Assembly (NCBI RefSeq): GCF_037201965.1
Contig: NZ_CP147518.1
Coordinates: 991,001 to 1,055,000, forward strand
DNA: 64,000 nucleotides
Direction: 5' to 3'
DNA from: Spirosoma sp. SC4-14
Lineage (GTDB): Bacteria; Bacteroidota; Bacteroidia; Cytophagales; Spirosomataceae
Below are positions 1-64,000 of the stretch, piece after piece (the first letter of the stretch is position 1; each line of letters starts with the position of its first letter). The translations under genes were made by a program, and so were the position numbers. The notes beneath the pieces are model-generated. The model was not told the DNA's origin, did no database searches, and saw only the letters and a program-made list of their open reading frames with translations.

Positions 1-681
1 GCTTATGGTGGGGGCGGTGATGTCTGTTATCTGGGAATTGACATGGACATGTTCTCATTTATGGACCTGCCCCGCGAACCCTTCGTAATGGGATTAGGAT
101 CGTTTCATCCGCCTAAACAACCCGATCTGGCTATTAAAGCTCTGGCGCAGATCGATGCTGCCGAAAGGCCTAAACTCGTTTGGGTTGGTAATATTGGCAA
201 TCAGGATTACCTGTCTCAGCTTATCACTCTGAGCGATCAGCTTGGTGTTGTTTTTGAGCCTCGCCAATACGTACCTCACCAGGAGTTACTCCAACTACTC
301 AATACGGCTTCCTGTCTGCTCTATACGTCGGCGCTTGAACCATTTGGTCTGGCTCCACTTGAGGCCAATGCCTGCGGATTGCCGGTAGTAGCTGTTGGCG
401 AAGGCGGAGTGCGGGAAACAATCAACGATGGCTATAATGGCCTGCTGACCAGTCGGCGGCCATCCGAAATTGCGGAAGCCGTTCTGCGGATACTGACTAA
501 TCGAAATCTCTTTGAGGGCCTTTCGTCGAACGGACGGCAAATGGTAGCCGATCGGTGGGGAATTGACCAGGCCATTGACCGAATCGAACAGGCACTATTA
601 TCGGTTGCCAGTACGGCTAAACGGCCAGGTCGGACAACCTCCTTTGCTGTCCCCAAAAGCGAAAGCAGCTCCGTGCCCTAG
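1..681 (+). CDS. Glycosyltransferase (GT4-like), 3' part only
   Basis: The reading frame is open to the first base of the window, so the 5' end lies outside it. The visible 226 codons form the C-terminal, nucleotide-sugar-binding Rossmann half of a GT-B glycosyltransferase. A strand with VWVGNIG opens the domain, and the E-x7-E signature of GT4 enzymes is seen as EPFGLAPLE, followed by a Gly/Pro-rich segment (ACGLPVVAV) and a conserved DGYNGLL stretch. Such enzymes transfer a sugar from an NDP- or UDP-sugar to a polysaccharide, lipid or small acceptor in the cytoplasm. The last 25 or so residues are low-complexity and probably dispensable. The acceptor cannot be told from this fragment. It is separated by 238 bp from the next gene. 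Confidence 0.88.
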   Translation, partial: AYGGGGDVCYLGIDMDMFSFMDLPREPFVMGLGSFHPPKQPDLAIKALAQIDAAERPKLVWVGNIGNQDYLSQLITLSDQLGVVFEPRQYVPHQELLQLLNTASCLLYTSALEPFGLAPLEANACGLPVVAVGEGGVRETINDGYNGLLTSRRPSEIAEAVLRILTNRNLFEGLSSNGRQMVADRWGIDQAIDRIEQALLSVASTAKRPGRTTSFAVPKSESSSVP

Positions 682-919
682 TGCCTGCTAGTAGTTGACA
701 GGAGTGCATCAGGTACTTTTTTTGCCCCACGTAGTTTAGAAGCTTACTGCTTACGATGATTTATGCCGTATTGTTGACGGCTCAGATTGGTAGTTTCCGG
801 AGTTTTCTGCTTTTACTATAGAAAGGGTCGGTGTACTGGTTAGCAGGAGCCGATACCGGAAATGTACTCTAATTCAGTCCTTATAACGTCGGGAATACCA
901 CCCGAAACCCTCAACTTGC

Positions 920-2296
920 ATGAATAATTTTAATATTAACCGACGCCATTTCCTTAAGGGAACTACGGCTTCACTTGCCCTTTCGACATTTGGCGAACGG
1001 GGGCTGGATTTAATCTATCCTGCAAAAACCCTGCGCGTTGGGTTAATTGGTACGGGGTGGTATGGAAAAAGCGATTTATTTCGGCTGATTCAGGTGGCAC
1101 CTGTAGAGGTTGTTGCGCTTTGCGATGTTGATAAAAATATGCTTGCCTATGCGGCCAAGCTCGTAAGTCAGCGCCAGAAATCCGGTAAGACACCTAAGCT
1201 CTACGGCGATTACCGGAAAATGCTGGCCGATAACCAACTCGATATTGTGCTGATCGGTACACCCGACCATTGGCATGCGTTGCAAATGATTGATGCAGTC
1301 AAATCTGGCGCTCATGTTTATGTGCAGAAACCCATTAGTGTCGACGTCATTGAAGGCGAAGCGATGGTGGCTGCCGCTCGTAAATATAACCGGGTTGTGC
1401 AGGTAGGTACGCAGCGAAAAAGCACACCACACCTGATAGAAGCCAAGAAAAAAATTGTCGATGCTGGTTTGCTGGGTAAAGTTGCCCATGTAGAAATGTG
1501 TTGTTATCTGCACATGCGCAACAATGGTAACCCACCGGTGCAAGCTGTCCCCGATTTTCTGGACTATGAAATGTGGACTGGTCCGGCTCCTATGCGCCCC
1601 TACGATGGCTTGCCGCATGTGCGCTGGTGGCGGACGTTTATGGAGTATGGGAATGGTATAACGGGCGATATGTGTGTGCATATGTTCGACACTGTTCGCT
1701 GGATGCTGAAACTAGGCTGGCCCAACCGAATTAGCTCAACGGGCGGTATCTATGTTCAGAAAGATGGCAAGTCTAACATCTCCGATACACAGTCTGCTCT
1801 GTTCGAATACGATGGCCTCAACTGCGTATGGCAGCACCGGACCTGGGGAACGCCCAACAATCCTGCTTATCCCTGGTCATTTACGCTGTATGGTGAAAAA
1901 GGAACCCTCTGGGCCAGCACGATGGCTTGTGATTTCATTCCGGATGGGAAGGGCGAAAAAATTCACCTGGATGTTGTCTATGAAAAAGAGAAGTATCCGG
2001 AAGATGTGACCGAACCAACTGAGCCTAAAATTGAGTTGAATGCTGCACCGGCAACCCGGCTGCATATGCTCAATTTCCTGGATGCAATCGATAAGGGCTC
2101 CCGCCCGGTGGCCGATATTGAAGAGGGACATATTTCTACGGCCAGTTGTATTCTGGCGAATATGTCTATGAAAACAGGACGGCCTCTTATCTACGATCCA
2201 CAGAAACGCCAGATCGTAGGCGATTCTGAAGCCAACGCCCTGCTGGCACGGCCCTACCGCCAACCCTGGATACATCCGGATCCTACCGCAGTGTAG
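920..2296 (+). CDS. Gfo/Idh/MocA family oxidoreductase with Tat signal
   Basis: A 458-residue NAD(P)-dependent oxidoreductase of the Gfo/Idh/MocA family. These enzymes oxidise or reduce sugars, inositols and related polyols. The N-terminus has a twin-arginine motif (RRHFLKG, residues 8-14) and a short hydrophobic stretch, so the protein is probably exported folded with its cofactor. The Rossmann fold starts near residue 37 with VGLIGTGWYG. The catalytic-lysine motif appears as VQKPIS near residue 138, where EKP is more usual. The C-terminal half is the alpha/beta substrate-binding domain seen in exported Bacteroidota members. It ends 8 bp before a large convergent hairpin. The substrate is unknown. 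Confidence 0.93.
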   Translation: MNNFNINRRHFLKGTTASLALSTFGERGLDLIYPAKTLRVGLIGTGWYGKSDLFRLIQVAPVEVVALCDVDKNMLAYAAKLVSQRQKSGKTPKLYGDYRKMLADNQLDIVLIGTPDHWHALQMIDAVKSGAHVYVQKPISVDVIEGEAMVAAARKYNRVVQVGTQRKSTPHLIEAKKKIVDAGLLGKVAHVEMCCYLHMRNNGNPPVQAVPDFLDYEMWTGPAPMRPYDGLPHVRWWRTFMEYGNGITGDMCVHMFDTVRWMLKLGWPNRISSTGGIYVQKDGKSNISDTQSALFEYDGLNCVWQHRTWGTPNNPAYPWSFTLYGEKGTLWASTMACDFIPDGKGEKIHLDVVYEKEKYPEDVTEPTEPKIELNAAPATRLHMLNFLDAIDKGSRPVADIEEGHISTASCILANMSMKTGRPLIYDPQKRQIVGDSEANALLARPYRQPWIHPDPTAV

Positions 2297-2303
2297 ACAG
2301 TTT

Positions 2304-2372
2304 ATGAGCTGAAAGCGACCGGGGGTCATGGGCAATCAATCCGCCCATGACCCCCGGTCGCTTTCAGCTCAT
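2304..2372. terminator. Bidirectional terminator, perfect 30-bp hairpin
   Basis: Bases 2304-2333 are the exact reverse complement of 2343-2372, with a 9-base loop. It lies between two convergent genes, and its right arm includes the stop codon of the minus-strand esterase (2369-2371). Neither side has a strong T-tract. The stem is GC-rich in its middle. Confidence 0.85.
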
Positions 2373-3067
2373 TTATGATGTTTCAGGAGCCAGTTGTAGA
2401 GTGTTTTGTCGTCGAACAGGTACTGTATATTATGCCCCTGATTTTCGAGACGGGTAAATTTAACCTGACCATTGCATTGGGCCAGCCGTTTAACCAATTG
2501 TTCGGTTTCACTGATGGGCACAATATCGTCGGCAACTCCATGAAAAGTCCATATTGGTATTTTCTGGAGTTTACAAATTTGCGTTGAATCGTCGCAGCCA
2601 CCACAGAGCGGCATAATAGCCGCAAACCTGTCGGGATAGGCTACCGCGGTTTGCCATGCACCGTACCCACCCATACTGATGCCCGTTAGATACACTCGCT
2701 TCGTATCGATGCGGTAGCGGTTGATTAACTCAGCATAAAGTGGCTCAAACCAGTTGTCGGTCGACCAGAATTTGCCATCGGGGCATTGGGGCGAAGCAAT
2801 AATAAAGGAGTAATGATTTCCTTTTTCAACCAGAGAGGGCAGGCCGTATACCTTAAGTTTGTTCAGGTCGTTGCCACGCTGTGAACCCCCGTGCAGGTAA
2901 ATAACCAGCGGGTAAGAGCCCTTCGACGTAGCATAGTCGTTCGGTAAATACAGCAGATAGGGGTACTTTGCTTCTGCCTTGCTTTTTACCGTTGCCTGGC
3001 CCAACGCTTTGTAGTTAGAATAATAAACCAGAAAACTCCAGAACGCGAAGGCAATGAACCGGGTCAT
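2369..3067 (-). CDS. Secreted alpha/beta hydrolase (esterase, prolyl-oligopeptidase-like)
   Basis: A 232-residue serine hydrolase with a Sec signal peptide (hydrophobic residues 4-16, probable cleavage near ALGQA at about 24). The fold shows the oxyanion-region motif YLHGGS (residues 57-62), the nucleophile elbow GISMGGYG with Ser131, an acid in VADDIVP (Asp180/181) and His212 in QGHN. The arrangement matches secreted carboxylesterases related to prolyl oligopeptidase and feruloyl esterase catalytic domains. The substrate is probably an ester released from plant or microbial polymers, but that is inference. Six cysteines lie between residues 95 and 198 and may form disulfides after export. 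Confidence 0.88.
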   Translation of the reverse strand: MTRFIAFAFWSFLVYYSNYKALGQATVKSKAEAKYPYLLYLPNDYATSKGSYPLVIYLHGGSQRGNDLNKLKVYGLPSLVEKGNHYSFIIASPQCPDGKFWSTDNWFEPLYAELINRYRIDTKRVYLTGISMGGYGAWQTAVAYPDRFAAIMPLCGGCDDSTQICKLQKIPIWTFHGVADDIVPISETEQLVKRLAQCNGQVKFTRLENQGHNIQYLFDDKTLYNWLLKHHK

Positions 3068-3145
3068 ATCGGTAGAAATAATACGGCAAAGGTCCTCAAT
3101 TATGAGCGAAATGTAACAGCATTTTGCGGATGAACCAGTTGGTTT

Positions 3146-4774
3146 CTACAGCGTGTTAGGGTTTTTACTGGCCAACTGATCGCTCAGGTGGACATATTCG
3201 GCCGGGAATACGAGTCGAAAGGTAGTACCGATATTTACTGTACTGTCAACTTCAATGGTAGCGCCTAATTTCTCGGCCAATGCTTTTACAATCGATAGGC
3301 CCAGGCCCGACGAGCCTTCGTTGTTGGTTGGCTGAGCCGACAGCCGCTGAAACCGCTTGAACAGTTTTTCCTGATCGGCTGGCGTAATACCCGGCCCTTC
3401 GTCCTGAACAGAAAGGGTTAATTGCTGGCCGCGCAGAGCTGTCTGAACATATACATTTCGGCCAAACGGAGAGAATTTAAGCGCATTACTGATCAGGTTA
3501 TCAAGAATGCGTACCAGCGATTCGGGGTCGGTGTGTAGTATTACCGGCCGTTCCAGATTGCGAACATGAATGCGAATATCTTTCTGATAAGCCTGTGCGG
3601 CAAAACCATCGACAATGACAGCGATCAGATCGTCGAGCTCAATGTCCTGCCGATTTATGGGTAGATTGGAGGTAATAAGCCGGTTGAAATAAACAATGCT
3701 ATCGATTAGATTAAGCCCACGTTTAATGGTTTTCTGACCATATTCGATGTTCTCGGTCTGTTCGTCATTGAGCGGACCATTCATCGGCAGAAAACTGAAC
3801 ACAAAACTTAAGGTCGACAAGGGCGATTTAAGGTCATGGGCAATAACACTGATTAAGTTTTCGATTTCGCGATTGGCCTCAAAGAGTTGCTGATTTTTCT
3901 GATAAAGCTCCGTTACATCATTGAATAGCCAGATTCGGCCCTTAAAATAAGGAGAAAAAATAGGTCGTGTTAGTACCGATAAAATTCGGTCGCTGAACGT
4001 CCAGATCCATTCTTTAATGCTGAAATTCGGATCATGAATAAATTTGGAGGCTGTTTGGTTGATCTCGTCCAGATTCTGAGCCCGGTTTCGCAGTTGCATC
4101 ATGCCAACCGATAAGTTGGCAGGTGATGGACGAAGTTCGCCGGGTTCGAGATTTAGTAATTCAACGGCGGCCTGATTTACCCAGCTTGTTTCTTCGTCTT
4201 CGTTGATCAGGATTACGGCCTGAGGAACAATGCCAAACAAAAACCGATATTGTTGTTCCAGGGCAATGCGCTGAAGCGATAAGCTGCTAATCAATACTTT
4301 ATCGCTAAACCGATATAAGGCATCTTCAATGTCATCCACCGAATCATCGGATGGCATTTCCCAGCCAATCAGTATCCAGCCTTTAAACGTATAATTTGTT
4401 AACCGAAAGCCAGCCACCTGTTTAAAATTGCCCAATATTCCTTTCAGGGCCCGGCGTGGCACAAAGTTCTGATCGAAAAAGAATGGTGTTGATTGAGTCA
4501 GATCGTTGAGTTGAGCAGGGTTGAGCAGGCTTGATGTTTTTATAGGCGAACTGGAAAACGGAACCGTGGCGGTCCATTCGTCGCGTTCCTGAACAATATA
4601 GCAACTGTCGGCTTTCAGAAAAGCCAGCATTTCGGCAATGTAAGCTTCCTGTAGCTTCGGGCCTATTTCTGTCGCTTCAATAATACGGAATCGCTTTTCT
4701 AGCGTTTTAAAATCCATGTCGGTAGGAGACACAACTGGCACCTGTTTGCCAGTAGCATGTGGGCCGCACATCAT
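3146..4774 (-). CDS. PAS-domain sensor histidine kinase
   Basis: A 542-residue cytoplasmic sensor kinase without obvious transmembrane helices. Residues of about 30-160 look like a GAF-type sensory domain, and 175-290 are a PAS domain. The HisKA dimerisation domain has the phosphoacceptor His313 in VIAHDLKSPLS. The HATPase domain has an N-box (DNLISNALKFSP), a G1 box (DEGPGI) and a G2 box (SGLGLSIVKALAE). It starts 21 bp after the stop of the RsbQ-like hydrolase on the same strand, so the two are probably co-transcribed. No receiver domain is fused and no response regulator lies next to it. An alternative start is Met20 (4717). The hydrolase neighbour suggests it senses a hydrolase-bound small molecule; see findings. 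Confidence 0.93.
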   Translation of the reverse strand: MMCGPHATGKQVPVVSPTDMDFKTLEKRFRIIEATEIGPKLQEAYIAEMLAFLKADSCYIVQERDEWTATVPFSSSPIKTSSLLNPAQLNDLTQSTPFFFDQNFVPRRALKGILGNFKQVAGFRLTNYTFKGWILIGWEMPSDDSVDDIEDALYRFSDKVLISSLSLQRIALEQQYRFLFGIVPQAVILINEDEETSWVNQAAVELLNLEPGELRPSPANLSVGMMQLRNRAQNLDEINQTASKFIHDPNFSIKEWIWTFSDRILSVLTRPIFSPYFKGRIWLFNDVTELYQKNQQLFEANREIENLISVIAHDLKSPLSTLSFVFSFLPMNGPLNDEQTENIEYGQKTIKRGLNLIDSIVYFNRLITSNLPINRQDIELDDLIAVIVDGFAAQAYQKDIRIHVRNLERPVILHTDPESLVRILDNLISNALKFSPFGRNVYVQTALRGQQLTLSVQDEGPGITPADQEKLFKRFQRLSAQPTNNEGSSGLGLSIVKALAEKLGATIEVDSTVNIGTTFRLVFPAEYVHLSDQLASKNPNTL

Positions 4775-4795
4775 GCGATGTGGAATATGATTAAC

Positions 4796-5593
4796 TTAGC
4801 TCAGAAAAGGCTGGATAGCTTTGATTACTTTGGCAGGGTCACTTATGTGTGGCAAATGCCCTTCGGTATCGACAAAGGCGAGAATAGCATTAGGCATCTG
4901 CTTTTCCATATAATAAGCAACATCATTCGGCACAGCAATGTCTTCTTTGGCCTGAATGAGTAGGGTTTGGTGGGGTAACTGAGTAATATCGGTACGGTGG
5001 TCGGAATAGAAAATAACTTTTGCAATGGCCAGTGCTACATCCGGCCGCATTGCCGATAGGGTTTTGGTGAAAGCCTGGGCATATTGAGGACGAGTTGGGT
5101 TGGCCATCACCATGGGGGCAAACCCGCTGGCCCAGGCATGAAAGTTACCTTCCATTTGCGCAAACAGATCTTCCAGCACTTCATGACTAAAACCCCCTAC
5201 ATAACTTTCTTCGTTGGTGTAACAGGGCGAAGCGTTCAGAAGAATCAACCGCGAAAACCAATCGGGCTCCTGAATGGCGGCCAGTGTTCCGCTCATACCA
5301 CCGGCTGAGTGACCAATAAAAATGACATCCTCCAATTTGAGCTCTTCAAATATGTCGAGAATATCATCCGCATATGAATAAAGCTGCTTATACTTACGTG
5401 GGTTGAAAAAGGGGGTAGTGGCTTCGTTAGCACCTACATAATCGAACAAAACAATCCGATAACCATCGGTAAAGGCCGGAATGATTTCTTTCCAGGCGCT
5501 CTGGTCGGTGCCAAATCCATGTGCAAAAACCAGTGTCTTGTCTGCTTGCTGATTACCGACCAGACGAACATTATTTCGAGCAAGGATCGACAT
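4796..5593 (-). CDS. RsbQ-like alpha/beta hydrolase
   Basis: A 265-residue alpha/beta hydrolase that closely resembles Bacillus RsbQ and the plant D14/KAI2 receptors in motif order and length. The N-terminus has FAHGFGTDQSAW. The nucleophile Ser96 sits in IGHSAGGM, Asp218 in KEDIAVP and His246 in EGHLPHISDP. RsbQ of B. subtilis has its triad at almost the same positions and works with a PAS-domain phosphatase (RsbP) in energy-stress signalling. Here the downstream partner is a PAS histidine kinase instead. It has no signal peptide. The reaction is probably slow hydrolysis of a small hydrophobic ester or lactone used as a signal, which is inference from the family. Confidence 0.9.
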   Translation of the reverse strand: MSILARNNVRLVGNQQADKTLVFAHGFGTDQSAWKEIIPAFTDGYRIVLFDYVGANEATTPFFNPRKYKQLYSYADDILDIFEELKLEDVIFIGHSAGGMSGTLAAIQEPDWFSRLILLNASPCYTNEESYVGGFSHEVLEDLFAQMEGNFHAWASGFAPMVMANPTRPQYAQAFTKTLSAMRPDVALAIAKVIFYSDHRTDITQLPHQTLLIQAKEDIAVPNDVAYYMEKQMPNAILAFVDTEGHLPHISDPAKVIKAIQPFLS

Positions 5594-5806
5594 GAAATAA
5601 GTTTAGTTTTATTTTCTGAATTTATATTTTTTATACTTATTGTTTAATTGATGGTGTATTGTGTTCGAAATTTATTGAAAAAATTACGGATCACTGGCAT
5701 GAAAGTATCGGTATTTCTTCTCTCTAAGAGACTGCTCATTCTAAAATTGACTATAAGGTGTCTTTTTCTATAGTATTTATAGATAAAATAGTGCCTATTC
5801 TATATT

Positions 5807-6442
5807 TTATATAAATTTCTTTAAAACGCCGGTGTCTACTGTATGTACACCGTTGAACTCAGTTATGCTTACGGCTGGTATGTCAGTCTGAATTTGGGCC
5901 AGAAAAGTCTCTTTGTTGAGTGTAAGGAGGTAGGCATCCTGGTCGCCATATACATAGTGCGTTTCAACCGATGCCAAACGGGGTAAATCGACCAGATTTT
6001 GGAGACCATCCGGAAAGTATCCAGCCCATAAAATCAACCGATCGATTCGAATATGGCCATGGTTAAGCCAGCGACAGGCCGTGGCTGCCCCCTGCGAAAA
6101 GCCTAATACGGTAATGTGGAGGTTGAGATCTGGGGAGAGTATCCGATCATAGAGAGAATTCAAATACGCTGTTAAATCCTCAATTTCGTGCTCCCGGTCT
6201 TCCCGTGTTTGCCACGAAGCACCAATTCGTTTGTATTCGTTATTCAAATAAAAACGCGATAATCCTTCTGGAACCACAACCATTGTTCGGCCATCGTCGA
6301 GTTCTGAAAATTTCCGACCAAAATATTGAGCTAACTGACCATAGCCGTGAAGGCAAAACCAGACCGATCTGGTTTGTTCGGTCAATTGGCCAATCGTATA
6401 ATAACGAGCAGTACGCTGGACTATAAGATGATTTTCAAGCAT
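5807..6442 (-). CDS. Phospholipase/carboxylesterase family serine hydrolase
   Basis: A 211-residue cytoplasmic alpha/beta hydrolase of the small carboxylesterase/thioesterase class (YpfH/EstB-like). It shows LHGYGQ at residues 31-36, the nucleophile elbow GFSQGAA with Ser116, an acid near YGDQDAY, and a terminal His200 in GVHTVDTG. It is the last gene of a probable three-gene operon (MarR regulator, hotdog protein, esterase), starting 21 bp after the DUF4442 gene. The operon partner suggests acyl-thioester or acyl-ester chemistry. The substrate is not known. Confidence 0.85.
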   Translation of the reverse strand: MLENHLIVQRTARYYTIGQLTEQTRSVWFCLHGYGQLAQYFGRKFSELDDGRTMVVVPEGLSRFYLNNEYKRIGASWQTREDREHEIEDLTAYLNSLYDRILSPDLNLHITVLGFSQGAATACRWLNHGHIRIDRLILWAGYFPDGLQNLVDLPRLASVETHYVYGDQDAYLLTLNKETFLAQIQTDIPAVSITEFNGVHTVDTGVLKKFI

Positions 6443-6463
6443 GCAGCAGGTAGTGTTGGGGGC

Positions 6464-7000
6464 TTACCGCTGAAATCGCGATTGTTGCCGGTCTTTTTTT
6501 CGCTGTTCGTAATGGCCTTTTTCGGCAATGTAGCATAAACGGTCAAGCTCAGCGTGTACAACTCCCTGTTTATCGAGCCATTGAACCGTAAAAACGTGCT
6601 CGGTTTGTCCATGGGTTTCTACCTCCCGGCGGATGGTTTCGAGGTGTTCATCGGTCACAGCAAAGCGGGCGTATAACGTTTGCCGACCTGGTTTGCGGAA
6701 TCGAATACTGGCCGATTTATCCCAGACAACATATTGGTTGCCCAGAATTTTCAGTAGCATGACCATGTAAAACGGATCGGTGGCCGAAAACAGACTGCCG
6801 CCAAAAATGGTGCCTACATAGTTATAAGTCCAGATGTTTCGGCGTAAACGAATGTGTACTTCCCGCCAGTCGGCCGACCAGAATAAAATCTGGCCACCCG
6901 TTCCGAAATACATCGGATACCAGTTGAGCACCGTTCGAAACCACCACGACCTGGCCGATTCCTGGCGGTTGGTTTGTAGAAAATCGGGTTTCATAGTCAA
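6464..7000 (-). CDS. DUF4442 hotdog-fold protein (thioesterase-like)
   Basis: A 178-residue protein with the DUF4442 pattern, a divergent hotdog fold related to PaaI/YiiD-type thioesterases. The recognisable core runs through RNIWTYNYVGTIFGGSLFSA and the following helix, then WDKSASIRFRKPG. The hotdog helix preceded by a small-residue turn (GTIFGGSLF) is where substrate acyl groups bind in relatives. The C-terminal 15 residues are basic and look disordered. It lies between a MarR regulator (53 bp upstream) and an esterase (21 bp downstream). Catalysis has not been shown for most DUF4442 proteins, so a thioesterase role is inferred. Confidence 0.82.
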   Translation of the reverse strand: MTMKPDFLQTNRQESARSWWFRTVLNWYPMYFGTGGQILFWSADWREVHIRLRRNIWTYNYVGTIFGGSLFSATDPFYMVMLLKILGNQYVVWDKSASIRFRKPGRQTLYARFAVTDEHLETIRREVETHGQTEHVFTVQWLDKQGVVHAELDRLCYIAEKGHYEQRKKDRQQSRFQR

Positions 7001-7053
7001 ATGTTAACTCTGTTTGCAGGAGTTTGGCCTCTGAATGAGCCGTCAGTAAAAAG

Positions 7054-7449
7054 TCAGAAAATCAATTTTTGTGAAAGAGCCGTTAGCCCACCTACAATGT
7101 CGGGCCCAAGCTCGTTGTAAACCTGCTGATTCAGGCTTTTCCAGATGTTGTGGCAGCGTTTAGCCAGGCTGGTGCCATGGTCGGTTAAAAACAAGCCATG
7201 TCGCAGATCGTTGGTTAACCAGCCGTTTTTTTGCAGAAGCTTCACATCCCGGTTCATGGCTGATTTTTCGATTTGCAGCTTTTTCGCTAAGGCGGCCTGC
7301 CTAATACCGGGTTGAGCAAACAGGTGCATAAGCAGTCCTGCCTGGGTAAAGGTTACGCCCAATGGTAAGAAAGCTCCGTTGTAACGGCTGGTTAGTATGC
7401 GTGCCTGCATTCGCAGCCGTCCCGCTATACAGTACGTTTCGGTATCCAT
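7054..7449 (-). CDS. MarR family transcriptional regulator
   Basis: A 131-residue winged-helix regulator. The DNA-binding region runs from about residue 35 to 95 (FTQAGLLMHLFAQPGIRQAALAKKL cut into its helices, then a recognition helix around EKSAMNRDVKLLQKNGW and a wing at LRHGLFLTDHG). The flanking helices at both ends serve dimerisation. It is the first gene of the minus-strand operon that also holds the DUF4442 protein and an esterase. A near-perfect palindrome 17 bp upstream of its start is the obvious operator, so it probably represses its own operon. MarR proteins usually respond to small aromatic or lipophilic ligands. Confidence 0.9.
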   Translation of the reverse strand: MDTETYCIAGRLRMQARILTSRYNGAFLPLGVTFTQAGLLMHLFAQPGIRQAALAKKLQIEKSAMNRDVKLLQKNGWLTNDLRHGLFLTDHGTSLAKRCHNIWKSLNQQVYNELGPDIVGGLTALSQKLIF

Positions 7450-7466
7450 ACCCTAAATATGTTTTG

Positions 7467-7490
7467 CAAAAGTTGTATATGCAACTTTTG
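7467..7490. promoter_or_regulatory. Probable MarR operator palindrome
   Basis: A 24-bp sequence with 9-bp perfect inverted arms (CAAAAGTTG and CAACTTTTG) around six bases. It lies 17 bp upstream of the MarR start codon and within the region expected to hold its promoter. The size and symmetry fit a MarR dimer site. Confidence 0.75.
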
Positions 7491-7714
7491 TGGTGAAAGT
7501 ATTGAGCCATAGCAGAATCGATCGATGGGCTAGTTGCTCTGCCTCACCCATGTCAGCATAATTGTTTCATGGCAGACTGATTAGGAGCATAGGCGTATTG
7601 CTCTATACTGTTAATCGCTCGATACGACCACGATTTGGCTAAACAAACCTGAGATCCGGCAAAATAGAGCAGCCTGCTTCTACTGACCTTTGTCTTACTA
7701 AAACAGCGACATAG

Positions 7715-8608
7715 ATGAACGTATTTATTACCGGAGCCACAGGATTTATTGGCTCTGCCCTTGTTAAAGAATTGATAGGAGCTGGTCATCAGGTGTTAGG
7801 GCTGGCACGTTCGCAGGCGGCTGCCGATTCGCTTTTGGCCATGGGAGCTGCCGTCCATCGGGGTGATCTTCAGGACCTGGCTAGTTTGCAAACGGGAGCC
7901 GCAACTGCCGACGGCGTAATCCATGCTGGCTTTGTTCATGATTTTTCCCGCTTCAAGGAGGTTTGTGAAATAGACAGACTGGCTATCGAAGCCATGGGTT
8001 CAACACTGGCCGGCTCAGGCCGTCCGTTTATCGTTACTTCTGGTACGGCACTGGTTAGCCCTGGCATCCTGGCTACCGAAGATAGGAAGAGCCAGCATGA
8101 TCCCAATAAATTTCCGCGCGTTTCGGAGTCGGCTGGTTTTTCGTTTACCGATCAGGGCGTTCGGACAGTAGCAATCCGATTATCGCCGTCGGTTCATGGT
8201 GAGGGCGATCATCATGGGTTCGTGCCGATGCTGATTAACATTGCTCGTCAGAAAGGGGTAGCGGCCTATATTGGCGAAGGGCTCAACCGCTGGAATGCCG
8301 TCCATCGTCTGGATGCTGTCCGTCTCTATCGATTGGCGCTGGAGCAAGGAGAAACGGGAGCCCGCTATCATGCCGTTGGCGATGAAGCCATTACCTTAAA
8401 AACGATTGCAGAAGCGATCGGTAAAAAACTGAACATTCCGGTGGTATCCATAGCACCCGAAGAGGCTCCTGCTCATTTTGGCCCGTTTGCTGCGTTTGCG
8501 GCCATCGATTGCCCGGCTTCCAGTAAGCTCACCCAGGAACGCCTGAACTGGCATCCGGAGCACCCATCCTTGCCCGATGACCTTGCCACTGATATCTACT
8601 TCAACTAA
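7715..8608 (+). CDS. NAD(P)-dependent SDR/epimerase-like oxidoreductase
   Basis: A 297-residue extended or atypical short-chain dehydrogenase. The cofactor-binding motif GATGFIG is at residues 7-13, and an acidic strand end (HRGDLQDL) and VTSGTAL follow at the expected places. The canonical Tyr-x3-Lys pair is not clear, which fits atypical SDRs. The protein resembles bacterial family members annotated as epimerases or dihydroflavonol-reductase-like. It is followed after 20 bp by an AraC regulator on the same strand, which probably controls it. The substrate is unknown. Confidence 0.88.
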   Translation: MNVFITGATGFIGSALVKELIGAGHQVLGLARSQAAADSLLAMGAAVHRGDLQDLASLQTGAATADGVIHAGFVHDFSRFKEVCEIDRLAIEAMGSTLAGSGRPFIVTSGTALVSPGILATEDRKSQHDPNKFPRVSESAGFSFTDQGVRTVAIRLSPSVHGEGDHHGFVPMLINIARQKGVAAYIGEGLNRWNAVHRLDAVRLYRLALEQGETGARYHAVGDEAITLKTIAEAIGKKLNIPVVSIAPEEAPAHFGPFAAFAAIDCPASSKLTQERLNWHPEHPSLPDDLATDIYFN

Positions 8609-8628
8609 TTACGCTATCTTGTGGTGTC

Positions 8629-9546
8629 ATGAACAAGCAAATCATCCGGATCAAGTCGATTGGCGAGTTTCACCGACTGGCTGGTTTGCCCAGTCCGGCT
8701 CATCCCCTTATCAGTGTCATTGACCTCGAAAAGCTGAACCGTCCGTTGGCAGAAGGGTCTTTTACAAGGGCCTTTGATTTTTATTCAATCTCCTTGAAGA
8801 AGAATTTTCATGTTAGAATGAAATACGGCCAGCAGCCCCATGACTTCGATGATGGCGTGCTTCACTTTATGGCACCGGGACAAGTGCTAACTGTTGAGTT
8901 TGAAAAAGATCAGGTTCATAATCCCTCCGGATGGATGATTTTATTCCATCCGGATCTTTTGTGGAACACACAACTAGCTAAAACCATTAAACAGTACGGT
9001 TATTTTGGGTATGTTGCCAACGAGGCATTGCATCTTTCAGATAAGGAAGAAACGATGCTGACAGCTATAGCCAAAAATATGGAACAGGAATATCATACCC
9101 ATATCGACCGGTTTAGTCAGAGTGTAATTGTTGCACAACTGGAATTGCTATTAACCTATGCCGACCGGTTCTATCAGCGCCAGTTTATTACCCGAAAGGC
9201 ATCCAGCCACGAGATATTGACCCGCCTGGAAGAGTTACTGAAACGATACTTTACTAGCGGTGCTTTGGCCGAACAGGGCTTGCCAACAGTTGCTTACATT
9301 GCCGAATCGTTGAATATCTCTCCCAACTATTTAAGCGGACTTCTTAAGTCACTCACGGGGCTAAGTACGCAGCAGCATCTGCATGACAAGCTGATTGAAC
9401 TGGCGAAGGAAAAGCTATCGACTACAAATTTGTCGGTCAGTGAGATCGCTTATGAACTCGGCTTTGAGCACCTGGCATCTTTCAGTAAGCTTTTCAAGAC
9501 CAAGACACAGCTATCGCCCCTCGAATTCAGGCAGTCTTTCAACTAA
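8629..9546 (+). CDS. AraC family transcriptional regulator
   Basis: A 305-residue regulator with an N-terminal cupin-like sensing domain (about 1-170) and a C-terminal double helix-turn-helix (about 195-303). The second HTH reads VSEIAYELGFEHLASFSKLF followed by SPLEFRQ, the standard AraC signature. It starts 20 bp after the SDR gene, so the pair is probably one transcript and may respond to the SDR substrate or product. Confidence 0.92.
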   Translation: MNKQIIRIKSIGEFHRLAGLPSPAHPLISVIDLEKLNRPLAEGSFTRAFDFYSISLKKNFHVRMKYGQQPHDFDDGVLHFMAPGQVLTVEFEKDQVHNPSGWMILFHPDLLWNTQLAKTIKQYGYFGYVANEALHLSDKEETMLTAIAKNMEQEYHTHIDRFSQSVIVAQLELLLTYADRFYQRQFITRKASSHEILTRLEELLKRYFTSGALAEQGLPTVAYIAESLNISPNYLSGLLKSLTGLSTQQHLHDKLIELAKEKLSTTNLSVSEIAYELGFEHLASFSKLFKTKTQLSPLEFRQSFN

Positions 9547-9592
9547 AAATGGCCACCTGGTAAGAAGCAATGGCTGGGTTAGTCAAGTTTAT

Positions 9593-10588
9593 TTATACGT
9601 CCTGCGTTTTCACGGCAGGGGTGGCCTGGGGAGCTATTTCTTTGGGCGGATTTTGGCTCCAGTAGGTAGCCAGTAACGAACCTGTTGTGTTCATGATGGG
9701 ACCAAACAGGGCAGGAGCCAGACCAACCGTAGCTACTTTTCCCATTTGAACCGCTATGCCAGAGGCTAAACCGCCATTTTGGAGGCCAACTTCAATTGCA
9801 ACGGTTCGGCTGCTTTGTTCGTCCATGCCAAACAGCCGGGCCGACCAATAGCCGAGCGTAAAGCCAGTGAGGTTATGAATCAGCACGCAGAGGGCCAGTG
9901 TCCAGCCTACAGTGAGCAAACTGTCGCGTCCGGCGGCCGTAATGATTGCTACAATCAGAACAATACCGCCCATCGAGATCAGCGGCATCACCCGGTTAAT
10001 AATCACGGCCGATTTATGGAAAATACGGTTCAGAATCAGGCCAACAATAACGGGTAGAATAACGATTTCCATGATTTCGATCATCATTTTCAGAAACGAG
10101 ATCTCAATAAACTCCCCGGCCAGCAGTTTCATCAGGGCAGGCATCAGAAAAGGGGCCAGCAGGGTCGATAGGGTAGTAACCGTAATGGACAATGGTACAT
10201 TCGCTTTGGCGATAAAGCACATCACGTTAGAGGCCAGGCCACTCGGTGAGCACCCGATCAGGACAACGCCAGCTGCAATTTCGGGTGGGAATTTAAACAC
10301 GTTCGCCAGTGTATAGCCCAGCAGAGGCATAATCAGAAAATGGCAGGATACGCCTATAAAAACGGCTTTGGGTTGCTGAATAACGCCCTCAAAATCTTTG
10401 ATTGCCATAGTTGTACCCATACCCAGCATAATGATCTGAAGCAAGGGCACAATGAGTTTCTTTAGCGGAAAATCGCCAACCTGCGTAAACAGACCCGGAA
10501 ATGACAGGGCCACCACTACGGCCATAATAATCAGAGCAGTATAAATCAGGTTGCTGTACGACGAACGAGCGTTTGTTTCAGCTTTCAT
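9593..10588 (-). CDS. Bile acid:sodium symporter family (BASS) transporter
   Basis: A 331-residue inner-membrane protein with nine or ten hydrophobic segments beginning near residue 12. It has the BASS pattern: MLGMGTTMAIKDF in the first repeat, GCSPSGLASNVMCFIAKANVPLS with the helix-breaking Na+-site region, and EVGLQNGGLASGIA in the crossover of the second repeat. BASS transporters import organic anions such as bile acids, pantoate or keto acids with sodium. The substrate is unknown. It is convergent with the AraC gene, with 46 bp between them, and stands alone. Confidence 0.92.
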   Translation of the reverse strand: MKAETNARSSYSNLIYTALIIMAVVVALSFPGLFTQVGDFPLKKLIVPLLQIIMLGMGTTMAIKDFEGVIQQPKAVFIGVSCHFLIMPLLGYTLANVFKFPPEIAAGVVLIGCSPSGLASNVMCFIAKANVPLSITVTTLSTLLAPFLMPALMKLLAGEFIEISFLKMMIEIMEIVILPVIVGLILNRIFHKSAVIINRVMPLISMGGIVLIVAIITAAGRDSLLTVGWTLALCVLIHNLTGFTLGYWSARLFGMDEQSSRTVAIEVGLQNGGLASGIAVQMGKVATVGLAPALFGPIMNTTGSLLATYWSQNPPKEIAPQATPAVKTQDV

Positions 10589-10699
10589 TGGGTAAAAGGA
10601 ATAAGGAACAACGAGGATATAGACGGTAGCGTGTCAGACTACTGGCCTTAAAAGTCAATTTATGCCGAAACTTACCTGTTCGCTTCCCGATGCTCCTGC

Positions 10700-11641
10700 T
10701 TATTGGCTAAGCGAAGCCAAAACGCCTTCTTTCAGTGAGTAGGTTGAGGTTCTGATCTGCGAAATTGAGTAGGTTTTCAATACATAGTCGATCAGGCAAA
10801 CGCCTACAACAATCATGTCGACCCGTAGTTCAATCATGCCCGAAATTTGCATCCGCTCCGCATGCGATCGGCTGATGAGTAATTCGAAAGCCCGGTAAAA
10901 TTCGTTGACAGGAAGTTGAAAGGCATTCTGTGCAGGATCGGGTAAATGACCAAGTTCGTGCATATACCACATATCGACCAGCGTATCGAACGACCCCGAC
11001 GACCCTACCAGAACCGTTGGCTGATACTGATGAATGGCATTCGCCAACGGTAGTAGTTGCTCCTGAAGATAATCATAAAGCTTGCGCATACTGGCTGGAC
11101 TAATTGGATCAGAACGGTCGGGCGCGCCGGGCATAAAGCGTTCGAGAAGCCGTTGACCACCAATTTCAAAGCTTTGCTTCCAGAAAATCCGATTCTCATT
11201 TCCCAGAATAAATTCAACGCTACCGCCACCAATGTCCATAATGAGTGCGGTTTCGTTATCCAGCACGCCAGTGGCTCGTACGCCTTTGTAGATATACTCG
11301 GCTTCCGTTTCGCCCGAAATAACCTGAATCGGGATGCCGGTTTCCTGCCGAACCCGATCGACGAATTCGTTCTGATTGCGGGCAACCCGAATGGCACTCG
11401 TTCCGATGGCTACCACCTGGTTGGGCACTACAGCATGTTGGTCGAGGATTTGTCGGAAATAGGTTAGAACCGTTAACGCACGACCGATACCCTCTTCGGT
11501 GATAAGCCCCTGATTGATACCGGCCTGCCCAATTTTAGCCGGACGACTTTCTTTGAAGAGCGTTTTGTACGAATTGCCGGTTTTTTCGACAATAAGCAGG
11601 TGAAAAGTGTTGGTTCCTAAATCAATAATAGCTTGTTTCAT
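10700..11641 (-). CDS. ppx: Ppx/GppA family phosphatase (exopolyphosphatase-like)
   Basis: A 313-residue member of the ASKHA-fold Ppx/GppA family, the short form without the C-terminal HD domain. The N-terminal phosphate loop is IDLGTNTFHLLIVE (residues 6-19). The second motif IGTSAIRVARN and the loop ISGETEAEYIYKGV with the catalytic Glu follow, then the adenosine/second phosphate motif MDIGGGSVEFI. Family members cleave polyphosphate or pppGpp, and sequence alone does not decide between them. It is divergent from rpsU, with the rpsU promoter lying between and partly over its first codons. Confidence 0.92.
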   Translation of the reverse strand: MKQAIIDLGTNTFHLLIVEKTGNSYKTLFKESRPAKIGQAGINQGLITEEGIGRALTVLTYFRQILDQHAVVPNQVVAIGTSAIRVARNQNEFVDRVRQETGIPIQVISGETEAEYIYKGVRATGVLDNETALIMDIGGGSVEFILGNENRIFWKQSFEIGGQRLLERFMPGAPDRSDPISPASMRKLYDYLQEQLLPLANAIHQYQPTVLVGSSGSFDTLVDMWYMHELGHLPDPAQNAFQLPVNEFYRAFELLISRSHAERMQISGMIELRVDMIVVGVCLIDYVLKTYSISQIRTSTYSLKEGVLASLSQ

Positions 11642-11663
11642 AGTCGCAAATCTATTACCTTTG
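11633..11663 (+). promoter_or_regulatory. Bacteroidota-type promoter of rpsU
   Basis: A TTG at 11633-11635 and a TACCTTTG box at 11656-11663 are separated by 20 bp. This matches the Bacteroidota consensus TTG-N19-21-TAnnTTTG. The predicted start of transcription lies about 30 bases before the rpsU ATG at 11699. Confidence 0.65.
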
Positions 11664-11698
11664 CCGTCCGGTTTTAGCTAAAACACAATATTTAAAAC

Positions 11699-11896
11699 AT
11701 GCTTATTGTTAACGTAAAAGACAACGAGTCGATTGACAAGGCCCTCAAACGCTTCAAAAAGAAGTTTGAAAAAACGGGCGTGTTACGGCAGTTGCGGTCG
11801 CGGACGGCTTTCCAAAAACCGTCGGTAAAGCGTCGTACTGAGATTATCAAAGCCGCCTACAAAGAAAGAATGTACGGCAACCACAACGAGCAATAG
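11699..11896 (+). CDS. rpsU: 30S ribosomal protein S21
   Basis: A 65-residue basic protein of the S21 family, which binds 16S rRNA near the 3' end in the small subunit. It begins MLIVNVKDNESIDKALKRFK and continues with the conserved basic helix KRRTEIIKAAYKERMYG. Length and order match Bacteroidota S21, and the neighbouring Xer recombinase is a common partner in this phylum. A terminator follows at 12000-12032. Confidence 0.97.
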   Translation: MLIVNVKDNESIDKALKRFKKKFEKTGVLRQLRSRTAFQKPSVKRRTEIIKAAYKERMYGNHNEQ

Positions 11897-11999
11897 ATTT
11901 GAAAATCTAGCCAGTGGGGTGCAGTTGGCGTTCGGCTGTGATAGTCGGAATTGCTGAATGCGCAGTCAGCGATCCTCGGAATGCCAATCAAGACAATAG

Positions 12000-12032
12000 A
12001 AGCAGCAGGCAGTGATGTTTGCTGCTTTTTTT
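12000..12032 (+). terminator. Rho-independent terminator after rpsU
   Basis: An 8-bp stem (AAGCAGCA / TGCTGCTT) with a 12-base loop is followed by a T-run at 12026-12031. Reading frames that seem to begin here belong to the loop, which supports the later start of the recombinase at 12111. Confidence 0.75.
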
Positions 12033-12110
12033 GTGACGTTGATTTTTGTGATGTTGCTAAATCCCATAATTAACATGATTAGCTTTGGTCTGCAAAATCA
12101 GAAGAGCAAA

Positions 12111-13031
12111 ATGAATCCGATCAGTCCAGATAATCCCGCTTTTTGTTCAGACTTCCTTCAGCATATCCGTTTCGAAAAACGCCTGAGCCATCATACGCTG
12201 ACGGCTTATGCGAACGATTTGGGGCAATTTGGCGTGTTTATGGCAACGGAGTGTAATCTCGATCGGCCCGAACTGGCCGATTTTCGGCAAATTCGTTCCT
12301 GGATTGTAAGTCTGGTTGAAAGTGGTCTGGATAAATCGTCGGTAAACCGAAAAATTGCGACACTTCGTAGCTACTATGGCTTTCTGCTGCGCCAAAAAGT
12401 GATTTCCATAGACCCCATGACAAAGGTCCAGGCGCTGAAAGCCAGCAAAAAACTCCCGGTATATGTGGAAGAAAAACCAATGGAAATGTTGTTGAACGAT
12501 GTCGACTTTACCGACACGTTTGACGGTATTCGCGATAAACTGGTGCTCGAACTACTCTACGGAACAGGTATTCGATTGAGTGAGTTAATTGGTCTGAAAA
12601 CGGCTGATATAAACTTATATGAGAAGCATATTACGGTTCTGGGGAAGCGAAACAAACACCGGATCGTACCGCTAACCCAACCTTTGTTCGAGCTGATTCA
12701 GCAATACAACCAGCTCAAAGACGAAACATTTACCGGGCAGGCCGACAAAGTTTACCTGATTGTGAGCGATAAAGGCGTACCGGCCTATCCAGTGCTGATT
12801 CAGCGGATCGTAAAGCGGCATCTGAACGTAGTAACCACCCTCGAAAAGAAAAGCCCGCACGTGCTGCGTCATTCGTTTGCAACGCATCTGCTCAACCGGG
12901 GAGCCGACCTCAATGCCATAAAAGATTTACTTGGGCACAGTAGTTTAGCCGCAACACAGATTTATACACATACAAGCCTTGAGCAACTGAAGAAAACCTA
13001 CGATCAGGCGCATCCCAAGGCGAAAAAGTAA
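12111..13031 (+). CDS. Tyrosine recombinase, XerC/XerD type
   Basis: A 306-residue site-specific recombinase. The N-terminal SAM-like core-binding domain covers about residues 10-95 (FLQHIRFEKRLSHHTLTAY). The catalytic domain has the first Arg in LLYGTGIRLSEL, a Lys in the beta-hairpin VLGKRNKHRIVPL, the HxxR motif in HVLRHSFATHLL, a His in LLGHSSLAATQ and the nucleophile Tyr in IYTH. All catalytic residues are present. Xer recombinases resolve chromosome dimers at dif. The start at 12111 is chosen because upstream codons fall in the rpsU terminator. Location after rpsU fits the housekeeping Xer of Bacteroidota rather than a mobile-element integrase. Confidence 0.93.
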   Translation: MNPISPDNPAFCSDFLQHIRFEKRLSHHTLTAYANDLGQFGVFMATECNLDRPELADFRQIRSWIVSLVESGLDKSSVNRKIATLRSYYGFLLRQKVISIDPMTKVQALKASKKLPVYVEEKPMEMLLNDVDFTDTFDGIRDKLVLELLYGTGIRLSELIGLKTADINLYEKHITVLGKRNKHRIVPLTQPLFELIQQYNQLKDETFTGQADKVYLIVSDKGVPAYPVLIQRIVKRHLNVVTTLEKKSPHVLRHSFATHLLNRGADLNAIKDLLGHSSLAATQIYTHTSLEQLKKTYDQAHPKAKK

Positions 13032-13098
13032 CTTTATCAGGTCTGGACGAGTCAAATTCCGGTTTGCCCGAATGCGATCGTTCCGGCTACCTATCGCC

Positions 13099-13773
13099 AT
13101 GAATATCTTAGAAATGAGCCAGACGCTGTTCTACCTGATTGAGCAGCAACCCAATTCTGAAAAAGCGGTTAACTACCTTCGCCAACAAGCCGATGCCCTA
13201 CAGGCGGGGCCGCAGGTTCCCGTATTTTATCGTGTTTTCACGGCAATGCCGCGTTTTGTTGGCAAACAACTAATTGTGGTACCATCCGATATGGCGTTTG
13301 CTTTGGAACGCCTTCGTCCGGGATTTACCGTGACCGACTGGACACTCGACCGATTGGCGCGGGTGTGGTGGTTGCTTCAACTGCCAGCCGATGATGAAGC
13401 GCACTATGTAAAAACAATTACGGAATTATTTAAGGCGGGTGAATTAAACGAATTGGTTGCGTTGTATTCGGCCTTGCCGGTGCTGGCTTTTCCGGAAGCA
13501 TGGCGCTTTCAGGCAACAGAAGGTATTCGTAATAACATTGCCGACGTACAATCGGCCATCATGTTGCATAATCCTTACCCTGCCGACTACTTCGACGAAG
13601 CAGCCTGGAATCAGTTGATTTTGAAAGCTTTTTTTACGGATAAAGACGTTACTCAGATTACCGGCCTGACCGAGCGCAAAAACGCCCGACTGGCTCACAC
13701 GCTGGCCGATTATGCTGCCGAACGTCGGGCTGCCGGGCGTAGTTTGCCCCCGCATATTGAAGAGTTAATGTAG
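13099..13773 (+). CDS. eboA: EboA domain-containing protein
   Basis: A largely helical, cytoplasmic protein of about 224 residues that I recognise as EboA. The diagnostic C-terminal part has LHNPYPADYFDEAAWNQLILKAFF, then AHTLADYAAERRAAGR close to the end. EboA belongs to the ebo cluster, found in cyanobacteria, Bacteroidota, some pseudomonads and eustigmatophyte plastids. The cluster is needed for moving some metabolite precursors, such as the scytonemin monomer, to the periplasm; the role of EboA itself is unknown. A start at 13072 would add nine residues. The rest of the cluster (eboB, eboC) resumes 1.6 kb downstream, after two genes on the other strand. Confidence 0.85.
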   Translation: MNILEMSQTLFYLIEQQPNSEKAVNYLRQQADALQAGPQVPVFYRVFTAMPRFVGKQLIVVPSDMAFALERLRPGFTVTDWTLDRLARVWWLLQLPADDEAHYVKTITELFKAGELNELVALYSALPVLAFPEAWRFQATEGIRNNIADVQSAIMLHNPYPADYFDEAAWNQLILKAFFTDKDVTQITGLTERKNARLAHTLADYAAERRAAGRSLPPHIEELM

Positions 13774-13795
13774 GAAAACCGGTTCAGGGTTTATT

Positions 13796-13848
13796 GTTTA
13801 TGGTTGCTTCGCTTGGTAGAGCCAGCCTGCCGCAGAGCAACCATAAAC
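13796..13848. terminator. Convergent terminator hairpin after eboA
   Basis: 13-bp perfect arms (13796-13808 and 13836-13848) flank a 27-base loop. It lies between the end of eboA and the stop codon of the minus-strand outer membrane protein, directly abutting the latter. Confidence 0.7.
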
Positions 13849-14520
13849 CTAATACCACCGATACGAAATGCCGACAGACAACATTAGCGATGGACTGCTG
13901 TTTTTCAGAAAATCGTAATTGAAAAACACATTTTGGTATTGGGCCTGAATTTCAGCACCTAAGCCCTGCTCGCGTTTGCCATAGTATTTCAGGCCAATTG
14001 CCGGTGCAATAGCGCCCTTAAAGCCACTTTTCTGATCGGCGAGCGTTCCAAAATAGTTAGTATAGTCAACAAAAGCACCACCACCCGCAAACTGGATATA
14101 GGGGCGAATGGCCGCTGCATTATCGGCAAAGTAATACGAAAGCGAAGCCATAGCCGGAATCATCGATAACGTACGGGTCTGAACGGCCGAAACATCCTGA
14201 CCAGAATTGTCGGATGAGTAGCTATAAACCTGGCGCCCCAATCGTTGCTGGGTGTATTGGTAACCCGTTTTTAGCCCGATTGAAAATCGTTGCGGGAAAA
14301 GCCATTCGCCTTCGAGCGCAAAATTGGTTGGCGAAACCCGATCAATATAGCCTTTCTGACCGCCAAGTGGCATCGAAACCCCATACCGGGCTGCAATATT
14401 GAAGGTAACATATTGTTGATACATCGACGGAAATGCCGTTGCATAGTCGTCGCGATTGTTCTGGGCCCATGTTGCCGTCGAAAAGGCAAGCAAGGCTATC
14501 AAAGCTAGGATCGATTTCAT
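13849..14520 (-). CDS. Outer membrane beta-barrel protein
   Basis: A 223-residue exported protein. The start at 14520 gives a clean signal peptide (MKSILALIALLAFSTATWA, cut before QNN). The mature part has alternating aromatic/polar strands typical of small 8-10 strand barrels (AARYGVSMPLGG, FSIGLKTGYQYT, ASLSYYFADN, IQAQYQNVFFNY) and ends with SVGISYRWY, an aromatic terminal residue as in barrels recognised by BAM. Upstream codons in this frame overlap the neighbouring lipoprotein gene and are not coding. It follows the DUF4136 lipoprotein gene after 5 bp, so the two form a small envelope operon inserted into the ebo cluster on the other strand. Confidence 0.85.
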   Translation of the reverse strand: MKSILALIALLAFSTATWAQNNRDDYATAFPSMYQQYVTFNIAARYGVSMPLGGQKGYIDRVSPTNFALEGEWLFPQRFSIGLKTGYQYTQQRLGRQVYSYSSDNSGQDVSAVQTRTLSMIPAMASLSYYFADNAAAIRPYIQFAGGGAFVDYTNYFGTLADQKSGFKGAIAPAIGLKYYGKREQGLGAEIQAQYQNVFFNYDFLKNSSPSLMLSVGISYRWY

Positions 14521-14525
14521 ACGGT

Positions 14526-15188
14526 TTAGTTCGCTGCCTGTAAGTATGGCGATTGATTGAAAATTGCGGTGGTTGCTGCATCTACATCCTGTTGGGTAGA
14601 AACGTCGGCACCACGAACGGTAGCATCGTAAATAACAGTGAGTTGAGGTTCTGAGCCTGGAGTCGTAGCGGGCTGGTTTTTCAGATCTACTATCTGAATT
14701 TCCCAGTACTGATCGGCAACCTGATAGGTATAATAGCTCGGATAATACGGATAATAGCCACCAAACCCACCATAATAGCCGCCCCAATAGCCGCCATAGT
14801 AACCGTAGGGATTTAATCCTACACCCGTATACAGATTGTTAACCCTAATAATGGCAACGCCCAAATCGGCGGTGTCGCCACGAGCTACCCGTTGAAACCC
14901 ACGACTCGTTAGGGCACTCGCGACATTCGATACAAACCGGCTTTCGAGCGGCCCCAGGGTAGGTTCATAGCCCGTATTCGATTCGGTCACAACAGAGTCG
15001 GGAAGGCTATAGGTTTTATACTGACTGAAATTAATATTCCGATCGTAATTTGTGATATAAACCGGACTATCGGCGGGGCTTAAATCGTTGATGGCGTTCT
15101 CTTTACAGGCCGTAAGCCCTCCGCCAATTGTTAGCAGAAGTAGCACATAAAGTATCCATCGGTCCTTTTTTAGCTGTTGGAGTACCAT
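14526..15188 (-). CDS. DUF4136 domain lipoprotein
   Basis: A 220-residue lipoprotein. The start at 15188 places a hydrophobic segment at residues 11-24 and a lipobox LTAC with Cys28. The mature domain has the DUF4136 signature: an NFSQYKTYSLPDS motif near the N-terminus and a strand pattern ending in a paired C-terminal region. A Gly/Tyr-rich loop (about residues 123-155, e.g. YWGGYYGGFGGYYPYYPSYY) interrupts the domain and gives strong low-complexity DNA. DUF4136 proteins are envelope lipoproteins of unknown function. Co-transcribed with the barrel protein 5 bp downstream. Confidence 0.87.
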   Translation of the reverse strand: MVLQQLKKDRWILYVLLLLTIGGGLTACKENAINDLSPADSPVYITNYDRNINFSQYKTYSLPDSVVTESNTGYEPTLGPLESRFVSNVASALTSRGFQRVARGDTADLGVAIIRVNNLYTGVGLNPYGYYGGYWGGYYGGFGGYYPYYPSYYTYQVADQYWEIQIVDLKNQPATTPGSEPQLTVIYDATVRGADVSTQQDVDAATTAIFNQSPYLQAAN

Positions 15189-15418
15189 AGGTCTATTTGT
15201 TGTTTGGCATACCTGTCGAATAAGTATTCGACTAATTATATAACACCAGTATGGCATTAAAATTTTATATCTATTTATAAAACGAATGAGGTAATTAAGG
15301 GTTTGGAAAAAGTCGATTAAAATACGGCTAAAAATTCATGCAGGATGAAGACAGATTTTTGTGGAACTTTACCCCCTGATTTGGATTTTATTAGAATGCC
15401 TTTAACGCTGAATTACTC

Positions 15419-16351
15419 ATGAATTTTATGGACTCGATTCGTGGTATGTCGTTTTTCGATATGCACGTTCACATGACTTCCCGGACTACCGACGACTATC
15501 AGGCCATGGCCGATGCGGGCGTTGTTGCACTGATTGAACCAGCCTTCTGGCTCGGTCAGCCGCGTACGGGTGTTGATTCGTTTCGGGATTATTTTGCCAG
15601 TCTGGTCGGTTGGGAGCGCTTCCGGGCATCGCAGTTTGGTATTCGGCACTATTGTACCATTGGCCTTAACTCGAAAGAGGCTAATCAGGAAGAATTGGCC
15701 GAGCAGGTTATGGAAATTCTGCCATTATTCATCTATAAAGAAGGCGTAGTGGGTGTTGGCGAAATTGGCTTCGATGATCAGACGGCGGCCGAAGAAAAAT
15801 ACTACCGGGCGCAACTCGAACTGGCCAGAGAAGCTGGCCTTCCGGTGCAGATTCATACACCACACCGCGACAAAAAGCAGGGAACGAGCCGGAGCATGGA
15901 TATTGCCCTGGAGCATGGCATAGACCCCGGTATGGTAATTGTTGACCACAACAATGAGGAAACGGTGCGCGAAGTGCTGGATCGGGGTTTTTGGGCCGGG
16001 TTTACGATTTATCCGTTTACAAAAATGGGTAACGAACGTATGGTAGAGGTTGTGAAACAATATGGCCCTGACCATATTATGATCAATTCGGCTGCCGACT
16101 GGGGCATCAGCGATCCACTTGCCGTTCCGAAAACGGCCGCGCTGATGAAAGAGCGTGGAATATCGGACGAAGCCATACGCTTGGTAACCTTCACCAACGC
16201 CGTAACGGCTTTTGCGCAAAGTGGCCAGCTTAATCTGGAAGAATTGCTTCAGCCATTAGAGATTGACCAGAGCCAGCGGTATAATGGCAGTTCAATTTTA
16301 CGCGGTGGACAGGCTCCGCGAGTCGATAAAGAATCAACGATTATTAAATAA
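15419..16351 (+). CDS. eboB: TatD-like metal-dependent hydrolase EboB
   Basis: A 310-residue amidohydrolase-fold (TIM barrel) protein. Metal ligands are visible: HVH in FFDMHVHMTSR, Glu in GVGEIGFDD, His in VQIHTPHRDK, His in VIVDHNNEE and Asp in NSAADWG. Length, motif order and the following UbiA-like gene identify it as EboB of the ebo cluster rather than the DNase TatD, which is shorter and has different loops. The substrate is unknown; cluster-level data point to metabolite processing or export. The gene is followed by a 33-bp hairpin with G-tracts before eboC. Confidence 0.88.
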   Translation: MNFMDSIRGMSFFDMHVHMTSRTTDDYQAMADAGVVALIEPAFWLGQPRTGVDSFRDYFASLVGWERFRASQFGIRHYCTIGLNSKEANQEELAEQVMEILPLFIYKEGVVGVGEIGFDDQTAAEEKYYRAQLELAREAGLPVQIHTPHRDKKQGTSRSMDIALEHGIDPGMVIVDHNNEETVREVLDRGFWAGFTIYPFTKMGNERMVEVVKQYGPDHIMINSAADWGISDPLAVPKTAALMKERGISDEAIRLVTFTNAVTAFAQSGQLNLEELLQPLEIDQSQRYNGSSILRGGQAPRVDKESTIIK

Positions 16352-16354
16352 GGC

Positions 16355-16444
16355 GGGGAAATAGCGGGGTGTTGCGGGGAAGGCGGGGTATTGCATGGAT
16401 ATGCTATTCCCTGCAATACCCCGCCTTCCCCGCAACACCCCGCT
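16355..16444 (+). promoter_or_regulatory. 33-bp hairpin overlapping a four-tract G-quadruplex motif
   Basis: Bases 16363-16395 are the exact reverse complement of 16412-16444 (16-base loop). On the plus strand, four GGGG tracts occur at 16355, 16366, 16376 and 16385 with loops of 7, 6 and 5 bases, three of them inside the left arm. There is no T-tract. The right arm ends 10 bases before the eboC ATG, so it covers the ribosome-binding region. It could act as an attenuator or translation switch, or as a stabilising processing site. Confidence 0.7.
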
Positions 16445-16454
16445 CTCCTCGCAC

Positions 16455-17330
16455 ATGTTAAAAGCACTCCTCTCGCTCATGCGTCCTGCCAACCTGGTTA
16501 CGGCTATTGCCGATGTGCTGGCGGGTATGGCCATAGCCGGTTATTTTCTGATTCCGAATCCACCGCCGGCAGCTGTTGGCTGGTTGTCGCTGGCAACGGT
16601 TTGCCTGTATGGGGGAGGAGTCGTTTTTAATGATGTTTTTGATGCCGACCTCGACGCGATTGAGCGGCCCGAACGGGCAATTCCGAGTGGCGTTGTCAGT
16701 AAGAATACGGCCGCAGCACTAGGTGTTATTTTGCTGATGCTGGGCATAGTGTTCTCGTTTCTGGTTAATCAGACGGCGGGGATACTTGCAATTGCTATTG
16801 CCATTGCCTCGCTGGTTTATGACCGGTTTGGCAAACATCACAACATTCTTGGGCCAGTCAATATGGGCTTATGTCGCGGTCTGAATCTGCTTTTGGGCGT
16901 AAGTATCATTCCAGAGCAGGTGCTACCCTGGGCCTGGGTTGGTCTGGTGCCGATTGCCTACATTGCGGCCATAACCATGATCAGCCGGGGCGAAGTGCAT
17001 GGCGGTAATGTTGCTACACTGCGTTCGGCCGGACTGTTATATGCACTGGTAATTGGGTGCGTAGCGGCATTGGCCCAGCAACGGCAGCAGTTAGGAACTG
17101 CTTTTCCCTTTCTGGTACTGTTCGGATACTATATTTTTCCGCCACTCTGGCGTGCCGTTCGGGAACCGGTTGGTCGGAATATTGGCCTGGCCGTACGGGC
17201 GGGCGTTTTGTCGCTCATTGTTATGAATGCGGCCTGGGTGGCTGCTTTTGCTTCGTTTCCGCTAGCTCTGCTGGTTTTCTGTTTGTTGCCGCTTTCCCGG
17301 CTTCTGGCAAAGATTTTTGCTGTAACTTGA
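16455..17330 (+). CDS. eboC: UbiA-like prenyltransferase EboC
   Basis: A 291-residue integral membrane protein with about nine hydrophobic helices. It belongs to the UbiA superfamily, whose members transfer prenyl chains to aromatic or other acceptors. The first Asp-rich motif is NDVFDADLDAIERPERAIPSG (around residues 60-80), and the second region is YDRFGKHHNILGPVNMGLCRGLNLLLG. Position directly after eboB marks it as EboC. The start at 16455 is chosen because 20 further upstream codons come from the hairpin rather than coding sequence. EboC is thought to anchor or transfer the cluster's substrate at the inner membrane. eboD, eboE and eboF do not follow here. Confidence 0.9.
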   Translation: MLKALLSLMRPANLVTAIADVLAGMAIAGYFLIPNPPPAAVGWLSLATVCLYGGGVVFNDVFDADLDAIERPERAIPSGVVSKNTAAALGVILLMLGIVFSFLVNQTAGILAIAIAIASLVYDRFGKHHNILGPVNMGLCRGLNLLLGVSIIPEQVLPWAWVGLVPIAYIAAITMISRGEVHGGNVATLRSAGLLYALVIGCVAALAQQRQQLGTAFPFLVLFGYYIFPPLWRAVREPVGRNIGLAVRAGVLSLIVMNAAWVAAFASFPLALLVFCLLPLSRLLAKIFAVT

Positions 17331-17391
17331 TGCTCAATGGGCTTCAATACCCATTTAAATGCGTCAATTCGGGCAAGTTCTGCCAAATTCT

Positions 17392-18216
17392 ATGAAAAAA
17401 CTCTGTTTCGTACTACTTCTACTCTCCCAGGTTGTATTTGCTCAACGGTATAAAGCTCGTTCTGTTACGGGGTTGTTGGGTGCATTTGGAGCGGAGGTCG
17501 AATTGGTGAAGCAAACATTGAAAAAACCAAAGACAGTCCTCATCGACGGGGTTTCCTTCACAACCGGTCGCATTGGAAACCATAAGGTTGTAGTGGCCGA
17601 AACGGGTATCGGCAAAGTAAATGCAGCTATGACTACCACGTTGCTCCTCGATCATTTTCGACCCGAGCGGGTACTCTTTACGGGGATTGCGGGTGGAACA
17701 AATCCTGATTTGCAACCCGGCGATATTGTGATTGCTGGTCGAACGGCGCATCATGACTATAGTTCGATTACTGATAAAAATACACCGACGCGTCAGACGC
17801 GAAATGCCATTACCAAACAGTTTAATCCAGTTTATTTTCCTGCTGATTCGGCCTTGCTTCGGTTAGCAGAATTGGTTGCAGGAGGCTTAAAACTGGAGGG
17901 AATACCACTTGCATCGGGTGGGGTATCCGACCGACCGGTTAAGGTCATGACCGGAACAGTGGTTACCGGCGATGTATTTGTAGCGTCTCCTGTTAAAGTG
18001 AGTAGTCTCCGTTCCGATTTCGCGGCCGATGCGACGGAGATGGAAGGGGCTGCTATTGCGCAGGTATGTTATCAGATTCAGGTTCCTCATCTGATTATCC
18101 GTAGCCTGAGCGACAGGGCCGACGCCGAAGCTCATATTGCCTACGACAAATTTTATCCAACAGCCGCCCGGAATTCGGCCAAACTGGTCATTGCCATCGT
18201 TCAGGCGTTACCGTAA
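17392..18216 (+). CDS. Exported 5'-methylthioadenosine/S-adenosylhomocysteine nucleosidase-like protein
   Basis: A 274-residue purine-nucleoside phosphorylase-fold protein of the MTAN (Pfs/MtnN) type. Key residues are present: Glu in GLLGAFGAEVELV, the glycine-rich FTGIAGG, the ligand-binding TEMEGAAIAQVC and the catalytic Asp in SLSDRADAE. The enzyme class removes adenine from MTA and SAH. Unlike cytoplasmic Pfs, this one has a clear signal peptide (MKKLCFVLLLLSQVVFA) when started at 17392, so it should work in the periplasm. It sits 61 bp after eboC on the same strand and may be read with it. Confidence 0.88.
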   Translation: MKKLCFVLLLLSQVVFAQRYKARSVTGLLGAFGAEVELVKQTLKKPKTVLIDGVSFTTGRIGNHKVVVAETGIGKVNAAMTTTLLLDHFRPERVLFTGIAGGTNPDLQPGDIVIAGRTAHHDYSSITDKNTPTRQTRNAITKQFNPVYFPADSALLRLAELVAGGLKLEGIPLASGGVSDRPVKVMTGTVVTGDVFVASPVKVSSLRSDFAADATEMEGAAIAQVCYQIQVPHLIIRSLSDRADAEAHIAYDKFYPTAARNSAKLVIAIVQALP

Positions 18217-18336
18217 TTTTTAAGTAGGCTGCATTATCCCGAAATACCTTTCCCTCATGAAATTGGGCCTTTTTTGCCTGCCAGATAGTTTTTGTCCATA
18301 TTGAACAACACTACCTGCCAGAAGGCTTATTTTCTG

Positions 18337-19533
18337 ATGCTAACGTTGCCTGCACAGTTGCCCAATAATCCGTTTCGGTCGGTCTGGTGGGCCGGTTATG
18401 AGTGTACAGACCAACTCAATTGCTTTGGAAACCGGGTCGATTTTCTACCCATGACGGGCCATTTGCAGTTGCTAAAAGACGACTATCGGCGCCTTGAACC
18501 GTTTTCTATTCAGACCGTTCGGGAAGGGCTTCGGTGGAGTCAGGTCGAAAAAACGGCCTATCAATACAACTGGAACGATGTTGAACAGATGTTGCTGGAA
18601 GGGCATCGGCAAGGGATTCAGCAAGTATGGGACTTGTGCCACTTTGGCTATCCCGACGATCTGACACCCCTGCATCCGATGTTTGCCCGCCGGTTTGCAG
18701 CGTTCTGCCGCGCATTTGTGCATTTCTACCGCGATCGCTATCCCGACGAGGAACTGATTGTAACACCTATCAATGAAGTTAGCTTTATGTCGTGGCTGGG
18801 TGGCGATGCCTGTGGCACATCGCCCTACTGCACCAAACAAGGCTGGGAAGTGAAAATCGGGCTGATGCGTGCATACATTGAGGGCGTAGCGGCCATGCGT
18901 GAGATCGATCCGTCTATTCGAATCCTGACTACAGAGCCTCTGGTACAGATGGTTCCACCCTTAAATGCAACCGAGCAGGAACTTATTGATGCGGCCATTG
19001 CCGACGAAAACCAGTTTCAATCGGTTGACATGCTGGCAGGCTATGTTGCTCCCGAACTGGGCGGGATGCCCGAATATCTCGATATACTGGGTTTCAACTA
19101 TTACTACAATAATCAGTGGATTAATAACACTGACCAGTTTTTAGGATGGAATGACGCGGTTCCTGATCCTCGCTGGTTTCCTTTGAGTCGATTGCTTACA
19201 AAAGCTTATCGACGCTACAAGAGGCCAATTGTATTATCCGAAACCAGCCATCCGGGTATCGATCGACCGGTCTGGATAGAAATGATTGGGCGGGAGTGTG
19301 CCAAAATTCTGGAATTGGGTATTCCCCTTTGGGGTATTTGCCTGTATCCAATCATTGACCGGCCCGATTGGGATCATCCCGAACATTGGCATCATTCGGG
19401 TTTATGGGATGCCGATTTGTCCGTTAAACCTCCTGGTCGAATACTTTATGAACCATATGCCGAAGCCTTGTTACGCGCAGAAAACCTTGTTGAGCAGGTT
19501 AGTTCATCGCAACCGTATCTAACTAGTAAGTGA
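18337..19533 (+). CDS. Family 1 glycoside hydrolase-like protein
   Basis: A protein of about 398 residues with the (beta/alpha)8 fold of clan A glycoside hydrolases, closest to GH1-like proteins. The acid/base motif is TPINEVSF near residue 150, and the probable nucleophile is in VLSETSHPG near 305. The pattern LRWSQVEK and the aromatic +1/-1 site residues (WDLCHFGYPDDLTP) are also GH1-like. It has no signal peptide. ATG 18337 is preferred over the TTG at 18292. It is 120 bp after the nucleosidase gene and is followed by a strong terminator. The substrate is unknown. Confidence 0.8.
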   Translation: MLTLPAQLPNNPFRSVWWAGYECTDQLNCFGNRVDFLPMTGHLQLLKDDYRRLEPFSIQTVREGLRWSQVEKTAYQYNWNDVEQMLLEGHRQGIQQVWDLCHFGYPDDLTPLHPMFARRFAAFCRAFVHFYRDRYPDEELIVTPINEVSFMSWLGGDACGTSPYCTKQGWEVKIGLMRAYIEGVAAMREIDPSIRILTTEPLVQMVPPLNATEQELIDAAIADENQFQSVDMLAGYVAPELGGMPEYLDILGFNYYYNNQWINNTDQFLGWNDAVPDPRWFPLSRLLTKAYRRYKRPIVLSETSHPGIDRPVWIEMIGRECAKILELGIPLWGICLYPIIDRPDWDHPEHWHHSGLWDADLSVKPPGRILYEPYAEALLRAENLVEQVSSSQPYLTSK

Positions 19534-19545
19534 GTAGTTATACTC

Positions 19546-19576
19546 AGACTTTTGCTTTCCATAAAAGCAAAAGTCT
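19546..19576 (+). terminator. Rho-independent-like terminator
   Basis: 13-bp perfect arms with a 5-base loop, 13 bp after the GH1-like stop codon and 32 bp before the next start. It probably ends the eboB-to-GH1 transcript. Confidence 0.8.
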
Positions 19577-19607
19577 AAATGTTTTCCTGACCTCTTTTTA
19601 GACTTGT

Positions 19608-20693
19608 ATGAAAAAAATTGCTGCGTTTCTTGCACTAATCACACTGTCGACTGCCATCTATGGCCAGAAACTTAAACCCGGATTTGACAAGGCAGAATAT
19701 ATTGAACTAATGAGTGTATTTGCCCGTCAGGTCGATACCTTACCGCCGGATAGTCCAATTCCGAAACCTAAACGTTTTGCGTTTGCCTATCGCTCGCCCG
19801 TTGTCGGACTCGACAATCGCTGGGATTTATGGACCTCGCCCGATTCGTTAGCTGTGATCTGCATTCGGGGAACAACGCTGGAAGCTACCGGATGGCTGGA
19901 GAATTTCTATGCGGCCATGGTGCCGGCAAAAGGTCACCTGACTTTGTCGAACAATTATCAATTTGATTACCAACTGGCCGAACATCCGCAGGCTGCTGTG
20001 CACGTTGGCTGGCTAATTGGAACCGCTTTTCTGGCGCAGACTATTCTGCCAAAAATTGATTCGTGTGTTCGGGCAGGTATTTCAGATTTTTATATCATGG
20101 GGCATAGCCAGGGAGGGGCAATTTCGTATTTGGTGACGTCGCACCTGCGGCAGTTGCAGCAGCAGGGGCGGATTCCGTCAAGAATTCATTTTAAAACGTA
20201 TTGTAGTGCTGCGCCTAAGCCTGGCAATCTCTACTATGCCTATACCTACGAAGCTATGACATTTGGCGGCTGGAGCTTCACTGTCGTTAATTCGGCCGAT
20301 TGGGTGCCCGAAACACCCATTAGCATCCAGACACTCGACGACTTCAATACTACCAATCCCTTTGCCAATATTCCGGCGCTGGCCAAAAAACAGAAATTTC
20401 CGAAGAATCTGGCCCTTCGTTACGTCTATAATAAACTCTCAAAGCCTGCGAAAAAGGCCCGTAAGTATTATCTGAAATATTTAGGCGACTTTGCCGGGCG
20501 CTATGTTAAAACGAATTTGAAAGAGTATGTTCCGCCAACATTTTACCAATCGAGCGATTACGTTCGGACGGGAACGTTTGTGACTTTATTGGCCGATGCT
20601 GATTATTTCAGGAAGTATCCCGATAACCCAAAAACAATTTTTGTGCATCATTTGCTGTTGCCCTATCTGGATTTAGCCGCGAAATTACCTTAG
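19608..20693 (+). CDS. Exported lipase, class 3-like
   Basis: A 361-residue secreted hydrolase. The signal peptide is MKKIAAFLALITLSTAIYGQ. The nucleophile elbow MGHSQGGAISYLVTSHL (Ser near residue 167) and AAPKPGNLYYAY downstream match lipase class 3 enzymes of Bacteroidota, with an Asp in VNSADWVPE. The last third is basic and helical and does not show a T9SS sorting domain. It probably acts on acylglycerols or other lipid esters in the periplasm or outside the cell. Confidence 0.85.
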   Translation: MKKIAAFLALITLSTAIYGQKLKPGFDKAEYIELMSVFARQVDTLPPDSPIPKPKRFAFAYRSPVVGLDNRWDLWTSPDSLAVICIRGTTLEATGWLENFYAAMVPAKGHLTLSNNYQFDYQLAEHPQAAVHVGWLIGTAFLAQTILPKIDSCVRAGISDFYIMGHSQGGAISYLVTSHLRQLQQQGRIPSRIHFKTYCSAAPKPGNLYYAYTYEAMTFGGWSFTVVNSADWVPETPISIQTLDDFNTTNPFANIPALAKKQKFPKNLALRYVYNKLSKPAKKARKYYLKYLGDFAGRYVKTNLKEYVPPTFYQSSDYVRTGTFVTLLADADYFRKYPDNPKTIFVHHLLLPYLDLAAKLP

Positions 20694-20700
20694 GGCTAGG

Positions 20701-20736
20701 CTATCTGTAGGCCTCAAAAACACGATTTACAGATAG
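20701..20736. terminator. Convergent terminator hairpin
   Basis: 9-bp perfect arms CTATCTGTA/TACAGATAG around an 18-base loop between the lipase and the minus-strand esterase; the right arm covers the esterase stop codon. Confidence 0.6.
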
Positions 20737-21455
20737 ATTTGCACCATTTTGTGCCAATCATCGGCCTGGTGGGCTCTGCCATCCCAAATATAAAATTCGT
20801 GGGGTATGTTCTTCAATTGCAGGGTTTCGTTAAGAGCAAGATTGCTGCTCAAAAACGGATCGGCAGCGCCAACGGTTAACACAATCTGCATACGACGCAG
20901 CTTGTTGAGAATACTGGCATCTTCCAGATTAGGTAGAAAATGATTAGGATTGTTGTAGTAAATATCCTCGTCGTAGTAGTCGTCGAATAGGCTACGGAAC
21001 TCGGCAACAGGTGCTGATAAATCGTATCGACCGCTTAGAGCGACCAGTTTGCCAAACCATTGCGGATGCCGAAACGCAATATTGGCCGCGTGGTAGGCTC
21101 CCAGGCTGCAACCGTGCGAAATCATAAACGGCTGTGGATTTTGGAGTCGGGAAAAGGGGAGCACTTCGTTCAGGATATACTGCTCATATTGCCGGTGTCG
21201 ACGGATACGATCCTGCGGAGAAATATAGCGATTATAAATGCTTTCGCGGTCAACACTGTCAACACAAAACAATTGAAGCCAGCCGTTCTCCAGCCGATCG
21301 GACAAGGCATCGACCAACCCCATATTTTCATACTCATAGAATCGCCCGCGACGCGTAGGGAACACCAATACACGAGCCCCGGTATGGCCAAAGATCAGCA
21401 ATTCCATATCGCGGTTTAGATTCGGGCTAAACCATTTATGATACTTACGCTGCAT
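20727..21455 (-). CDS. Esterase family protein (PF00756-like)
   Basis: A 242-residue cytoplasmic alpha/beta hydrolase resembling the esterase-D/antigen-85 family. The nucleophile elbow is SHGCSLGAYHAANIA (Ser near 126), an acid occurs in VGAADPFL and His in DGRAHQADDW. The N-terminus (HKWFSPNLNRDMELLIFGHTG) matches bacterial proteins of this group, which often start with this strand. There is no signal peptide. The natural substrate is unknown. It stands alone between a convergent lipase and a divergent-facing SGNH gene on the same strand 74 bp upstream. Confidence 0.83.
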   Translation of the reverse strand: MQRKYHKWFSPNLNRDMELLIFGHTGARVLVFPTRRGRFYEYENMGLVDALSDRLENGWLQLFCVDSVDRESIYNRYISPQDRIRRHRQYEQYILNEVLPFSRLQNPQPFMISHGCSLGAYHAANIAFRHPQWFGKLVALSGRYDLSAPVAEFRSLFDDYYDEDIYYNNPNHFLPNLEDASILNKLRRMQIVLTVGAADPFLSSNLALNETLQLKNIPHEFYIWDGRAHQADDWHKMVQIYL

Positions 21456-21528
21456 AGATATGGTTGTAAACGCCAGTGAAATTGCGGACTTTACGGCAAA
21501 CTTTAGTAACTTCTAAGTAAATAAATTA

Positions 21529-22185
21529 TTAAAAAAACTGCGACTCCCGAAGCACGCGTTGCCATGCCTGATAGCCCAGAGGGCTTAAATGCAGACCATC
21601 GGATTCAAAACACTCCCGGCGCGGTCTGCCATCAGCTCCCAGTAGGGGAGTGGTCATGTCAATTGTTCGGAACTCAGGTAGTTTACTGACTTCGTCGGCA
21701 ATCAGTTTATTCGTAAAACGGATATTATCTTTAATATTCCAGCGTGCTGGGCTGATTTTTATGGATAAATAAGCCACCGGTATATCGGGCAGATATTGGC
21801 TCATTTTTCCGGCAAAGGCACGGAAAAACAAATAAACTTCTTCGGGGTGTCGGCCGTCGCCCAAGTCATTGTCACCCGCATAAAATACGATTGCTTTGGG
21901 AGATGTTGGCATCAGCAAACGTTCAAAGAACCAGGCGCACGCTGCCAGAGTAGAACCGCCAAATCCCAGATTCAATGGGTTAGTTTGTGGAAAGTCCTGG
22001 TCTAATGTCGACCAGAGCCTGATGGATGAACTTCCATAAAAAACAACCCGGTTTGGGGTAGGAGGAATTGCTTTTAGCTTTGCTTCGAGTTGTCGAACTT
22101 CGTCTTCGTACCAGATCATCTGGTTAAGGGGGAATTCTGGTAAATAGTTATTTTTTAAGTTCTTCAATGGCTTTTTTAGGGCCAT
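21529..22185 (-). CDS. SGNH/GDSL-family hydrolase
   Basis: A protein of about 218 residues with the four SGNH blocks: Ser in VFYGSSSIRLW, Gly in LGFGGSTL, Asn in YAGDNDLG and the Asp/His pair in DGLHLSPLGYQAW. These enzymes hydrolyse acyl or acetyl esters on lipids or polysaccharides. The start at 22185 overlaps the end of metX by 38 bp and has an A-rich upstream context; an internal ATG at 22119 (MIWYEDEV) is a good alternative that removes the overlap and matches the usual start of the conserved region. It is probably co-transcribed with metX. Confidence 0.85.
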   Translation of the reverse strand: MALKKPLKNLKNNYLPEFPLNQMIWYEDEVRQLEAKLKAIPPTPNRVVFYGSSSIRLWSTLDQDFPQTNPLNLGFGGSTLAACAWFFERLLMPTSPKAIVFYAGDNDLGDGRHPEEVYLFFRAFAGKMSQYLPDIPVAYLSIKISPARWNIKDNIRFTNKLIADEVSKLPEFRTIDMTTPLLGADGRPRRECFESDGLHLSPLGYQAWQRVLRESQFF

Positions 22186-23242
22186 TTTCAGTTGCCATCC
22201 ATTTTCGGAGAATAGCCGCCAGAGGCCTGAATTCGATCAAAAAGCCATCATGGCCATACAGTGAGTCGATTTCTTCGTAAATCGCATCGGGAATATGCCG
22301 GGCCAGAAACTGTTGCTCCGAGGGAGGAAACAACAGGTCTGAACGAATACCAATTACGAGGGTTCTGGATTTAATTTGAGCCAATGCGTTTAGAATGCTT
22401 CCGCGATTCCGGCCCACATTGTGCGAATCCATTACTTTCGAAAGCGTCCAATAGGTAAAGGCATTAAATCGTTCGGCTATTTTTTCGCCCTGATAACGCT
22501 GGTAGCTGGCCGCCTTGTAGCCATCTAGCTGCTCATTGTTATCCAGTGCCTGAGTAAAGCCATAGGTGTCGTAGTTGCGGTAGGAGATCATGGCCATAGC
22601 GCGGGCTGCTTTCATGCCCGAAGCCCCTGCGTCGTTGCGTTGTTCCAGCCAGGTCGGATCGGCTTCAATGGCCATTCGCTGAGCTTCGTTGAAGGCAATA
22701 CACCAGGGCGATGCTACGGCGCTAACAGCAATCAGAACCAGATTTCCGATCAGGTTAGGGCGCATAATAGCCCATTCGATGGCCTGTTCACCACCTACCG
22801 AACCGCCAATGCAGGTTTGAATTTTTTCGATGCCAAGTTCTTGCCGAAGCAAGTCCAGTGCTTCGACCATATCCCGTATGGTAACAGATGGAAAATCATG
22901 GTAAAACGGCTGGCCCGTAGCCGGGTTGATGGATAAGGGCCCCGTTGAGCCATAACAGGAGCCCAGCACATTGGCACAAACAATGAAATGGGTGTCTGGA
23001 TTAAAATACTTGCCTGTCCCGATCATGCCACCCCACCAGTCGCCAGGGTCTGCATTGCCCGTGAGGGCATGACACACCCAAACAACGTTGGTTCCTTCGC
23101 TGTTTAAGGTGCCACGGGTGGTATATGCTAACCGAAAGCCGGGCAGGCTGCTACCCGATTCGAGCGGGAAAGAGTATTTATAATCGAAATAATGGAGGTC
23201 CAAAGGATAATGCGTTTGCTGATTCGGTTGAATTTTCAGCAC
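22148..23242 (-). CDS. metX: Homoserine O-acetyltransferase
   Basis: An alpha/beta-hydrolase-fold acyltransferase that makes O-acetyl-L-homoserine for methionine synthesis. The family motifs are HALTGNADPGDWWGGMIG, YGSTGPLSINP, the nucleophile elbow CIGGSVGGEQAIEW, Asp in IRSDLLFPPSEQ and His in YGHDGFLIE. No ATG is available in frame near the start. The candidates are GTG at 23242 (365 codons), used here because an RNA hairpin lies before it, and TTG at 23356 (402 codons). The upstream SAM riboswitch explains its control: expression should fall when S-adenosylmethionine is plentiful. Confidence 0.93.
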   Translation of the reverse strand: MLKIQPNQQTHYPLDLHYFDYKYSFPLESGSSLPGFRLAYTTRGTLNSEGTNVVWVCHALTGNADPGDWWGGMIGTGKYFNPDTHFIVCANVLGSCYGSTGPLSINPATGQPFYHDFPSVTIRDMVEALDLLRQELGIEKIQTCIGGSVGGEQAIEWAIMRPNLIGNLVLIAVSAVASPWCIAFNEAQRMAIEADPTWLEQRNDAGASGMKAARAMAMISYRNYDTYGFTQALDNNEQLDGYKAASYQRYQGEKIAERFNAFTYWTLSKVMDSHNVGRNRGSILNALAQIKSRTLVIGIRSDLLFPPSEQQFLARHIPDAIYEEIDSLYGHDGFLIEFRPLAAILRKWMATENGPKKAIEELKK

Positions 23243-23284
23243 TGCAGGAGCAATATGGCTGAAATACGATGAAAGAGATAAATA

Positions 23285-23313
23285 CACGAAAACCACTCCC
23301 GGTTTTGGCCGTG
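23285..23313 (-). terminator. Putative expression-platform hairpin of the SAM riboswitch
   Basis: In the metX transcript, CACG-GCC-AAAACC pairs with GGTTTT-CGTG around a 6-base loop, with the GCC bulged. It is followed by a U-rich stretch. Its place between the aptamer and the GTG start fits a transcription terminator or sequestering stem of the riboswitch. Confidence 0.45.
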
Positions 23314-23383
23314 CGAAGAGGTGAGTGCTGCTTAGTAGGCCTCTCTGGGCATACAACGCTGGTTGTAGAACATGTGAGTTAAC

Positions 23384-23502
23384 GATTTATAGTCCCTAAC
23401 GGTCCGCCACTGCGGTTGCTTTAGGCAGGAGTTAGCACCTTGCCGTGTGGTAGGTTGCCAGCGATTCTAAGAGCCTGTTCTCTCCTCGCTTCTGTATAAA
23501 TC
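23384..23502 (-). ncRNA. SAM riboswitch (SAM-I/S-box family)
   Basis: Read on the minus strand, the leader has the aptamer core GGCAACC followed by AAGGTGCTAACTCCTGC, the conserved S-box pieces. A GAGGAGAGA segment with a GGCTC arm precedes them. The closing helix P1 is a perfect 8-bp pair, GATTTATA with TATAAATC, at the two ends of the interval. A short CCGC/GCGG hairpin forms the P4-like stem. It lies directly upstream of metX. It binds S-adenosylmethionine and turns metX down. Confidence 0.9.
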
Positions 23503-23553
23503 AATTGATGCCAATGGTAGTATACTTGACATCTGGTAATTGACTTGATAACG

Positions 23554-23585
23554 CAAGTATAATAGGCAGACGGCGCCAATCCAAA
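23554..23585 (-). promoter_or_regulatory. Bacteroidota-type promoter of the metX leader
   Basis: On the minus strand, TTTG is followed after 20 bp by TATACTTG, one mismatch from TAnnTTTG. Transcription would begin about 45 bases before the riboswitch P1 stem. Confidence 0.5.
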
Positions 23586-23644
23586 CCCTAAGGCTATTTT
23601 CTAACCGTTACCTTATTTTTTCAATTTCATTTTAGGACGGTATA

Positions 23645-23674
23645 TTTGTTTAGTTTTATCGTTGCGTACTTTTG
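23645..23674 (+). promoter_or_regulatory. Bacteroidota-type promoter of the DciA-like gene
   Basis: TTTG at 23645-23648 and TACTTTTG at 23667-23674, with an 18-bp spacer, lie 18 bp before the ATG at 23693. This fits the Bacteroidota consensus with a slightly short spacer. Confidence 0.6.
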
Positions 23675-23692
23675 TGCGTAAGATACCTCACA

Positions 23693-24019
23693 ATGAGCCA
23701 GACCTACCGTTATAACCGCGAGAATGCTACCCGAACAGCCGGCACTACAACCGTAAAGGATGCAATCGGGCAACTGCTTAAAGCATACCAACTCCAAACA
23801 CGTTTTAATGAAACGTATCTGGAGGCTTTCTGGGGGCGTATGATGGGTACATCGATTGCTTCCCGTACAAATCGGCTCTATGTTCGTGATCGTAAACTGC
23901 ACATTGAAATTGCCTCTGCTCCGTTGCGCAACGAACTTGTTAATGCCAAACAGAAACTTATTCAGTTAGTCAATAAAGACATGGGAGCCGATGTGATTGA
24001 CGATGTTATATTTATTTGA
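23693..24019 (+). CDS. DUF721 / DciA-like protein
   Basis: A 108-residue basic protein. It matches the DUF721 pattern: an N-terminal TVKDAIGQLLKAYQLQTRF helix, EAFWGRMMGTSIASRTNRLYVRDRKLHIEIASAPLRNEL cut across the core strands, and a helix QKLIQLVNKDMG near the end. DUF721 includes DciA, the helicase-operator protein that loads DnaB in bacteria without DnaC. Bacteroidota forms are short like this one. The ATG 23693 has a promoter just upstream; the TTG at 23672 is inside the promoter box and is rejected. Confidence 0.85.
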   Translation: MSQTYRYNRENATRTAGTTTVKDAIGQLLKAYQLQTRFNETYLEAFWGRMMGTSIASRTNRLYVRDRKLHIEIASAPLRNELVNAKQKLIQLVNKDMGADVIDDVIFI

Positions 24020-24025
24020 TAGCTA

Positions 24026-24081
24026 TGTTTACAAACACGAAGGGGGCCGTTGATCAACGGCCCCCTTCGTGTTTGTAAACA
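24026..24081. terminator. Bidirectional terminator, perfect 28-bp palindrome
   Basis: Bases 24026-24053 are the exact reverse complement of 24054-24081 with no unpaired loop in the DNA. It lies between the convergent DciA-like and polysaccharide deacetylase genes and ends three bases before the deacetylase stop codon. Confidence 0.8.
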
Positions 24082-24084
24082 GCT

Positions 24085-24897
24085 TCAGGCTTTAACTGAT
24101 GCTGTTTGAGTGAGTGATGCTGTGAACTCGCTCATCGTATTGAAATCTCCATGTGGTTGCAGAAACCGCAGTAAGTTCTCCACCCGATTCAGTAACTCAT
24201 TGCGGGAATACCGACGAACGTAGGCCGGAATCTTTTCGTAAGCTGCCAGGTCCGTAAACTCCCAGGGATGGACATACAGATTTAAAAACCCATCGGCTTT
24301 TAGGGTTTGCAAACAAAGCTGTTTGTAGAACGAAAACGGAAAATTTTTCAGACTCAGCCAGAACAGCGGTAGCCGTAGGGTTGGCGTTACGGACGCGGGT
24401 ATCTGCCAGACTCCCAATTCAACGAAAGGCTTTCTGGGCTCACCCCAATGATTATAACGACCCGGTAGCCAGGTCGGATGAAGTGATGAGTTATACTGAT
24501 AGCCAGCCTGTTGTATGTCTGTTGGGTCAACAAAACCCATGCGGGCACGGCGGAATCCGGTAACGGGCTGCCCGAGCAATTTTTCCAGAGCCAGTCGTGA
24601 CTTAAGCAAATCGGCCGGTTCGAATGTTGTATGGAAATAGCCGTGAGAAGCTATTTCATGTTTTTGGGCTAATTCCCGAATTAGTGCTGGTTCGTGCAGA
24701 GCGTAGTTGGCTGTTGTAAATAACGTAGTTTGGACACCTACAGAATCGAATCGATCGGATAATAAGCGCAGACCCTGCGTTGAAACGGCAATTTGTTCTG
24801 CTAGTGAAATGGTATGACCGAATTCAACAGCAGTGTCGAATTCTTCTACGTCAACGGTAAATAAAATTGTTCTTTGTCGGTAGCTGAACTCTGCCAT
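24085..24897 (-). CDS. Polysaccharide deacetylase (CE4, NodB-like)
   Basis: A 270-residue protein with the NodB fold. The first motif is TVDVEEFD, with the metal-ligand Asp pair, and the second is HGYFHTTF, the H(S/T)xxH-type metal site; FRRARMGF marks motif 3. Such enzymes remove N- or O-acetyl groups from polysaccharide or lipid-linked sugars, here probably in the cytoplasm because no signal peptide is seen. Its start overlaps the 3' end of the GT2 gene by 52 bp, which implies translational coupling. Together they probably add and deacetylate a lipid-linked sugar. Confidence 0.88.
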   Translation of the reverse strand: MAEFSYRQRTILFTVDVEEFDTAVEFGHTISLAEQIAVSTQGLRLLSDRFDSVGVQTTLFTTANYALHEPALIRELAQKHEIASHGYFHTTFEPADLLKSRLALEKLLGQPVTGFRRARMGFVDPTDIQQAGYQYNSSLHPTWLPGRYNHWGEPRKPFVELGVWQIPASVTPTLRLPLFWLSLKNFPFSFYKQLCLQTLKADGFLNLYVHPWEFTDLAAYEKIPAYVRRYSRNELLNRVENLLRFLQPHGDFNTMSEFTASLTQTASVKA

Positions 24898-25847
24898 GTT
24901 GTTTCCGTCTCTTCAATTTCACTCGTATCTCCAATGATATAAGCAGGCCGTTGTTTAACCTCCACGAATGTTTTTCCCAAATAAATACCAATAATACCAA
25001 TAATAATGAACTGAACACCGCCAATGAGCACCATTAATAAGATCAGTGATGTCCAGCCCGATACGGTTGTGTTGGTAAAATATTTCTCATACAGCACCTC
25101 CGCTCCAAACAAAGTGGCGAACAAAAACATGCCGAACCCCAGCAGCACCGACAGATAGAGTGGCTTAGTCGAGAAGGACGTAATTCCCATGGCTGCCAGG
25201 TGCATCATTTTCCGGAGCGAGTATTTCGAGCGGCCAGCATAGCGGGCAGCCGGTTCATATAATATCCGACACTGCCGGAAACCAACCCACGAAATGGCCC
25301 CCCGCAAAAAAAGATCGTTTTCTTTAAACTGATTGAGCGTATCAACTACCTTTCGGTCGAGTAATCGAAAATCGGCTGCACCATCTTCAATTGTCAGGCC
25401 CGATATATTGCGGAGTAGCGTGTAAAAATATTTTGATGAATTCCGCTTAAACCACGATAAGTTGGGATCAGGCTGACGAACGGTATAGACAACGTCGTAG
25501 CCTTCGCACCATTTCTGGATTAAGGTTGGAATTAGTTCGGGTGGGTGTTGAAGATCGGCATCCAGACAAATAACAGCTTTACCACGGGCATTTTCGTAAC
25601 CTGCCCGTAAGGCCATCTGATGGCCAAAGTTTTTTGAAAACGATATGAATCGAACAACTGGATATTCCTTACTCAGTTGCCGCAACACATACCGAGTCTG
25701 GTCAGAACTCCCGTCGTCAACTATTAATAGTTCAAATGATGGATAAGGCTCCATTACAGCCATAAGACGATGAACCAGAACGGGCAGGTTCTCCTCCTCG
25801 TTGTATGCTGGTACGACTATACTAATCATACCGTCCGGTGATTTCAT
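24846..25847 (-). CDS. GT2 glycosyltransferase (polyprenyl-phosphate sugar transferase-like)
   Basis: A 333-residue membrane-associated GT-A glycosyltransferase. The catalytic core begins ISIVVPAYNEEENLPVLV and has LIVDDGSSDQT and CLDADLQHPPE (the DxD-type site). The C-terminal part has two transmembrane helices (about 230-250 and 265-290), as in DPM1, GtrB and ArnC proteins that make polyprenyl-phosphate sugars. Pairing with a polysaccharide deacetylase is like the ArnC/ArnD pair, in which a formyl or acetyl group is removed after transfer. The substrate sugar is not known. Confidence 0.9.
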   Translation of the reverse strand: MKSPDGMISIVVPAYNEEENLPVLVHRLMAVMEPYPSFELLIVDDGSSDQTRYVLRQLSKEYPVVRFISFSKNFGHQMALRAGYENARGKAVICLDADLQHPPELIPTLIQKWCEGYDVVYTVRQPDPNLSWFKRNSSKYFYTLLRNISGLTIEDGAADFRLLDRKVVDTLNQFKENDLFLRGAISWVGFRQCRILYEPAARYAGRSKYSLRKMMHLAAMGITSFSTKPLYLSVLLGFGMFLFATLFGAEVLYEKYFTNTTVSGWTSLILLMVLIGGVQFIIIGIIGIYLGKTFVEVKQRPAYIIGDTSEIEETETTWQSSATDKEQFYLPLT

Positions 25848-26003
25848 TGTATCTTCGTTAATTAAAAGTCGTTACGGTCGGTAGATATAAATTTTTCCGC
25901 TAAAATAAGTAATTATACTTATCGATTTACTGCCGGGGAATTAAAGTTTTCTTAATCTTATTCGATAGGTAATCTATTTTTTTTAACGTACTTAGGAATA
26001 CAC

Positions 26004-26996
26004 ATGAATATACCTGATACTCAGCCCAAAAACCTGCATGGTCGAAATAGTCAGTTGGTTGACCAGGAAGAGAAACGGCGGGATCTTGGGTTTGGAACAA
26101 AACTCAACGATACGTATTCGAGGTTGATCAACAGAGATGGTAGTTTTAATCTGGTCCGAAGAAATGGCTCATTCTGGGATCAGTTAAACCTATATAACCG
26201 GCTCATTACAATGAGTTGGGCGAAGTTTTTAGTATTAGTGCTGCTATTCTACTGTGTGTCTAATGGACTGTTTGCCTGCCTATACTTGCTGGTTGGTGCC
26301 GAAAACCTGCAGAGCTCAGCCGAGCAGATGTTCTATGGCCCTTTCTGGAAAGCCTTTTTTTTTAGTTCGCAAACCTTAACCACGGTTGGCTACGGGCATA
26401 TTGCTCCGGTTAGTTTTCTGGCCAGTATTGTTGCTGCTTTCGAGTCGATGCTAGGTTTGCTGTCGTTTGCGCTGGTGACAGGATTGCTCTATGGCCGCTT
26501 CTCGCGACCATCGGCTTATATTAAGTTTTCGCGCCGGGCCATATTTTCGCCTTACCTCGATGTAAATGGCTGGATGTTTCGGATCATAAATGCCCGCTCC
26601 AATCAGTTGATCGATGTGCAGGTGGAAGTGACCATGTCGCGGTTAGAAACGCGGGCCGACGGTTCGCGGCATCGCCGGTACTATAATCTGAAACTGGAAC
26701 GGAGCAAAGTTGTCTTTTTCCCAACCAACTGGACGCTCGTGCATCCAATTACCAACGAAAGTCCATTGCACGGCTGCACGCCCGACGACCTGGCCGAATC
26801 TGACACCGAATTTCTAATTTTGCTTCAGGCAATGGACGACACATTTTCGCAGGTTGTACACCGGCGTTATTCGTATCGGTACGATGAAGTGCTTTGGGGG
26901 CAAAAATTCAGGCCTATGTTCGATGGAGGCCAGCGTGGTATGGTTGAACTAGATCTGGAAAAACTGGACGATACCGAAGAGGCCTTTCTTAATTAG
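26004..26996 (+). CDS. KirBac-type inward-rectifier potassium channel
   Basis: A 330-residue channel subunit. TM1 spans about 74-98, the pore helix follows and the K+ selectivity filter TVGYGH is at 127-132; TM2 covers about 138-164. The C-terminal 165 residues form the cytoplasmic immunoglobulin-like Kir domain, starting with SRPSAYIKFSRRAIFSPY and including a conserved VPTNWTLVHPITNESPL-like segment (here FFPTNWTLVHPITNESPL). It works as a tetramer in the inner membrane. The LD-carboxypeptidase gene begins 8 bp after its stop. Confidence 0.93.
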   Translation: MNIPDTQPKNLHGRNSQLVDQEEKRRDLGFGTKLNDTYSRLINRDGSFNLVRRNGSFWDQLNLYNRLITMSWAKFLVLVLLFYCVSNGLFACLYLLVGAENLQSSAEQMFYGPFWKAFFFSSQTLTTVGYGHIAPVSFLASIVAAFESMLGLLSFALVTGLLYGRFSRPSAYIKFSRRAIFSPYLDVNGWMFRIINARSNQLIDVQVEVTMSRLETRADGSRHRRYYNLKLERSKVVFFPTNWTLVHPITNESPLHGCTPDDLAESDTEFLILLQAMDDTFSQVVHRRYSYRYDEVLWGQKFRPMFDGGQRGMVELDLEKLDDTEEAFLN

Positions 26997-27004
26997 AAAG
27001 GCGG

Positions 27005-27943
27005 TTGTCTGCCATAAACCATAAACCGAAAACCAAATTGATTTCTCCTCCTTTTTTGCGCCCCGGCGATACGGTTGGGGTGGTAGCGCCTGCCAGTTGG
27101 TTCCCTTACGATGAAGTTGCCGAAGGGTTGCGCATTTTGCGCGAAGAATGGCAACTGAATGTTATTGAAGGCGATAGCTTACGGGCTGTCGATGGGCCAT
27201 TTGCCGGTTCCGACGATCTTCGGCGGAACGACCTGCAACGGTTGTTTGACGATCCGGCCGTAAAGGCTGTATTTGCCGCCCGTGGTGGATATGGTTGTTA
27301 TCGAATCGTTGATCAGTTAGATCTAACTCAGCTAAAGCAACAACCCAAATGGCTAATTGGGTTTAGCGATGTAACGGTGTTATTGAGTCAGTTTTATAAA
27401 CATGGTGTCGAGAGCCTGCATGGGCTGATGCCCCGGCAATACGGACACCCCAATCGGACCGAATCGCTCGAATCGGTGCGTCGGTGGTTGTTTGGCGAAA
27501 GTCCCGATTACTATGTTGTCTCGCCCCATCGGCAGAACCGATATGGCAGGGCTACAGGGCCACTGGTTGGCGGTAACCTAACCATGCTTGTTAATTCGCT
27601 GAGTACACCCACTGATCTGGATTTATCGGGAGCCGTTCTGTTTATTGAGGATATTGACGAAACATTGTTTTCAATCGATCGGATGATGACACAACTTCGA
27701 CGGGCCGGTCGGCTGGCCGAGTTGGCGGGCTTGGTGGTTGGGCAATTTACGGACATACGGGGTAGTTCATCGCTTCCGTTTGGGAAAGACGCCCTCGAAA
27801 TAATTGCCGAGGCCATAGCTGGGTATACCTATCCTGTATTGTTTGATTTTCCGGCTGGTCATGTGGATTATAATCTGGCATTACCTATCGGCCGAACCGT
27901 TCGGCTGGAGATTGATGACGTTGCCGGGCGAATTATATTCTAG
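27005..27943 (+). CDS. LD-carboxypeptidase (peptidase S66)
   Basis: A 312-residue cytoplasmic muramoyltetrapeptide carboxypeptidase (LdcA type). It removes the terminal D-Ala from tetrapeptides in murein recycling. The N-terminus has FLRPGDTVGVVAPAS. The nucleophile Ser sits in IGFSDVTVLL, Glu in FIEDIDETLFSIDRMM and His in PAGHVDYNLALPIG. The start is non-ATG: TTG at 27005, or TTG at 27038. It follows the potassium channel gene closely and is probably co-transcribed with it. Confidence 0.92.
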   Translation: MSAINHKPKTKLISPPFLRPGDTVGVVAPASWFPYDEVAEGLRILREEWQLNVIEGDSLRAVDGPFAGSDDLRRNDLQRLFDDPAVKAVFAARGGYGCYRIVDQLDLTQLKQQPKWLIGFSDVTVLLSQFYKHGVESLHGLMPRQYGHPNRTESLESVRRWLFGESPDYYVVSPHRQNRYGRATGPLVGGNLTMLVNSLSTPTDLDLSGAVLFIEDIDETLFSIDRMMTQLRRAGRLAELAGLVVGQFTDIRGSSSLPFGKDALEIIAEAIAGYTYPVLFDFPAGHVDYNLALPIGRTVRLEIDDVAGRIIF

Positions 27944-28019
27944 TCAGAATACTGATAAGCAGGTAGGGTAGAGAAAGTTATAGCTTTTAATGAGTACGTA
28001 TTGTTTTACTCCATAGCCC

Positions 28020-28826
28020 ATGTCATCAACGATTATTCGGATTTGGTATATTCTGGCTGTTGTTGCGGGAATAACTTTTGGCTGTGGCTCCAAAGACCCG
28101 GCTCCAATTGTGACGTATCGTGTTATAAGAGCATCGGAAACGGCATTGGATTTTGAAGTGAGTATGCTCTATGCCTATGACAGTCTGGGACGTTTGAAAT
28201 CCGTAAAAGAATACAACTCCATAGCCGATGACCTATCGACAGTGACTCCTTCGGCTCAAACGACGGTTTATTATTCGGCCAAAACACCCAACCAGATCGA
28301 CTACGTCGACCGGCGATTAACTCAATCTGTCAATGATGCAAGTGGTGCAGTGGTTGGCAGTCGGCGTATTTTTAATTACGATAGCCAGGGACGCTTATCG
28401 TATATCAGTGAATCGAAGGCAGTTGGCGATTTCAATACGCTGAAGTTTGTGCAGTCTTTTCAGTACGACTACGGTGCCGATAACTTACCTGTTACGTTAA
28501 TTGTGTCGGGGCCGCCACCGTTGCTGGAGCGGGATATTTACTCCTATACGTTTGTTAACGGCAATGCGGTACACATTAAGCTTTCGCTAACGACATCGAA
28601 ATCTTCGACGCCGAATGTGTCAGAATCAGATGTTCAGTTCGACGATGCGCCCGGCGTTTATACTAACTTTTTTGCAATTTACCCCGGTATCACTTCCTTC
28701 AACAAAAACAATGTGATTAATGCCAATACAACAATGGTTCACGACGAGCGTGGACTGCTTGTGAAGCGGGTTAAAAAGGGAAATTATATCGATGATGTAA
28801 CGGTCTATACGTACGAAGCCTATTAA
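28020..28826 (+). CDS. Lipoprotein with RHS/YD-like repeats
   Basis: A 268-residue lipoprotein. The signal peptide ends at a lipobox ITFGC with Cys22. The mature part has beta-strand pairs with the motif YDSLGRL/YDSQGRL (residues of about 50-60 and 115-125) and a related HDERGLL near the end, like YD-repeat and DUF4595-type Bacteroidota lipoproteins. No catalytic residues are apparent. Function unknown. It ends at a strong hairpin. Confidence 0.8.
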   Translation: MSSTIIRIWYILAVVAGITFGCGSKDPAPIVTYRVIRASETALDFEVSMLYAYDSLGRLKSVKEYNSIADDLSTVTPSAQTTVYYSAKTPNQIDYVDRRLTQSVNDASGAVVGSRRIFNYDSQGRLSYISESKAVGDFNTLKFVQSFQYDYGADNLPVTLIVSGPPPLLERDIYSYTFVNGNAVHIKLSLTTSKSSTPNVSESDVQFDDAPGVYTNFFAIYPGITSFNKNNVINANTTMVHDERGLLVKRVKKGNYIDDVTVYTYEAY

Positions 28827-28867
28827 CGAGTCGCCAAACGGATCTTTTGCTCGTTTGGCGACTCGTT
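28825..28867. terminator. Convergent terminator hairpin
   Basis: 16-bp perfect arms (28825-28840 and 28852-28867) with an 11-base loop. The left arm includes part of the TAA of the lipoprotein gene; the minus-strand M42 peptidase ends at 28870. Confidence 0.8.
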
Positions 28868-28869
28868 TG

Positions 28870-29940
28870 TTATTTTATATACCGAAAATCCTCTGTTCCT
28901 TTGAGGGCGAGCAATGTTTCGTACATGAGCTTAATAACGTTCTGAACATCGTCTTTATGAACGGTTTCGACTGTCGTATGCATGTATTTTAGTGGTAGCG
29001 AAATCAGGGCAGAGGCAATGCCTTCGGTGGCATAAGCAAAGGCATCGGTATCGGTGCCGGTTGAACGGCTTACAGCCTGTCGCTGAAACGCAATCGCTTG
29101 CCGCTCGGCTACATCAATCATAAAATCGAGCACATTGTTCTGCACTGCCGGGCCATAGCAAAGTACGGGACCGTCTCCACATTTCAGATCGCCCTGTTCT
29201 TTTTTGTCGTATTTCGGCGACTGCGTATCGTGCGTAACATCTGTACAGATGGCAAGGTCGGGCCGAAGCCGCCGGGCAATCATTTCGGCACCACGCAGCC
29301 CAATTTCTTCCTGTACCGCATTCACAACATAGAGTGTGAATGGAAGTTCAATAGTATTCTCTTTCAGTAGCCGGGCCACTTCGGCAATCATAAAACCGCC
29401 CATCCGGTTATCGAGCGCACGCCCTACAAAGTAGCGGTCGTTTAACTCCGTCAACCCATCTGAAAATGTGCAGACAGTCCCGACGTGAATTCCCATATCC
29501 AGCACCTCCTGCTTGGTAGCGGCACCCACGTCGATAAACAGGTCGGTAACTTTAGGTGCCGTATCTTTCGATAGGTCGCGGACATGAATGGCAGGCCAGC
29601 CAAATACACCCTCCACTACTCCCTTTTTAGTGTGCAGATTAACGCGCATAGAGGGAGCGATGAGAGCATCGGAGCCGCCATTGCGCCGAACAAACAGGTA
29701 GCCGTCGTCGGAAATGTAGTTCACAAACCACGAAATCTCGTCGGAGTGTGCTTCGATGACTACTTTATACTCTTTGCCGGGCCCTATTACACCAACGGCA
29801 GTGCCATAGGTGTCAACGATATGCTCATCGATATAGGGCTTGAGGTAATCGAGCCAGATCTGCTGCCCCGACGACTCGAAGCCTGTTGGTGAGGCATTGT
29901 TTAGATACCGATACAGGAAACTTTTACTGTGTTCGTTCAT
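28870..29940 (-). CDS. M42 family metallopeptidase (aminopeptidase)
   Basis: A 356-residue cytoplasmic co-catalytic dizinc aminopeptidase of the FrvX/PepA-like M42 family. Metal and catalytic residues are visible: His and Asp in VIEAHSDEISWF, Asp in RALDNRMGG, the Glu pair in AVQEEIGLRGAEM, Asp in CTDVTHDT and His in YMHTTVETVHK. M42 enzymes form large tetrahedral assemblies that trim peptides. The start is the only reasonable ATG. Confidence 0.94.
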   Translation of the reverse strand: MNEHSKSFLYRYLNNASPTGFESSGQQIWLDYLKPYIDEHIVDTYGTAVGVIGPGKEYKVVIEAHSDEISWFVNYISDDGYLFVRRNGGSDALIAPSMRVNLHTKKGVVEGVFGWPAIHVRDLSKDTAPKVTDLFIDVGAATKQEVLDMGIHVGTVCTFSDGLTELNDRYFVGRALDNRMGGFMIAEVARLLKENTIELPFTLYVVNAVQEEIGLRGAEMIARRLRPDLAICTDVTHDTQSPKYDKKEQGDLKCGDGPVLCYGPAVQNNVLDFMIDVAERQAIAFQRQAVSRSTGTDTDAFAYATEGIASALISLPLKYMHTTVETVHKDDVQNVIKLMYETLLALKGTEDFRYIK

Positions 29941-30098
29941 TGTGTGTTGAAAATAATCTCCTCTAAATAACCGTCTGATTATGATGGGTTGCCTGAAACA
30001 GCCTAATCAGGGCAAAGAAAGAATGAAAGCCAAATATATAGGATTGGAAATCGTACGGGGCTAAAAAGATTATAAATATTGGCTAAAACGCTTGACGC

Positions 30099-30737
30099 TT
30101 ATAACCCCTGAATGCTCAATATGTCGTTTGGGTTAGGGCATAGAGCCAAATACGTTGATCGGTCGCGCAGTGAGCAAACGCCGGGGAAGTCGCCTTTGTA
30201 GCCCAGCATATCGGTCATAAGCTGAAAATGCAGATGTGGAGGCCAGTCGCCATTTTCGGGATAGGGGCCAATGGCACCGATCTGATCATGAGCACTAAAC
30301 GATTTACCAACATACAAGCCATCCAGCGACGACCGTGTCAGGTGTCCATATAAACTATACAGTGGGTTACCACTAACAACATGCTCCAGAATGATAGTGG
30401 GGCCATAATCGCCAAAATTGGCGTTGTCCCGAAAGCTGTGCACTACGCCGGCCATTGGCGTAAAAACGGGTGTTTCGGCTGCGGTCCAGAAATCGATGCC
30501 AAGATGAATTTCGCGAGGTTCTGCTGTGGTATTAAAATGGTTGCTCCGTCGATAAATGACCCGGTGTTCGTTATAGCCGCCAACGCCCACCTGCGCACCG
30601 GCAGCCTGTAATTTACTGAATACATAATCGGTAAAGACTGTGGTATTGGTCAGATCGAGCGTGGCCAGATCAGGGTTGGTAGCCGAAAAATCGAGCTGCA
30701 CATACGGGTCTTTCCGGAAATCGAAAGGCAACAGCAT
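30099..30737 (-). CDS. M23 family metallopeptidase
   Basis: A 212-residue peptidase of the LytM/M23 family. The zinc motifs are HxxxD in IHLGIDFWTA, followed by the TPMAGVVHSF strand, LYSLYGHLT and the HLHFQL motif. It probably cleaves peptidoglycan cross-bridges or a related substrate. The ATG at 30737 is chosen because longer readings overlap the 5' end and promoter region of the divergent Kelch gene and look non-coding. No signal peptide is seen with this start, which is unusual for an M23 enzyme and leaves its site of action open. Confidence 0.85.
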   Translation of the reverse strand: MLLPFDFRKDPYVQLDFSATNPDLATLDLTNTTVFTDYVFSKLQAAGAQVGVGGYNEHRVIYRRSNHFNTTAEPREIHLGIDFWTAAETPVFTPMAGVVHSFRDNANFGDYGPTIILEHVVSGNPLYSLYGHLTRSSLDGLYVGKSFSAHDQIGAIGPYPENGDWPPHLHFQLMTDMLGYKGDFPGVCSLRDRSTYLALCPNPNDILSIQGL

Positions 30738-30851
30738 GATTCGTAAGTCGAGGTTGTATTCAGAAATAAGAAATCTTTTCTTAAAACTATTAAGAAACCA
30801 ATATCGTATGCTTTTGAGTCCTATAAAAACAATTAACTGTGGTTTAAGCGT

Positions 30852-31817
30852 ATGAAGGGTTGGCAAATCGCATGTCTTATGTGGTTTTTGTGTGGTTGGT
30901 TTCTGATAGGGTGTACGCCAAATGAAGTTTTGCGTTTGCCGGGCGACTGGCGGGCCCGGTCCGAACTGGAAGGTCCGGCCCGGCGGGGAGCGGTGGCTTT
31001 TGTGATTGGTCATAAAGCTTATATCACCACCGGATTAAATTTGACCGATGAAGCACTGGCTGACCTGTGGATATACGATGATGCCGCCAATACCTGGACA
31101 CAGGGCCTTAACTTTCCTGGCAAGGCACGGAGCGAAGCTGTTGGGTTTGCTATCGGCAACAAAGGTTATGTTGGAACAGGCCTTGATGCAAAAGATAGTT
31201 TACTCCGGGATTTTTATGAATATAACCCGCTAACGAACCAATGGCGGCAGATTGCCAATTTTGGTGGCTCAGCGCGGCAATCGGCCGTTGGTTTTGTTAT
31301 TGATAGTTTGGGCTATGTGGCAACCGGCTCTGATGGACTCGAACAGCGAGACCTATGGGCTTATAATCCAGCTTCTGATTCCTGGCAACGCAAAGCCGAC
31401 TTCAGTGGAAATGCACGGACAGGAGCTGCGTCATTTGTGGTCAATAGCCAGGCGTATTTAGGGACAGGTAGTACGAATGGCGTAAATCAGACCGATTTCT
31501 GGATGTACGATCCGGCAAAAGATAGCTGGTTTGAACGGCATAGTTTCGAACGAACATCCATTGCCCGTTCTAATGGGGTTGGCTTTGCCATAAATAATAT
31601 AGGATATTTTGTGACGGGTGCCTGTGCACAGCGATCGGGCGACTATGATTTTTGGGCCTATGACCCGGTCGGCGATTCGTGGAATTTGAAAGCCTCATTT
31701 GAAGGAATATCGCGGACAAAAGCCGTTGGCTTTGCTATTGGTTCTACTGGATACGTCGCTACGGGAATTAATGGCAAAAAATCGTTCGATGATTTATGGG
31801 TTTTTATGCCAGATTGA
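30852..31817 (+). CDS. Kelch-repeat lipoprotein
   Basis: A 321-residue lipoprotein with a lipobox LIGC (Cys21). The mature part has six Kelch-type repeats of about 48 residues, each ending with a diglycine-like GTG and a YxPxxDSW-type segment (e.g. YNPASDSWQR, YDPAKDSWFE, YDPVGDSWNL). The six repeats should form a beta-propeller, probably on the periplasmic or outer-membrane face. Such proteins bind ligands rather than catalyse; no copper-radical residues of galactose oxidase are evident. It is divergent from the M23 gene. Confidence 0.85.
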   Translation: MKGWQIACLMWFLCGWFLIGCTPNEVLRLPGDWRARSELEGPARRGAVAFVIGHKAYITTGLNLTDEALADLWIYDDAANTWTQGLNFPGKARSEAVGFAIGNKGYVGTGLDAKDSLLRDFYEYNPLTNQWRQIANFGGSARQSAVGFVIDSLGYVATGSDGLEQRDLWAYNPASDSWQRKADFSGNARTGAASFVVNSQAYLGTGSTNGVNQTDFWMYDPAKDSWFERHSFERTSIARSNGVGFAINNIGYFVTGACAQRSGDYDFWAYDPVGDSWNLKASFEGISRTKAVGFAIGSTGYVATGINGKKSFDDLWVFMPD

Positions 31818-31839
31818 AACCCGGCATTCTTGCGGGTTT
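31817..31839 (+). terminator. Weak terminator hairpin after the Kelch gene
   Basis: A 7-bp stem AAACCCG/CGGGTTT with a 9-base loop begins at the stop codon of the Kelch gene. It has no long T-tract. Confidence 0.4.
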
Positions 31840-31946
31840 GAGGGGGTGAAAGTATATTTACCACTATTTTTTCGTTATTTAGGCCATAGCGAAGCATTGT
31901 TTCAACAACTTTTTTGTCAGCAAACGAGACCAATTAACCTAACTGC

Positions 31947-33452
31947 ATGGATGCTACTGTTGAGAAGCCTATCAAAGAGTCCACACTTTTTGGCCACCCG
32001 ATGGGCCTTTTCGTTTTGTTTTTTACCGAGATGTGGGAGCGCTTCAGCTACTATGGCATGCGGGCCATCCTGCTCCTGTTTCTGCTCGACAAGGTTCGGG
32101 GAGGGCTTGGCCTGACCGAAGCTGACGGAGCTGCAATCTATGGTATTTATACGGCATCAGTGTATCTGCTCTCATTACCTGGCGGCTGGATTGCCGATAA
32201 CCTGCTGGGTCAGCGTAAGTCTATTTTCTATGGCGGAATCATTATTATGCTAGGCCATATCATTCTGGCGGTTCCGGGTGGGCCGGGGGTGTTCTATTTG
32301 GGGCTTTGTACGGTAGCCATGGGAACGGGGCTGCTTAAACCAAACATCAGTAGTCTGGTTGGTGAACTTTACCCTGAAGGCGGGGCTCGCAAAGATGCAG
32401 CATTCTCTATTTTTTACATGGGTATTAATACAGGTTCACTGCTGGGCATCTCAATTGTTGGGTATCTGGGACAGAAAATTAACTGGCATTATGGCTTTGG
32501 GGCAGCCGCTGTAGCAATGGCTTTAGGAATTGTCACATTCCAGACGTTAGGAAAAAAATATCTTGGCGATCGGGGGAATTACATAGTTCAAACCTCTATG
32601 GAAGGCAGTGCTTCATCGAGCCGTAATCGTTCGATGTTAGTACTTGTGGCATTGCTAGTAGCTCTGCTGGCTGGTTTGCAACTGACGGGTGTGCTCGATA
32701 TGACTACGGCACAGGGATTAGCGAAAGCAATGGGCACCATTATTTCGCTGACCGCAGTCGTCTACTTTTTATATATCCTGCTGGCGGGCGGTCTGGATAC
32801 CGTTGAAAAAAAGCGTGTTGGCGTACTATTTGTCTTTTTTCTGGCATCGGCACTGTTCTGGGCCGGGAATGAGCAGCAGGGCTCATCGTTGCAAATCTTT
32901 GCCGACCGCTATACCGATTTGAATTTCTTTGGCTGGGAAATGCCATCGAGCTGGTTTCAGAATCTTAATCCAGCGTTCATTCTGATTTTTTCGCCAGTTC
33001 TGGCGGCCTTATGGGTTTTTCTGGTAAACAGAAAGATCGATTTTTCGGTCCCGGCCAAATTTGCCACCAGCCTGCTTTTACTTGGTTTGGCGTATGTGGT
33101 CATGGTAGTAGCATCGCGATTGGCACTGACCGGCGTGCGAACATCGCCTTTGTTTCTGGCGTTTACTTACCTGTTCTTTACACTTGGCGAGTTGTTTCTG
33201 AGCCCGGTTGGATTGAGTGCTTTTTCCAAGCTGGCTCCTAAACAATACACAAGCCAGTTAATGGGCCTTTGGTTTGTGGGTACATCGTTAGGGAACCTGA
33301 TCGCGGGCTTATTTGCGGGTGGGTTCGATGAGGAAAATATCCGGCAGATGCCACAAATGTTTCAGAATGTAGCCTACTTCAGCCTGGGTTTTGGCATGCT
33401 GCTGTTGCTGTTAGCAAAGCCGCTCAAAAAATGGATGGGTGGTATTCAATGA
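31947..33452 (+). CDS. POT family proton-dependent oligopeptide transporter
   Basis: A 501-residue MFS transporter with about 13-14 hydrophobic helices. The POT signature TEMWERFSYYGMRAILLLFLL (the ExxER motif that couples protons) is at residues 27-47, and GGWIADNLLGQRKSI follows in loop 2-3. The second signature region is FSIFYMGINTGSLLG. It imports di- and tripeptides with protons. An upstream ATG in the same reading frame is absent; the chosen start is MDATVEKP. Confidence 0.93.
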   Translation: MDATVEKPIKESTLFGHPMGLFVLFFTEMWERFSYYGMRAILLLFLLDKVRGGLGLTEADGAAIYGIYTASVYLLSLPGGWIADNLLGQRKSIFYGGIIIMLGHIILAVPGGPGVFYLGLCTVAMGTGLLKPNISSLVGELYPEGGARKDAAFSIFYMGINTGSLLGISIVGYLGQKINWHYGFGAAAVAMALGIVTFQTLGKKYLGDRGNYIVQTSMEGSASSSRNRSMLVLVALLVALLAGLQLTGVLDMTTAQGLAKAMGTIISLTAVVYFLYILLAGGLDTVEKKRVGVLFVFFLASALFWAGNEQQGSSLQIFADRYTDLNFFGWEMPSSWFQNLNPAFILIFSPVLAALWVFLVNRKIDFSVPAKFATSLLLLGLAYVVMVVASRLALTGVRTSPLFLAFTYLFFTLGELFLSPVGLSAFSKLAPKQYTSQLMGLWFVGTSLGNLIAGLFAGGFDEENIRQMPQMFQNVAYFSLGFGMLLLLLAKPLKKWMGGIQ

Positions 33453-33498
33453 TTCGCACATAAGCCTTTTGCGCTGATCAGGGATTGCTATAAGCTGC

Positions 33499-33834
33499 TT
33501 AGCCTCCTGCTTTTTTTGCCTTATAACCTTTGTTGCTAAGCCATGTAAGTACTTTGTCGCGATGATCGCCCTGGATCAGGATTTCGCCGTCTTTGGTTGA
33601 GCCGCCAGTGCCACAGGCCGACTTTAACTGTTTGCCTAAATCGGCAAGGTCGACATCGGTTCCAACAAAACCACGAATGGTTGTAACTACTTTGTTGCCA
33701 CCTGGTTTTACCAGCCATATTTTAAGGTTCTGCTGTGCTGGGGGCAGGGTTTCGGCCTCTGACGACTCATCGGATTGATAAGCGAAATCCGGATTGGTCG
33801 AATAGACAACACCCATGCGATTTTTCTTGCTCAT
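33499..33834 (-). CDS. Translation initiation factor SUI1/eIF1 homologue
   Basis: A 111-residue protein with an SUI1 domain (about 40-110). It includes [45 protein letters not shown] in shorter conserved blocks, of which [16 protein letters not shown] and ILIQGDH are diagnostic. Bacterial members (YciH) bind 30S subunits and tune start-site choice. It is the last gene after a short membrane protein and a LytTR two-component pair on the same strand. Confidence 0.92.
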
Positions 33835-33864
33835 AGACGCTTACGTTTTGGCAAAAGTACAACC

Positions 33865-34083
33865 TTAATGCATTTGCCAGCGACTGCTGCGCCACCATTT
33901 GCGAACGTAATGGCCCAGCCAGAGCCAAAAACCAGAAAGAATAACTGCCGGAAGAATAACAAACCTGACGGCAAAGGCCGGTTGGGGCAACGATGCCACG
34001 GGACCATAGATATAGCCAAGGATGGGAACGCTTGCCAGAATATGAAACCAGCGAATGATTTTTCGTTCGGTGGAGGCTTTCAT
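33865..34083 (-). CDS. Small membrane protein, two helices
   Basis: A 72-residue protein of unknown function. Two hydrophobic segments lie at about 12-30 and 38-56, with a basic C-terminal tail. It starts 11 bp after the stop of the LytTR response regulator and ends 30 bp before SUI1, which makes it a probable member of the same transcript rather than a chance frame. Confidence 0.7.
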   Translation of the reverse strand: MKASTERKIIRWFHILASVPILGYIYGPVASLPQPAFAVRFVILPAVILSGFWLWLGHYVRKWWRSSRWQMH

Positions 34084-34094
34084 AGCATTGACGG

Positions 34095-34877
34095 TTAAAG
34101 TTCGAGCAGTTGTCGGATCGCTTCGCCGTATGTGCTGCCTGAGGTTAGTTTGGTGCCTTTTTTATCGTTCAATGCCAGCATAAATTTGCCATCGAAGTGC
34201 TTATGGACTTCCGCTATTTTGTGACGATTGACCATTACTGACCGGCTCACACGAATGAACATATCGGGGAGTTTTTCGTTGAGCGTTGTCAGCGTATAAG
34301 TCGTCAGAAACTTTTGCCCATCCATTGTCGCCAGAAAGACATACTTGTCTTCGGCTTCGAAGTAAGCAATGTCGGAGAGCGGAATCAGAATGATTTTTTC
34401 GCCAGTTTTCACCGAAATGGAGTAAATTTCTTTCTTTGGCTGCATCTGAGCCAGCAACCGCATCAGGTTGTCGGACATTGGGCTACTGGCCATTTTGGCC
34501 AGATCGTTTCGTTCCACTACTGCCTGAATTTTTTTGGCTGTACGAGCCAATCGATCGGCTTCAACAGGTTTGAGCAGATAGTCGACAGAGTTTTCTTCGA
34601 ACGCCCGGATAGCGTATTGGTCGAAAGCCGTAGCAAACACAACCATAGGCATTGCCGTTAGTCGCGAGAGCATTTCAAAACCGTTGAGTAGTGGCATTTC
34701 AATATCGAGAAAAATTACGTCGGGGCGTTCCGCTTCAATTAGCGTTAAGCCTTCAGCGCCATTCGAGGCATCGCCCATCACCTCGAATATATCGCGGTGT
34801 TTGGTTAATAATCGACGCAACCGGCTGATTGCCAGTGGTTCGTCGTCGACAAGTATAGTTCTTAACGGAAGAGTCAT
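34095..34877 (-). CDS. LytTR-family response regulator
   Basis: A 260-residue DNA-binding response regulator. The receiver domain (1-120) has the acidic pair DDEP at 11-14, the phosphoacceptor Asp58 in VIFLDIEMP and the conserved Lys in YLLKPVEADRL. The LytTR DNA-binding domain covers about 150-258 (SDIAYFEAEDKYVFL, FIRVSRSVMVNRHKIAEV). It begins 5 bp after the stop of the pentapeptide histidine kinase, its evident partner. Confidence 0.94.
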   Translation of the reverse strand: MTLPLRTILVDDEPLAISRLRRLLTKHRDIFEVMGDASNGAEGLTLIEAERPDVIFLDIEMPLLNGFEMLSRLTAMPMVVFATAFDQYAIRAFEENSVDYLLKPVEADRLARTAKKIQAVVERNDLAKMASSPMSDNLMRLLAQMQPKKEIYSISVKTGEKIILIPLSDIAYFEAEDKYVFLATMDGQKFLTTYTLTTLNEKLPDMFIRVSRSVMVNRHKIAEVHKHFDGKFMLALNDKKGTKLTSGSTYGEAIRQLLEL

Positions 34878-34882
34878 CAGTA

Positions 34883-36367
34883 TTAAAGTTGAGCGTCGGT
34901 ACTGGAGTTCATAACAGGGTGCTCGTGGCGCACCCGTGCGATCCGAATAGAGAGTAAAACCTGTTTTAAGGGCCAGTTTTGTAATTCAACCCGTGCATCG
35001 TCGCCATAGAGGAGCTTGAGTTTATCCTGAATACTACGCAGGCCATAGCCACCTTCCATATCGTCGGGGAAAGCGGGGCCGTTGTCGTGGACACACAGGT
35101 GCAACTCTCCATTTTTCTCATAAATACGAACGTCGATCCGGCCCGAATCGGCCCGTTTGGCAATGCCGTGTTTTATAGCATTTTCGACAATGGGTTGTAA
35201 CAGAAACTGAGGGAGCCGTAGTTCGTTTAGCGACTCGTCAGACACGTCAACGCTAAACGTTAGTCGACTCCCGAAGCGCACTTGCTCGACCTGAAGATAC
35301 GTTCGGACCATTTCGAGTTCATCAGCCAGGGTCGAAAATAATTCACCCGTTCGGCCCGTCGAATACCGGAATAATTTCGACAGCAGCAAGGTCATTTCTT
35401 CGGCCTGATCGGGGTTTTCGTGAACCAGGCTGGCAATACTGTTGAGGGCATTGTAGAGAAAATGCGGATTTATTTTGGCCTGTAATGCATCGAGTTCGGC
35501 ACGAGTTTTCAACTTTTCGAGATTGAGTAGCTGAATTTCCTGTTCAGAAAGTTTGCGGGTTAGTTGGCGACCCTGTTGCAAAACATATAGGAAAATATTG
35601 GAAATCAGAAGGTTGCCCATTACATAAATATACCAGGGAGCCGTTTGCTCAATACCGGTTGGCCGTTTTACTAATTCGTCGATGTAGGGTTTACCCATTA
35701 AATAATAGAGCCCCATATTAACAACGCCAAAGCTAATGATGACCGCCAGGCTAAGAATAATATGCCGATGCCAGATAACCCGAAACTGTTGGGTGAGCCA
35801 GCCTAACAGTGTCCATGTCAGTAGAAAAACAACGGCGCCGTCGGTCATATTCTGCACAATCAGAAACCGGTATAGCCCGGCGGATATGGGGTCTTTGGCG
35901 GTAAAGATCAGGTTAGTAAAATAAATGACAGCGTTGCTTCCATAGATGAGCAGAGCGCCCAGAAACATACCGATCAAAAGACCCCAGCCTGGTTTGTTGA
36001 GCAGGGTGGTTAAGGTAATAGGCTCTGGTTTGACTTTTTCGGGGACGTATTTACTACGGCCTGCAAAATTGAAGGTTGCCCCTTCTACATTGGCTCCGGT
36101 TAAGTTTACATCTACCAGACCACAAAAGCTCAGATTGGCTTCGTAGAGATCGGCATCAGTGAAATCGGCCCCGTTAAGTTCCGAAAAGCTCAGATTGGCC
36201 TGACGCAGAATAGCACCCCTGAAGTTGGCTCTGCTCAGGTTCGAAAAGCGGAGGTCGGCCTGGGTAAGGTCGAGGCCGCTGAAATCGAAATCGGATAACT
36301 CGGATGCCCGCATATTGAGCCTCCGACCGTTTTTGCCAATGGTGCCGATTAATTGTTCACGAGTCAT
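34883..36367 (-). CDS. LytS-type sensor histidine kinase with N-terminal pentapeptide repeats
   Basis: A 494-residue membrane kinase. Residues 20-102 are pentapeptide repeats with the A(D/N)LxF pattern (e.g. GLDLTQADLRFSNLSRANF), which should form a right-handed beta-helix in the cytoplasm. Four hydrophobic segments follow at about 126-150, 165-190, 203-223 and 245-265. The His_kinase domain has His302 in INPHFLYNALNS, and the HATPase has ENAIKHG and DNGPAFPDDMEGGYGLRSI. This is the LytS/YehU architecture apart from the repeat domain. It is co-transcribed with the LytTR regulator. Confidence 0.92.
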   Translation of the reverse strand: MTREQLIGTIGKNGRRLNMRASELSDFDFSGLDLTQADLRFSNLSRANFRGAILRQANLSFSELNGADFTDADLYEANLSFCGLVDVNLTGANVEGATFNFAGRSKYVPEKVKPEPITLTTLLNKPGWGLLIGMFLGALLIYGSNAVIYFTNLIFTAKDPISAGLYRFLIVQNMTDGAVVFLLTWTLLGWLTQQFRVIWHRHIILSLAVIISFGVVNMGLYYLMGKPYIDELVKRPTGIEQTAPWYIYVMGNLLISNIFLYVLQQGRQLTRKLSEQEIQLLNLEKLKTRAELDALQAKINPHFLYNALNSIASLVHENPDQAEEMTLLLSKLFRYSTGRTGELFSTLADELEMVRTYLQVEQVRFGSRLTFSVDVSDESLNELRLPQFLLQPIVENAIKHGIAKRADSGRIDVRIYEKNGELHLCVHDNGPAFPDDMEGGYGLRSIQDKLKLLYGDDARVELQNWPLKQVLLSIRIARVRHEHPVMNSSTDAQL

Positions 36368-36439
36368 TTAGGTTCGATTTTTCGGGTTGCAGTTTTCAGC
36401 GAGGTGGGTTTTCAACTGAAAAACAATCGTCAGCAAAGG

Positions 36440-37090
36440 CTATTTACACTTGGCTAGCAGGGGCTCAATTTGCTTCTGCCCCCACATTGGCGACAGATTG
36501 GTGGCGGGTTTAAAACTAGCAAATTTTTCGCTGGCCTGTTTCAATACCGGGCAGGCTGCATCGGGCCCACCGCCAAACTGCGCCGGTGTGTACATAAGCG
36601 ATGAGCCTTCCAGTACAAATGCGCGGGGATTATTGGGGTTTAAGCTTTTGGCCTTGGCCAGCCCCGCCTGAAAAAGCGGGCCATATTGTTGCCAGCGGTT
36701 CATGGGATCGACCACCATGCGAGCCTGTGCAATGTATGCTTTCAAAACCGCTAGTTCGTCGTTTTCGGGAGCGAGAGCTTCTGCCGCTTTCAGATTAACA
36801 TCGGCCTGATCGAGGTATTTATCTTTCTCGGTTTCGTCTTTGCCCATAAAACCCAGATAAACGTAATTTAATCCTGCATAATAGTAGGGTAACCACTCTT
36901 TCGGGTCTGTGCCAGCAATGCGTTCAAACTGATTGGCAGATGCCAGAATATCGGCAGGTGTCGATTTTTCGTTGTGTGTCTGCATCGTACTAATGGCTTG
37001 ATTCATAGATTGTTTATACTGTTCCGACTGTGCCCATACCGGGCAACTGGCCAATAAAGCAACAATAATTAGGATGATGATTGTTTTCAT
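36440..37090 (-). CDS. Exported TPR-like protein
   Basis: A 216-residue protein with a signal peptide (MKTIIILIIVALLASCPVWA, cut before Q21). The mature part is helical and has tetratricopeptide-like helix pairs (PADILASANQFERIAGTDP, AEALAPENDELAVLKAYIAQA, AKAKSLNPNNPRAFVLEG). It probably works in the periplasm as a binding scaffold. Similar short exported proteins occur in Bacteroidota without known function. A SnoaL-like gene lies 22 bp upstream on the same strand. Confidence 0.8.
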   Translation of the reverse strand: MKTIIILIIVALLASCPVWAQSEQYKQSMNQAISTMQTHNEKSTPADILASANQFERIAGTDPKEWLPYYYAGLNYVYLGFMGKDETEKDKYLDQADVNLKAAEALAPENDELAVLKAYIAQARMVVDPMNRWQQYGPLFQAGLAKAKSLNPNNPRAFVLEGSSLMYTPAQFGGGPDAACPVLKQASEKFASFKPATNLSPMWGQKQIEPLLAKCK

Positions 37091-37112
37091 GGTTTGTCTG
37101 GTTTTGGGATAA

Positions 37113-37592
37113 TTATTTTTTGCTAAAACTCATCAATAAGCGCTGGAGAAAGTCCGGTTGCTGAACACGGCAATTGTGAAAAGCACGAATTTTCCAGTAG
37201 CCGTTTGTTTTAACCAGGACCATCGTCTGGATCGAGAGCCGATCTGGTGGCGGTTTCTTCTGAAACCGTAGTTGAATGGTGCCTGTTGAGTGTGTGAGGG
37301 CGATGGTTGGACTCAGGAATGTTATGGTTGCCAACCCCGGGCCTGTGTGCATCGTTGAGCCTTTGAGCGCCCAGGCATTGAACAGATCATGATGAATCTG
37401 TTCGTTTTGTTGCCGGCCTTTTATGTGCTGTCCCGCAAAGGTGACATAGTCGCAATCGTCCGTAAAGAAGCTGCCAAATTTACTGGCATCGCCCGCATTC
37501 CAGGCATCGGCCAGTTGATCGAATATGTGCCGAATTGCAGCCTCGTCAGTAGCGATAAAAACGGATTTACTTGCTGTTCTGCCAGATTCCAT
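37113..37592 (-). CDS. SnoaL-like/DUF4440 protein (NTF2 fold)
   Basis: A 159-residue protein of the NTF2-like superfamily. It has the usual start AIRHIFDQLADAWNAGDASKFGSFFTDDC, where the helix precedes the first strand, then FAGQHIKGRQQ and a terminal strand block VLVKTNGYWKIRAFHN. Family members include polyketide cyclases, SgcJ-like proteins and binding proteins, so function cannot be given. No signal peptide is seen. Confidence 0.85.
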   Translation of the reverse strand: MESGRTASKSVFIATDEAAIRHIFDQLADAWNAGDASKFGSFFTDDCDYVTFAGQHIKGRQQNEQIHHDLFNAWALKGSTMHTGPGLATITFLSPTIALTHSTGTIQLRFQKKPPPDRLSIQTMVLVKTNGYWKIRAFHNCRVQQPDFLQRLLMSFSKK

Positions 37593-37922
37593 AGGGTGAG
37601 CGATTAGCTGTTTTTTACAATTCGTTGATAAGCTATAGTCATGCGTTGTTTGTAGCGTACGTTAGGTGATTGCTATGGGCATCAGTATGTTTTGCTCGGA
37701 GCCGATAGTTAGGAAAGTAGAAGTGCAAAAAGTATGTAAATTAGCTTCATAAGAGTGCGGTAACGGATCGGATGGCTCAAAACTACCGCACTCAATCCCC
37801 AACAACTCATTTTTTCCGACGAACTCAGAAAAGCAGGGAGTGAAATCCGGTAGGATAAGGATAAATTTGACTTAACATTTATTAATTTTCAGTGTTACTG
37901 CTGTAGGAAAACGCGCGCACCA
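37593..37922. other. 330-bp intergenic region with a 10-bp inverted repeat
   Basis: Lies between two divergently oriented genes. GAGTGCGGTA (37753-37762) and TACCGCACTC (37784-37793) form a hairpin with a 21-base loop. No T-tract follows. I see no gene, tRNA or other RNA in the rest. Confidence 0.6.
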
Positions 37923-38474
37923 TTGACCACTACTTTGATCACATTTCAACTTTCTATTGGTCGGCTTCGCCCCTGGCGCGAGGGCGACGAGGATTCGTTA
38001 TCTCAACATGCCAGCAATCGGCGCATTTGGAATAATGTTCGGGATTTTTTTCCGTACCCCTACACTCCTCGCGATGCTCATTCGTGGGTTCGCTCCAATA
38101 AATCGTATCAACAGCCTAATAATCTGGCCATTGAGATAGATGGTCAGGCCGTTGGTAATATTGGTTTTACGGTGAAAGATGATATTTATCGCTATAATGC
38201 CGAAATCGGTTATTGGCTGAGCGAAGAATATTGGGGACGTGGTGTTATGAGCGAAGCCGTTCCAATTATGACCGACTATATTTTTACAAATTTTCAGGTG
38301 AACCGGATTTTTGCCTGTGTGCTCGAAGGCAACATTGGCTCAATGCGCGTTCTGGAATCCTCGGGCTATCGGCACGAAGCGATACACCGGAAAGCGGCTG
38401 TTAAGAATAACCAGTATCTGGACGAGCATATTTTTGCCATGCTTCGCTCCGAATTTCGGCAGATGAATGCCTAA
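37923..38474 (+). CDS. GNAT family N-acetyltransferase (RimJ/RimL-like)
   Basis: A 183-residue acetyltransferase. It begins near LSIGRLRPWREGDEDSLSQH, has GNIGFTVKDDIYRYNAEIGYW in the strand pair and the acetyl-CoA site GYWLSEEYWGRGVMSEAV, then CVLEGNIGSMRVLESSGYRHEA, which matches the RimJ/RimL branch. No ATG is available near the conserved start; TTG 37923 is the likely initiator. It may acetylate protein N-termini or small molecules. Confidence 0.88.
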   Translation: MTTTLITFQLSIGRLRPWREGDEDSLSQHASNRRIWNNVRDFFPYPYTPRDAHSWVRSNKSYQQPNNLAIEIDGQAVGNIGFTVKDDIYRYNAEIGYWLSEEYWGRGVMSEAVPIMTDYIFTNFQVNRIFACVLEGNIGSMRVLESSGYRHEAIHRKAAVKNNQYLDEHIFAMLRSEFRQMNA

Positions 38475-38622
38475 GCAAGGTGCCAACTTATTCCGGAAGA
38501 AGACTATTGCTAACTCAGAAGTTTAGAGTTTGCTAAGTACGAATCGCCTGCATCAATTTGATTATGCCTCTAAATTGTGGTTATTTTGCCGATATTATTA
38601 CCGCTTCGGCGGACCAAGCTTC

Positions 38623-39336
38623 ATGCCGAAGATAGTAATTGCTATAGACGGATATTCTAGTTGCGGGAAAAGTACAACCGCAAAAGCTGTAGCCGCCAAA
38701 ATGGGCTATGGTTATATTGACACCGGTGCCATGTATCGCGCCGTAACCCTGTTTTTTATTCAGGAGCGAATCGCATTTACTAATCAGAAAGAGGTAGAAT
38801 TGGCCCTCGAACGAATCCACATTACATTCAATTACAGTAATCAGACGGGCAAAAATCAAACTTGCCTGAATGGTTTAAATGTTGAGGATGAGATTCGTAC
38901 CATGCATATTTCGAACCTGGTCAGTGAGGTTAGCGCCATTCCGGAAGTACGCTGGGCAATGGTAGCGCAGCAACAGAAAATGGGACGCCGACGTGGCGTT
39001 GTTATGGATGGCCGGGATATTGGCACAACTGTATTTCCGGATGCGGAGGTAAAAGTATTTATGACAGCCGAAACGTACATCCGGGCGCAACGCCGTCAAC
39101 AGGAGCTTCTCGCAAAAGGCGAGCTGGTCAATATGGATGAGATTATAAAAAATATCGAGAAACGTGATCTGATCGATACAACTCGTTCCGAAAGTCCTTT
39201 GGTAAAAGCCGCTGATGCTACTCTGCTCGATACATCGCACATGACCATCGAAGAGCAGGTCGATTGGGTGATCGAACTGGCCGACCGTCGCCTGGCCGAA
39301 TTGCACCGCAAAAAGAGCCGGAAAGTAATTCAGTAA
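38623..39336 (+). CDS. cmk: Cytidylate kinase
   Basis: A 237-residue (d)CMP kinase. The P-loop is GYSSCGKSTTAKAVA (residues 9-23), followed by YIDTGAMYRAVTL, the CMP-binding region, VMDGRDIGTTVFPDAEVKVFM and the LID-like KRDLIDTTRSESPL. It makes CDP and dCDP for nucleotide supply. The ATG at 38623 gives the normal family N-terminus; the 31 codons before it are not family-like. Confidence 0.95.
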   Translation: MPKIVIAIDGYSSCGKSTTAKAVAAKMGYGYIDTGAMYRAVTLFFIQERIAFTNQKEVELALERIHITFNYSNQTGKNQTCLNGLNVEDEIRTMHISNLVSEVSAIPEVRWAMVAQQQKMGRRRGVVMDGRDIGTTVFPDAEVKVFMTAETYIRAQRRQQELLAKGELVNMDEIIKNIEKRDLIDTTRSESPLVKAADATLLDTSHMTIEEQVDWVIELADRRLAELHRKKSRKVIQ

Positions 39337-39412
39337 GTCCATTACATTTGTTGCTGCAACCGTGTGCGGTACTACGGCTCGTACATGCTAGGCTACCTAA
39401 AAATTTTCTTGA

Positions 39413-40468
39413 ATGACTGCTGATTTTCTGATAATCGGTCAGGGAGTTGCCGGATCGGTGTTGGCCTGGATTCTGGATCAGCGCGGCTGCTCAGTGCTGT
39501 TGGCCGATGACCCCGCATTACCATCGGCTTCGTCGGTTGCCGCCGGCATTGTAAATCCACTTACCGGCCGTAAACTCGTCCAGACCTGGAAAGCCGATGA
39601 ACTATTCCCCTTTCTCCATCAATTTTATGTTGATATTGAGCAGAAACTGGGCGTTCGGTTCTTTTATCCTAAGAATATTTACCGTCCGTTTCGATCTGAG
39701 GCTGAAAAAAATGATTATCTGGCAATCACGACTACGCCTGAAATACTGCCTTATGTAAGTCATGGTGTTGATAATCAGCTATATAGTGCCTATATAAACA
39801 ACCCCTATGGTGGCCTTGAAGTTAGGCAGGCTGGTTGGCTGGATTTAAATGAGTTTGTTCGAATTATAAAAGGATATTTTATTCGTAAAAGTCAATATTT
39901 TGAAGGGAGTGTTTCATATAATGATTTAATAATTAGGGATAAAGATATTTTGTGGAAAGATATTTCTATTGGAAATGTTATATTCTGCGATGGGGTTCAG
40001 GGGCGCGAGAATCCGTTATTTAACTGGCTTCCTTACAATCCTGTGAAAGGACAAATTCTGACGGCCGTTGTTGAAAATTATCCTATTAAGACTATAGTAA
40101 ATCAAGGTGTATTTATTTTACCAATACGGGATGGGCTGCTGCGTGTAGGCGCTACGTATTCCTGGCACGACCTGGACTGGCAAACAACTGACGACGGTCG
40201 TTCGTTTTTAGAGTCGAAGGTTCAGGCTCTTCTAAAAATTCCGTATCAAATTGTAGGGCAGCATGCCGGTATTCGCCCATCCACAAAAGACCGTCGGCCT
40301 TTTGTAGGTATGCACCCTAATTACCCTTCAATAGGGATTTTTGGCGGCTTAGGAACCAAAGGTGTTTCGCTGGCTCCCTATCTGGCCGAACAATTTGCCC
40401 GTTATTTATTAGACGGCGAAGAAATTGAGCCAGAAGCGAATATTAGCCGATATGTTTCGTTATTATAG
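39413..40468 (+). CDS. FAD-dependent oxidoreductase (DAO-like)
   Basis: A 351-residue flavoprotein of the D-amino-acid oxidase/glycine oxidase superfamily. The dinucleotide-binding motif is FLIIGQGVAGSVLAWILDQRG (residues 4-24), and the C-terminal FAD contact is GIFGGLGTKGVSLAP. The substrate-domain centre (about 39840-40130) is clearly AT-rich compared with the ends and the neighbours. The substrate is unknown. It is upstream of the large propeller-barrel protein, with a 97-bp gap. Confidence 0.85.
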   Translation: MTADFLIIGQGVAGSVLAWILDQRGCSVLLADDPALPSASSVAAGIVNPLTGRKLVQTWKADELFPFLHQFYVDIEQKLGVRFFYPKNIYRPFRSEAEKNDYLAITTTPEILPYVSHGVDNQLYSAYINNPYGGLEVRQAGWLDLNEFVRIIKGYFIRKSQYFEGSVSYNDLIIRDKDILWKDISIGNVIFCDGVQGRENPLFNWLPYNPVKGQILTAVVENYPIKTIVNQGVFILPIRDGLLRVGATYSWHDLDWQTTDDGRSFLESKVQALLKIPYQIVGQHAGIRPSTKDRRPFVGMHPNYPSIGIFGGLGTKGVSLAPYLAEQFARYLLDGEEIEPEANISRYVSLL

Positions 40469-40565
40469 CGTTAATCTGGACGTTGCCGATTACGTATTGG
40501 ATTTTAGACTTTTGGGGCTATTTTCCAGTGTCATTTTATCGGACGTCAAATGTTGTTTTGATCGT

Positions 40566-43500
40566 ATGCGAAATCAATACATTCTGCTGGTAGGGCTGTG
40601 GCTGGGAATTTTGAGCATGGCCTCTGCACAAAACTATCCGGCACTGGAGCGTTTCGGAAAAAATCGGATTCAATACCGCACCTTCGACTGGAAAATTATC
40701 CGTACCTCGAACTTTGAAATTTATTACTATCAGGATGGCACCCAGATCGCAAACCTGACTGCGCAATATGCCGAGTCGGAGTTCGATCGTATTACGGAGT
40801 TGTTAGGTTACACGCCCTATAACCGGGTCAAAATCTTCTTATTTAACTCACCGTCAGAACTGGCCCAGAGCAATATTGGTCTGAATACGCAGGGCGGGCT
40901 GAACCGACGCGAACAGGATTTGTCGAAATCGCGTCTGGAGTTGGCATTCACCGGCGATCAGATCAGCTTCCGGCGCCAGATCGTTCATGATGTGTCGATG
41001 CTGTTTGTCTATGACATGCTTTATGGCGGTAGTTTAAAAGATGCACTTCAGAGCTCGCTGTTATTAACGCTGCCCGATTGGTTCATGCCCGGTATTGCCT
41101 CTTACATTGCTGAAGGGAATAGCGTTGAACTTGACGACTATATGCGGGATATTTCATTGAATCGACCCGTTAAAAAGCCGTCGCTATTGAGTGGGAGAGA
41201 AGCTGAGCGGGTAGGGCATTCGATCTGGAACTATATCGTGCAGAAATATGGGCGTGATAATGTGTCGAACATTCTGAATCTGACCCGTATTATTCGCAAT
41301 GAACAAAGTAGCATCTCCAGCACATTGGGAGTCCCCTACACTCGTTTCCTGCGTGAATGGCGTGATTATTATGCTGGTATGGCAAATACCGTAGCACAGT
41401 CATACCGAGCAGGAAGTGATGACTTTCAAATTAAAGTAAACTCAACCGACGACGAAGTTCTTTTGACTAGTCTGAAATTAAGTCCTGACAAACAATACAT
41501 TGCCTATGCTACATTACACGATGGTAAATATCGGGTAGAAGTAGTGAACACATCGAACCGTAAGAAAACAATCGTATTGCAGGGAGGATATCGCCTTGAT
41601 GGGCAGGTAGCGCGTACCAGCACCCCACTGGTAGCCTGGCAACGAGGGAATAATCTGCTTATCATTACCGATGAGCTGGGAAAAACAAATCTGTATCAGT
41701 TTAGCGATTTCGAAAAACGACCGAAACGGCAATTCAAGCGGCAGATAAATGGACTCACTCAGGTGATTGCTGCCGATGCTTCGGACGATGGTGGTAGTCT
41801 GATTCTGAGTGCCGATCGGCGTGGTCAAAACGACTTATTTTTATATAGCATCAATCGAGGTTCGTATCAGCAATTGACAAACGATCTATACGACGATCTG
41901 GATCCACAATTTATTGGTCGTACGGCGCGGCAGGTCGTATTTAGTTCGAACAGAAAGCTCGATACGCTGGGTGTCGACAAAGGGTCATATAAGGCCATTT
42001 CTGACCGATTGAGCCTTTTCATGCATGAAGGGGGTGCCCGCGACTTATCGCTGGTTCGATTTACTGATTCGCTTTCTCACGCTGTTCAACCCATTCCGGC
42101 CAGTGAAACAGTAGTCTATTTTCTGAACGATGTCAATGGTATTCAAAACCTGTATCGACTCAATACAGAGTCGGGGGCAACAGCTCAGGTAACAGCATTT
42201 CCGCAAAATATCCGTTTATATGACTTGAATCCGGCCAATGGCGGGTTCGTTTATAGTAGCTTCAAGGATGGCGAAGAATACATAGGGTTCAGATCGCAGT
42301 TAAATCTAAATCAGACCGTTAATGCCCAGCCTACGCCACGCAGCCTGAGTTTAGGTGCTGGAAACGCTAAAGTTCAGGGTATAGCCGGGCGCACAGGAGC
42401 CGCAAAACCGGATACAACCGGAAAACCCAGTGTTGCTAAAACCGATACCGTGGCCGCAAAACAAGCGGAAACGGTGGTTCGCAAGGATTCGGTGAGTCAA
42501 ATGGCGCTGGAGCCAGGTGAAGTAGACACGGACAACTATCAGTTTGATCCTGATGTTCTGAAAGCTACCGAATACCGACAGCGTCGTTCGATAACTGGTG
42601 GTGTGCCTACATTAACGACTACTTTACCACGCAACCGGCGCCGGGAGAACATAACCATCAGAGGGCCTTTTACTTATAAAGGTATGTTTACGGTCAATGA
42701 TGCCAACTCAAACTGGCGTATTGACCCAATTTCGGCCAAAGGGTTTGGGTATTCCCAGGATGTTACCTTAACTGACTTGCTCGAAAACCATGTTCTTCGC
42801 GCTGGATTGTTCATTACAACGACGCTGCGCAACAGCGATTTGTTTGCCGAATACACAAACTTAACGCATCGGATTGACTTTGGTGCTCGGGTAGACCGGA
42901 GCACCCTGTTTGTCGATAATAGCGGATTAAGCCAAAAATATCGCTACAACCGCGTTGCTGTTTCGGCCTCTTATCCGATTTCGGTAAATAGCCGCTTCAC
43001 GGTTTCGCCATTCTATGCCATTACCCGGTTGATCGATTTCTCATCATTTAGTGAACCTGACCGTGTATCGGACTATGCCGGAGTGCGGGGAGAGTTTGTG
43101 TTCGATAATACTAAGGTCAATGGAATGAATATGGCAATCGGCACCAAAATGAAAATCAAATTCGAAGAATATGCCGGATTGCGGTCATCGGCCGAAAGCT
43201 TCAGACGATTGTCAATTGATTTACGGCATTATCAGAAAATTCATCGCGATCTGGTATTAGCTACGCGTTTCTCGTTCAGTCAGTCGGGTGGCCCCGCGCC
43301 TAAGCAGAGCACGTTAGGTGGTATGGATAACTGGATTGGTGCCAATTCGTCGATAAAAGAACAGGTTGCCTCGAACCCATTGCTGGTTCCGAATCCGATA
43401 CCTGCCGAAATCCCGTACGATTACCGGAATGTTTTCTTCCTTGATTTTGCTGCCCCTTTGCGTGGTTTTCGGCAGGGTAAGCTAACCGGTACCAGCCATA

Positions 43501-43856
43501 TGTTATTCAATGCTGAGCTTCGGTTGCCGTTGATTCGGTATCTCTATCGCGGCAATATTACTTCCAACTTTTTGCGAAATCTACAATTGGTTGCTTTTAC
43601 CGATATTGGGACAGCCTGGTCGGGTAAAGGGCCTTTTAGTCAGCAGAATAGCTTAAATACTGAAGTTGTAGGGGGAGGTAATATTCCGTTCAGAGCAGTT
43701 GTCACGAATTTCAAGAATCCTTTCCTGATCGGTTATGGTGCAGGGGCTCGTACGATGCTGTTCGGCTATTATGTTAAATTCGACTATGGGTGGGGGCTCG
43801 AAAATAAAGTTGTCAGTAAACCCATCGCTTATCTGACCTTAGGGTATGATTTCTAA
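40566..43856 (+). CDS. Pseudo-peptidase/beta-propeller/beta-barrel outer membrane protein
   Basis: A 1,096-residue exported protein, signal peptide MRNQYILLVGLWLGILSMASA. Residues of about 30-260 resemble the peptidase MA-like gluzincin fold, but the HExxH site reads HDVSM (141-145) and the usual WLxEG is WFMPG (172-176), so it should be inactive. Residues of about 280-640 form a WD40/PD40-like propeller (SPDKQYIAYAT, ASDDGGSLILSADRRGQND). A disordered Thr/Pro-rich stretch follows, and about 700-1096 are barrel strands ending YLTLGYDF, with a terminal Phe as in BamA/surface-antigen barrels. Function unknown; placement suggests an outer-membrane assembly or anchoring role. Earlier upstream codons overlap the FAD oxidoreductase and are not used. 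Confidence 0.85.
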   Translation: MRNQYILLVGLWLGILSMASAQNYPALERFGKNRIQYRTFDWKIIRTSNFEIYYYQDGTQIANLTAQYAESEFDRITELLGYTPYNRVKIFLFNSPSELAQSNIGLNTQGGLNRREQDLSKSRLELAFTGDQISFRRQIVHDVSMLFVYDMLYGGSLKDALQSSLLLTLPDWFMPGIASYIAEGNSVELDDYMRDISLNRPVKKPSLLSGREAERVGHSIWNYIVQKYGRDNVSNILNLTRIIRNEQSSISSTLGVPYTRFLREWRDYYAGMANTVAQSYRAGSDDFQIKVNSTDDEVLLTSLKLSPDKQYIAYATLHDGKYRVEVVNTSNRKKTIVLQGGYRLDGQVARTSTPLVAWQRGNNLLIITDELGKTNLYQFSDFEKRPKRQFKRQINGLTQVIAADASDDGGSLILSADRRGQNDLFLYSINRGSYQQLTNDLYDDLDPQFIGRTARQVVFSSNRKLDTLGVDKGSYKAISDRLSLFMHEGGARDLSLVRFTDSLSHAVQPIPASETVVYFLNDVNGIQNLYRLNTESGATAQVTAFPQNIRLYDLNPANGGFVYSSFKDGEEYIGFRSQLNLNQTVNAQPTPRSLSLGAGNAKVQGIAGRTGAAKPDTTGKPSVAKTDTVAAKQAETVVRKDSVSQMALEPGEVDTDNYQFDPDVLKATEYRQRRSITGGVPTLTTTLPRNRRRENITIRGPFTYKGMFTVNDANSNWRIDPISAKGFGYSQDVTLTDLLENHVLRAGLFITTTLRNSDLFAEYTNLTHRIDFGARVDRSTLFVDNSGLSQKYRYNRVAVSASYPISVNSRFTVSPFYAITRLIDFSSFSEPDRVSDYAGVRGEFVFDNTKVNGMNMAIGTKMKIKFEEYAGLRSSAESFRRLSIDLRHYQKIHRDLVLATRFSFSQSGGPAPKQSTLGGMDNWIGANSSIKEQVASNPLLVPNPIPAEIPYDYRNVFFLDFAAPLRGFRQGKLTGTSHMLFNAELRLPLIRYLYRGNITSNFLRNLQLVAFTDIGTAWSGKGPFSQQNSLNTEVVGGGNIPFRAVVTNFKNPFLIGYGAGARTMLFGYYVKFDYGWGLENKVVSKPIAYLTLGYDF

Positions 43857-43877
43857 CCTTAAGTGGATGAAAAGTAG

Positions 43878-43909
43878 AAGTGTGACTGATTTATAGTCAC
43901 ACTTTTTTT
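43878..43909 (+). terminator. Rho-independent terminator
   Basis: A 10-bp stem AAGTGTGACT/AGTCACACTT with a 7-base loop and a following T-run (43903-43909), 22 bp after the stop codon of the propeller-barrel gene. Confidence 0.85.
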
Positions 43910-44431
43910 GTTTTTTTATAAATAATTTGGTTAGTAATAGCTTGCTGCATATATTTGCTCCACTGATCTTTATTATAGGTTCAGCATCGCCATTCGGCAT
44001 ATTCTCTCTCCTTTATCGTCTTTAGATACTTACTCGCCAGAGATGTATATCTGTTTATAGACGAATATTTAATCAAGTAAAATAATTTCTGTAAGTCGTT
44101 ATTCAATGATTGGCATAATTTTCGCTACCTTATAGTGCCCTGTGTATAGTTAAAGGCGCTACAGGACCAGACGAATTATTGTCAAACAAAGGATAAACGT
44201 TTTTTGGGTTTTGTTTAATTAAACTAGTCAAAATCTGCTATTTGGCTAGTTATTAAATAGAATAAATAACGTAGACTTATGAATTGGCATAGTTTTCGTT
44301 CAATTTTAAAAAGCAAAAAGTGCCTTTTAGCATTCAGTCGCTAACCGTGACTTATGAGCGGTTTATGTGTCTGAATAATTGCTAAGTCGGTCCCTTTGCG
44401 ATAGAGTGTATCGCCCCAAATAAGGTTGCAG
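43910..44431 (+). promoter_or_regulatory. Long AT-rich leader region before the adhesin gene
   Basis: About 520 bp without a gene. It contains two copies of ATTGGCATA(A/G)TTTTCG at 44109-44124 and 44283-44298 and an imperfect hairpin at about 44222-44251. It probably holds the promoter and regulatory sites of the adhesin gene. No Bacteroidota -7 box stands out. Confidence 0.5.
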
Positions 44432-47400
44432 ATGAAAGTAATTTATACGCTACACACAGTTTGGTTTACGGTTTTGACGGATTTCTTTCTTAGACGGAAA
44501 GCTAGTGATGTTATGGGCAATAATGTTCAAACGACATCCCTCAGAGACCGGCTTATTACTTACTTTCTGCATCTTTTGCCGGCAGAAAATTATAAACCTG
44601 CCCATAGGCGACACAAGCATCCACCATCTGAAAGCGAAAGCCACAGGCTGCCATCAATAACCAGGATAGGATTCTTTACTACTTTCTTTAGACCTCCTGA
44701 CAGCTCAACTATCGGCCCTCCTGGCTTAGCAAGGCGATTTTATCGCAATCTGCACCAAGCATCCACCTTTTTAGTACAACAGCAAATGAATGAGAAAACT
44801 CTACTAAATCAGTCATATCCTTCCACCAGTTCCAGATTGGTATCTAATGCGGGTGAAAACTCGACTTTAGCTGGGATAGACACTTGGGAAACGAGCGGCT
44901 TGCAAAAGCCTGTAAACTCGTTTAAAGCTCTTTCTGCGCTGCTATATTCATTCAAAACGGTTTGCACCTTAATCAGCCTGGTGAGTTTGCTGGCAATGTC
45001 TGCCCATGCGCAAACTACTCCAACTATTGATTTAAGCGTTACCAAAAAAGTTAGTAATCAGAATCCAGCGCTTGGCGATATTCTTTCATATACTGTTATT
45101 GTAAAGAATGAACCTGGTTCTGCAACGGCTACTAATGTAGTTATTAAGGATCAATTGCCAGTTGGGGGCGTCTCTTATGTGCCCTCGTCGGCTTCTACAC
45201 TTCGTGGAACAGGAACGTATGCTTCGGCAACAGGGCTATGGAGTTTAAGTGCTATTGCCCCTGGCGATTCAGCTATTCTTACGCTGAATGCTACCGTTTT
45301 AGAACGGGGGGTTTGGTTCAATACGGCTGAAGTAATGTCTGCTGATCAAACCGATTCAGACTCGCAACCAAATAATCAGAGCTTAGTAGAAGATGATTAT
45401 GCGGCTGTTTGCTTTTCTGTACCTATATATTGGTATCCGGGCGATGAATTTACGGTTAGCGTGCCTACAGGATATGAAAATATAGTCTGGTATCGCAATA
45501 ATCAGGATGTAACTACCCTATCGGCCGACTCCGCTGTTGTCAATGCTGATTCATCTTTAACCATTAAGAGTCCTGGTACGTATCGGTTTACTATGACGCT
45601 TAATGGGTGCCCGGCATTAAACTGCTGTGATATTCAGGTTGTTCAGGGGCCATATGGAAGCCTCGGAGACTATGTTTGGTTAGATACAAATAAAAATGGC
45701 CTTCAGGACGATGGCTCTACCGGAATAGATGGCGTAAAAGTTTATCTGTATGATGCAACGGGGGCTGTAAAATTAGATTCTACTGTTACTGCTGGTGGAG
45801 GCAAGTATTTGTTTGATAGCTTAACCGATGGTAGCTATAAAATTAAATTTATTGCGCCAACCAATTTTACGCTAACACAACAGGATGTAGCCTCTACTCC
45901 TACCGATTCACTGGATAGTGATGTAGGGTCGGACGGCTTTACACGTATATATACAATAGACACAAGCAAACCAGCAAACGATACGGCTCGGAACAATCCT
46001 AATGTGGATGCTGGCTTTATTCAGTTATTTGCTTCATTAGGGGATTTTGTCTGGGTCGATAATAACAAAGATGGTATTCAGGACTCAGGGGAGCCAGGTA
46101 TACCGAATGTTGTCGTTGTATTATTGGATGGAAACAATACACCAATTGCCTCAACAACTACTGACAACAGCGGGATTTACAGTTTTACAGGACTTACTCC
46201 CGGAATACCTTACTCCGTAAGCTTTGTTGCACCGGCAAGTTTTACTGCAACGATAGCCGATGCAGGTGGAAGCGACGCTTTTGATAGTGATGCTAATCCA
46301 ATAACAGGACAAACACAGTCAGTAACATTAGCGCCGGGAGAAAATAACCTAACATTAGATGCTGGCTTCTACCCAGTGACCCCGACAACGGATCTGGCCA
46401 TTGTAAAAACGGGTCCATCGAGTGTAACAGCGGGTCAGTCACTGAGCTATAATGTAGTGATCACCAACAACGGCCCATCGGGGGCTGACGGAGCTACGGT
46501 ATCTGACCCAGCGGTGGCAAACTTCACCGCCACAACGGTGAGTTGTTTGGGTTCAGGTGGCGGAGCGGCCTGTCCGACTACTCCGACGATAGCTAGCTTA
46601 CAGGGTGGTAGTCTGGTGATACCGACTTTACCTTCGGGCGGCAGTCTGACGCTGGTGGTGACGGGTACGGCTGGGGCCAGTGGCACCATTGTCAACGTGG
46701 CCAGCGTGGCACCGCCATCGGGTGTGATCGACACCAACCCGAATAATGACAGCAGCACGGCTGTGACACCGATTACGCCAGTGACCCCGACAACGGATCT
46801 GGCTATTGTAAAAACGGGTCCATCGAGTGTAACAGCGGGTCAGTCACTGAGCTATAATGTAGTGATCACCAACAACGGCCCATCGGGGGCTGACGGAGCT
46901 ACGGTATCTGACCCAGCGGTGGCAAACTTCACCGCCACAACGGTGAGTTGTTTGGGTTCAGGTGGCGGAGCGGCCTGTCCGACTACTCCGACGATAGCTA
47001 GCTTACAGGGTGGTAGTCTGGTGATACCGACTTTACCTTCGGGCGGCAGTCTGACGCTGGTGGTGACGGGTACGGCTGGGGCCAGTGGCACCATTGTCAA
47101 CGTGGCCAGCGTGGCACCGCCATCGGGTGTGATCGACACCAACCCGAATAATGACAGCAGCACGGCTGTGACACCGATTACGCCAGTGACCCCGACAACG
47201 GATCTGGCTATTGTGAAAACGGGTCCATCGAGTGTAACAGCGGGTCAGTCACTGAGCTATAATGTAGTGATCACCAACAACGGCCCATCGGGGGCTGACG
47301 GAGCTACGGTATCCGACCCGGCGGTGGCAAACTTCACCGCCACAACGGTGAGTTGTTTGGGTTCAGGTGGCGGAGCGGCCTGTCCGACTACTCCGACGAT

Positions 47401-50400
47401 AGCTAGCTTACAGGGTGGTAGTCTGGTGATACCGACTTTACCTTCGGGCGGCAGTCTGACGCTGGTGGTGACGGGTACGGCTGGGGCCAGTGGCACCATT
47501 GTCAACGTGGCCAGCGTGGCACCGCCATCGGGTGTGATCGACACCAATCCGAATAATGACAGCAGCACGGCTGTGACACCGATTACGCCAGTGACCCCGA
47601 CAACGGATCTGGCTATTGTGAAAACGGGTCCATCGAGTGTAACAGCGGGTCAGTCACTGAGCTATAATGTAGTGATCACCAACAACGGCCCATCGGGGGC
47701 TGACGGAGCTACGGTATCCGACCCGGCGGTGGCAAACTTCACCGCCACAACGGTGAGTTGTTTGGGTTCAGGTGGCGGAGCGGCCTGTCCGACTACTCCG
47801 ACGATAGCTAGCTTACAGGGTGGTAGTCTGGTGATACCGACTTTACCTTCGGGCGGCAGTCTGACGCTGGTGGTGACGGGTACGGCTGGGGCCAGTGGCA
47901 CCATTGTCAACGTGGCCAGCGTGGCACCGCCATCGGGTGTGGTCGACACCAATCCGAATAATGACAGCAGCACGGCTGTGACACCGATAAATTCGTGTCC
48001 AGCAGATTTCTGCTTAGCAACATCGAACAATGCCAGCATCTGTAAAGGTGATTCGGTCGATATAACGGCTTCCAGTTGTCTGCCTAATGTGAAGATATGC
48101 TGGTTCCTGACCCCAGATGATGAAATACCATTTGCTATTGTAGAAAACGGCCAACTCTTAAAGGTTAAGCCCGGTCAGACGACGACTTATTATGTAGAAG
48201 CGTCTATAGAGGGGTCGGCTGAAGAGTGTCATAGTGAACGGAAACAGGTTGTAATCACCGTCAATTCAGTAGATACGCCGGTCATTGCCAGTACACTTAA
48301 AAATACTTGCCCTGCACAAACAGCAGATCTGACGACTGTAGCAATTACAAACAATGATCCATTGCTGACTTACGAATGGTATACGAGTACCAATCGTTCG
48401 CAGGCCACTATGGTAACTAACCTGACGGCAGTAGGCGCTGGGCAGTATTATTTATTTGCTCGTTCTGCGCAGGCTTGCTACAGTAATCCAGCAATTCTGA
48501 CGGTCGAAATTGTTAACTGTAGTTGTCAGAATCTGGCTGAAGTACAGGTTGGCTCTGGTTTAACAACTTGTTCGGTTGATCCGGTAACGCTTCAGGCAAC
48601 AATTTCGGGATCGGCTACCAGTGTTACCTGGACATCAACCGGAACTGGTACATTTAGTGCACCTAGTAGCTTAACTACAACGTATACACCGTCGCTGGCT
48701 GACGTCAGTAGCGGTACGGTAGTGCTAACTGCCACTACCAATGATCCTGATGGTCCGGGTGGTGTATGTAATGCCTCTTCGAGCTCATTAATTCTGAAAA
48801 TAAACAAGCGCCCGGATGCCCCAGTTGGAGTTGCCTGCGACGATACATTAGTGTGTCAGGGAGGAGCTACTAAATTGATTGGTTTCGCTCCTGGTTCAAA
48901 AATCAACTGGTATGATGAGAATGGTCAGTTGTTGATGACAACCGAAAGCGGTGGTAAACTAACAATTAAGCCATCCAAATCGGGCGCAAACATTTATTAT
49001 GCAGAAGCGGTTAGTGCCGATAACTGTACAAGTTCAAGTCGTACATCGGTAACCGTTACGGTAGGTACTTGTCTGGCAGATCTGGCCGTTGTAAAACAAA
49101 TCGTTACCGCAGGACCATATAGTGTAGGTCAGAAAATCACTTACTCGATAACGGTTTCCAACAATGGCCCGATTACCGCAACAGATGTTCAGGTTAGTGA
49201 TGTATTGCCCTCAACATTAACATTCAATAGCGCAACACCTTCTAGTGAATATAGTGCCGCAACGGGTATCTGGACAATTGGCACGCTAACGCAAGGATCG
49301 AATCGTAACTTATTTGTCGAAGCGACGATCAATGCAACGGGATCAATTAAGAATACGGCAATCGTAAGTGGATCTAACAACGATCCAAACTACCCTCAGA
49401 ATGATACATCGTCGGTTGTTATACCAGTAGAACAATGCAATGTGCAGCCTCCCTACATAGCCTGTGCTATTACGGATATGTGCAAAGGCGATGTGGCTAC
49501 ATTGAAAGCAACGGGCTGCGATGGCGGTACTATCAAGTGGTCGGATGGACAGACTGGCTTCTCCGTTACTGTTAAGCCAACTCTGACCACAACCTACACA
49601 GCTAGTTGCGTTAGCGGAAGCTGCACCAGTGCGGCCTCTAACTCGGTTACTATTACCGTTCATGATCCACAGCCACCAACTATTGTAGCATCGTCTGCCA
49701 CGGTATGTCCAGGCGCTTCGGTTACGCTGACAGCTTCGGGTTGCACAGGTGGCACTATCGAATGGTCGGAAGGTGCACAGACCGGTGCATCTATCGTGGT
49801 GAATCCATACAGCAAAACCACCTATACGGCTCAATGCCGTGTTGGTAGTTGCCTCAGTGGACCAGCAACCAAAACAATCGATGTTAGCAGTGGCTTGCCT
49901 ACGCCAACCATCGCTACCAGTGCTACTTCGGTTTGTCCTGGTGGATCGATAACGCTGACTGTCAATAATTGTGTTGGAACACCACATTGGAGCAGCACGA
50001 CGGCCACTACCAGCAGCATTGTAGTTATCCCCACTCAGGGCAACAACAGCTACAGTGTCTACTGTGCTAATGGAAGTTGTTCAAGCCAGGCTTCGCCAAC
50101 GCTCACCATCCCCATTATTACACCTGCCATTCCTACCATCAGTGCTGATGTAGATTCGGTTTGTGCGAATGCCCCCGTTGTGTTGACGGCTTATGGTTGC
50201 GATGGCGGTACAATTGTCTGGAACAATGGTATGACGGGAGCCAGCATTACGGTTAATCCTGCCGCCAGTACCAGCTATTATGCTCAGTGCAAAACCAGTC
50301 AGAACTGTTTGAGCGATCCATCCACCTCAGTGGATATTACGGTGGTAAGCCCATCGGCTCCAATTGTTAAAGCAGATAAGTCGCTGATCTGTAGTGGTGA

Positions 50401-53400
50401 AGTTGTATCGTTGACGGCTACTGGTTGTAACGGTACGGTGCTTTGGCCAGGTACGGACAAAACAGGGGCTGTAATTCAGATTCTGCCGGGAGAAACCAAA
50501 GAATACTATGCAACTTGTAAAGTGGGTAACTGCGTGAGTGATGCTTCTAACAAGGTGCGCATAACGGTTACTACTTCAGGGGGAGCCGCTCCAACGATCA
50601 CCGCATCGAGTTTGGCTGTCTGCAGTAATAGTGTAGTTTCGCTGACAGCAACGGGTTGCTCAGGTACCGTTCTTTGGTCGGATGGTCAGACCGGGGCCGT
50701 TGTTTCGGTCACAGCTACTCCTGAAAACAAAACGTTCTACGCTGTTTGTCGCCCAACTAACAGTACACTCTGCGCCAGCGGCCGTTCTAATATCATCAGT
50801 ATCGACGTGACCCCAACACCACGACCAACTATTGTTCGTTGCGTGTGTAGTTCCGATACGATCTGCCCCGGCGAGTCGGTGAAACTCGATGTGAAGAACT
50901 GTCAGGGAACGCCGTACTGGAGTACTCAGGAAACAACCAGCAGTATTGTTGTTGCGCCAGGCGTTACAACAACCTATACGGTTTACTGTAAGGATGGAGT
51001 CTGTCAGAGCGAAGTCTCTGCCGGGTATACGGTGACGGTTGTGCCAGTAGGCGCTCCAACAATTGTCGCTTCTGCCACAAGCGTTGAGCCAGGAGGTACT
51101 GTGTCGCTGAGTGCAACAGGTTGTTCGGGCGACGTAATCTGGTCTGCTAACGATATAAATGGCAACAATAAAGGTTCGGTACTGGTGGTTCAGCCAGATG
51201 GTATTCAGACCTATTATGCTCAATGTAAATTCCGGGATTGTCTAAGCGATCCTTCCAATACAATCACCATTAACAAAGGCGATTGTGTGGCTAAAGCAGG
51301 GACGCTTGTCGCCATAAATCCAGCAATATGCATTGGCAGCAGTACAACTGCTACAATAGGTGCTACGCCAAATGGTGGGCTAGTACAGCCAAATGGCTAT
51401 TCGGTACTGTATGTGCTAACGAAGGGAGCGGGTATGCTGGTCGACCAGACCAGTGCTACACCTAACTTTGTTGTGGCTGCCCAGGCGGGTCAATACCAGA
51501 TTCATACGCTGGTATACAATGCTAACCCAGCCGATGCAAACTATCTGGATTTGTCGCTAATTAAATCGGGTATTACTAGCGCTACGGATGTATTGAAACT
51601 GATAGCGGATGAGCATGTCTGTGCCGATTGGGATCTGACAGGAGCCGCCATTACGTTACAAACCATACCGGCTCCGGGCATTAGCGGTAACTCATCGCTA
51701 ACTGTCTGCTACGGCTCAACCGTATCGCTGACAGCTACTGGTTGCGAAAGCGGTACGGTAACCTGGAGCGACGGTAGTGTAGGACAAACGATTAGTAAAA
51801 TCATCTACAACGATCTGTCTCTGACAGCAAGTTGCTGGATGGATGGTTGTACCAGTGGCGCATCAACGCCAGTGGCGATTCATTTGAGCAGCCCAGCCAT
51901 ACCGGCCATTGTTGTCGATAAACCCGCTATCTGTACCAGTGAAACGGTTTCACTAACTGCAACGGGTTGTGTAGGCGGAACCTATGTCTGGTCAGATCCG
52001 ACCAGCACAACGGGTAGTGTGCTAACGGTGAGTCCAACTCAGACTGTACAATATCGTGTGAAATGTGTGATTGGCGCTTGCGAGAGTGAATGGTCGGCTT
52101 ACAATACCATTACGGTAGGTGCACCGGCTGCTCCAACAATCGCGGTGTCGGGTGGCGGCAACAGCACTACCGTATGCTTTGGTACGCCGGTAACGCTGGT
52201 AGCTGAAGGTTGTTCCGACAATAGTTATGTGACTTGGTCGAATAATCAGGTGGGTCAATCGATCACTGTTTCGCTGGCGAGCAGCACAACCATTACGGCA
52301 CAATGCTGTACATCTACACAATGTAAGAGCGCGGCTTCGAATGGTGTAGCGGTGACAGTACTACCGAAAGTTGCTCAACCATTGGTGGTCGATAAGACCA
52401 ATAGTTGCCCATTCACAACAGTTGATCTGAGTACCGCTGTGACGAGTGCCGTTTCAACGGCTGGTGGCGTGTTTGAGTACTACAACGATGCGGTACTGAG
52501 CACTAAAGTGGCTAATCCGTCGGCAGTTGGCACGGGGACCTACTACGTAGTAGAACGAACCTCTGCCGGTTGTGTGAGCCTCCCAGTGGCTATTCATGTA
52601 CAGATCACGACCTGCGAAGAGCAGTCGCCTTGTGACGCTCAGAATCCTGCCACGGCCGATGCCGGTGCCGATGCCAGTATATGCGCTTCCAAATCTTATC
52701 AGGTACATGGCACCATGGGTGGTGCAGGAAAAGTGGCGTACTGGAAATCGAGTGGCAACGGTACATTTGATAATCCTTATGCCCTGAATGCTACTTACAC
52801 AGCTAGTGCAGAGGATATTCTGGCAGGTAAGGTTACGCTGACACTGTCGGTGAGTACCAACAATGCCAGTTGCCCGGTTGCTACAGACGATATGGTTCTG
52901 ACAATTCAGGGTGGTAAAACAACTCCTGTCGTAACAATTCAGGGAAATATCAACCTGTGCTATGGCGATTCGGTGACGTTGAAAGCGCCCGATGGAGCAA
53001 GTGGCTATGTGTGGAGTAACAATGCGCACAGCCAGTCGATTGTGGTGAAACAGAGTGGCTCATACAGTGTACAACTTCTGGATGGTAACGGTTGCAGTTC
53101 GGTTAAATCGGATGCTGTAGCAGTAAATGTTGCCGATCCGGTGTTGCCACCATTAGTGTCGAACCTGCGCAACAGTTGTCCTTCGAAAATTGTGGACCTG
53201 ACCAAAGCAATTTCGTCGCCCGATCCATCAAACTCATATATCTATCGAATTTGCGAATGCAATACTTCGAACATTGTGATTCGTCCGGATTCAGTTTGTG
53301 AAGGTACGTACTGGATTGTGGCCAAAGGGCCAACGGGTTGTTTGAGTGCTCCGGCGAAGGTAGTTGTGAAGGTATTCAACTGTGCCAGCGACACACTGGA

Positions 53401-56029
53401 TACGGATGTGAGCATTGCCAAGACGGCTGACAAGAGTGTGGTGAAACGGGGCGAAACCGTGACCTATACACTGACCGTGAGTAACAACGGCCCCCACACA
53501 GCACACAATATCGATGTTCGTGATGTATTACCGAAAGAGCTGGATGTTGTGAATCTGTCATCGGATCTTACAATAACCAATGGTGTACTGAAGGCTCATA
53601 TTGATAGCTTACCAGCGGGTAAAACGAAGTCGATCGTATTTGGCGCTCGCTTACTGACGCGGGGTGAGGTCGTGAACACGGCTGAAATTACCTACCTGGA
53701 TAACAAGGATACGAACCTGTCCAATAACACCTCTAGTGTTACGGTGAAAGATACCTCGACCGCAAAAGCAGGGGTTATTGGTTTGGCAAAAGCAGTTGTT
53801 GGAACCCCAGCGGCTGTTGGCGACTCACTGATTAAGGTTCGCTATAGCTTTGTCGTAACCAATATGGGTGACGATACGCTGAGCCATGTGCAGCTAACAG
53901 ATGATCTGGCCTATGCATTCTCACCCAATGCCGTTCAGGACGTTACAATTAGCTCGACAAATGCTGACTTTAGTCTGAATCAGAATCCCGCCTTTACGGG
54001 TATGGGAGGCAATACCCAACTGTTTGACTCGACCAGCAGCTATATTGCACCCAACAGTTCGCAAACATTCTTCCTGGATGTGACGGTGAAGCGGACAAAT
54101 GGCGATACGACCAAAACATTCCGGAATATTGCCAGTGTATCGGCCTGGAGTAATGGCATGAAAGTAGAAGATCTGTCAATCAATGGCGGTGATGTCGATC
54201 CTGATGGTGATGGCGACCCAACCAATAACACAGGCTTCTCAACATTTACGCTGGGTGAAGATGCGCCAACAGGGCCTAGTCTGGGAGTTGCGCTGGCTGT
54301 TGTGAGCGTTCAGCTTCAGGCCGACAGCAGCTACAACGTCACCTACAAAGCCACGGTGAAAAACTATGGCGACGTTGCTCTGTATGGCCTGAGCCTGACC
54401 GATAGTCTGGTAAATGCCTTTGCTGCCCCGACCTCGTTCTCGGTAGTGGGTGCGCCGGTTGTTGGAGCTGGAAGCCATCTGGTTGCTAATGCTGGATTCG
54501 ATGGCAACACGGATGCCAACCTGTTGCAATCGGGTAGTTATCTGAATATTGGTGAGCAGGATACCGTATTGATTACGGTAAATGTTAAGCCAAACGGTCA
54601 GATGGGGCCATTCTACTCAACTGTTGTTGGGCAGGGACGCACAGCAGATTCTACACAGACAGTAATGGATATTTCCAATAATGGACTAGATCCGCAACCA
54701 GAGGGAGCTGTGGCTACCGGAGTTCGTTTCGATCTGCCATCCGCTCTGTTAGGCGTTGCTAAATCTGTTGGTGTACCCACAATGGTCGAAACGGGTGTCT
54801 ATGACATTCCTTATACGATCAAGCTGAGCAACCTGGGAACCGTGCCACTGACGAAGGTACAGGTAGTCGATAATCTGTCAGAAACATTTGGCCATGGGGC
54901 ATTGATTGTAAGCAATCGGGTTCCTGTTACGGCCGATGCTGATCTGGCTGTCGATACGCTCTATACGGGACAGGGCATGATTACCAATATGCTGGTCGAT
55001 TCGATGAGTACACTGCCAGTTGGTGCTACACGTAGCCTGAACTTTACTGTCCGGGTCGATGTGAAAAACGCGGATTCGTTAACCTTCTACAATACGGCCT
55101 ATGCAACAGCCCTGGCGGATGGAAATGTAATGGTAGCTGATACCTCAACGGCAGGTACAAACAACGACCCAGATAATGACCTGGATCCGCGTAACAACAG
55201 CGAACCAACGCCAATTTCACTCAATAACCTGACAGGAGCTTCTTACATTGGTGTAGCCATGGCCGTATCCGATACGGCACGTCAGCCGAATGGTAGCTAC
55301 AACGTTACCTACAAAATTGTCGTGCAGAACTTTGGTCCCGAAGATTTGAAGATGGTGATAGTCAGTGATTCACTCTCGAAAGTCTTTAATAACCAGACGG
55401 GAGCGACCTACTCGGTAGTACAGGCACCAACCACTACCTCAACCGGTAGTAGCCTGGTGATCAACAACAATTTCGACGGTGATACTCAGCCGCTGATTGT
55501 TCTGGGCGATTCTACCAGTATCCTGCCAGCCGGCCAGACCGATACACTCCAGCTTGTGATTAATGTAGCGTCTAACGGCTCTACTACCACATTCCTGAAT
55601 TCAGTGTATGCTCAGGCACGGGCCTCTACAGGAATCGTCTCCGATGTGTCGACCAATGGACTGATTCCAGACCTCAACGGCAACCTCAACCCAACGGACC
55701 TCAACGAGCGTGAGGCTACTCCGTTGAACCTGCCAGTAAGCAACCAGACTGTGTTTATCCCCGAAGGCTTCTCGCCAAACGGTGATGGCATCAACGATAC
55801 CTTCGTTATCCGTGGGCTTGCGGGCGTAACGGTAAGTCTGGAAGTATACAACCGGTGGGGCAGTCTGGTCTATAAAAACGACGACTACAAAAACGACTGG
55901 AATGGCAAAGCTAACACCGGTGTGATGGCCGGATCGGATGCTGATGGCCTGCCCGATGGTACTTACTACTACGTCATTCGCACCAGCGATGGCCGCAGAT
56001 TTGTTCGATACATGACCATTAACCGCTAA
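44432..56029 (+). CDS. Giant T9SS type B surface adhesin (SprB-like)
   Basis: A protein of about 3,865 residues. A hydrophobic signal segment ends at AMSAHA, near residue 193, which is far in; ATG 44786 would shorten the lead to 75 residues. The order is: one DUF11 domain (about 198-330), two SdrD B-like domains (409-648), four nearly identical 135-residue DUF11 repeats (649-1186), Ig-like and DUF11 units, a long array of Cys-containing Ig-like repeats (about 1670-2980), a DUF11 domain (about 2990), four long related repeats of 155-168 residues (from about 3112), and a gliding-type CTD (VFIPEGFSPNGDGINDTF to the end, about 3773-3865). The CTD marks T9SS type B export. SprF-like and PorE-like genes follow at once. 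It is probably a gliding or attachment adhesin. Confidence 0.9.
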   Translation: MKVIYTLHTVWFTVLTDFFLRRKASDVMGNNVQTTSLRDRLITYFLHLLPAENYKPAHRRHKHPPSESESHRLPSITRIGFFTTFFRPPDSSTIGPPGLARRFYRNLHQASTFLVQQQMNEKTLLNQSYPSTSSRLVSNAGENSTLAGIDTWETSGLQKPVNSFKALSALLYSFKTVCTLISLVSLLAMSAHAQTTPTIDLSVTKKVSNQNPALGDILSYTVIVKNEPGSATATNVVIKDQLPVGGVSYVPSSASTLRGTGTYASATGLWSLSAIAPGDSAILTLNATVLERGVWFNTAEVMSADQTDSDSQPNNQSLVEDDYAAVCFSVPIYWYPGDEFTVSVPTGYENIVWYRNNQDVTTLSADSAVVNADSSLTIKSPGTYRFTMTLNGCPALNCCDIQVVQGPYGSLGDYVWLDTNKNGLQDDGSTGIDGVKVYLYDATGAVKLDSTVTAGGGKYLFDSLTDGSYKIKFIAPTNFTLTQQDVASTPTDSLDSDVGSDGFTRIYTIDTSKPANDTARNNPNVDAGFIQLFASLGDFVWVDNNKDGIQDSGEPGIPNVVVVLLDGNNTPIASTTTDNSGIYSFTGLTPGIPYSVSFVAPASFTATIADAGGSDAFDSDANPITGQTQSVTLAPGENNLTLDAGFYPVTPTTDLAIVKTGPSSVTAGQSLSYNVVITNNGPSGADGATVSDPAVANFTATTVSCLGSGGGAACPTTPTIASLQGGSLVIPTLPSGGSLTLVVTGTAGASGTIVNVASVAPPSGVIDTNPNNDSSTAVTPITPVTPTTDLAIVKTGPSSVTAGQSLSYNVVITNNGPSGADGATVSDPAVANFTATTVSCLGSGGGAACPTTPTIASLQGGSLVIPTLPSGGSLTLVVTGTAGASGTIVNVASVAPPSGVIDTNPNNDSSTAVTPITPVTPTTDLAIVKTGPSSVTAGQSLSYNVVITNNGPSGADGATVSDPAVANFTATTVSCLGSGGGAACPTTPTIASLQGGSLVIPTLPSGGSLTLVVTGTAGASGTIVNVASVAPPSGVIDTNPNNDSSTAVTPITPVTPTTDLAIVKTGPSSVTAGQSLSYNVVITNNGPSGADGATVSDPAVANFTATTVSCLGSGGGAACPTTPTIASLQGGSLVIPTLPSGGSLTLVVTGTAGASGTIVNVASVAPPSGVVDTNPNNDSSTAVTPINSCPADFCLATSNNASICKGDSVDITASSCLPNVKICWFLTPDDEIPFAIVENGQLLKVKPGQTTTYYVEASIEGSAEECHSERKQVVITVNSVDTPVIASTLKNTCPAQTADLTTVAITNNDPLLTYEWYTSTNRSQATMVTNLTAVGAGQYYLFARSAQACYSNPAILTVEIVNCSCQNLAEVQVGSGLTTCSVDPVTLQATISGSATSVTWTSTGTGTFSAPSSLTTTYTPSLADVSSGTVVLTATTNDPDGPGGVCNASSSSLILKINKRPDAPVGVACDDTLVCQGGATKLIGFAPGSKINWYDENGQLLMTTESGGKLTIKPSKSGANIYYAEAVSADNCTSSSRTSVTVTVGTCLADLAVVKQIVTAGPYSVGQKITYSITVSNNGPITATDVQVSDVLPSTLTFNSATPSSEYSAATGIWTIGTLTQGSNRNLFVEATINATGSIKNTAIVSGSNNDPNYPQNDTSSVVIPVEQCNVQPPYIACAITDMCKGDVATLKATGCDGGTIKWSDGQTGFSVTVKPTLTTTYTASCVSGSCTSAASNSVTITVHDPQPPTIVASSATVCPGASVTLTASGCTGGTIEWSEGAQTGASIVVNPYSKTTYTAQCRVGSCLSGPATKTIDVSSGLPTPTIATSATSVCPGGSITLTVNNCVGTPHWSSTTATTSSIVVIPTQGNNSYSVYCANGSCSSQASPTLTIPIITPAIPTISADVDSVCANAPVVLTAYGCDGGTIVWNNGMTGASITVNPAASTSYYAQCKTSQNCLSDPSTSVDITVVSPSAPIVKADKSLICSGEVVSLTATGCNGTVLWPGTDKTGAVIQILPGETKEYYATCKVGNCVSDASNKVRITVTTSGGAAPTITASSLAVCSNSVVSLTATGCSGTVLWSDGQTGAVVSVTATPENKTFYAVCRPTNSTLCASGRSNIISIDVTPTPRPTIVRCVCSSDTICPGESVKLDVKNCQGTPYWSTQETTSSIVVAPGVTTTYTVYCKDGVCQSEVSAGYTVTVVPVGAPTIVASATSVEPGGTVSLSATGCSGDVIWSANDINGNNKGSVLVVQPDGIQTYYAQCKFRDCLSDPSNTITINKGDCVAKAGTLVAINPAICIGSSTTATIGATPNGGLVQPNGYSVLYVLTKGAGMLVDQTSATPNFVVAAQAGQYQIHTLVYNANPADANYLDLSLIKSGITSATDVLKLIADEHVCADWDLTGAAITLQTIPAPGISGNSSLTVCYGSTVSLTATGCESGTVTWSDGSVGQTISKIIYNDLSLTASCWMDGCTSGASTPVAIHLSSPAIPAIVVDKPAICTSETVSLTATGCVGGTYVWSDPTSTTGSVLTVSPTQTVQYRVKCVIGACESEWSAYNTITVGAPAAPTIAVSGGGNSTTVCFGTPVTLVAEGCSDNSYVTWSNNQVGQSITVSLASSTTITAQCCTSTQCKSAASNGVAVTVLPKVAQPLVVDKTNSCPFTTVDLSTAVTSAVSTAGGVFEYYNDAVLSTKVANPSAVGTGTYYVVERTSAGCVSLPVAIHVQITTCEEQSPCDAQNPATADAGADASICASKSYQVHGTMGGAGKVAYWKSSGNGTFDNPYALNATYTASAEDILAGKVTLTLSVSTNNASCPVATDDMVLTIQGGKTTPVVTIQGNINLCYGDSVTLKAPDGASGYVWSNNAHSQSIVVKQSGSYSVQLLDGNGCSSVKSDAVAVNVADPVLPPLVSNLRNSCPSKIVDLTKAISSPDPSNSYIYRICECNTSNIVIRPDSVCEGTYWIVAKGPTGCLSAPAKVVVKVFNCASDTLDTDVSIAKTADKSVVKRGETVTYTLTVSNNGPHTAHNIDVRDVLPKELDVVNLSSDLTITNGVLKAHIDSLPAGKTKSIVFGARLLTRGEVVNTAEITYLDNKDTNLSNNTSSVTVKDTSTAKAGVIGLAKAVVGTPAAVGDSLIKVRYSFVVTNMGDDTLSHVQLTDDLAYAFSPNAVQDVTISSTNADFSLNQNPAFTGMGGNTQLFDSTSSYIAPNSSQTFFLDVTVKRTNGDTTKTFRNIASVSAWSNGMKVEDLSINGGDVDPDGDGDPTNNTGFSTFTLGEDAPTGPSLGVALAVVSVQLQADSSYNVTYKATVKNYGDVALYGLSLTDSLVNAFAAPTSFSVVGAPVVGAGSHLVANAGFDGNTDANLLQSGSYLNIGEQDTVLITVNVKPNGQMGPFYSTVVGQGRTADSTQTVMDISNNGLDPQPEGAVATGVRFDLPSALLGVAKSVGVPTMVETGVYDIPYTIKLSNLGTVPLTKVQVVDNLSETFGHGALIVSNRVPVTADADLAVDTLYTGQGMITNMLVDSMSTLPVGATRSLNFTVRVDVKNADSLTFYNTAYATALADGNVMVADTSTAGTNNDPDNDLDPRNNSEPTPISLNNLTGASYIGVAMAVSDTARQPNGSYNVTYKIVVQNFGPEDLKMVIVSDSLSKVFNNQTGATYSVVQAPTTTSTGSSLVINNNFDGDTQPLIVLGDSTSILPAGQTDTLQLVINVASNGSTTTFLNSVYAQARASTGIVSDVSTNGLIPDLNGNLNPTDLNEREATPLNLPVSNQTVFIPEGFSPNGDGINDTFVIRGLAGVTVSLEVYNRWGSLVYKNDDYKNDWNGKANTGVMAGSDADGLPDGTYYYVIRTSDGRRFVRYMTINR
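46376..47988 (+). repeat. Four tandem 405-bp coding repeats
   Basis: Units start at 46376, 46781, 47186 and 47591; the last ends at about 47988. Each encodes 135 residues of a DUF11 domain. Differences are few. Copies 1 and 2 share TCTGACCCA and ACCAACCCG; copies 3 and 4 share TCCGACCCG and ACCAATCCG. Almost all changes are silent; copy 4 alone has I to V in the VIDTN motif. Confidence 0.95.
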
Positions 56030-56034
56030 TACCG

Positions 56035-57012
56035 ATGGCAAAGCAGAGTTTAATGACAAAGTGGGCAGTGGGCCTGGTACTGGTGGTTTGCATCAGTGCC
56101 AGCCCGTTGCGGGCTCAGCAGGACAAAATGTTCTCTCAGTATATGTTCAACATGATGGCTCTCAATCCAGCTTATGCCGGAAGCCGCGATGTTCTGAGCA
56201 TGTCGGCGCTGTACCGCAACCAGTGGACGGGAGTTGAGGGTGCTCCCCAAACAGCAACCTTCACCGCCGATATGCCCCTGAATCGGGAGCGGGTGGGCAT
56301 TGGCCTCCAATTATATGGCGATAAATATGGCCCTGTTCAGGAAGCAGGCGGGTTTGTTTCCTACGCGTTTCGTATTAAAGTAGGAACCCGTAGCACACTT
56401 GCATTGGGTTTGCAGGCAGGTGCTGCCAGCTATAATGTGAATCTGGCCGATATTAAAACGAGCCCAGATGGTGGTCAACTCGATCCGGCTTTCGCCAACA
56501 ATATTTCGAAGATTCTGCCCAACTTTGGTACCGGAATCTATCTGAGCAACGACCGGTCGTATATTGGTTTGTCGGTTCCCCGGTTGATTAAGAATAAGCT
56601 GACCGAATACAATGTAGGCAGCGTAATCTCTACTCAGCGTCGGCATGCATATCTGGCAGGAGGTTTTGTCGTAGGAATCAGCCCGGTAGTGAAAATGAAA
56701 CCATCGTTTTTGGTGAAATATGCCGAGGGCGCACCGCTGGGATTTGATGGAAATATCAACTTCTGGTTCGCCGACCGGATTGCCATTGGAGCCTCTATTC
56801 GCCGGAATCAATTTTCAGACTGGAGCAGCGTCGGTACAGATGCGGTGATTGGCATGCTGGAGTTACAGCTAACGGATCAAATTCGGTTTGGCTATGCCTA
56901 CGACCGGACGATGAATAACTTTAAGGACATTGCTCCCAGTTCACATGAGATCATGTTGCGGTATGAGTTTGGATTCGGTAAAAACCGCATTCTCACACCC
57001 CGATATTTCTAA
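56035..57012 (+). CDS. PorP/SprF family T9SS protein
   Basis: A 325-residue outer membrane beta-barrel protein. The signal peptide is about 30 residues long, ending near SASPLRA. The diagnostic start of the mature part is FSQYMFNMMALNPAYAGSRD, common to PorP and SprF. Strand patterns continue to EIMLRYEFGFGKNR. It starts 5 bp after the adhesin stop, as sprF follows sprB in Flavobacterium johnsoniae. SprF is needed to secrete its type B substrate, so this is probably the dedicated partner of the upstream adhesin. Confidence 0.94.
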   Translation: MAKQSLMTKWAVGLVLVVCISASPLRAQQDKMFSQYMFNMMALNPAYAGSRDVLSMSALYRNQWTGVEGAPQTATFTADMPLNRERVGIGLQLYGDKYGPVQEAGGFVSYAFRIKVGTRSTLALGLQAGAASYNVNLADIKTSPDGGQLDPAFANNISKILPNFGTGIYLSNDRSYIGLSVPRLIKNKLTEYNVGSVISTQRRHAYLAGGFVVGISPVVKMKPSFLVKYAEGAPLGFDGNINFWFADRIAIGASIRRNQFSDWSSVGTDAVIGMLELQLTDQIRFGYAYDRTMNNFKDIAPSSHEIMLRYEFGFGKNRILTPRYF

Positions 57013-57031
57013 TAGTGATTAAGTAGTTAAG

Positions 57032-57078
57032 AGACGTAAGAGCAGACTGTTTCAATAGTCTTTCTCTTACGTCTTTTT
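57032..57078 (+). terminator. Terminator hairpin after the first PorP/SprF gene
   Basis: An 11-bp perfect stem AGACGTAAGAG/CTCTTACGTCT, with a second short inner stem, followed by a T-run. It separates the adhesin-SprF transcript from the OmpA gene. Confidence 0.75.
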
Positions 57079-57204
57079 AATTATATGCCGGTAATTTCGG
57101 CCCAGTATTTGCTCTATTACTCAGTAGACACTTTCGATTTTAGGCTAGGAGCATATCTTCTGTGCTGGTTAGCACAAACTACAGCCTCATAACACCCTTC
57201 GTTT

Positions 57205-59571
57205 ATGGCACGCATTTGTTCGCTTTTAAGTTTATTTTGGCTACTTACCGGACAGATTCTAGCGCAGTCGCTCAGTAAACAGGCCGACCGCCAGTTTGAT
57301 CAGCTCGCCTATGCACAGGCTGTCGATCTTTACGAAAAAGCCCTGACAACGTCGACGGCGCTATCGGATGCCGAACGCCGGGCCGCTAAAGCTAAATTAG
57401 GCTATAGCTATCATCAGATGCACGATACTAAAAATGCTGAACGCGTTTATCGTGATTTAATGACAGATGGTGAACTGCCCGCCGAGTATTCGCAAAGTTA
57501 TCTCTACTATGCTCAGGCATTGGCCAGCAATGGCAAGTATAAGGAAGCTCAGGCAATGTATGATAAGTACACCAAAGTACAATCCGCCGATTCCCGCGGC
57601 CCTAAATTTTCTAAACTATATCGGGATGTTACTCCGCTGACTAACAACGCCAATAGTTATCGAGTTGAATTTCTGAAGTTGAATACCCGAAAAGCCGAAT
57701 TTAGCCCAATGCTCTATAAAGGAGGGTTGGTATTTGTTTCGACGGGTGAGCCAAATGGAATTAAGCGGGTATTCAAGTGGAATAGTAGCCCTTTTCTGGA
57801 TTTATATTACCAGCCCGAAGAAAAAGAAATTCAGGCTACAGCCTCACGTGTTGGCGGTTCTGTCCCTAAAAAACGGGTACAAAAGACAAATCTTATTCGC
57901 CCCTTAGGAAGTGATGATTATACCGCGCAGACACCAAATGATTCGAAAACAGTTGGCTTTTTTGGCGGTACTAATATTAATGCCGGATCAGATTATACGG
58001 AAGAAGCCATAAGTGAGTCGGATCGGTTTAGCCGGACATTAAACACAAAATACCACGAGGGCCCTGCTACCTTTTCGAAGGATGGTAGCCGGATTATTTT
58101 TACCCGGAACAACTTCAATAATGGCAAATACCGCAAAAGCTCCGACGGGATAAATAAACTGAAGTTATACACTGCTACTCAGAGCAATGGCTATTGGAGC
58201 GAGGTTGAGGAACTGCCATTTAACAGCGATGAATACTCGACCGGCCATCCAACATTGTCGCCGGATAATAAGCTACTTTACTTTGTTTCGGATCGTCCTG
58301 GTGGTTTTGGCGGAACCGATATTTATGTCGCTAAGTATGAAAATGGCAAATGGTCTGAGCCCATTAATCTAGGGAAAGACGTTAATACAACAGGTAATGA
58401 GATGTTCCCATTCGCCGATGAGAAAGGGAATCTATATGTGGCCTCGGACGGGCAGCCAGGGCTGGGTGGGCTGGATATGTTTTATGTGTTACTTACCGAC
58501 GACGGCCTCCATGCCAAAGGGATACGTAATTTAGGAGCCCCGTTAAATTCAGCACAGGATGATTTCGGAATTGTGACCGATGCCGACCGTAAATCGGGCT
58601 ATTTTAGTAGCAACCGAAAAAATGGCGGTGCAGATGACGACGTATACCGTTTTACGAGAGAAGGCGCAATGTACCCATGTCGGGAGTTGATGGTTAAAGT
58701 GGTCGATGCCGACTCTAAAGAACCCCTGGCCGAAGCTACCGTATCTGTTGATGCAGGAAAAGGAAGCGACAAGCAGGTCAAAACAGACGCGGGTGGCCTG
58801 ATGCGGGTTTGCCTCGATGCTGATAGTGATTTCAGATTTCTGGCCAGTCGGGAAGGATATACGGATAATAAAATTGGTTTTTCGACAAGAGATTTTTCGG
58901 ATGATCAACCGTCGCTGCTGGAAATTCCATTAAGCAAGCCGAAGGAGGGACTGATGTCCGGAAAATTACGCGGAATTGTTAGAAATCAGACCGATAAGAA
59001 ACCTATCGCTGGTGTGAAAGTTGTGTTAACCAGTGAATGCGACAGCACATCGCAGGAGGCAATTACGGGCGATGATGGTAGTTATGAATTTACGGTTCAG
59101 CCCGGTTGTGATTATTCACTCGAAGCCATAAAAGACAGCATGGGAACTACCGGCGTTCGAATTGCAAAAAATGCAACCGAAACGCCCGATCTAACCATGT
59201 TCAAAAAAGGCGATGTAATCAAAATTGATAACATCTATTACGATCTGAATAAATCGACGATCCGCCCTGATGCTGCTCTTGAACTCGATAAAGTGGCAGC
59301 CTTGATGGCAAAGTATCCGGCCATGAAAATCGAAATGCGATCACATACCGATAGCCGGGCAACGGCTAAATATAACAATACCTTATCGACCAATCGGGCC
59401 AAAGCGGCAGTGGCTTATCTGAAAAAGAAAGGCGTTTCGGCCAAACGAATGGTAGCGAAAGGATATGGTGAAACCGAGCTGCTGAACAAGTGTAAAGATG
59501 GTGTCGATTGTCCGGAAGAAGAACACCAGCAGAACCGCCGGACCGAGATCAAGATTCTGACACTGGAGTAA
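57205..59571 (+). CDS. PorE-like OmpA-family protein (TPR, propeller, CRD, OmpA)
   Basis: A 788-residue exported protein. The signal peptide MARICSLLSLFWLLTGQILA is followed by TPR-like helices (about 25-140), a PD40 beta-propeller (about 225-485, e.g. GPATFSKDGSRIIFTRN, GHPTLSPDNKLLYFVSDRPGG), two carboxypeptidase-regulatory-like beta domains (about 495-595 and 600-670) and an OmpA C-terminal domain (about 675-788). The peptidoglycan-binding signs are IEMRSHTDSRA and QNRRTEIK. The same order is found in PorE of the Porphyromonas T9SS, which links the machine to peptidoglycan. It lies between two PorP/SprF genes. Confidence 0.93.
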   Translation: MARICSLLSLFWLLTGQILAQSLSKQADRQFDQLAYAQAVDLYEKALTTSTALSDAERRAAKAKLGYSYHQMHDTKNAERVYRDLMTDGELPAEYSQSYLYYAQALASNGKYKEAQAMYDKYTKVQSADSRGPKFSKLYRDVTPLTNNANSYRVEFLKLNTRKAEFSPMLYKGGLVFVSTGEPNGIKRVFKWNSSPFLDLYYQPEEKEIQATASRVGGSVPKKRVQKTNLIRPLGSDDYTAQTPNDSKTVGFFGGTNINAGSDYTEEAISESDRFSRTLNTKYHEGPATFSKDGSRIIFTRNNFNNGKYRKSSDGINKLKLYTATQSNGYWSEVEELPFNSDEYSTGHPTLSPDNKLLYFVSDRPGGFGGTDIYVAKYENGKWSEPINLGKDVNTTGNEMFPFADEKGNLYVASDGQPGLGGLDMFYVLLTDDGLHAKGIRNLGAPLNSAQDDFGIVTDADRKSGYFSSNRKNGGADDDVYRFTREGAMYPCRELMVKVVDADSKEPLAEATVSVDAGKGSDKQVKTDAGGLMRVCLDADSDFRFLASREGYTDNKIGFSTRDFSDDQPSLLEIPLSKPKEGLMSGKLRGIVRNQTDKKPIAGVKVVLTSECDSTSQEAITGDDGSYEFTVQPGCDYSLEAIKDSMGTTGVRIAKNATETPDLTMFKKGDVIKIDNIYYDLNKSTIRPDAALELDKVAALMAKYPAMKIEMRSHTDSRATAKYNNTLSTNRAKAAVAYLKKKGVSAKRMVAKGYGETELLNKCKDGVDCPEEEHQQNRRTEIKILTLE

Positions 59572-59618
59572 TTACCCAGAGCTTGATCGATGTGGAAATA
59601 CCACTGATTTCTTTGCCG

Positions 59619-59649
59619 CAAGCCCCAGCCCCAAACCGGCTGGGGCTTG
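59619..59649 (+). terminator. Terminator hairpin after the OmpA gene
   Basis: A 12-bp perfect stem CAAGCCCCAGCC/GGCTGGGGCTTG with a 7-base loop, 47 bp after the stop codon. Confidence 0.7.
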
Positions 59650-59721
59650 TAGTTAATTACGATCCCGATTAGGTTTTTATGGGAAAACCCTGCAATTTGG
59701 TTCTCTATTCCTGAATGCCGT

Positions 59722-60636
59722 ATGCCTGTTAGTTTTCGTAGAAGATGCCTTTTTCTGATTACTGCTAGTCTCTTATTCTCCGTTCGTATAGCATTTGCGC
59801 AACGGGAAGTTCTCTATTCGCAGTACCTCGTCAACCCTCTTAGTATAAACCCAGCTTATGCCGGGAGCCGTGAAACATTCCATCTGTCGGCCTTTTTGCG
59901 TCGTAAGTGGATTACGGCCCGAAACGCGCCCATTACGCAAAGTGTATCTGGCGATGGCTCTATATCCAATGGGCGCATTGGGCTAGGTTTTCAGGCTCTT
60001 AACGACCGAATGGGGCTATTGGCAGCTACGGGCGTTTATGGTAGTGTTGCCTATCGGTTTAATTTGCCTGCACTGGCAAAGCTGTCGATAGGGGTGCAGG
60101 GTGGTGTCAACGTCTTGCCGGTCTATGATTTTACGAGCGCTTCAAGCCTGAACCGGGCAGTTGGGAGTTTTGGGGTTGGAATCTATTATCAGGCCGAGCA
60201 TTTTTTCGGAGGAGTATCGATGCCAGAAGTTATATCGAGAGGGGTAAGTCTGGCAGGGCAGTCGCTCTATCCGGCAGTGCGACCCGTTATGGTAAACGCT
60301 GGTACGAAAATAGAAATTGATGAAGGTACCGTGCTGATTCCGTCGGTGCTGGTTTCTAAAATTGAGAACCGGCCGTTGGGTGTCGATGTCAATGCGCGGA
60401 TCTGGTTTGGCGAAGAGTTTGGATTGGGCGCTTCGTATCGACACAATAGTCCTGGGCTAATACAAACCGATTATATTCAGGCGCTGGCAGAATACCAGTT
60501 AACAAAGTCGATTCGGCTAGGATATATTTTCAATTCGAAAACTCCCGAAAGCCCGCTGTCTAATCAGTATTACGAAAAGAGCGTTCATGAGATCATGTTT
60601 CGATTTTCGCCGGGTACGCTCAAATTCTCGTATTGA
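59722..60636 (+). CDS. Second PorP/SprF family T9SS protein
   Basis: A 304-residue outer membrane barrel protein. The signal peptide runs to about residue 26 (ending IAFA), and the mature start LYSQYLVNPLSINPAYAGSRE is the PorP/SprF signature. The end VHEIMFRFSPGTLKFSY is barrel-like. It is the second family member in this locus and may serve another type B cargo, as paralogous SprF proteins do in other genera. It ends at a convergent terminator. Confidence 0.92.
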   Translation: MPVSFRRRCLFLITASLLFSVRIAFAQREVLYSQYLVNPLSINPAYAGSRETFHLSAFLRRKWITARNAPITQSVSGDGSISNGRIGLGFQALNDRMGLLAATGVYGSVAYRFNLPALAKLSIGVQGGVNVLPVYDFTSASSLNRAVGSFGVGIYYQAEHFFGGVSMPEVISRGVSLAGQSLYPAVRPVMVNAGTKIEIDEGTVLIPSVLVSKIENRPLGVDVNARIWFGEEFGLGASYRHNSPGLIQTDYIQALAEYQLTKSIRLGYIFNSKTPESPLSNQYYEKSVHEIMFRFSPGTLKFSY

Positions 60637-60648
60637 TCTCTACAATCA

Positions 60649-60689
60649 AAAAAGCCGACCTTGCTGAACATTAGCAAGGTCGGCTTTTT
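60649..60689. terminator. Bidirectional terminator
   Basis: A 17-bp perfect stem with a 7-base loop; both strands end in a T-run (five T's), suited to the convergent PorP/SprF and YceI genes. Confidence 0.9.
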
Positions 60690-60708
60690 GGTTAAAACCC
60701 AATAACCG

Positions 60709-61284
60709 TTAATTCGTCATTGGAGTCGTGCTCTTGAAATAGAGACTAAATTTCATGGTCATTACATCTTCTACGGGGACCATCATTAACGATGGTTTTT
60801 CGATTTTATAATCGGTTAGACTAACCGGAAAAGTGCCATCAAACAGAAAGCCATCATTGGTGTCTTGCCGGGTAAGATCAACTTGCAGCGGGCGTGTGAC
60901 GCCGTGGAACGTGAGCTTTCCTTTGGCCGTTAGCCCGCCCGATGCATTCGGGCGAATGTCTTGTGAGGTAAATGTTACGGTGGGGTATTTGATACCATCC
61001 AGCACTTCGATGGCGTGCGAATCCCGATTGGCATTCTTCGTGTCGAAACTCGCAACTTTGATTACGAGCGCCACATTTTCAACCTGTTTGTTGGCCGAAT
61101 TGTAAATCATCGCTCCATTTACATCGTGGCTAACGCCGTCCCAGGTGTGCATGGGATGTTTCATGGTATACGTTACGGTAGAATGTCCCTTGTCAACAAG
61201 CAATTTATACCGGGTTGCCGATGGGGATTGAGCCTGGCCCGCCAGTGTGGTGAGCAAACTCAGCAGCAAAAAAGAATAGCGCAT
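60709..61284 (-). CDS. YceI family protein
   Basis: A 191-residue exported lipocalin-like protein. The signal peptide is MRYSFLLLSLLTTLAGQAQ. The mature part has the YceI pattern: STVTYTMKHPMHTWDGVS, where relatives bind an isoprenoid, VASFDTKNANRDSHAIEVLDGIKYPTVTFTS cut across the core, and LTFHGVTRPLQVDL. YceI proteins bind long hydrophobic isoprenoids such as octaprenol. It is the third gene after a Rieske protein and a histidine-rich membrane protein, 4 bp after the latter. Confidence 0.93.
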   Translation of the reverse strand: MRYSFLLLSLLTTLAGQAQSPSATRYKLLVDKGHSTVTYTMKHPMHTWDGVSHDVNGAMIYNSANKQVENVALVIKVASFDTKNANRDSHAIEVLDGIKYPTVTFTSQDIRPNASGGLTAKGKLTFHGVTRPLQVDLTRQDTNDGFLFDGTFPVSLTDYKIEKPSLMMVPVEDVMTMKFSLYFKSTTPMTN

Positions 61285-61288
61285 AGGT

Positions 61289-61960
61289 TTAGAATTTTAT
61301 GGCAACGATGGATAAGGCAAAAGCACCGAAGGTTGTGTAGGCAGCCGCCCGGTGGTAGGGTTTTAGTTCGGGGTGAGCGTGTAGCATACCCGCCAGCACA
61401 TTGGTTGTAATCATACCCGCAATGTGAGCTACTGCCAAATATTTATGAAGTTTAATGGAACTCAGCCCTTTGCGTTCGGTAAGCATTTTAGGTGGCGCAG
61501 CCAGCGACAGAACAGCGGTGGTTGTGTAGGTAATATTGACGCCCGTGGCCAGTGCATCATGAGTTCGCAACAGGCGGGAATATTGATCGCCCGTTGCATT
61601 ATAGAGTTTTGCGCCAACAATTCCCTGAGCAATGAAACCTGCCAGCGTAACAAAGCCCATCACCTGATGGCTTACGAGCATGGTTCGCCGAATTTTTAGT
61701 TCATGTTCGCGGCCTTCGGGCGTTAACGGAGCAAGGTTCATAACCCGTAATAAGCCCTTTGGCCCCCAGAAGATCCGTTGCGTAAAAATCATTTTTGAGG
61801 GAAGAAGCGGTTGGGCAGATACTGACGAATCGCTCATCAGACTGGTCAACAGGCTATCGGCTCCACTACTGGCTGGTACCGAATCGGGTGGCGTAACCTG
61901 AGCAAGACCCGTGCTGGAAAGCCCTGTGGCAATACAGAAGATTATTAAAATCAGTTTCAT
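61289..61960 (-). CDS. Four-helix membrane protein with conserved histidines
   Basis: A 223-residue membrane protein with a signal peptide (MKLILIIFCIATGLSSTGLA). Four hydrophobic helices follow a loop, and His residues are placed at their ends: MLVSHQVMGF, RTHDALATG, LHKYLAVAHIAGM and PYHRAAAYTTF. The arrangement resembles a cytochrome b561-like heme-binding bundle, although no family name can be proved. It sits 67 bp after the Rieske gene and 4 bp before yceI on the same strand. Electron carrier function is inferred. Confidence 0.72.
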   Translation of the reverse strand: MKLILIIFCIATGLSSTGLAQVTPPDSVPASSGADSLLTSLMSDSSVSAQPLLPSKMIFTQRIFWGPKGLLRVMNLAPLTPEGREHELKIRRTMLVSHQVMGFVTLAGFIAQGIVGAKLYNATGDQYSRLLRTHDALATGVNITYTTTAVLSLAAPPKMLTERKGLSSIKLHKYLAVAHIAGMITTNVLAGMLHAHPELKPYHRAAAYTTFGAFALSIVAIKF

Positions 61961-62027
61961 AGGTTAGTACAAGAATAGGCTTTGACGCAGACTGTTTCCT
62001 GAGCCACAAAACCCAAAGTATAGTAGA

Positions 62028-62474
62028 TTAAGAAATTGTCAGAATAGTACCCGACTGGGCAACTGTGTAGGTTGTTAAACCACGACTACCGTTGCTGTTG
62101 AGCCCTTTGCCGTTCAAATCGTAGCGAGCACCGTGAGCAGAGCAATAAAACTCATCGTTCAGCAGTTCAATTCGTCGTTCGCCTTCGTGGCTACAGACAA
62201 CCGTTACGGCAACATAACCTTTTGAGGTATTGGCCACAACAACACTGTTGGTAACGATATAGCCGCCCTGCTTGAGCAAGGCTGCGTTGGCCGAGCTGCT
62301 TAGGTCGACTGTTATTGAGCTGCTAAGAGGAGCGGGAGTTACATCAGCTCCTTTGCTACAGCTAGTTAGTGAATGTCCGGCGCAGTAGACAGCCATCAGG
62401 GCGGCTCCCTGCAAACCTAACTGACGTAAAAATTGGTGACGGCTGACAGCCTCATTGATATGTTGCTTCGACAT
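62028..62474 (-). CDS. Rieske [2Fe-2S] protein, exported
   Basis: A 148-residue Rieske protein. The cluster ligands are Cys94/His96 in VCSHEGE and Cys111/His114 in YCSAHGARYDL, spacing C-x-H-x14-C-x2-H. The extra cysteines that form a disulfide in bc1-type Rieske proteins are missing. The N-terminus has SRHQFLRQLG, a degenerate twin-arginine signal with RH instead of RR, and then a lipobox LTSC (Cys39), so export may be by Tat or Sec with lipid anchoring. It is the first gene of a probable redox operon with the four-helix protein and YceI. Confidence 0.9.
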   Translation of the reverse strand: MSKQHINEAVSRHQFLRQLGLQGAALMAVYCAGHSLTSCSKGADVTPAPLSSSITVDLSSSANAALLKQGGYIVTNSVVVANTSKGYVAVTVVCSHEGERRIELLNDEFYCSAHGARYDLNGKGLNSNGSRGLTTYTVAQSGTILTIS

Positions 62475-62573
62475 ACATACGGTGTTTGATTTAACTTACG
62501 AGAGTTGCTGTAAACACCGTTGCCTGCCTTTAAAAGAAATTTAGTTCTACACTAGCATATACAGGCATCGCCA

Positions 62574-63986
62574 CTACTTGAATAAATCAAGCAATACAGA
62601 TGCCTGCAAACCGAAATTATTACCAGATGGGGTGCTGGCTGTAGGGCGGAAATCATACAGATAGTATGGACTGAGCTGTGCCGAAAATCGGGATGTTCGA
62701 TACTGAAGCCCTGTTCCAAACATAAAATTGTGGAAAAAGCGCGATTGTACATTGGTGTCGAAAGAATGATGCTGTTCGTCGCCTTTCAGGTAACTTTCGT
62801 AGTAGACCTGTTGATACGTTGCCACATCGAAACGGGTGCCAGCTTTGACCAATACAGACCACTTTCGGTGGAAAGGCACATAATAATTGATCGAAACGGG
62901 TAGACTGATCAACGACGTTCGAACCGAAATGTCTTCGATTCGGTCATAATTGGCTGGTAAATAGGGCTTATACTGGTCGATAAATTCCTTGCCAGTGGCG
63001 GCATTGAAATCGTCAGGACCATGATGCGATTGGGTGCGAAGCTGCGAAGCTCGTAACCCTACCGAAATACCTAAATTATCCATAGGAAATGCTTCGATGG
63101 ATGGTCCGATACCAATACTATTCGCAGTTGCAATCGACTCAATACCCAAACGCGGCTTCAACGACGATAACCGAAATGGCGAACGATGTTGCGATGCTGG
63201 TTCCACCCTGGCCTGGGTCTCGGTTTTGGGCGTAGGTAATTGATCAACAGCACCCGCCGATTTGGTCGGTTGCCGGTCTATTGAATCGGCGGCAGGTGAT
63301 GAGCCCCGATCTGTTACCGATTCTTCTGCTACCAGTGCAGTACTGGCGGGTGCTTGCAGGATCGAGTCCCTTTCGTTTCTAGCTGGCTGGTCAGTGGGTG
63401 AATTCCGTACAGAGGATTTCTTACTGGCTTGCTTAGGCTGTTTAGATGAAGTTGCCAGGCTGGCAACCGGCACCGATTGCTCTTGTCCAGACCGCTCCTG
63501 TAGTGTCACCGCTTCGTTCAGTGTGGACAGACCGGTTCCTGTAGGCCGACTACCGGCTTCGGGGTTAGATTGCTGCCGACTCGGATGTTCCGAAAATTGT
63601 TTTTTGTCCGGTAAAGTTGGGTCATAATAATGCCGATGCTCTACTATGGTTTTTTTTACGATATAGACAGTGTCGATGCGGTGCGAAGCAATAGCCTCAG
63701 GTACTGAATGGGTAGCCGGGCTTGTTGGCGAGACAGGAGCCGTTTTGGCCAGCGATGGACTTATTTGCTGAATAATCTGCTGATTTTCGCGTAGGGTATA
63801 AAGCGTCATAAGCCAGCCCATAAGCATTAGCCCACTCATTACCCAACCCCCATAGGGCAAAACCCACGACCACAAGCCACCAACAGGAAGTCGTTTTCGA
63901 AACCGATCCCAGGCCTGCGATTGATAAGCTGGCCTGACCGATTCCAGGTTTTTCTTCATTAGTTTGTCGAAACGTTCGTTAGACAT
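62574..63986 (-). CDS. Protein with inner-membrane helix, Thr/Pro/Gln-rich linker and barrel-like C-terminus
   Basis: A 470-residue protein. Residues 1-35 are cytoplasmic and basic, one TM helix spans about 38-62, and a long low-complexity linker with many Ser/Thr/Pro/Gln residues covers about 75-265. The last 200 residues have beta-barrel-like strands (PSIEAFPMDNLGISVGLRASQ, SLPVSINYYVPFHRKWSVLVKAGTRFDV) and end NNFGLQASVLLDLFK. Similar Bacteroidota genes follow ECF sigma factors and carry an anti-sigma-like N-terminus, but the upstream gene is outside the window. Function unknown. Only 14 bp of the window remain upstream. Confidence 0.78.
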   Translation of the reverse strand: MSNERFDKLMKKNLESVRPAYQSQAWDRFRKRLPVGGLWSWVLPYGGWVMSGLMLMGWLMTLYTLRENQQIIQQISPSLAKTAPVSPTSPATHSVPEAIASHRIDTVYIVKKTIVEHRHYYDPTLPDKKQFSEHPSRQQSNPEAGSRPTGTGLSTLNEAVTLQERSGQEQSVPVASLATSSKQPKQASKKSSVRNSPTDQPARNERDSILQAPASTALVAEESVTDRGSSPAADSIDRQPTKSAGAVDQLPTPKTETQARVEPASQHRSPFRLSSLKPRLGIESIATANSIGIGPSIEAFPMDNLGISVGLRASQLRTQSHHGPDDFNAATGKEFIDQYKPYLPANYDRIEDISVRTSLISLPVSINYYVPFHRKWSVLVKAGTRFDVATYQQVYYESYLKGDEQHHSFDTNVQSRFFHNFMFGTGLQYRTSRFSAQLSPYYLYDFRPTASTPSGNNFGLQASVLLDLFK

Positions 63987-64000
63987 AGTTTCGTCGATTT

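Follow-up and report, generated by a model that had tools for sequence, protein, structure and literature searches.

A spacer-filling hairpin between eboB and eboC of Spirosoma sp. SC4-14 as a possible cistron boundary kept by shape

Introduction

REP and BIME elements are intergenic palindromes, some of which act as mRNA-decay barriers inside operons; REPs have a common consensus and tags, and a RAYT often accompanies them. Long duplexes are also found between the cistrons of the early mRNA of phage T7, as intercistronic RNase III sites in which the duplex matters over its letters. An RNase III site spans roughly two helical turns of duplex with few or no mismatches, and stems below 20 bp are short for a site of the classical kind.

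The published systems that follow are described from excerpts of the cited papers. Heptamer repeats of the forms GGGNATC and GGGGA(C/T)T have been described in Xanthomonas and Nostoc, and the Xanthomonas heptamers include 70 and 75 convergent pairs forming inverted repeats in two genomes (Rehm et al. 2015, PMC4692102). TAACTGA repeats are short words near start codons, present also in five Bacteroidetes, with a possible post-transcriptional role (MacGregor 2015, PMC4679880). In E. coli operons, protective RNA structures give the segments of one polycistronic mRNA different decay rates (Dar and Sorek 2018, PMC5927463). Searches of open-licence PMC papers gave no title or abstract opening that describes, for Spirosoma or Bacteroidetes, hairpins like those reported below.

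Here we describe a long hairpin between eboB and eboC of Spirosoma sp. SC4-14 (G000 in our genome set; genome size 8.1 Mb) and compare it with spacers of its congeners. The window is the whole analysed stretch of 64,000 nt (GCF_037201965.1, contig NZ_CP147518.1, forward-strand positions 991,001 to 1,055,000), and positions refer to it unless another genome is named.

Results

A perfect 33-bp hairpin lies between eboB and eboC

The genes and the features of their spacer are as follows.

15419..16351, + strand: eboB, TatD-like metal-dependent hydrolase (Pfam TatD_DNase, 67.7 bits); TAA stop at 16349-16351
16353..16359, + strand: left strand of an outer 7-bp helix, containing the first GGGG tract, 16355-16358 (RNAfold structure of 16352-16457)
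16355..16388, + strand: four GGGG tracts with loops of 7, 6 and 5 nt, a predicted G-quadruplex motif (sequence and folding)
16363..16395, + strand: left arm of the hairpin, perfect over 33 bp, with unevenly spaced GCGGGG words (repeat search, folding)
16396..16411, + strand: loop region with a predicted inner helix of 3 bp (folding)
16412..16444, + strand: right arm of the hairpin (repeat search, folding)
16445..16454, + strand: C/T-rich tail of 10 nt without a T-tract; 16446-16452 pair in the outer helix (sequence, folding)
16455..17330, + strand: eboC, UbiA-like prenyltransferase (NCBIfam NF035940, 404.8 bits); start set by alignment with congeners

The left arm is the exact reverse complement of 16412-16444, across a 16-nt gap. 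The repeat is perfect over 33 bp and the eboC ATG follows 10 nt past the right arm, just as the initial annotation of this DNA had stated. An inverted-repeat search extended the arms to 37 nt each at 97% identity; limited to arms no more than 200 nt apart, it listed 10 inverted repeats in the window, of which this one is the longest. Between the eboB stop and the eboC start lie 103 nt, and with the outer helix (16353-16359 with 16446-16452) the fold stops just 2 nt short of eboC. The predicted minimum free energy of the RNA was -93.5 kcal/mol (z -14.3), and none of 200 dinucleotide shuffles folded as low. An Rfam search of 15000-18500, up to E = 1, returned 19 matches, all to microRNA-precursor models and all below the gathering score.

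The score of EboC against its equivalog model is above the cut-off of 250 bits. An EboA homologue at 13072-13773 reached 170 bits with the domain model, over its cut-off of 50, and 211.3 bits with the family model, under its cut-off of 320. The eboB orthologues found 5' of eboC in congeners are 89-96% identical. Because of an in-frame ATG at 16395, which takes in the last base of the left arm, mechanical ORF calling placed the eboC start within the hairpin, 20 codons too far upstream. Elsewhere in the window, a loopless perfect palindrome of 56 nt lies between convergent gene ends (24026-24081); positions 2304-2372 hold an inverted repeat, perfect over 30 bp, that is apparently also placed between convergent genes.

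The G tracts are best read as a by-product of a repeat word

The four GGGG tracts reported by the initial annotation were confirmed to the base (16355-16358, 16366-16369, 16376-16379 and 16385-16388). That annotation had further proposed that the RNA can fold either as a G-quadruplex or as a hairpin, and that the two may form a switch setting EboC relative to EboB. The hairpin is borne out by its folding energy, but with the G-quadruplex energy model turned on no quadruplex was predicted for the full spacer, which gave the same hairpin. In nascent RNA ending at 16395 the predicted energies were -24.4 kcal/mol for the quadruplex versus -6.8 for the hairpin, and in RNA ending at 16420 they were -31.9 versus -28.9; in RNA ending at 16424 no quadruplex was predicted. 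By these models, a quadruplex would be confined to nascent transcripts that have not yet reached about 16424, and it would need to outlast the synthesis of the complementary arm within about 40 nt.

We then looked at how widely the motif is distributed. Of the 28 eboB-eboC spacers compared in the genus, that of G000 alone has four GGGG tracts, and 2 have four GGG tracts with loops of up to 12 nt. In the 800 kb of G000 examined, the four-tract GGGG motif (loops of at most 7 nt) was found once, at the eboB-eboC site; a 400-kb stretch of the congener G017 held 17 four-tract GGGG motifs. Because the full RNA folds without a quadruplex and the congeners mostly lack the motif, the G tracts most likely come along with GCGGGG, the repeat word used by G000. 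A quadruplex as a conserved element was ruled out on the same two grounds.

A quadruplex/hairpin switch before eboC would gain from the strictness of the four-tract motif and from the two nascent RNAs predicted to favour the quadruplex, and the excerpted account of Xanthomonas and Nostoc describes tandem G-rich repeats, located close to stop codons, with quadruplex formation in vitro (PMC4692102). Against this stand the single spacer in 28 and the full-length prediction, and we regard such a switch as very improbable. An effect on the level of EboC relative to EboB is plausible all the same, as the hairpin is far beyond chance, carries no T-tract and holds its place across much of the genus; it is the quadruplex partner that falls away.

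The hairpin is kept in most Spirosoma genomes with other letters

In the genus set of 36 genomes, eboC was found in 35 (G012, 80% complete, gave no match). Three of these have no eboB found upstream of eboC (G002, G007 and G010), three have about 0.9-1.2 kb between the two genes (G019, G021 and G045), and in G006 the genes abut, with neither spacer nor hairpin. The interval of G021 and G019 reads like an inserted gene. The other 28 genomes have spacers of 45-142 nt, and 24 of these spacers fold below all 200 dinucleotide shuffles; the weaker folds of G022, G008, G048 and G044 were reached by 6, 2, 14 and 2 of 200 shuffles, respectively. The comparison with relatives that the initial annotation had put forward as a check thus found the hairpin kept in most genomes with the gene pair, but abutting genes in 1 of 29 and a weak fold in 4 of 29.

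A stem was found in 26 of the 27 scanned spacers (G044 lay outside the scan), with median distances of 4 nt from the stop codon to the stem and 11 nt from the stem to the start codon, and with lengths of 9 to 36 bp in the relatives by our own stem finder. The repeat words, as read by eye, are AGAGYGAA-like in many species and AATGTAT-like or GTGTCGGGTT-like in others, and GCGGGG is used in G000 alone. The G000 spacer showed no similarity to the 26 others beyond that of shuffles (best z 2.2). Single-linkage clustering of the 27 spacers joined 22, a kind of link that low-complexity repeats inflate; on these sequence links, G000 and G048 would stand unlinked and G022, G047 and G013 would form a separate group. 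On the 3' side, extra unpaired repeat units, C/T-rich and G-poor, often run up to the start codon, and through them shifted pairing registers could be open to the 5' arm.

A strict scan for AGAGYGAA-type runs, with one genome per species, gave at least 119 stretches, of which 80 were examined as a sample. Among the matches listed, the run served as a 5' hairpin arm in 21 of 31 oriented matches in Spirosoma, 14 of 19 in Fibrisoma, Fibrella, Larkinella and Arsenicibacter, 3 of 10 in Dyadobacter and Emticicia, 0 of 5 in Hymenobacter and Pontibacter, 4 of 72 in other Bacteroidota and 1 of 29 in other organisms. Among these matches, the hairpin use of such repeats looks like a trait of Spirosoma and its near relatives.

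Hairpins of the same kind are kept at other junctions

We surveyed 2 Mb from four congeneric genomes, as five 400-kb stretches (two of G000 and one each of G017, G018 and G001), with our own simple gene caller. The survey identified 258 near-perfect hairpins (stem score at least 14), compared with 1 hairpin in total in mononucleotide-shuffled gaps. Of the 258, 146 lay between co-directional genes, 85 between convergent and 15 between divergent genes, and 12 lay inside genes. They were densest in convergent gaps, which hold their 85 hairpins in 32 of 264 kb of gap. The outgroup G028, from another family of the order, had 23 hairpins in 400 kb (12 convergent, 7 co-directional, 2 divergent and 2 in genes). 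Spacer-filling hairpins, defined as at most 25 nt from the stop and at most 30 nt from the next start, accounted for 44 of the 146 co-directional ones and for 0 of 7 in G028; the eboB-eboC hairpin is outside the 44 because the gene caller started eboC inside it. The G017 stretch carries four copies in 400 kb of a ACCCCACCCCAACCCCTCCCC...GGGGAGGGG hairpin family, in co-directional spacers.

As a base rate, 131 of 442 co-directional gaps of 40-150 nt in the five stretches folded below all 100 shuffles, and the same gap class and test gave 9 of 87 in G028. Four downstream genes were picked from ten spacer-filling G000 hairpins before any result, and three of their spacers were scored; these control spacers were selected for the presence of a hairpin in G000. 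Between leuD and a citramalate-synthase-like gene (closest model citramalate synthase, 690 bits, below its cut-off of 950), all 29 scored loci folded below all 100 shuffles (a match was present in 30 of the 36 genomes, giving 30 loci, one with a gap of 0). The spacer between ribH and an aspartokinase gene did so at 25 of 30 loci (34 genomes with a match), and that between purH and a gene read as an acyltransferase, which had no NCBIfam match, at 16 of 19 scored loci (20 fetched, 34 genomes with a match; G046 is unscored, and the spacer ends of G009, G040 and G043 are uncertain because no ATG stands at the assumed start). By eye, at least two clearly different families, of the GATTTATATGATTTAGCTGA type and the TGTCATGCTGACGAAGGAAGCATCTT type, alternate among species in the purH spacer, and further repeat families occur there in G011 and in G023 and G043. 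In three spacer sets, the stem starts at medians of 4, 9 and 6 nt after the stop and ends at medians of 11, 19 and 14 nt before the next start.

With G000 left out, each spacer set differed from the base rate at Fisher p 6e-6 to 1e-14, in tests that treat the rows as independent though they are related and that enter eboB-eboC as 23/26, without the weak G044. Retention of a hairpin at these junctions far exceeds the base rate, partly through a change of repeat family, and most rows within one spacer set may be inherited. The element is not special to ebo clusters, since hairpins of the same kind occur genus-wide in the three control spacers.

The density of hairpins in convergent gaps, where terminators are expected, speaks for a terminator or attenuator without a T-tract that would partly stop RNA polymerase before eboC. 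No T-run follows the stem in G000, and TTTT within 12 nt after the stem was found in 1 of 26, 0 of 28 and 0 of 24 spacers with a stem in three spacer sets, the first being eboB-eboC. The initial annotation had likewise held that a simple terminator is not the obvious reading, and we rejected a T-tract terminator as the simple reading, since the stable hairpin has no T-tract. With 10 nt to eboC, no promoter fits behind the hairpin, and full termination would silence eboC; it would also be odd between leuD and the citramalate-synthase-like gene, a pair that looks like one pathway. Because there is neither a T-run nor room for another promoter, termination is less likely, and we consider it improbable.

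Arms and loops carry probable marks of template switching

The 5' arms of 18 of 37 spacer-filling co-directional stems of at least 18 bp were quasi-tandem (p<0.02 by shuffling); the remaining co-directional stems gave 6 of 62, and the convergent ones 8 of 63. Among stems of at least 16 bp in three orthologous sets, 13 of 18, 15 of 18 and 9 of 10 had quasi-tandem arms, mostly at lag 8, and the periods at kept junctions are often 7-8. The left arm at eboB-eboC matches itself at lag 10 (16352-16395), at a level that was not significant by shuffling (p 0.35).

Turnover was followed between the sister genomes G018 and G001, which have a mean amino acid identity of 96.6% in paired genes. The G018 stretch contains 82 hairpins of score at least 12, and 60 of these could be mapped to G001. 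Twelve of the 60 have no related hairpin there: five keep the arm sequence but pair too poorly, and seven lack the arm, these clean absences belonging mostly to one dispersed, mobile-looking family. Where loops were at least 8 nt on both sides (n=31), 21 were forward, 6 inverted and 4 ambiguous. At eboB-eboC, the loop of G039 matches those of G041 and G009 best when they are reverse-complemented (14 vs 4), and the G047 and G013 loops likewise match inverted (24 vs 8). Loop pairs over threshold numbered 4 forward and 5 inverted at eboB-eboC (null 0.8 each), 13 and 15 at leuD (null 1.2 and 1.1), and 29 and 6 at ribH (null 2.2 and 0.6). Inverted loops combined with homogenised arms are the trace that template switching leaves, according to the excerpted sources (PMC8604942, PMC8794818).

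Among 140 gene pairs compared for junction recurrence between the two sisters, 11 shared a hairpin, 2 and 5 had one unshared and 122 had none; distant pairs of genomes (~72% amino acid identity) shared too few gene pairs for this comparison, and the G000 eboB-eboC pair is unscored, again owing to the eboC start called within the hairpin.

These observations bear on the main and serious rival to a function of the hairpin, namely a neutral, self-perpetuating palindrome that slippage and template switching create and repair, that survives where it is harmless, behind stops, and that does nothing at eboB-eboC. The loop inversions and the changed yet paired arms between sisters fit template switching as described in excerpt (PMC8604942, PMC8794818), dispersed families with empty sites exist, and the scarcity of hairpins in genes and divergent gaps fits tolerance. 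Clean losses between sisters are few outside the one dispersed family, and inheritance explains part of the persistence. Neutrality has more difficulty with the four given spacers, which keep the hairpin in most of the genus, whose distant members share ~72% mean amino acid identity, and which in some species hold another repeat family; tolerance alone leaves unexplained which junctions keep a hairpin. We therefore regard the neutral account as somewhat unlikely.

One dispersed family, present in G018 and G000, has the core GTGCCACGGTT, a loop that is often 18 nt, and AACCGTGGCAC; because several of its sites are empty in G001, it looks like a mobile, REP/MITE-like family. Insertion of such an element between eboB and eboC could draw on these dispersed families with empty sites and on three partial relatives of the hairpin in its own genome. 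Those three places match in part only, at 76-89% identity, and the own-genome search found no common REP-like consensus with many copies. Across the genus the site retains a hairpin although its letters change, and the sole Y1_Tnp (IS200/RAYT-type) match of the genome (G000:C1:2293155-2293499) is about 1.3 Mb from the hairpin. A REP/RAYT element was rejected given the three partial relatives and that one Y1_Tnp gene, a possible RAYT, and we give an inserted mobile element of any such kind hardly any weight.

Discussion

The best reading of these results is that the eboB-eboC hairpin belongs to a class of spacer-filling hairpins at particular gene junctions in the genus. At the kept junctions, most species retain position and pairing, but the sequence drifts or comes from another repeat family. 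Judging from sequence comparison and predicted folding, we put at a little under one half (about 0.46) the probability that it is an intercistronic hairpin, selected for its shape and not its letters, that insulates neighbouring cistrons on one mRNA.

Such a hairpin would arise by slippage in repeats, and template switching between its arms would recreate near-perfect stems. Selection would act on the duplex and not on its letters. The duplex would then form a boundary between two cistrons of one mRNA. It may block 3'-to-5' exonuclease decay, or serve as an RNase III-type cleavage site, or both, and it may uncouple translation of the downstream gene from ribosomes terminating upstream. At ebo, the level of EboC would be set apart from that of EboB, probably below it, and the G tracts would be an accident of the repeat word of this one genome.

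A decay block, an RNase III site and a translational block are three ways in which a duplex might work at such a place whatever its sequence, and any of them may apply here. The genome has an RNase III gene, and the perfect 33 bp found here are long enough for the two turns or so of such a site, which is not the case in some relatives with their 9 to 36 bp; several of their stems are below 20 bp, which counts against the RNase III reading. An uncoupling action is in line with a review, drawn on in excerpt, in which translational coupling is negatively correlated with structure immediately behind the stop codon of the upstream gene (PMC12548453). For the same reason, a hairpin that bridges stop and start to aid re-initiation was set aside.

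The boundary reading has to accommodate G006, which has no hairpin, and the four weak folds of G022, G008, G048 and G044. The turnover between the sister genomes, with 12 of 60 hairpins missing, makes inheritance and self-repair more probable as the cause of persistence, and the boundary reading a little less so.

More tentatively than for the single locus, we suggest that Spirosoma and its near relatives may use a sequence-agnostic stop-to-start duplex at chosen junctions, under selection for shape only, with letters taken from any repeat family, pairing kept by template switching and unrelated hairpins replacing each other at one site. If this is true, searches for regulatory RNAs that depend on letters or covariation would miss this class in the group, because position and pairing are kept without alignable sequence. 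The group would also offer a natural system for watching template switching make and repair RNA hairpins, and the bacterial use of plain duplexes as cistron boundaries would become testable.

Among known systems, the RNase III sites of T7 resemble the Spirosoma hairpins as long intercistronic duplexes, with cleavage known for T7 and putative in Spirosoma. REP and BIME elements are likewise intergenic palindromes, but no shared consensus was found for the eboB-eboC element. The protective structures of E. coli differ, as excerpted, in lying generally inside coding regions and in being frequently conserved (PMC5927463). TAACTGA repeats are similar as short-word repeats near start codons, but in the excerpt a single word is repeated directly, almost no pairing is predicted, and they are not stop-to-start hairpins (PMC4679880). 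Of what we found in print, going by these excerpts, the Xanthomonas and Nostoc heptamers come closest (PMC4692102), followed by REP elements and TAACTGA repeats (PMC4679880). Like the Spirosoma hairpins, the heptamers lie between co-directional genes near stops and sometimes form inverted repeats, but in the excerpted account each lineage has one word and the proposed structure is a G-quadruplex (PMC4692102), whereas in Spirosoma the words vary by species and spacer, the G tracts are dispensable and the hairpin persists.
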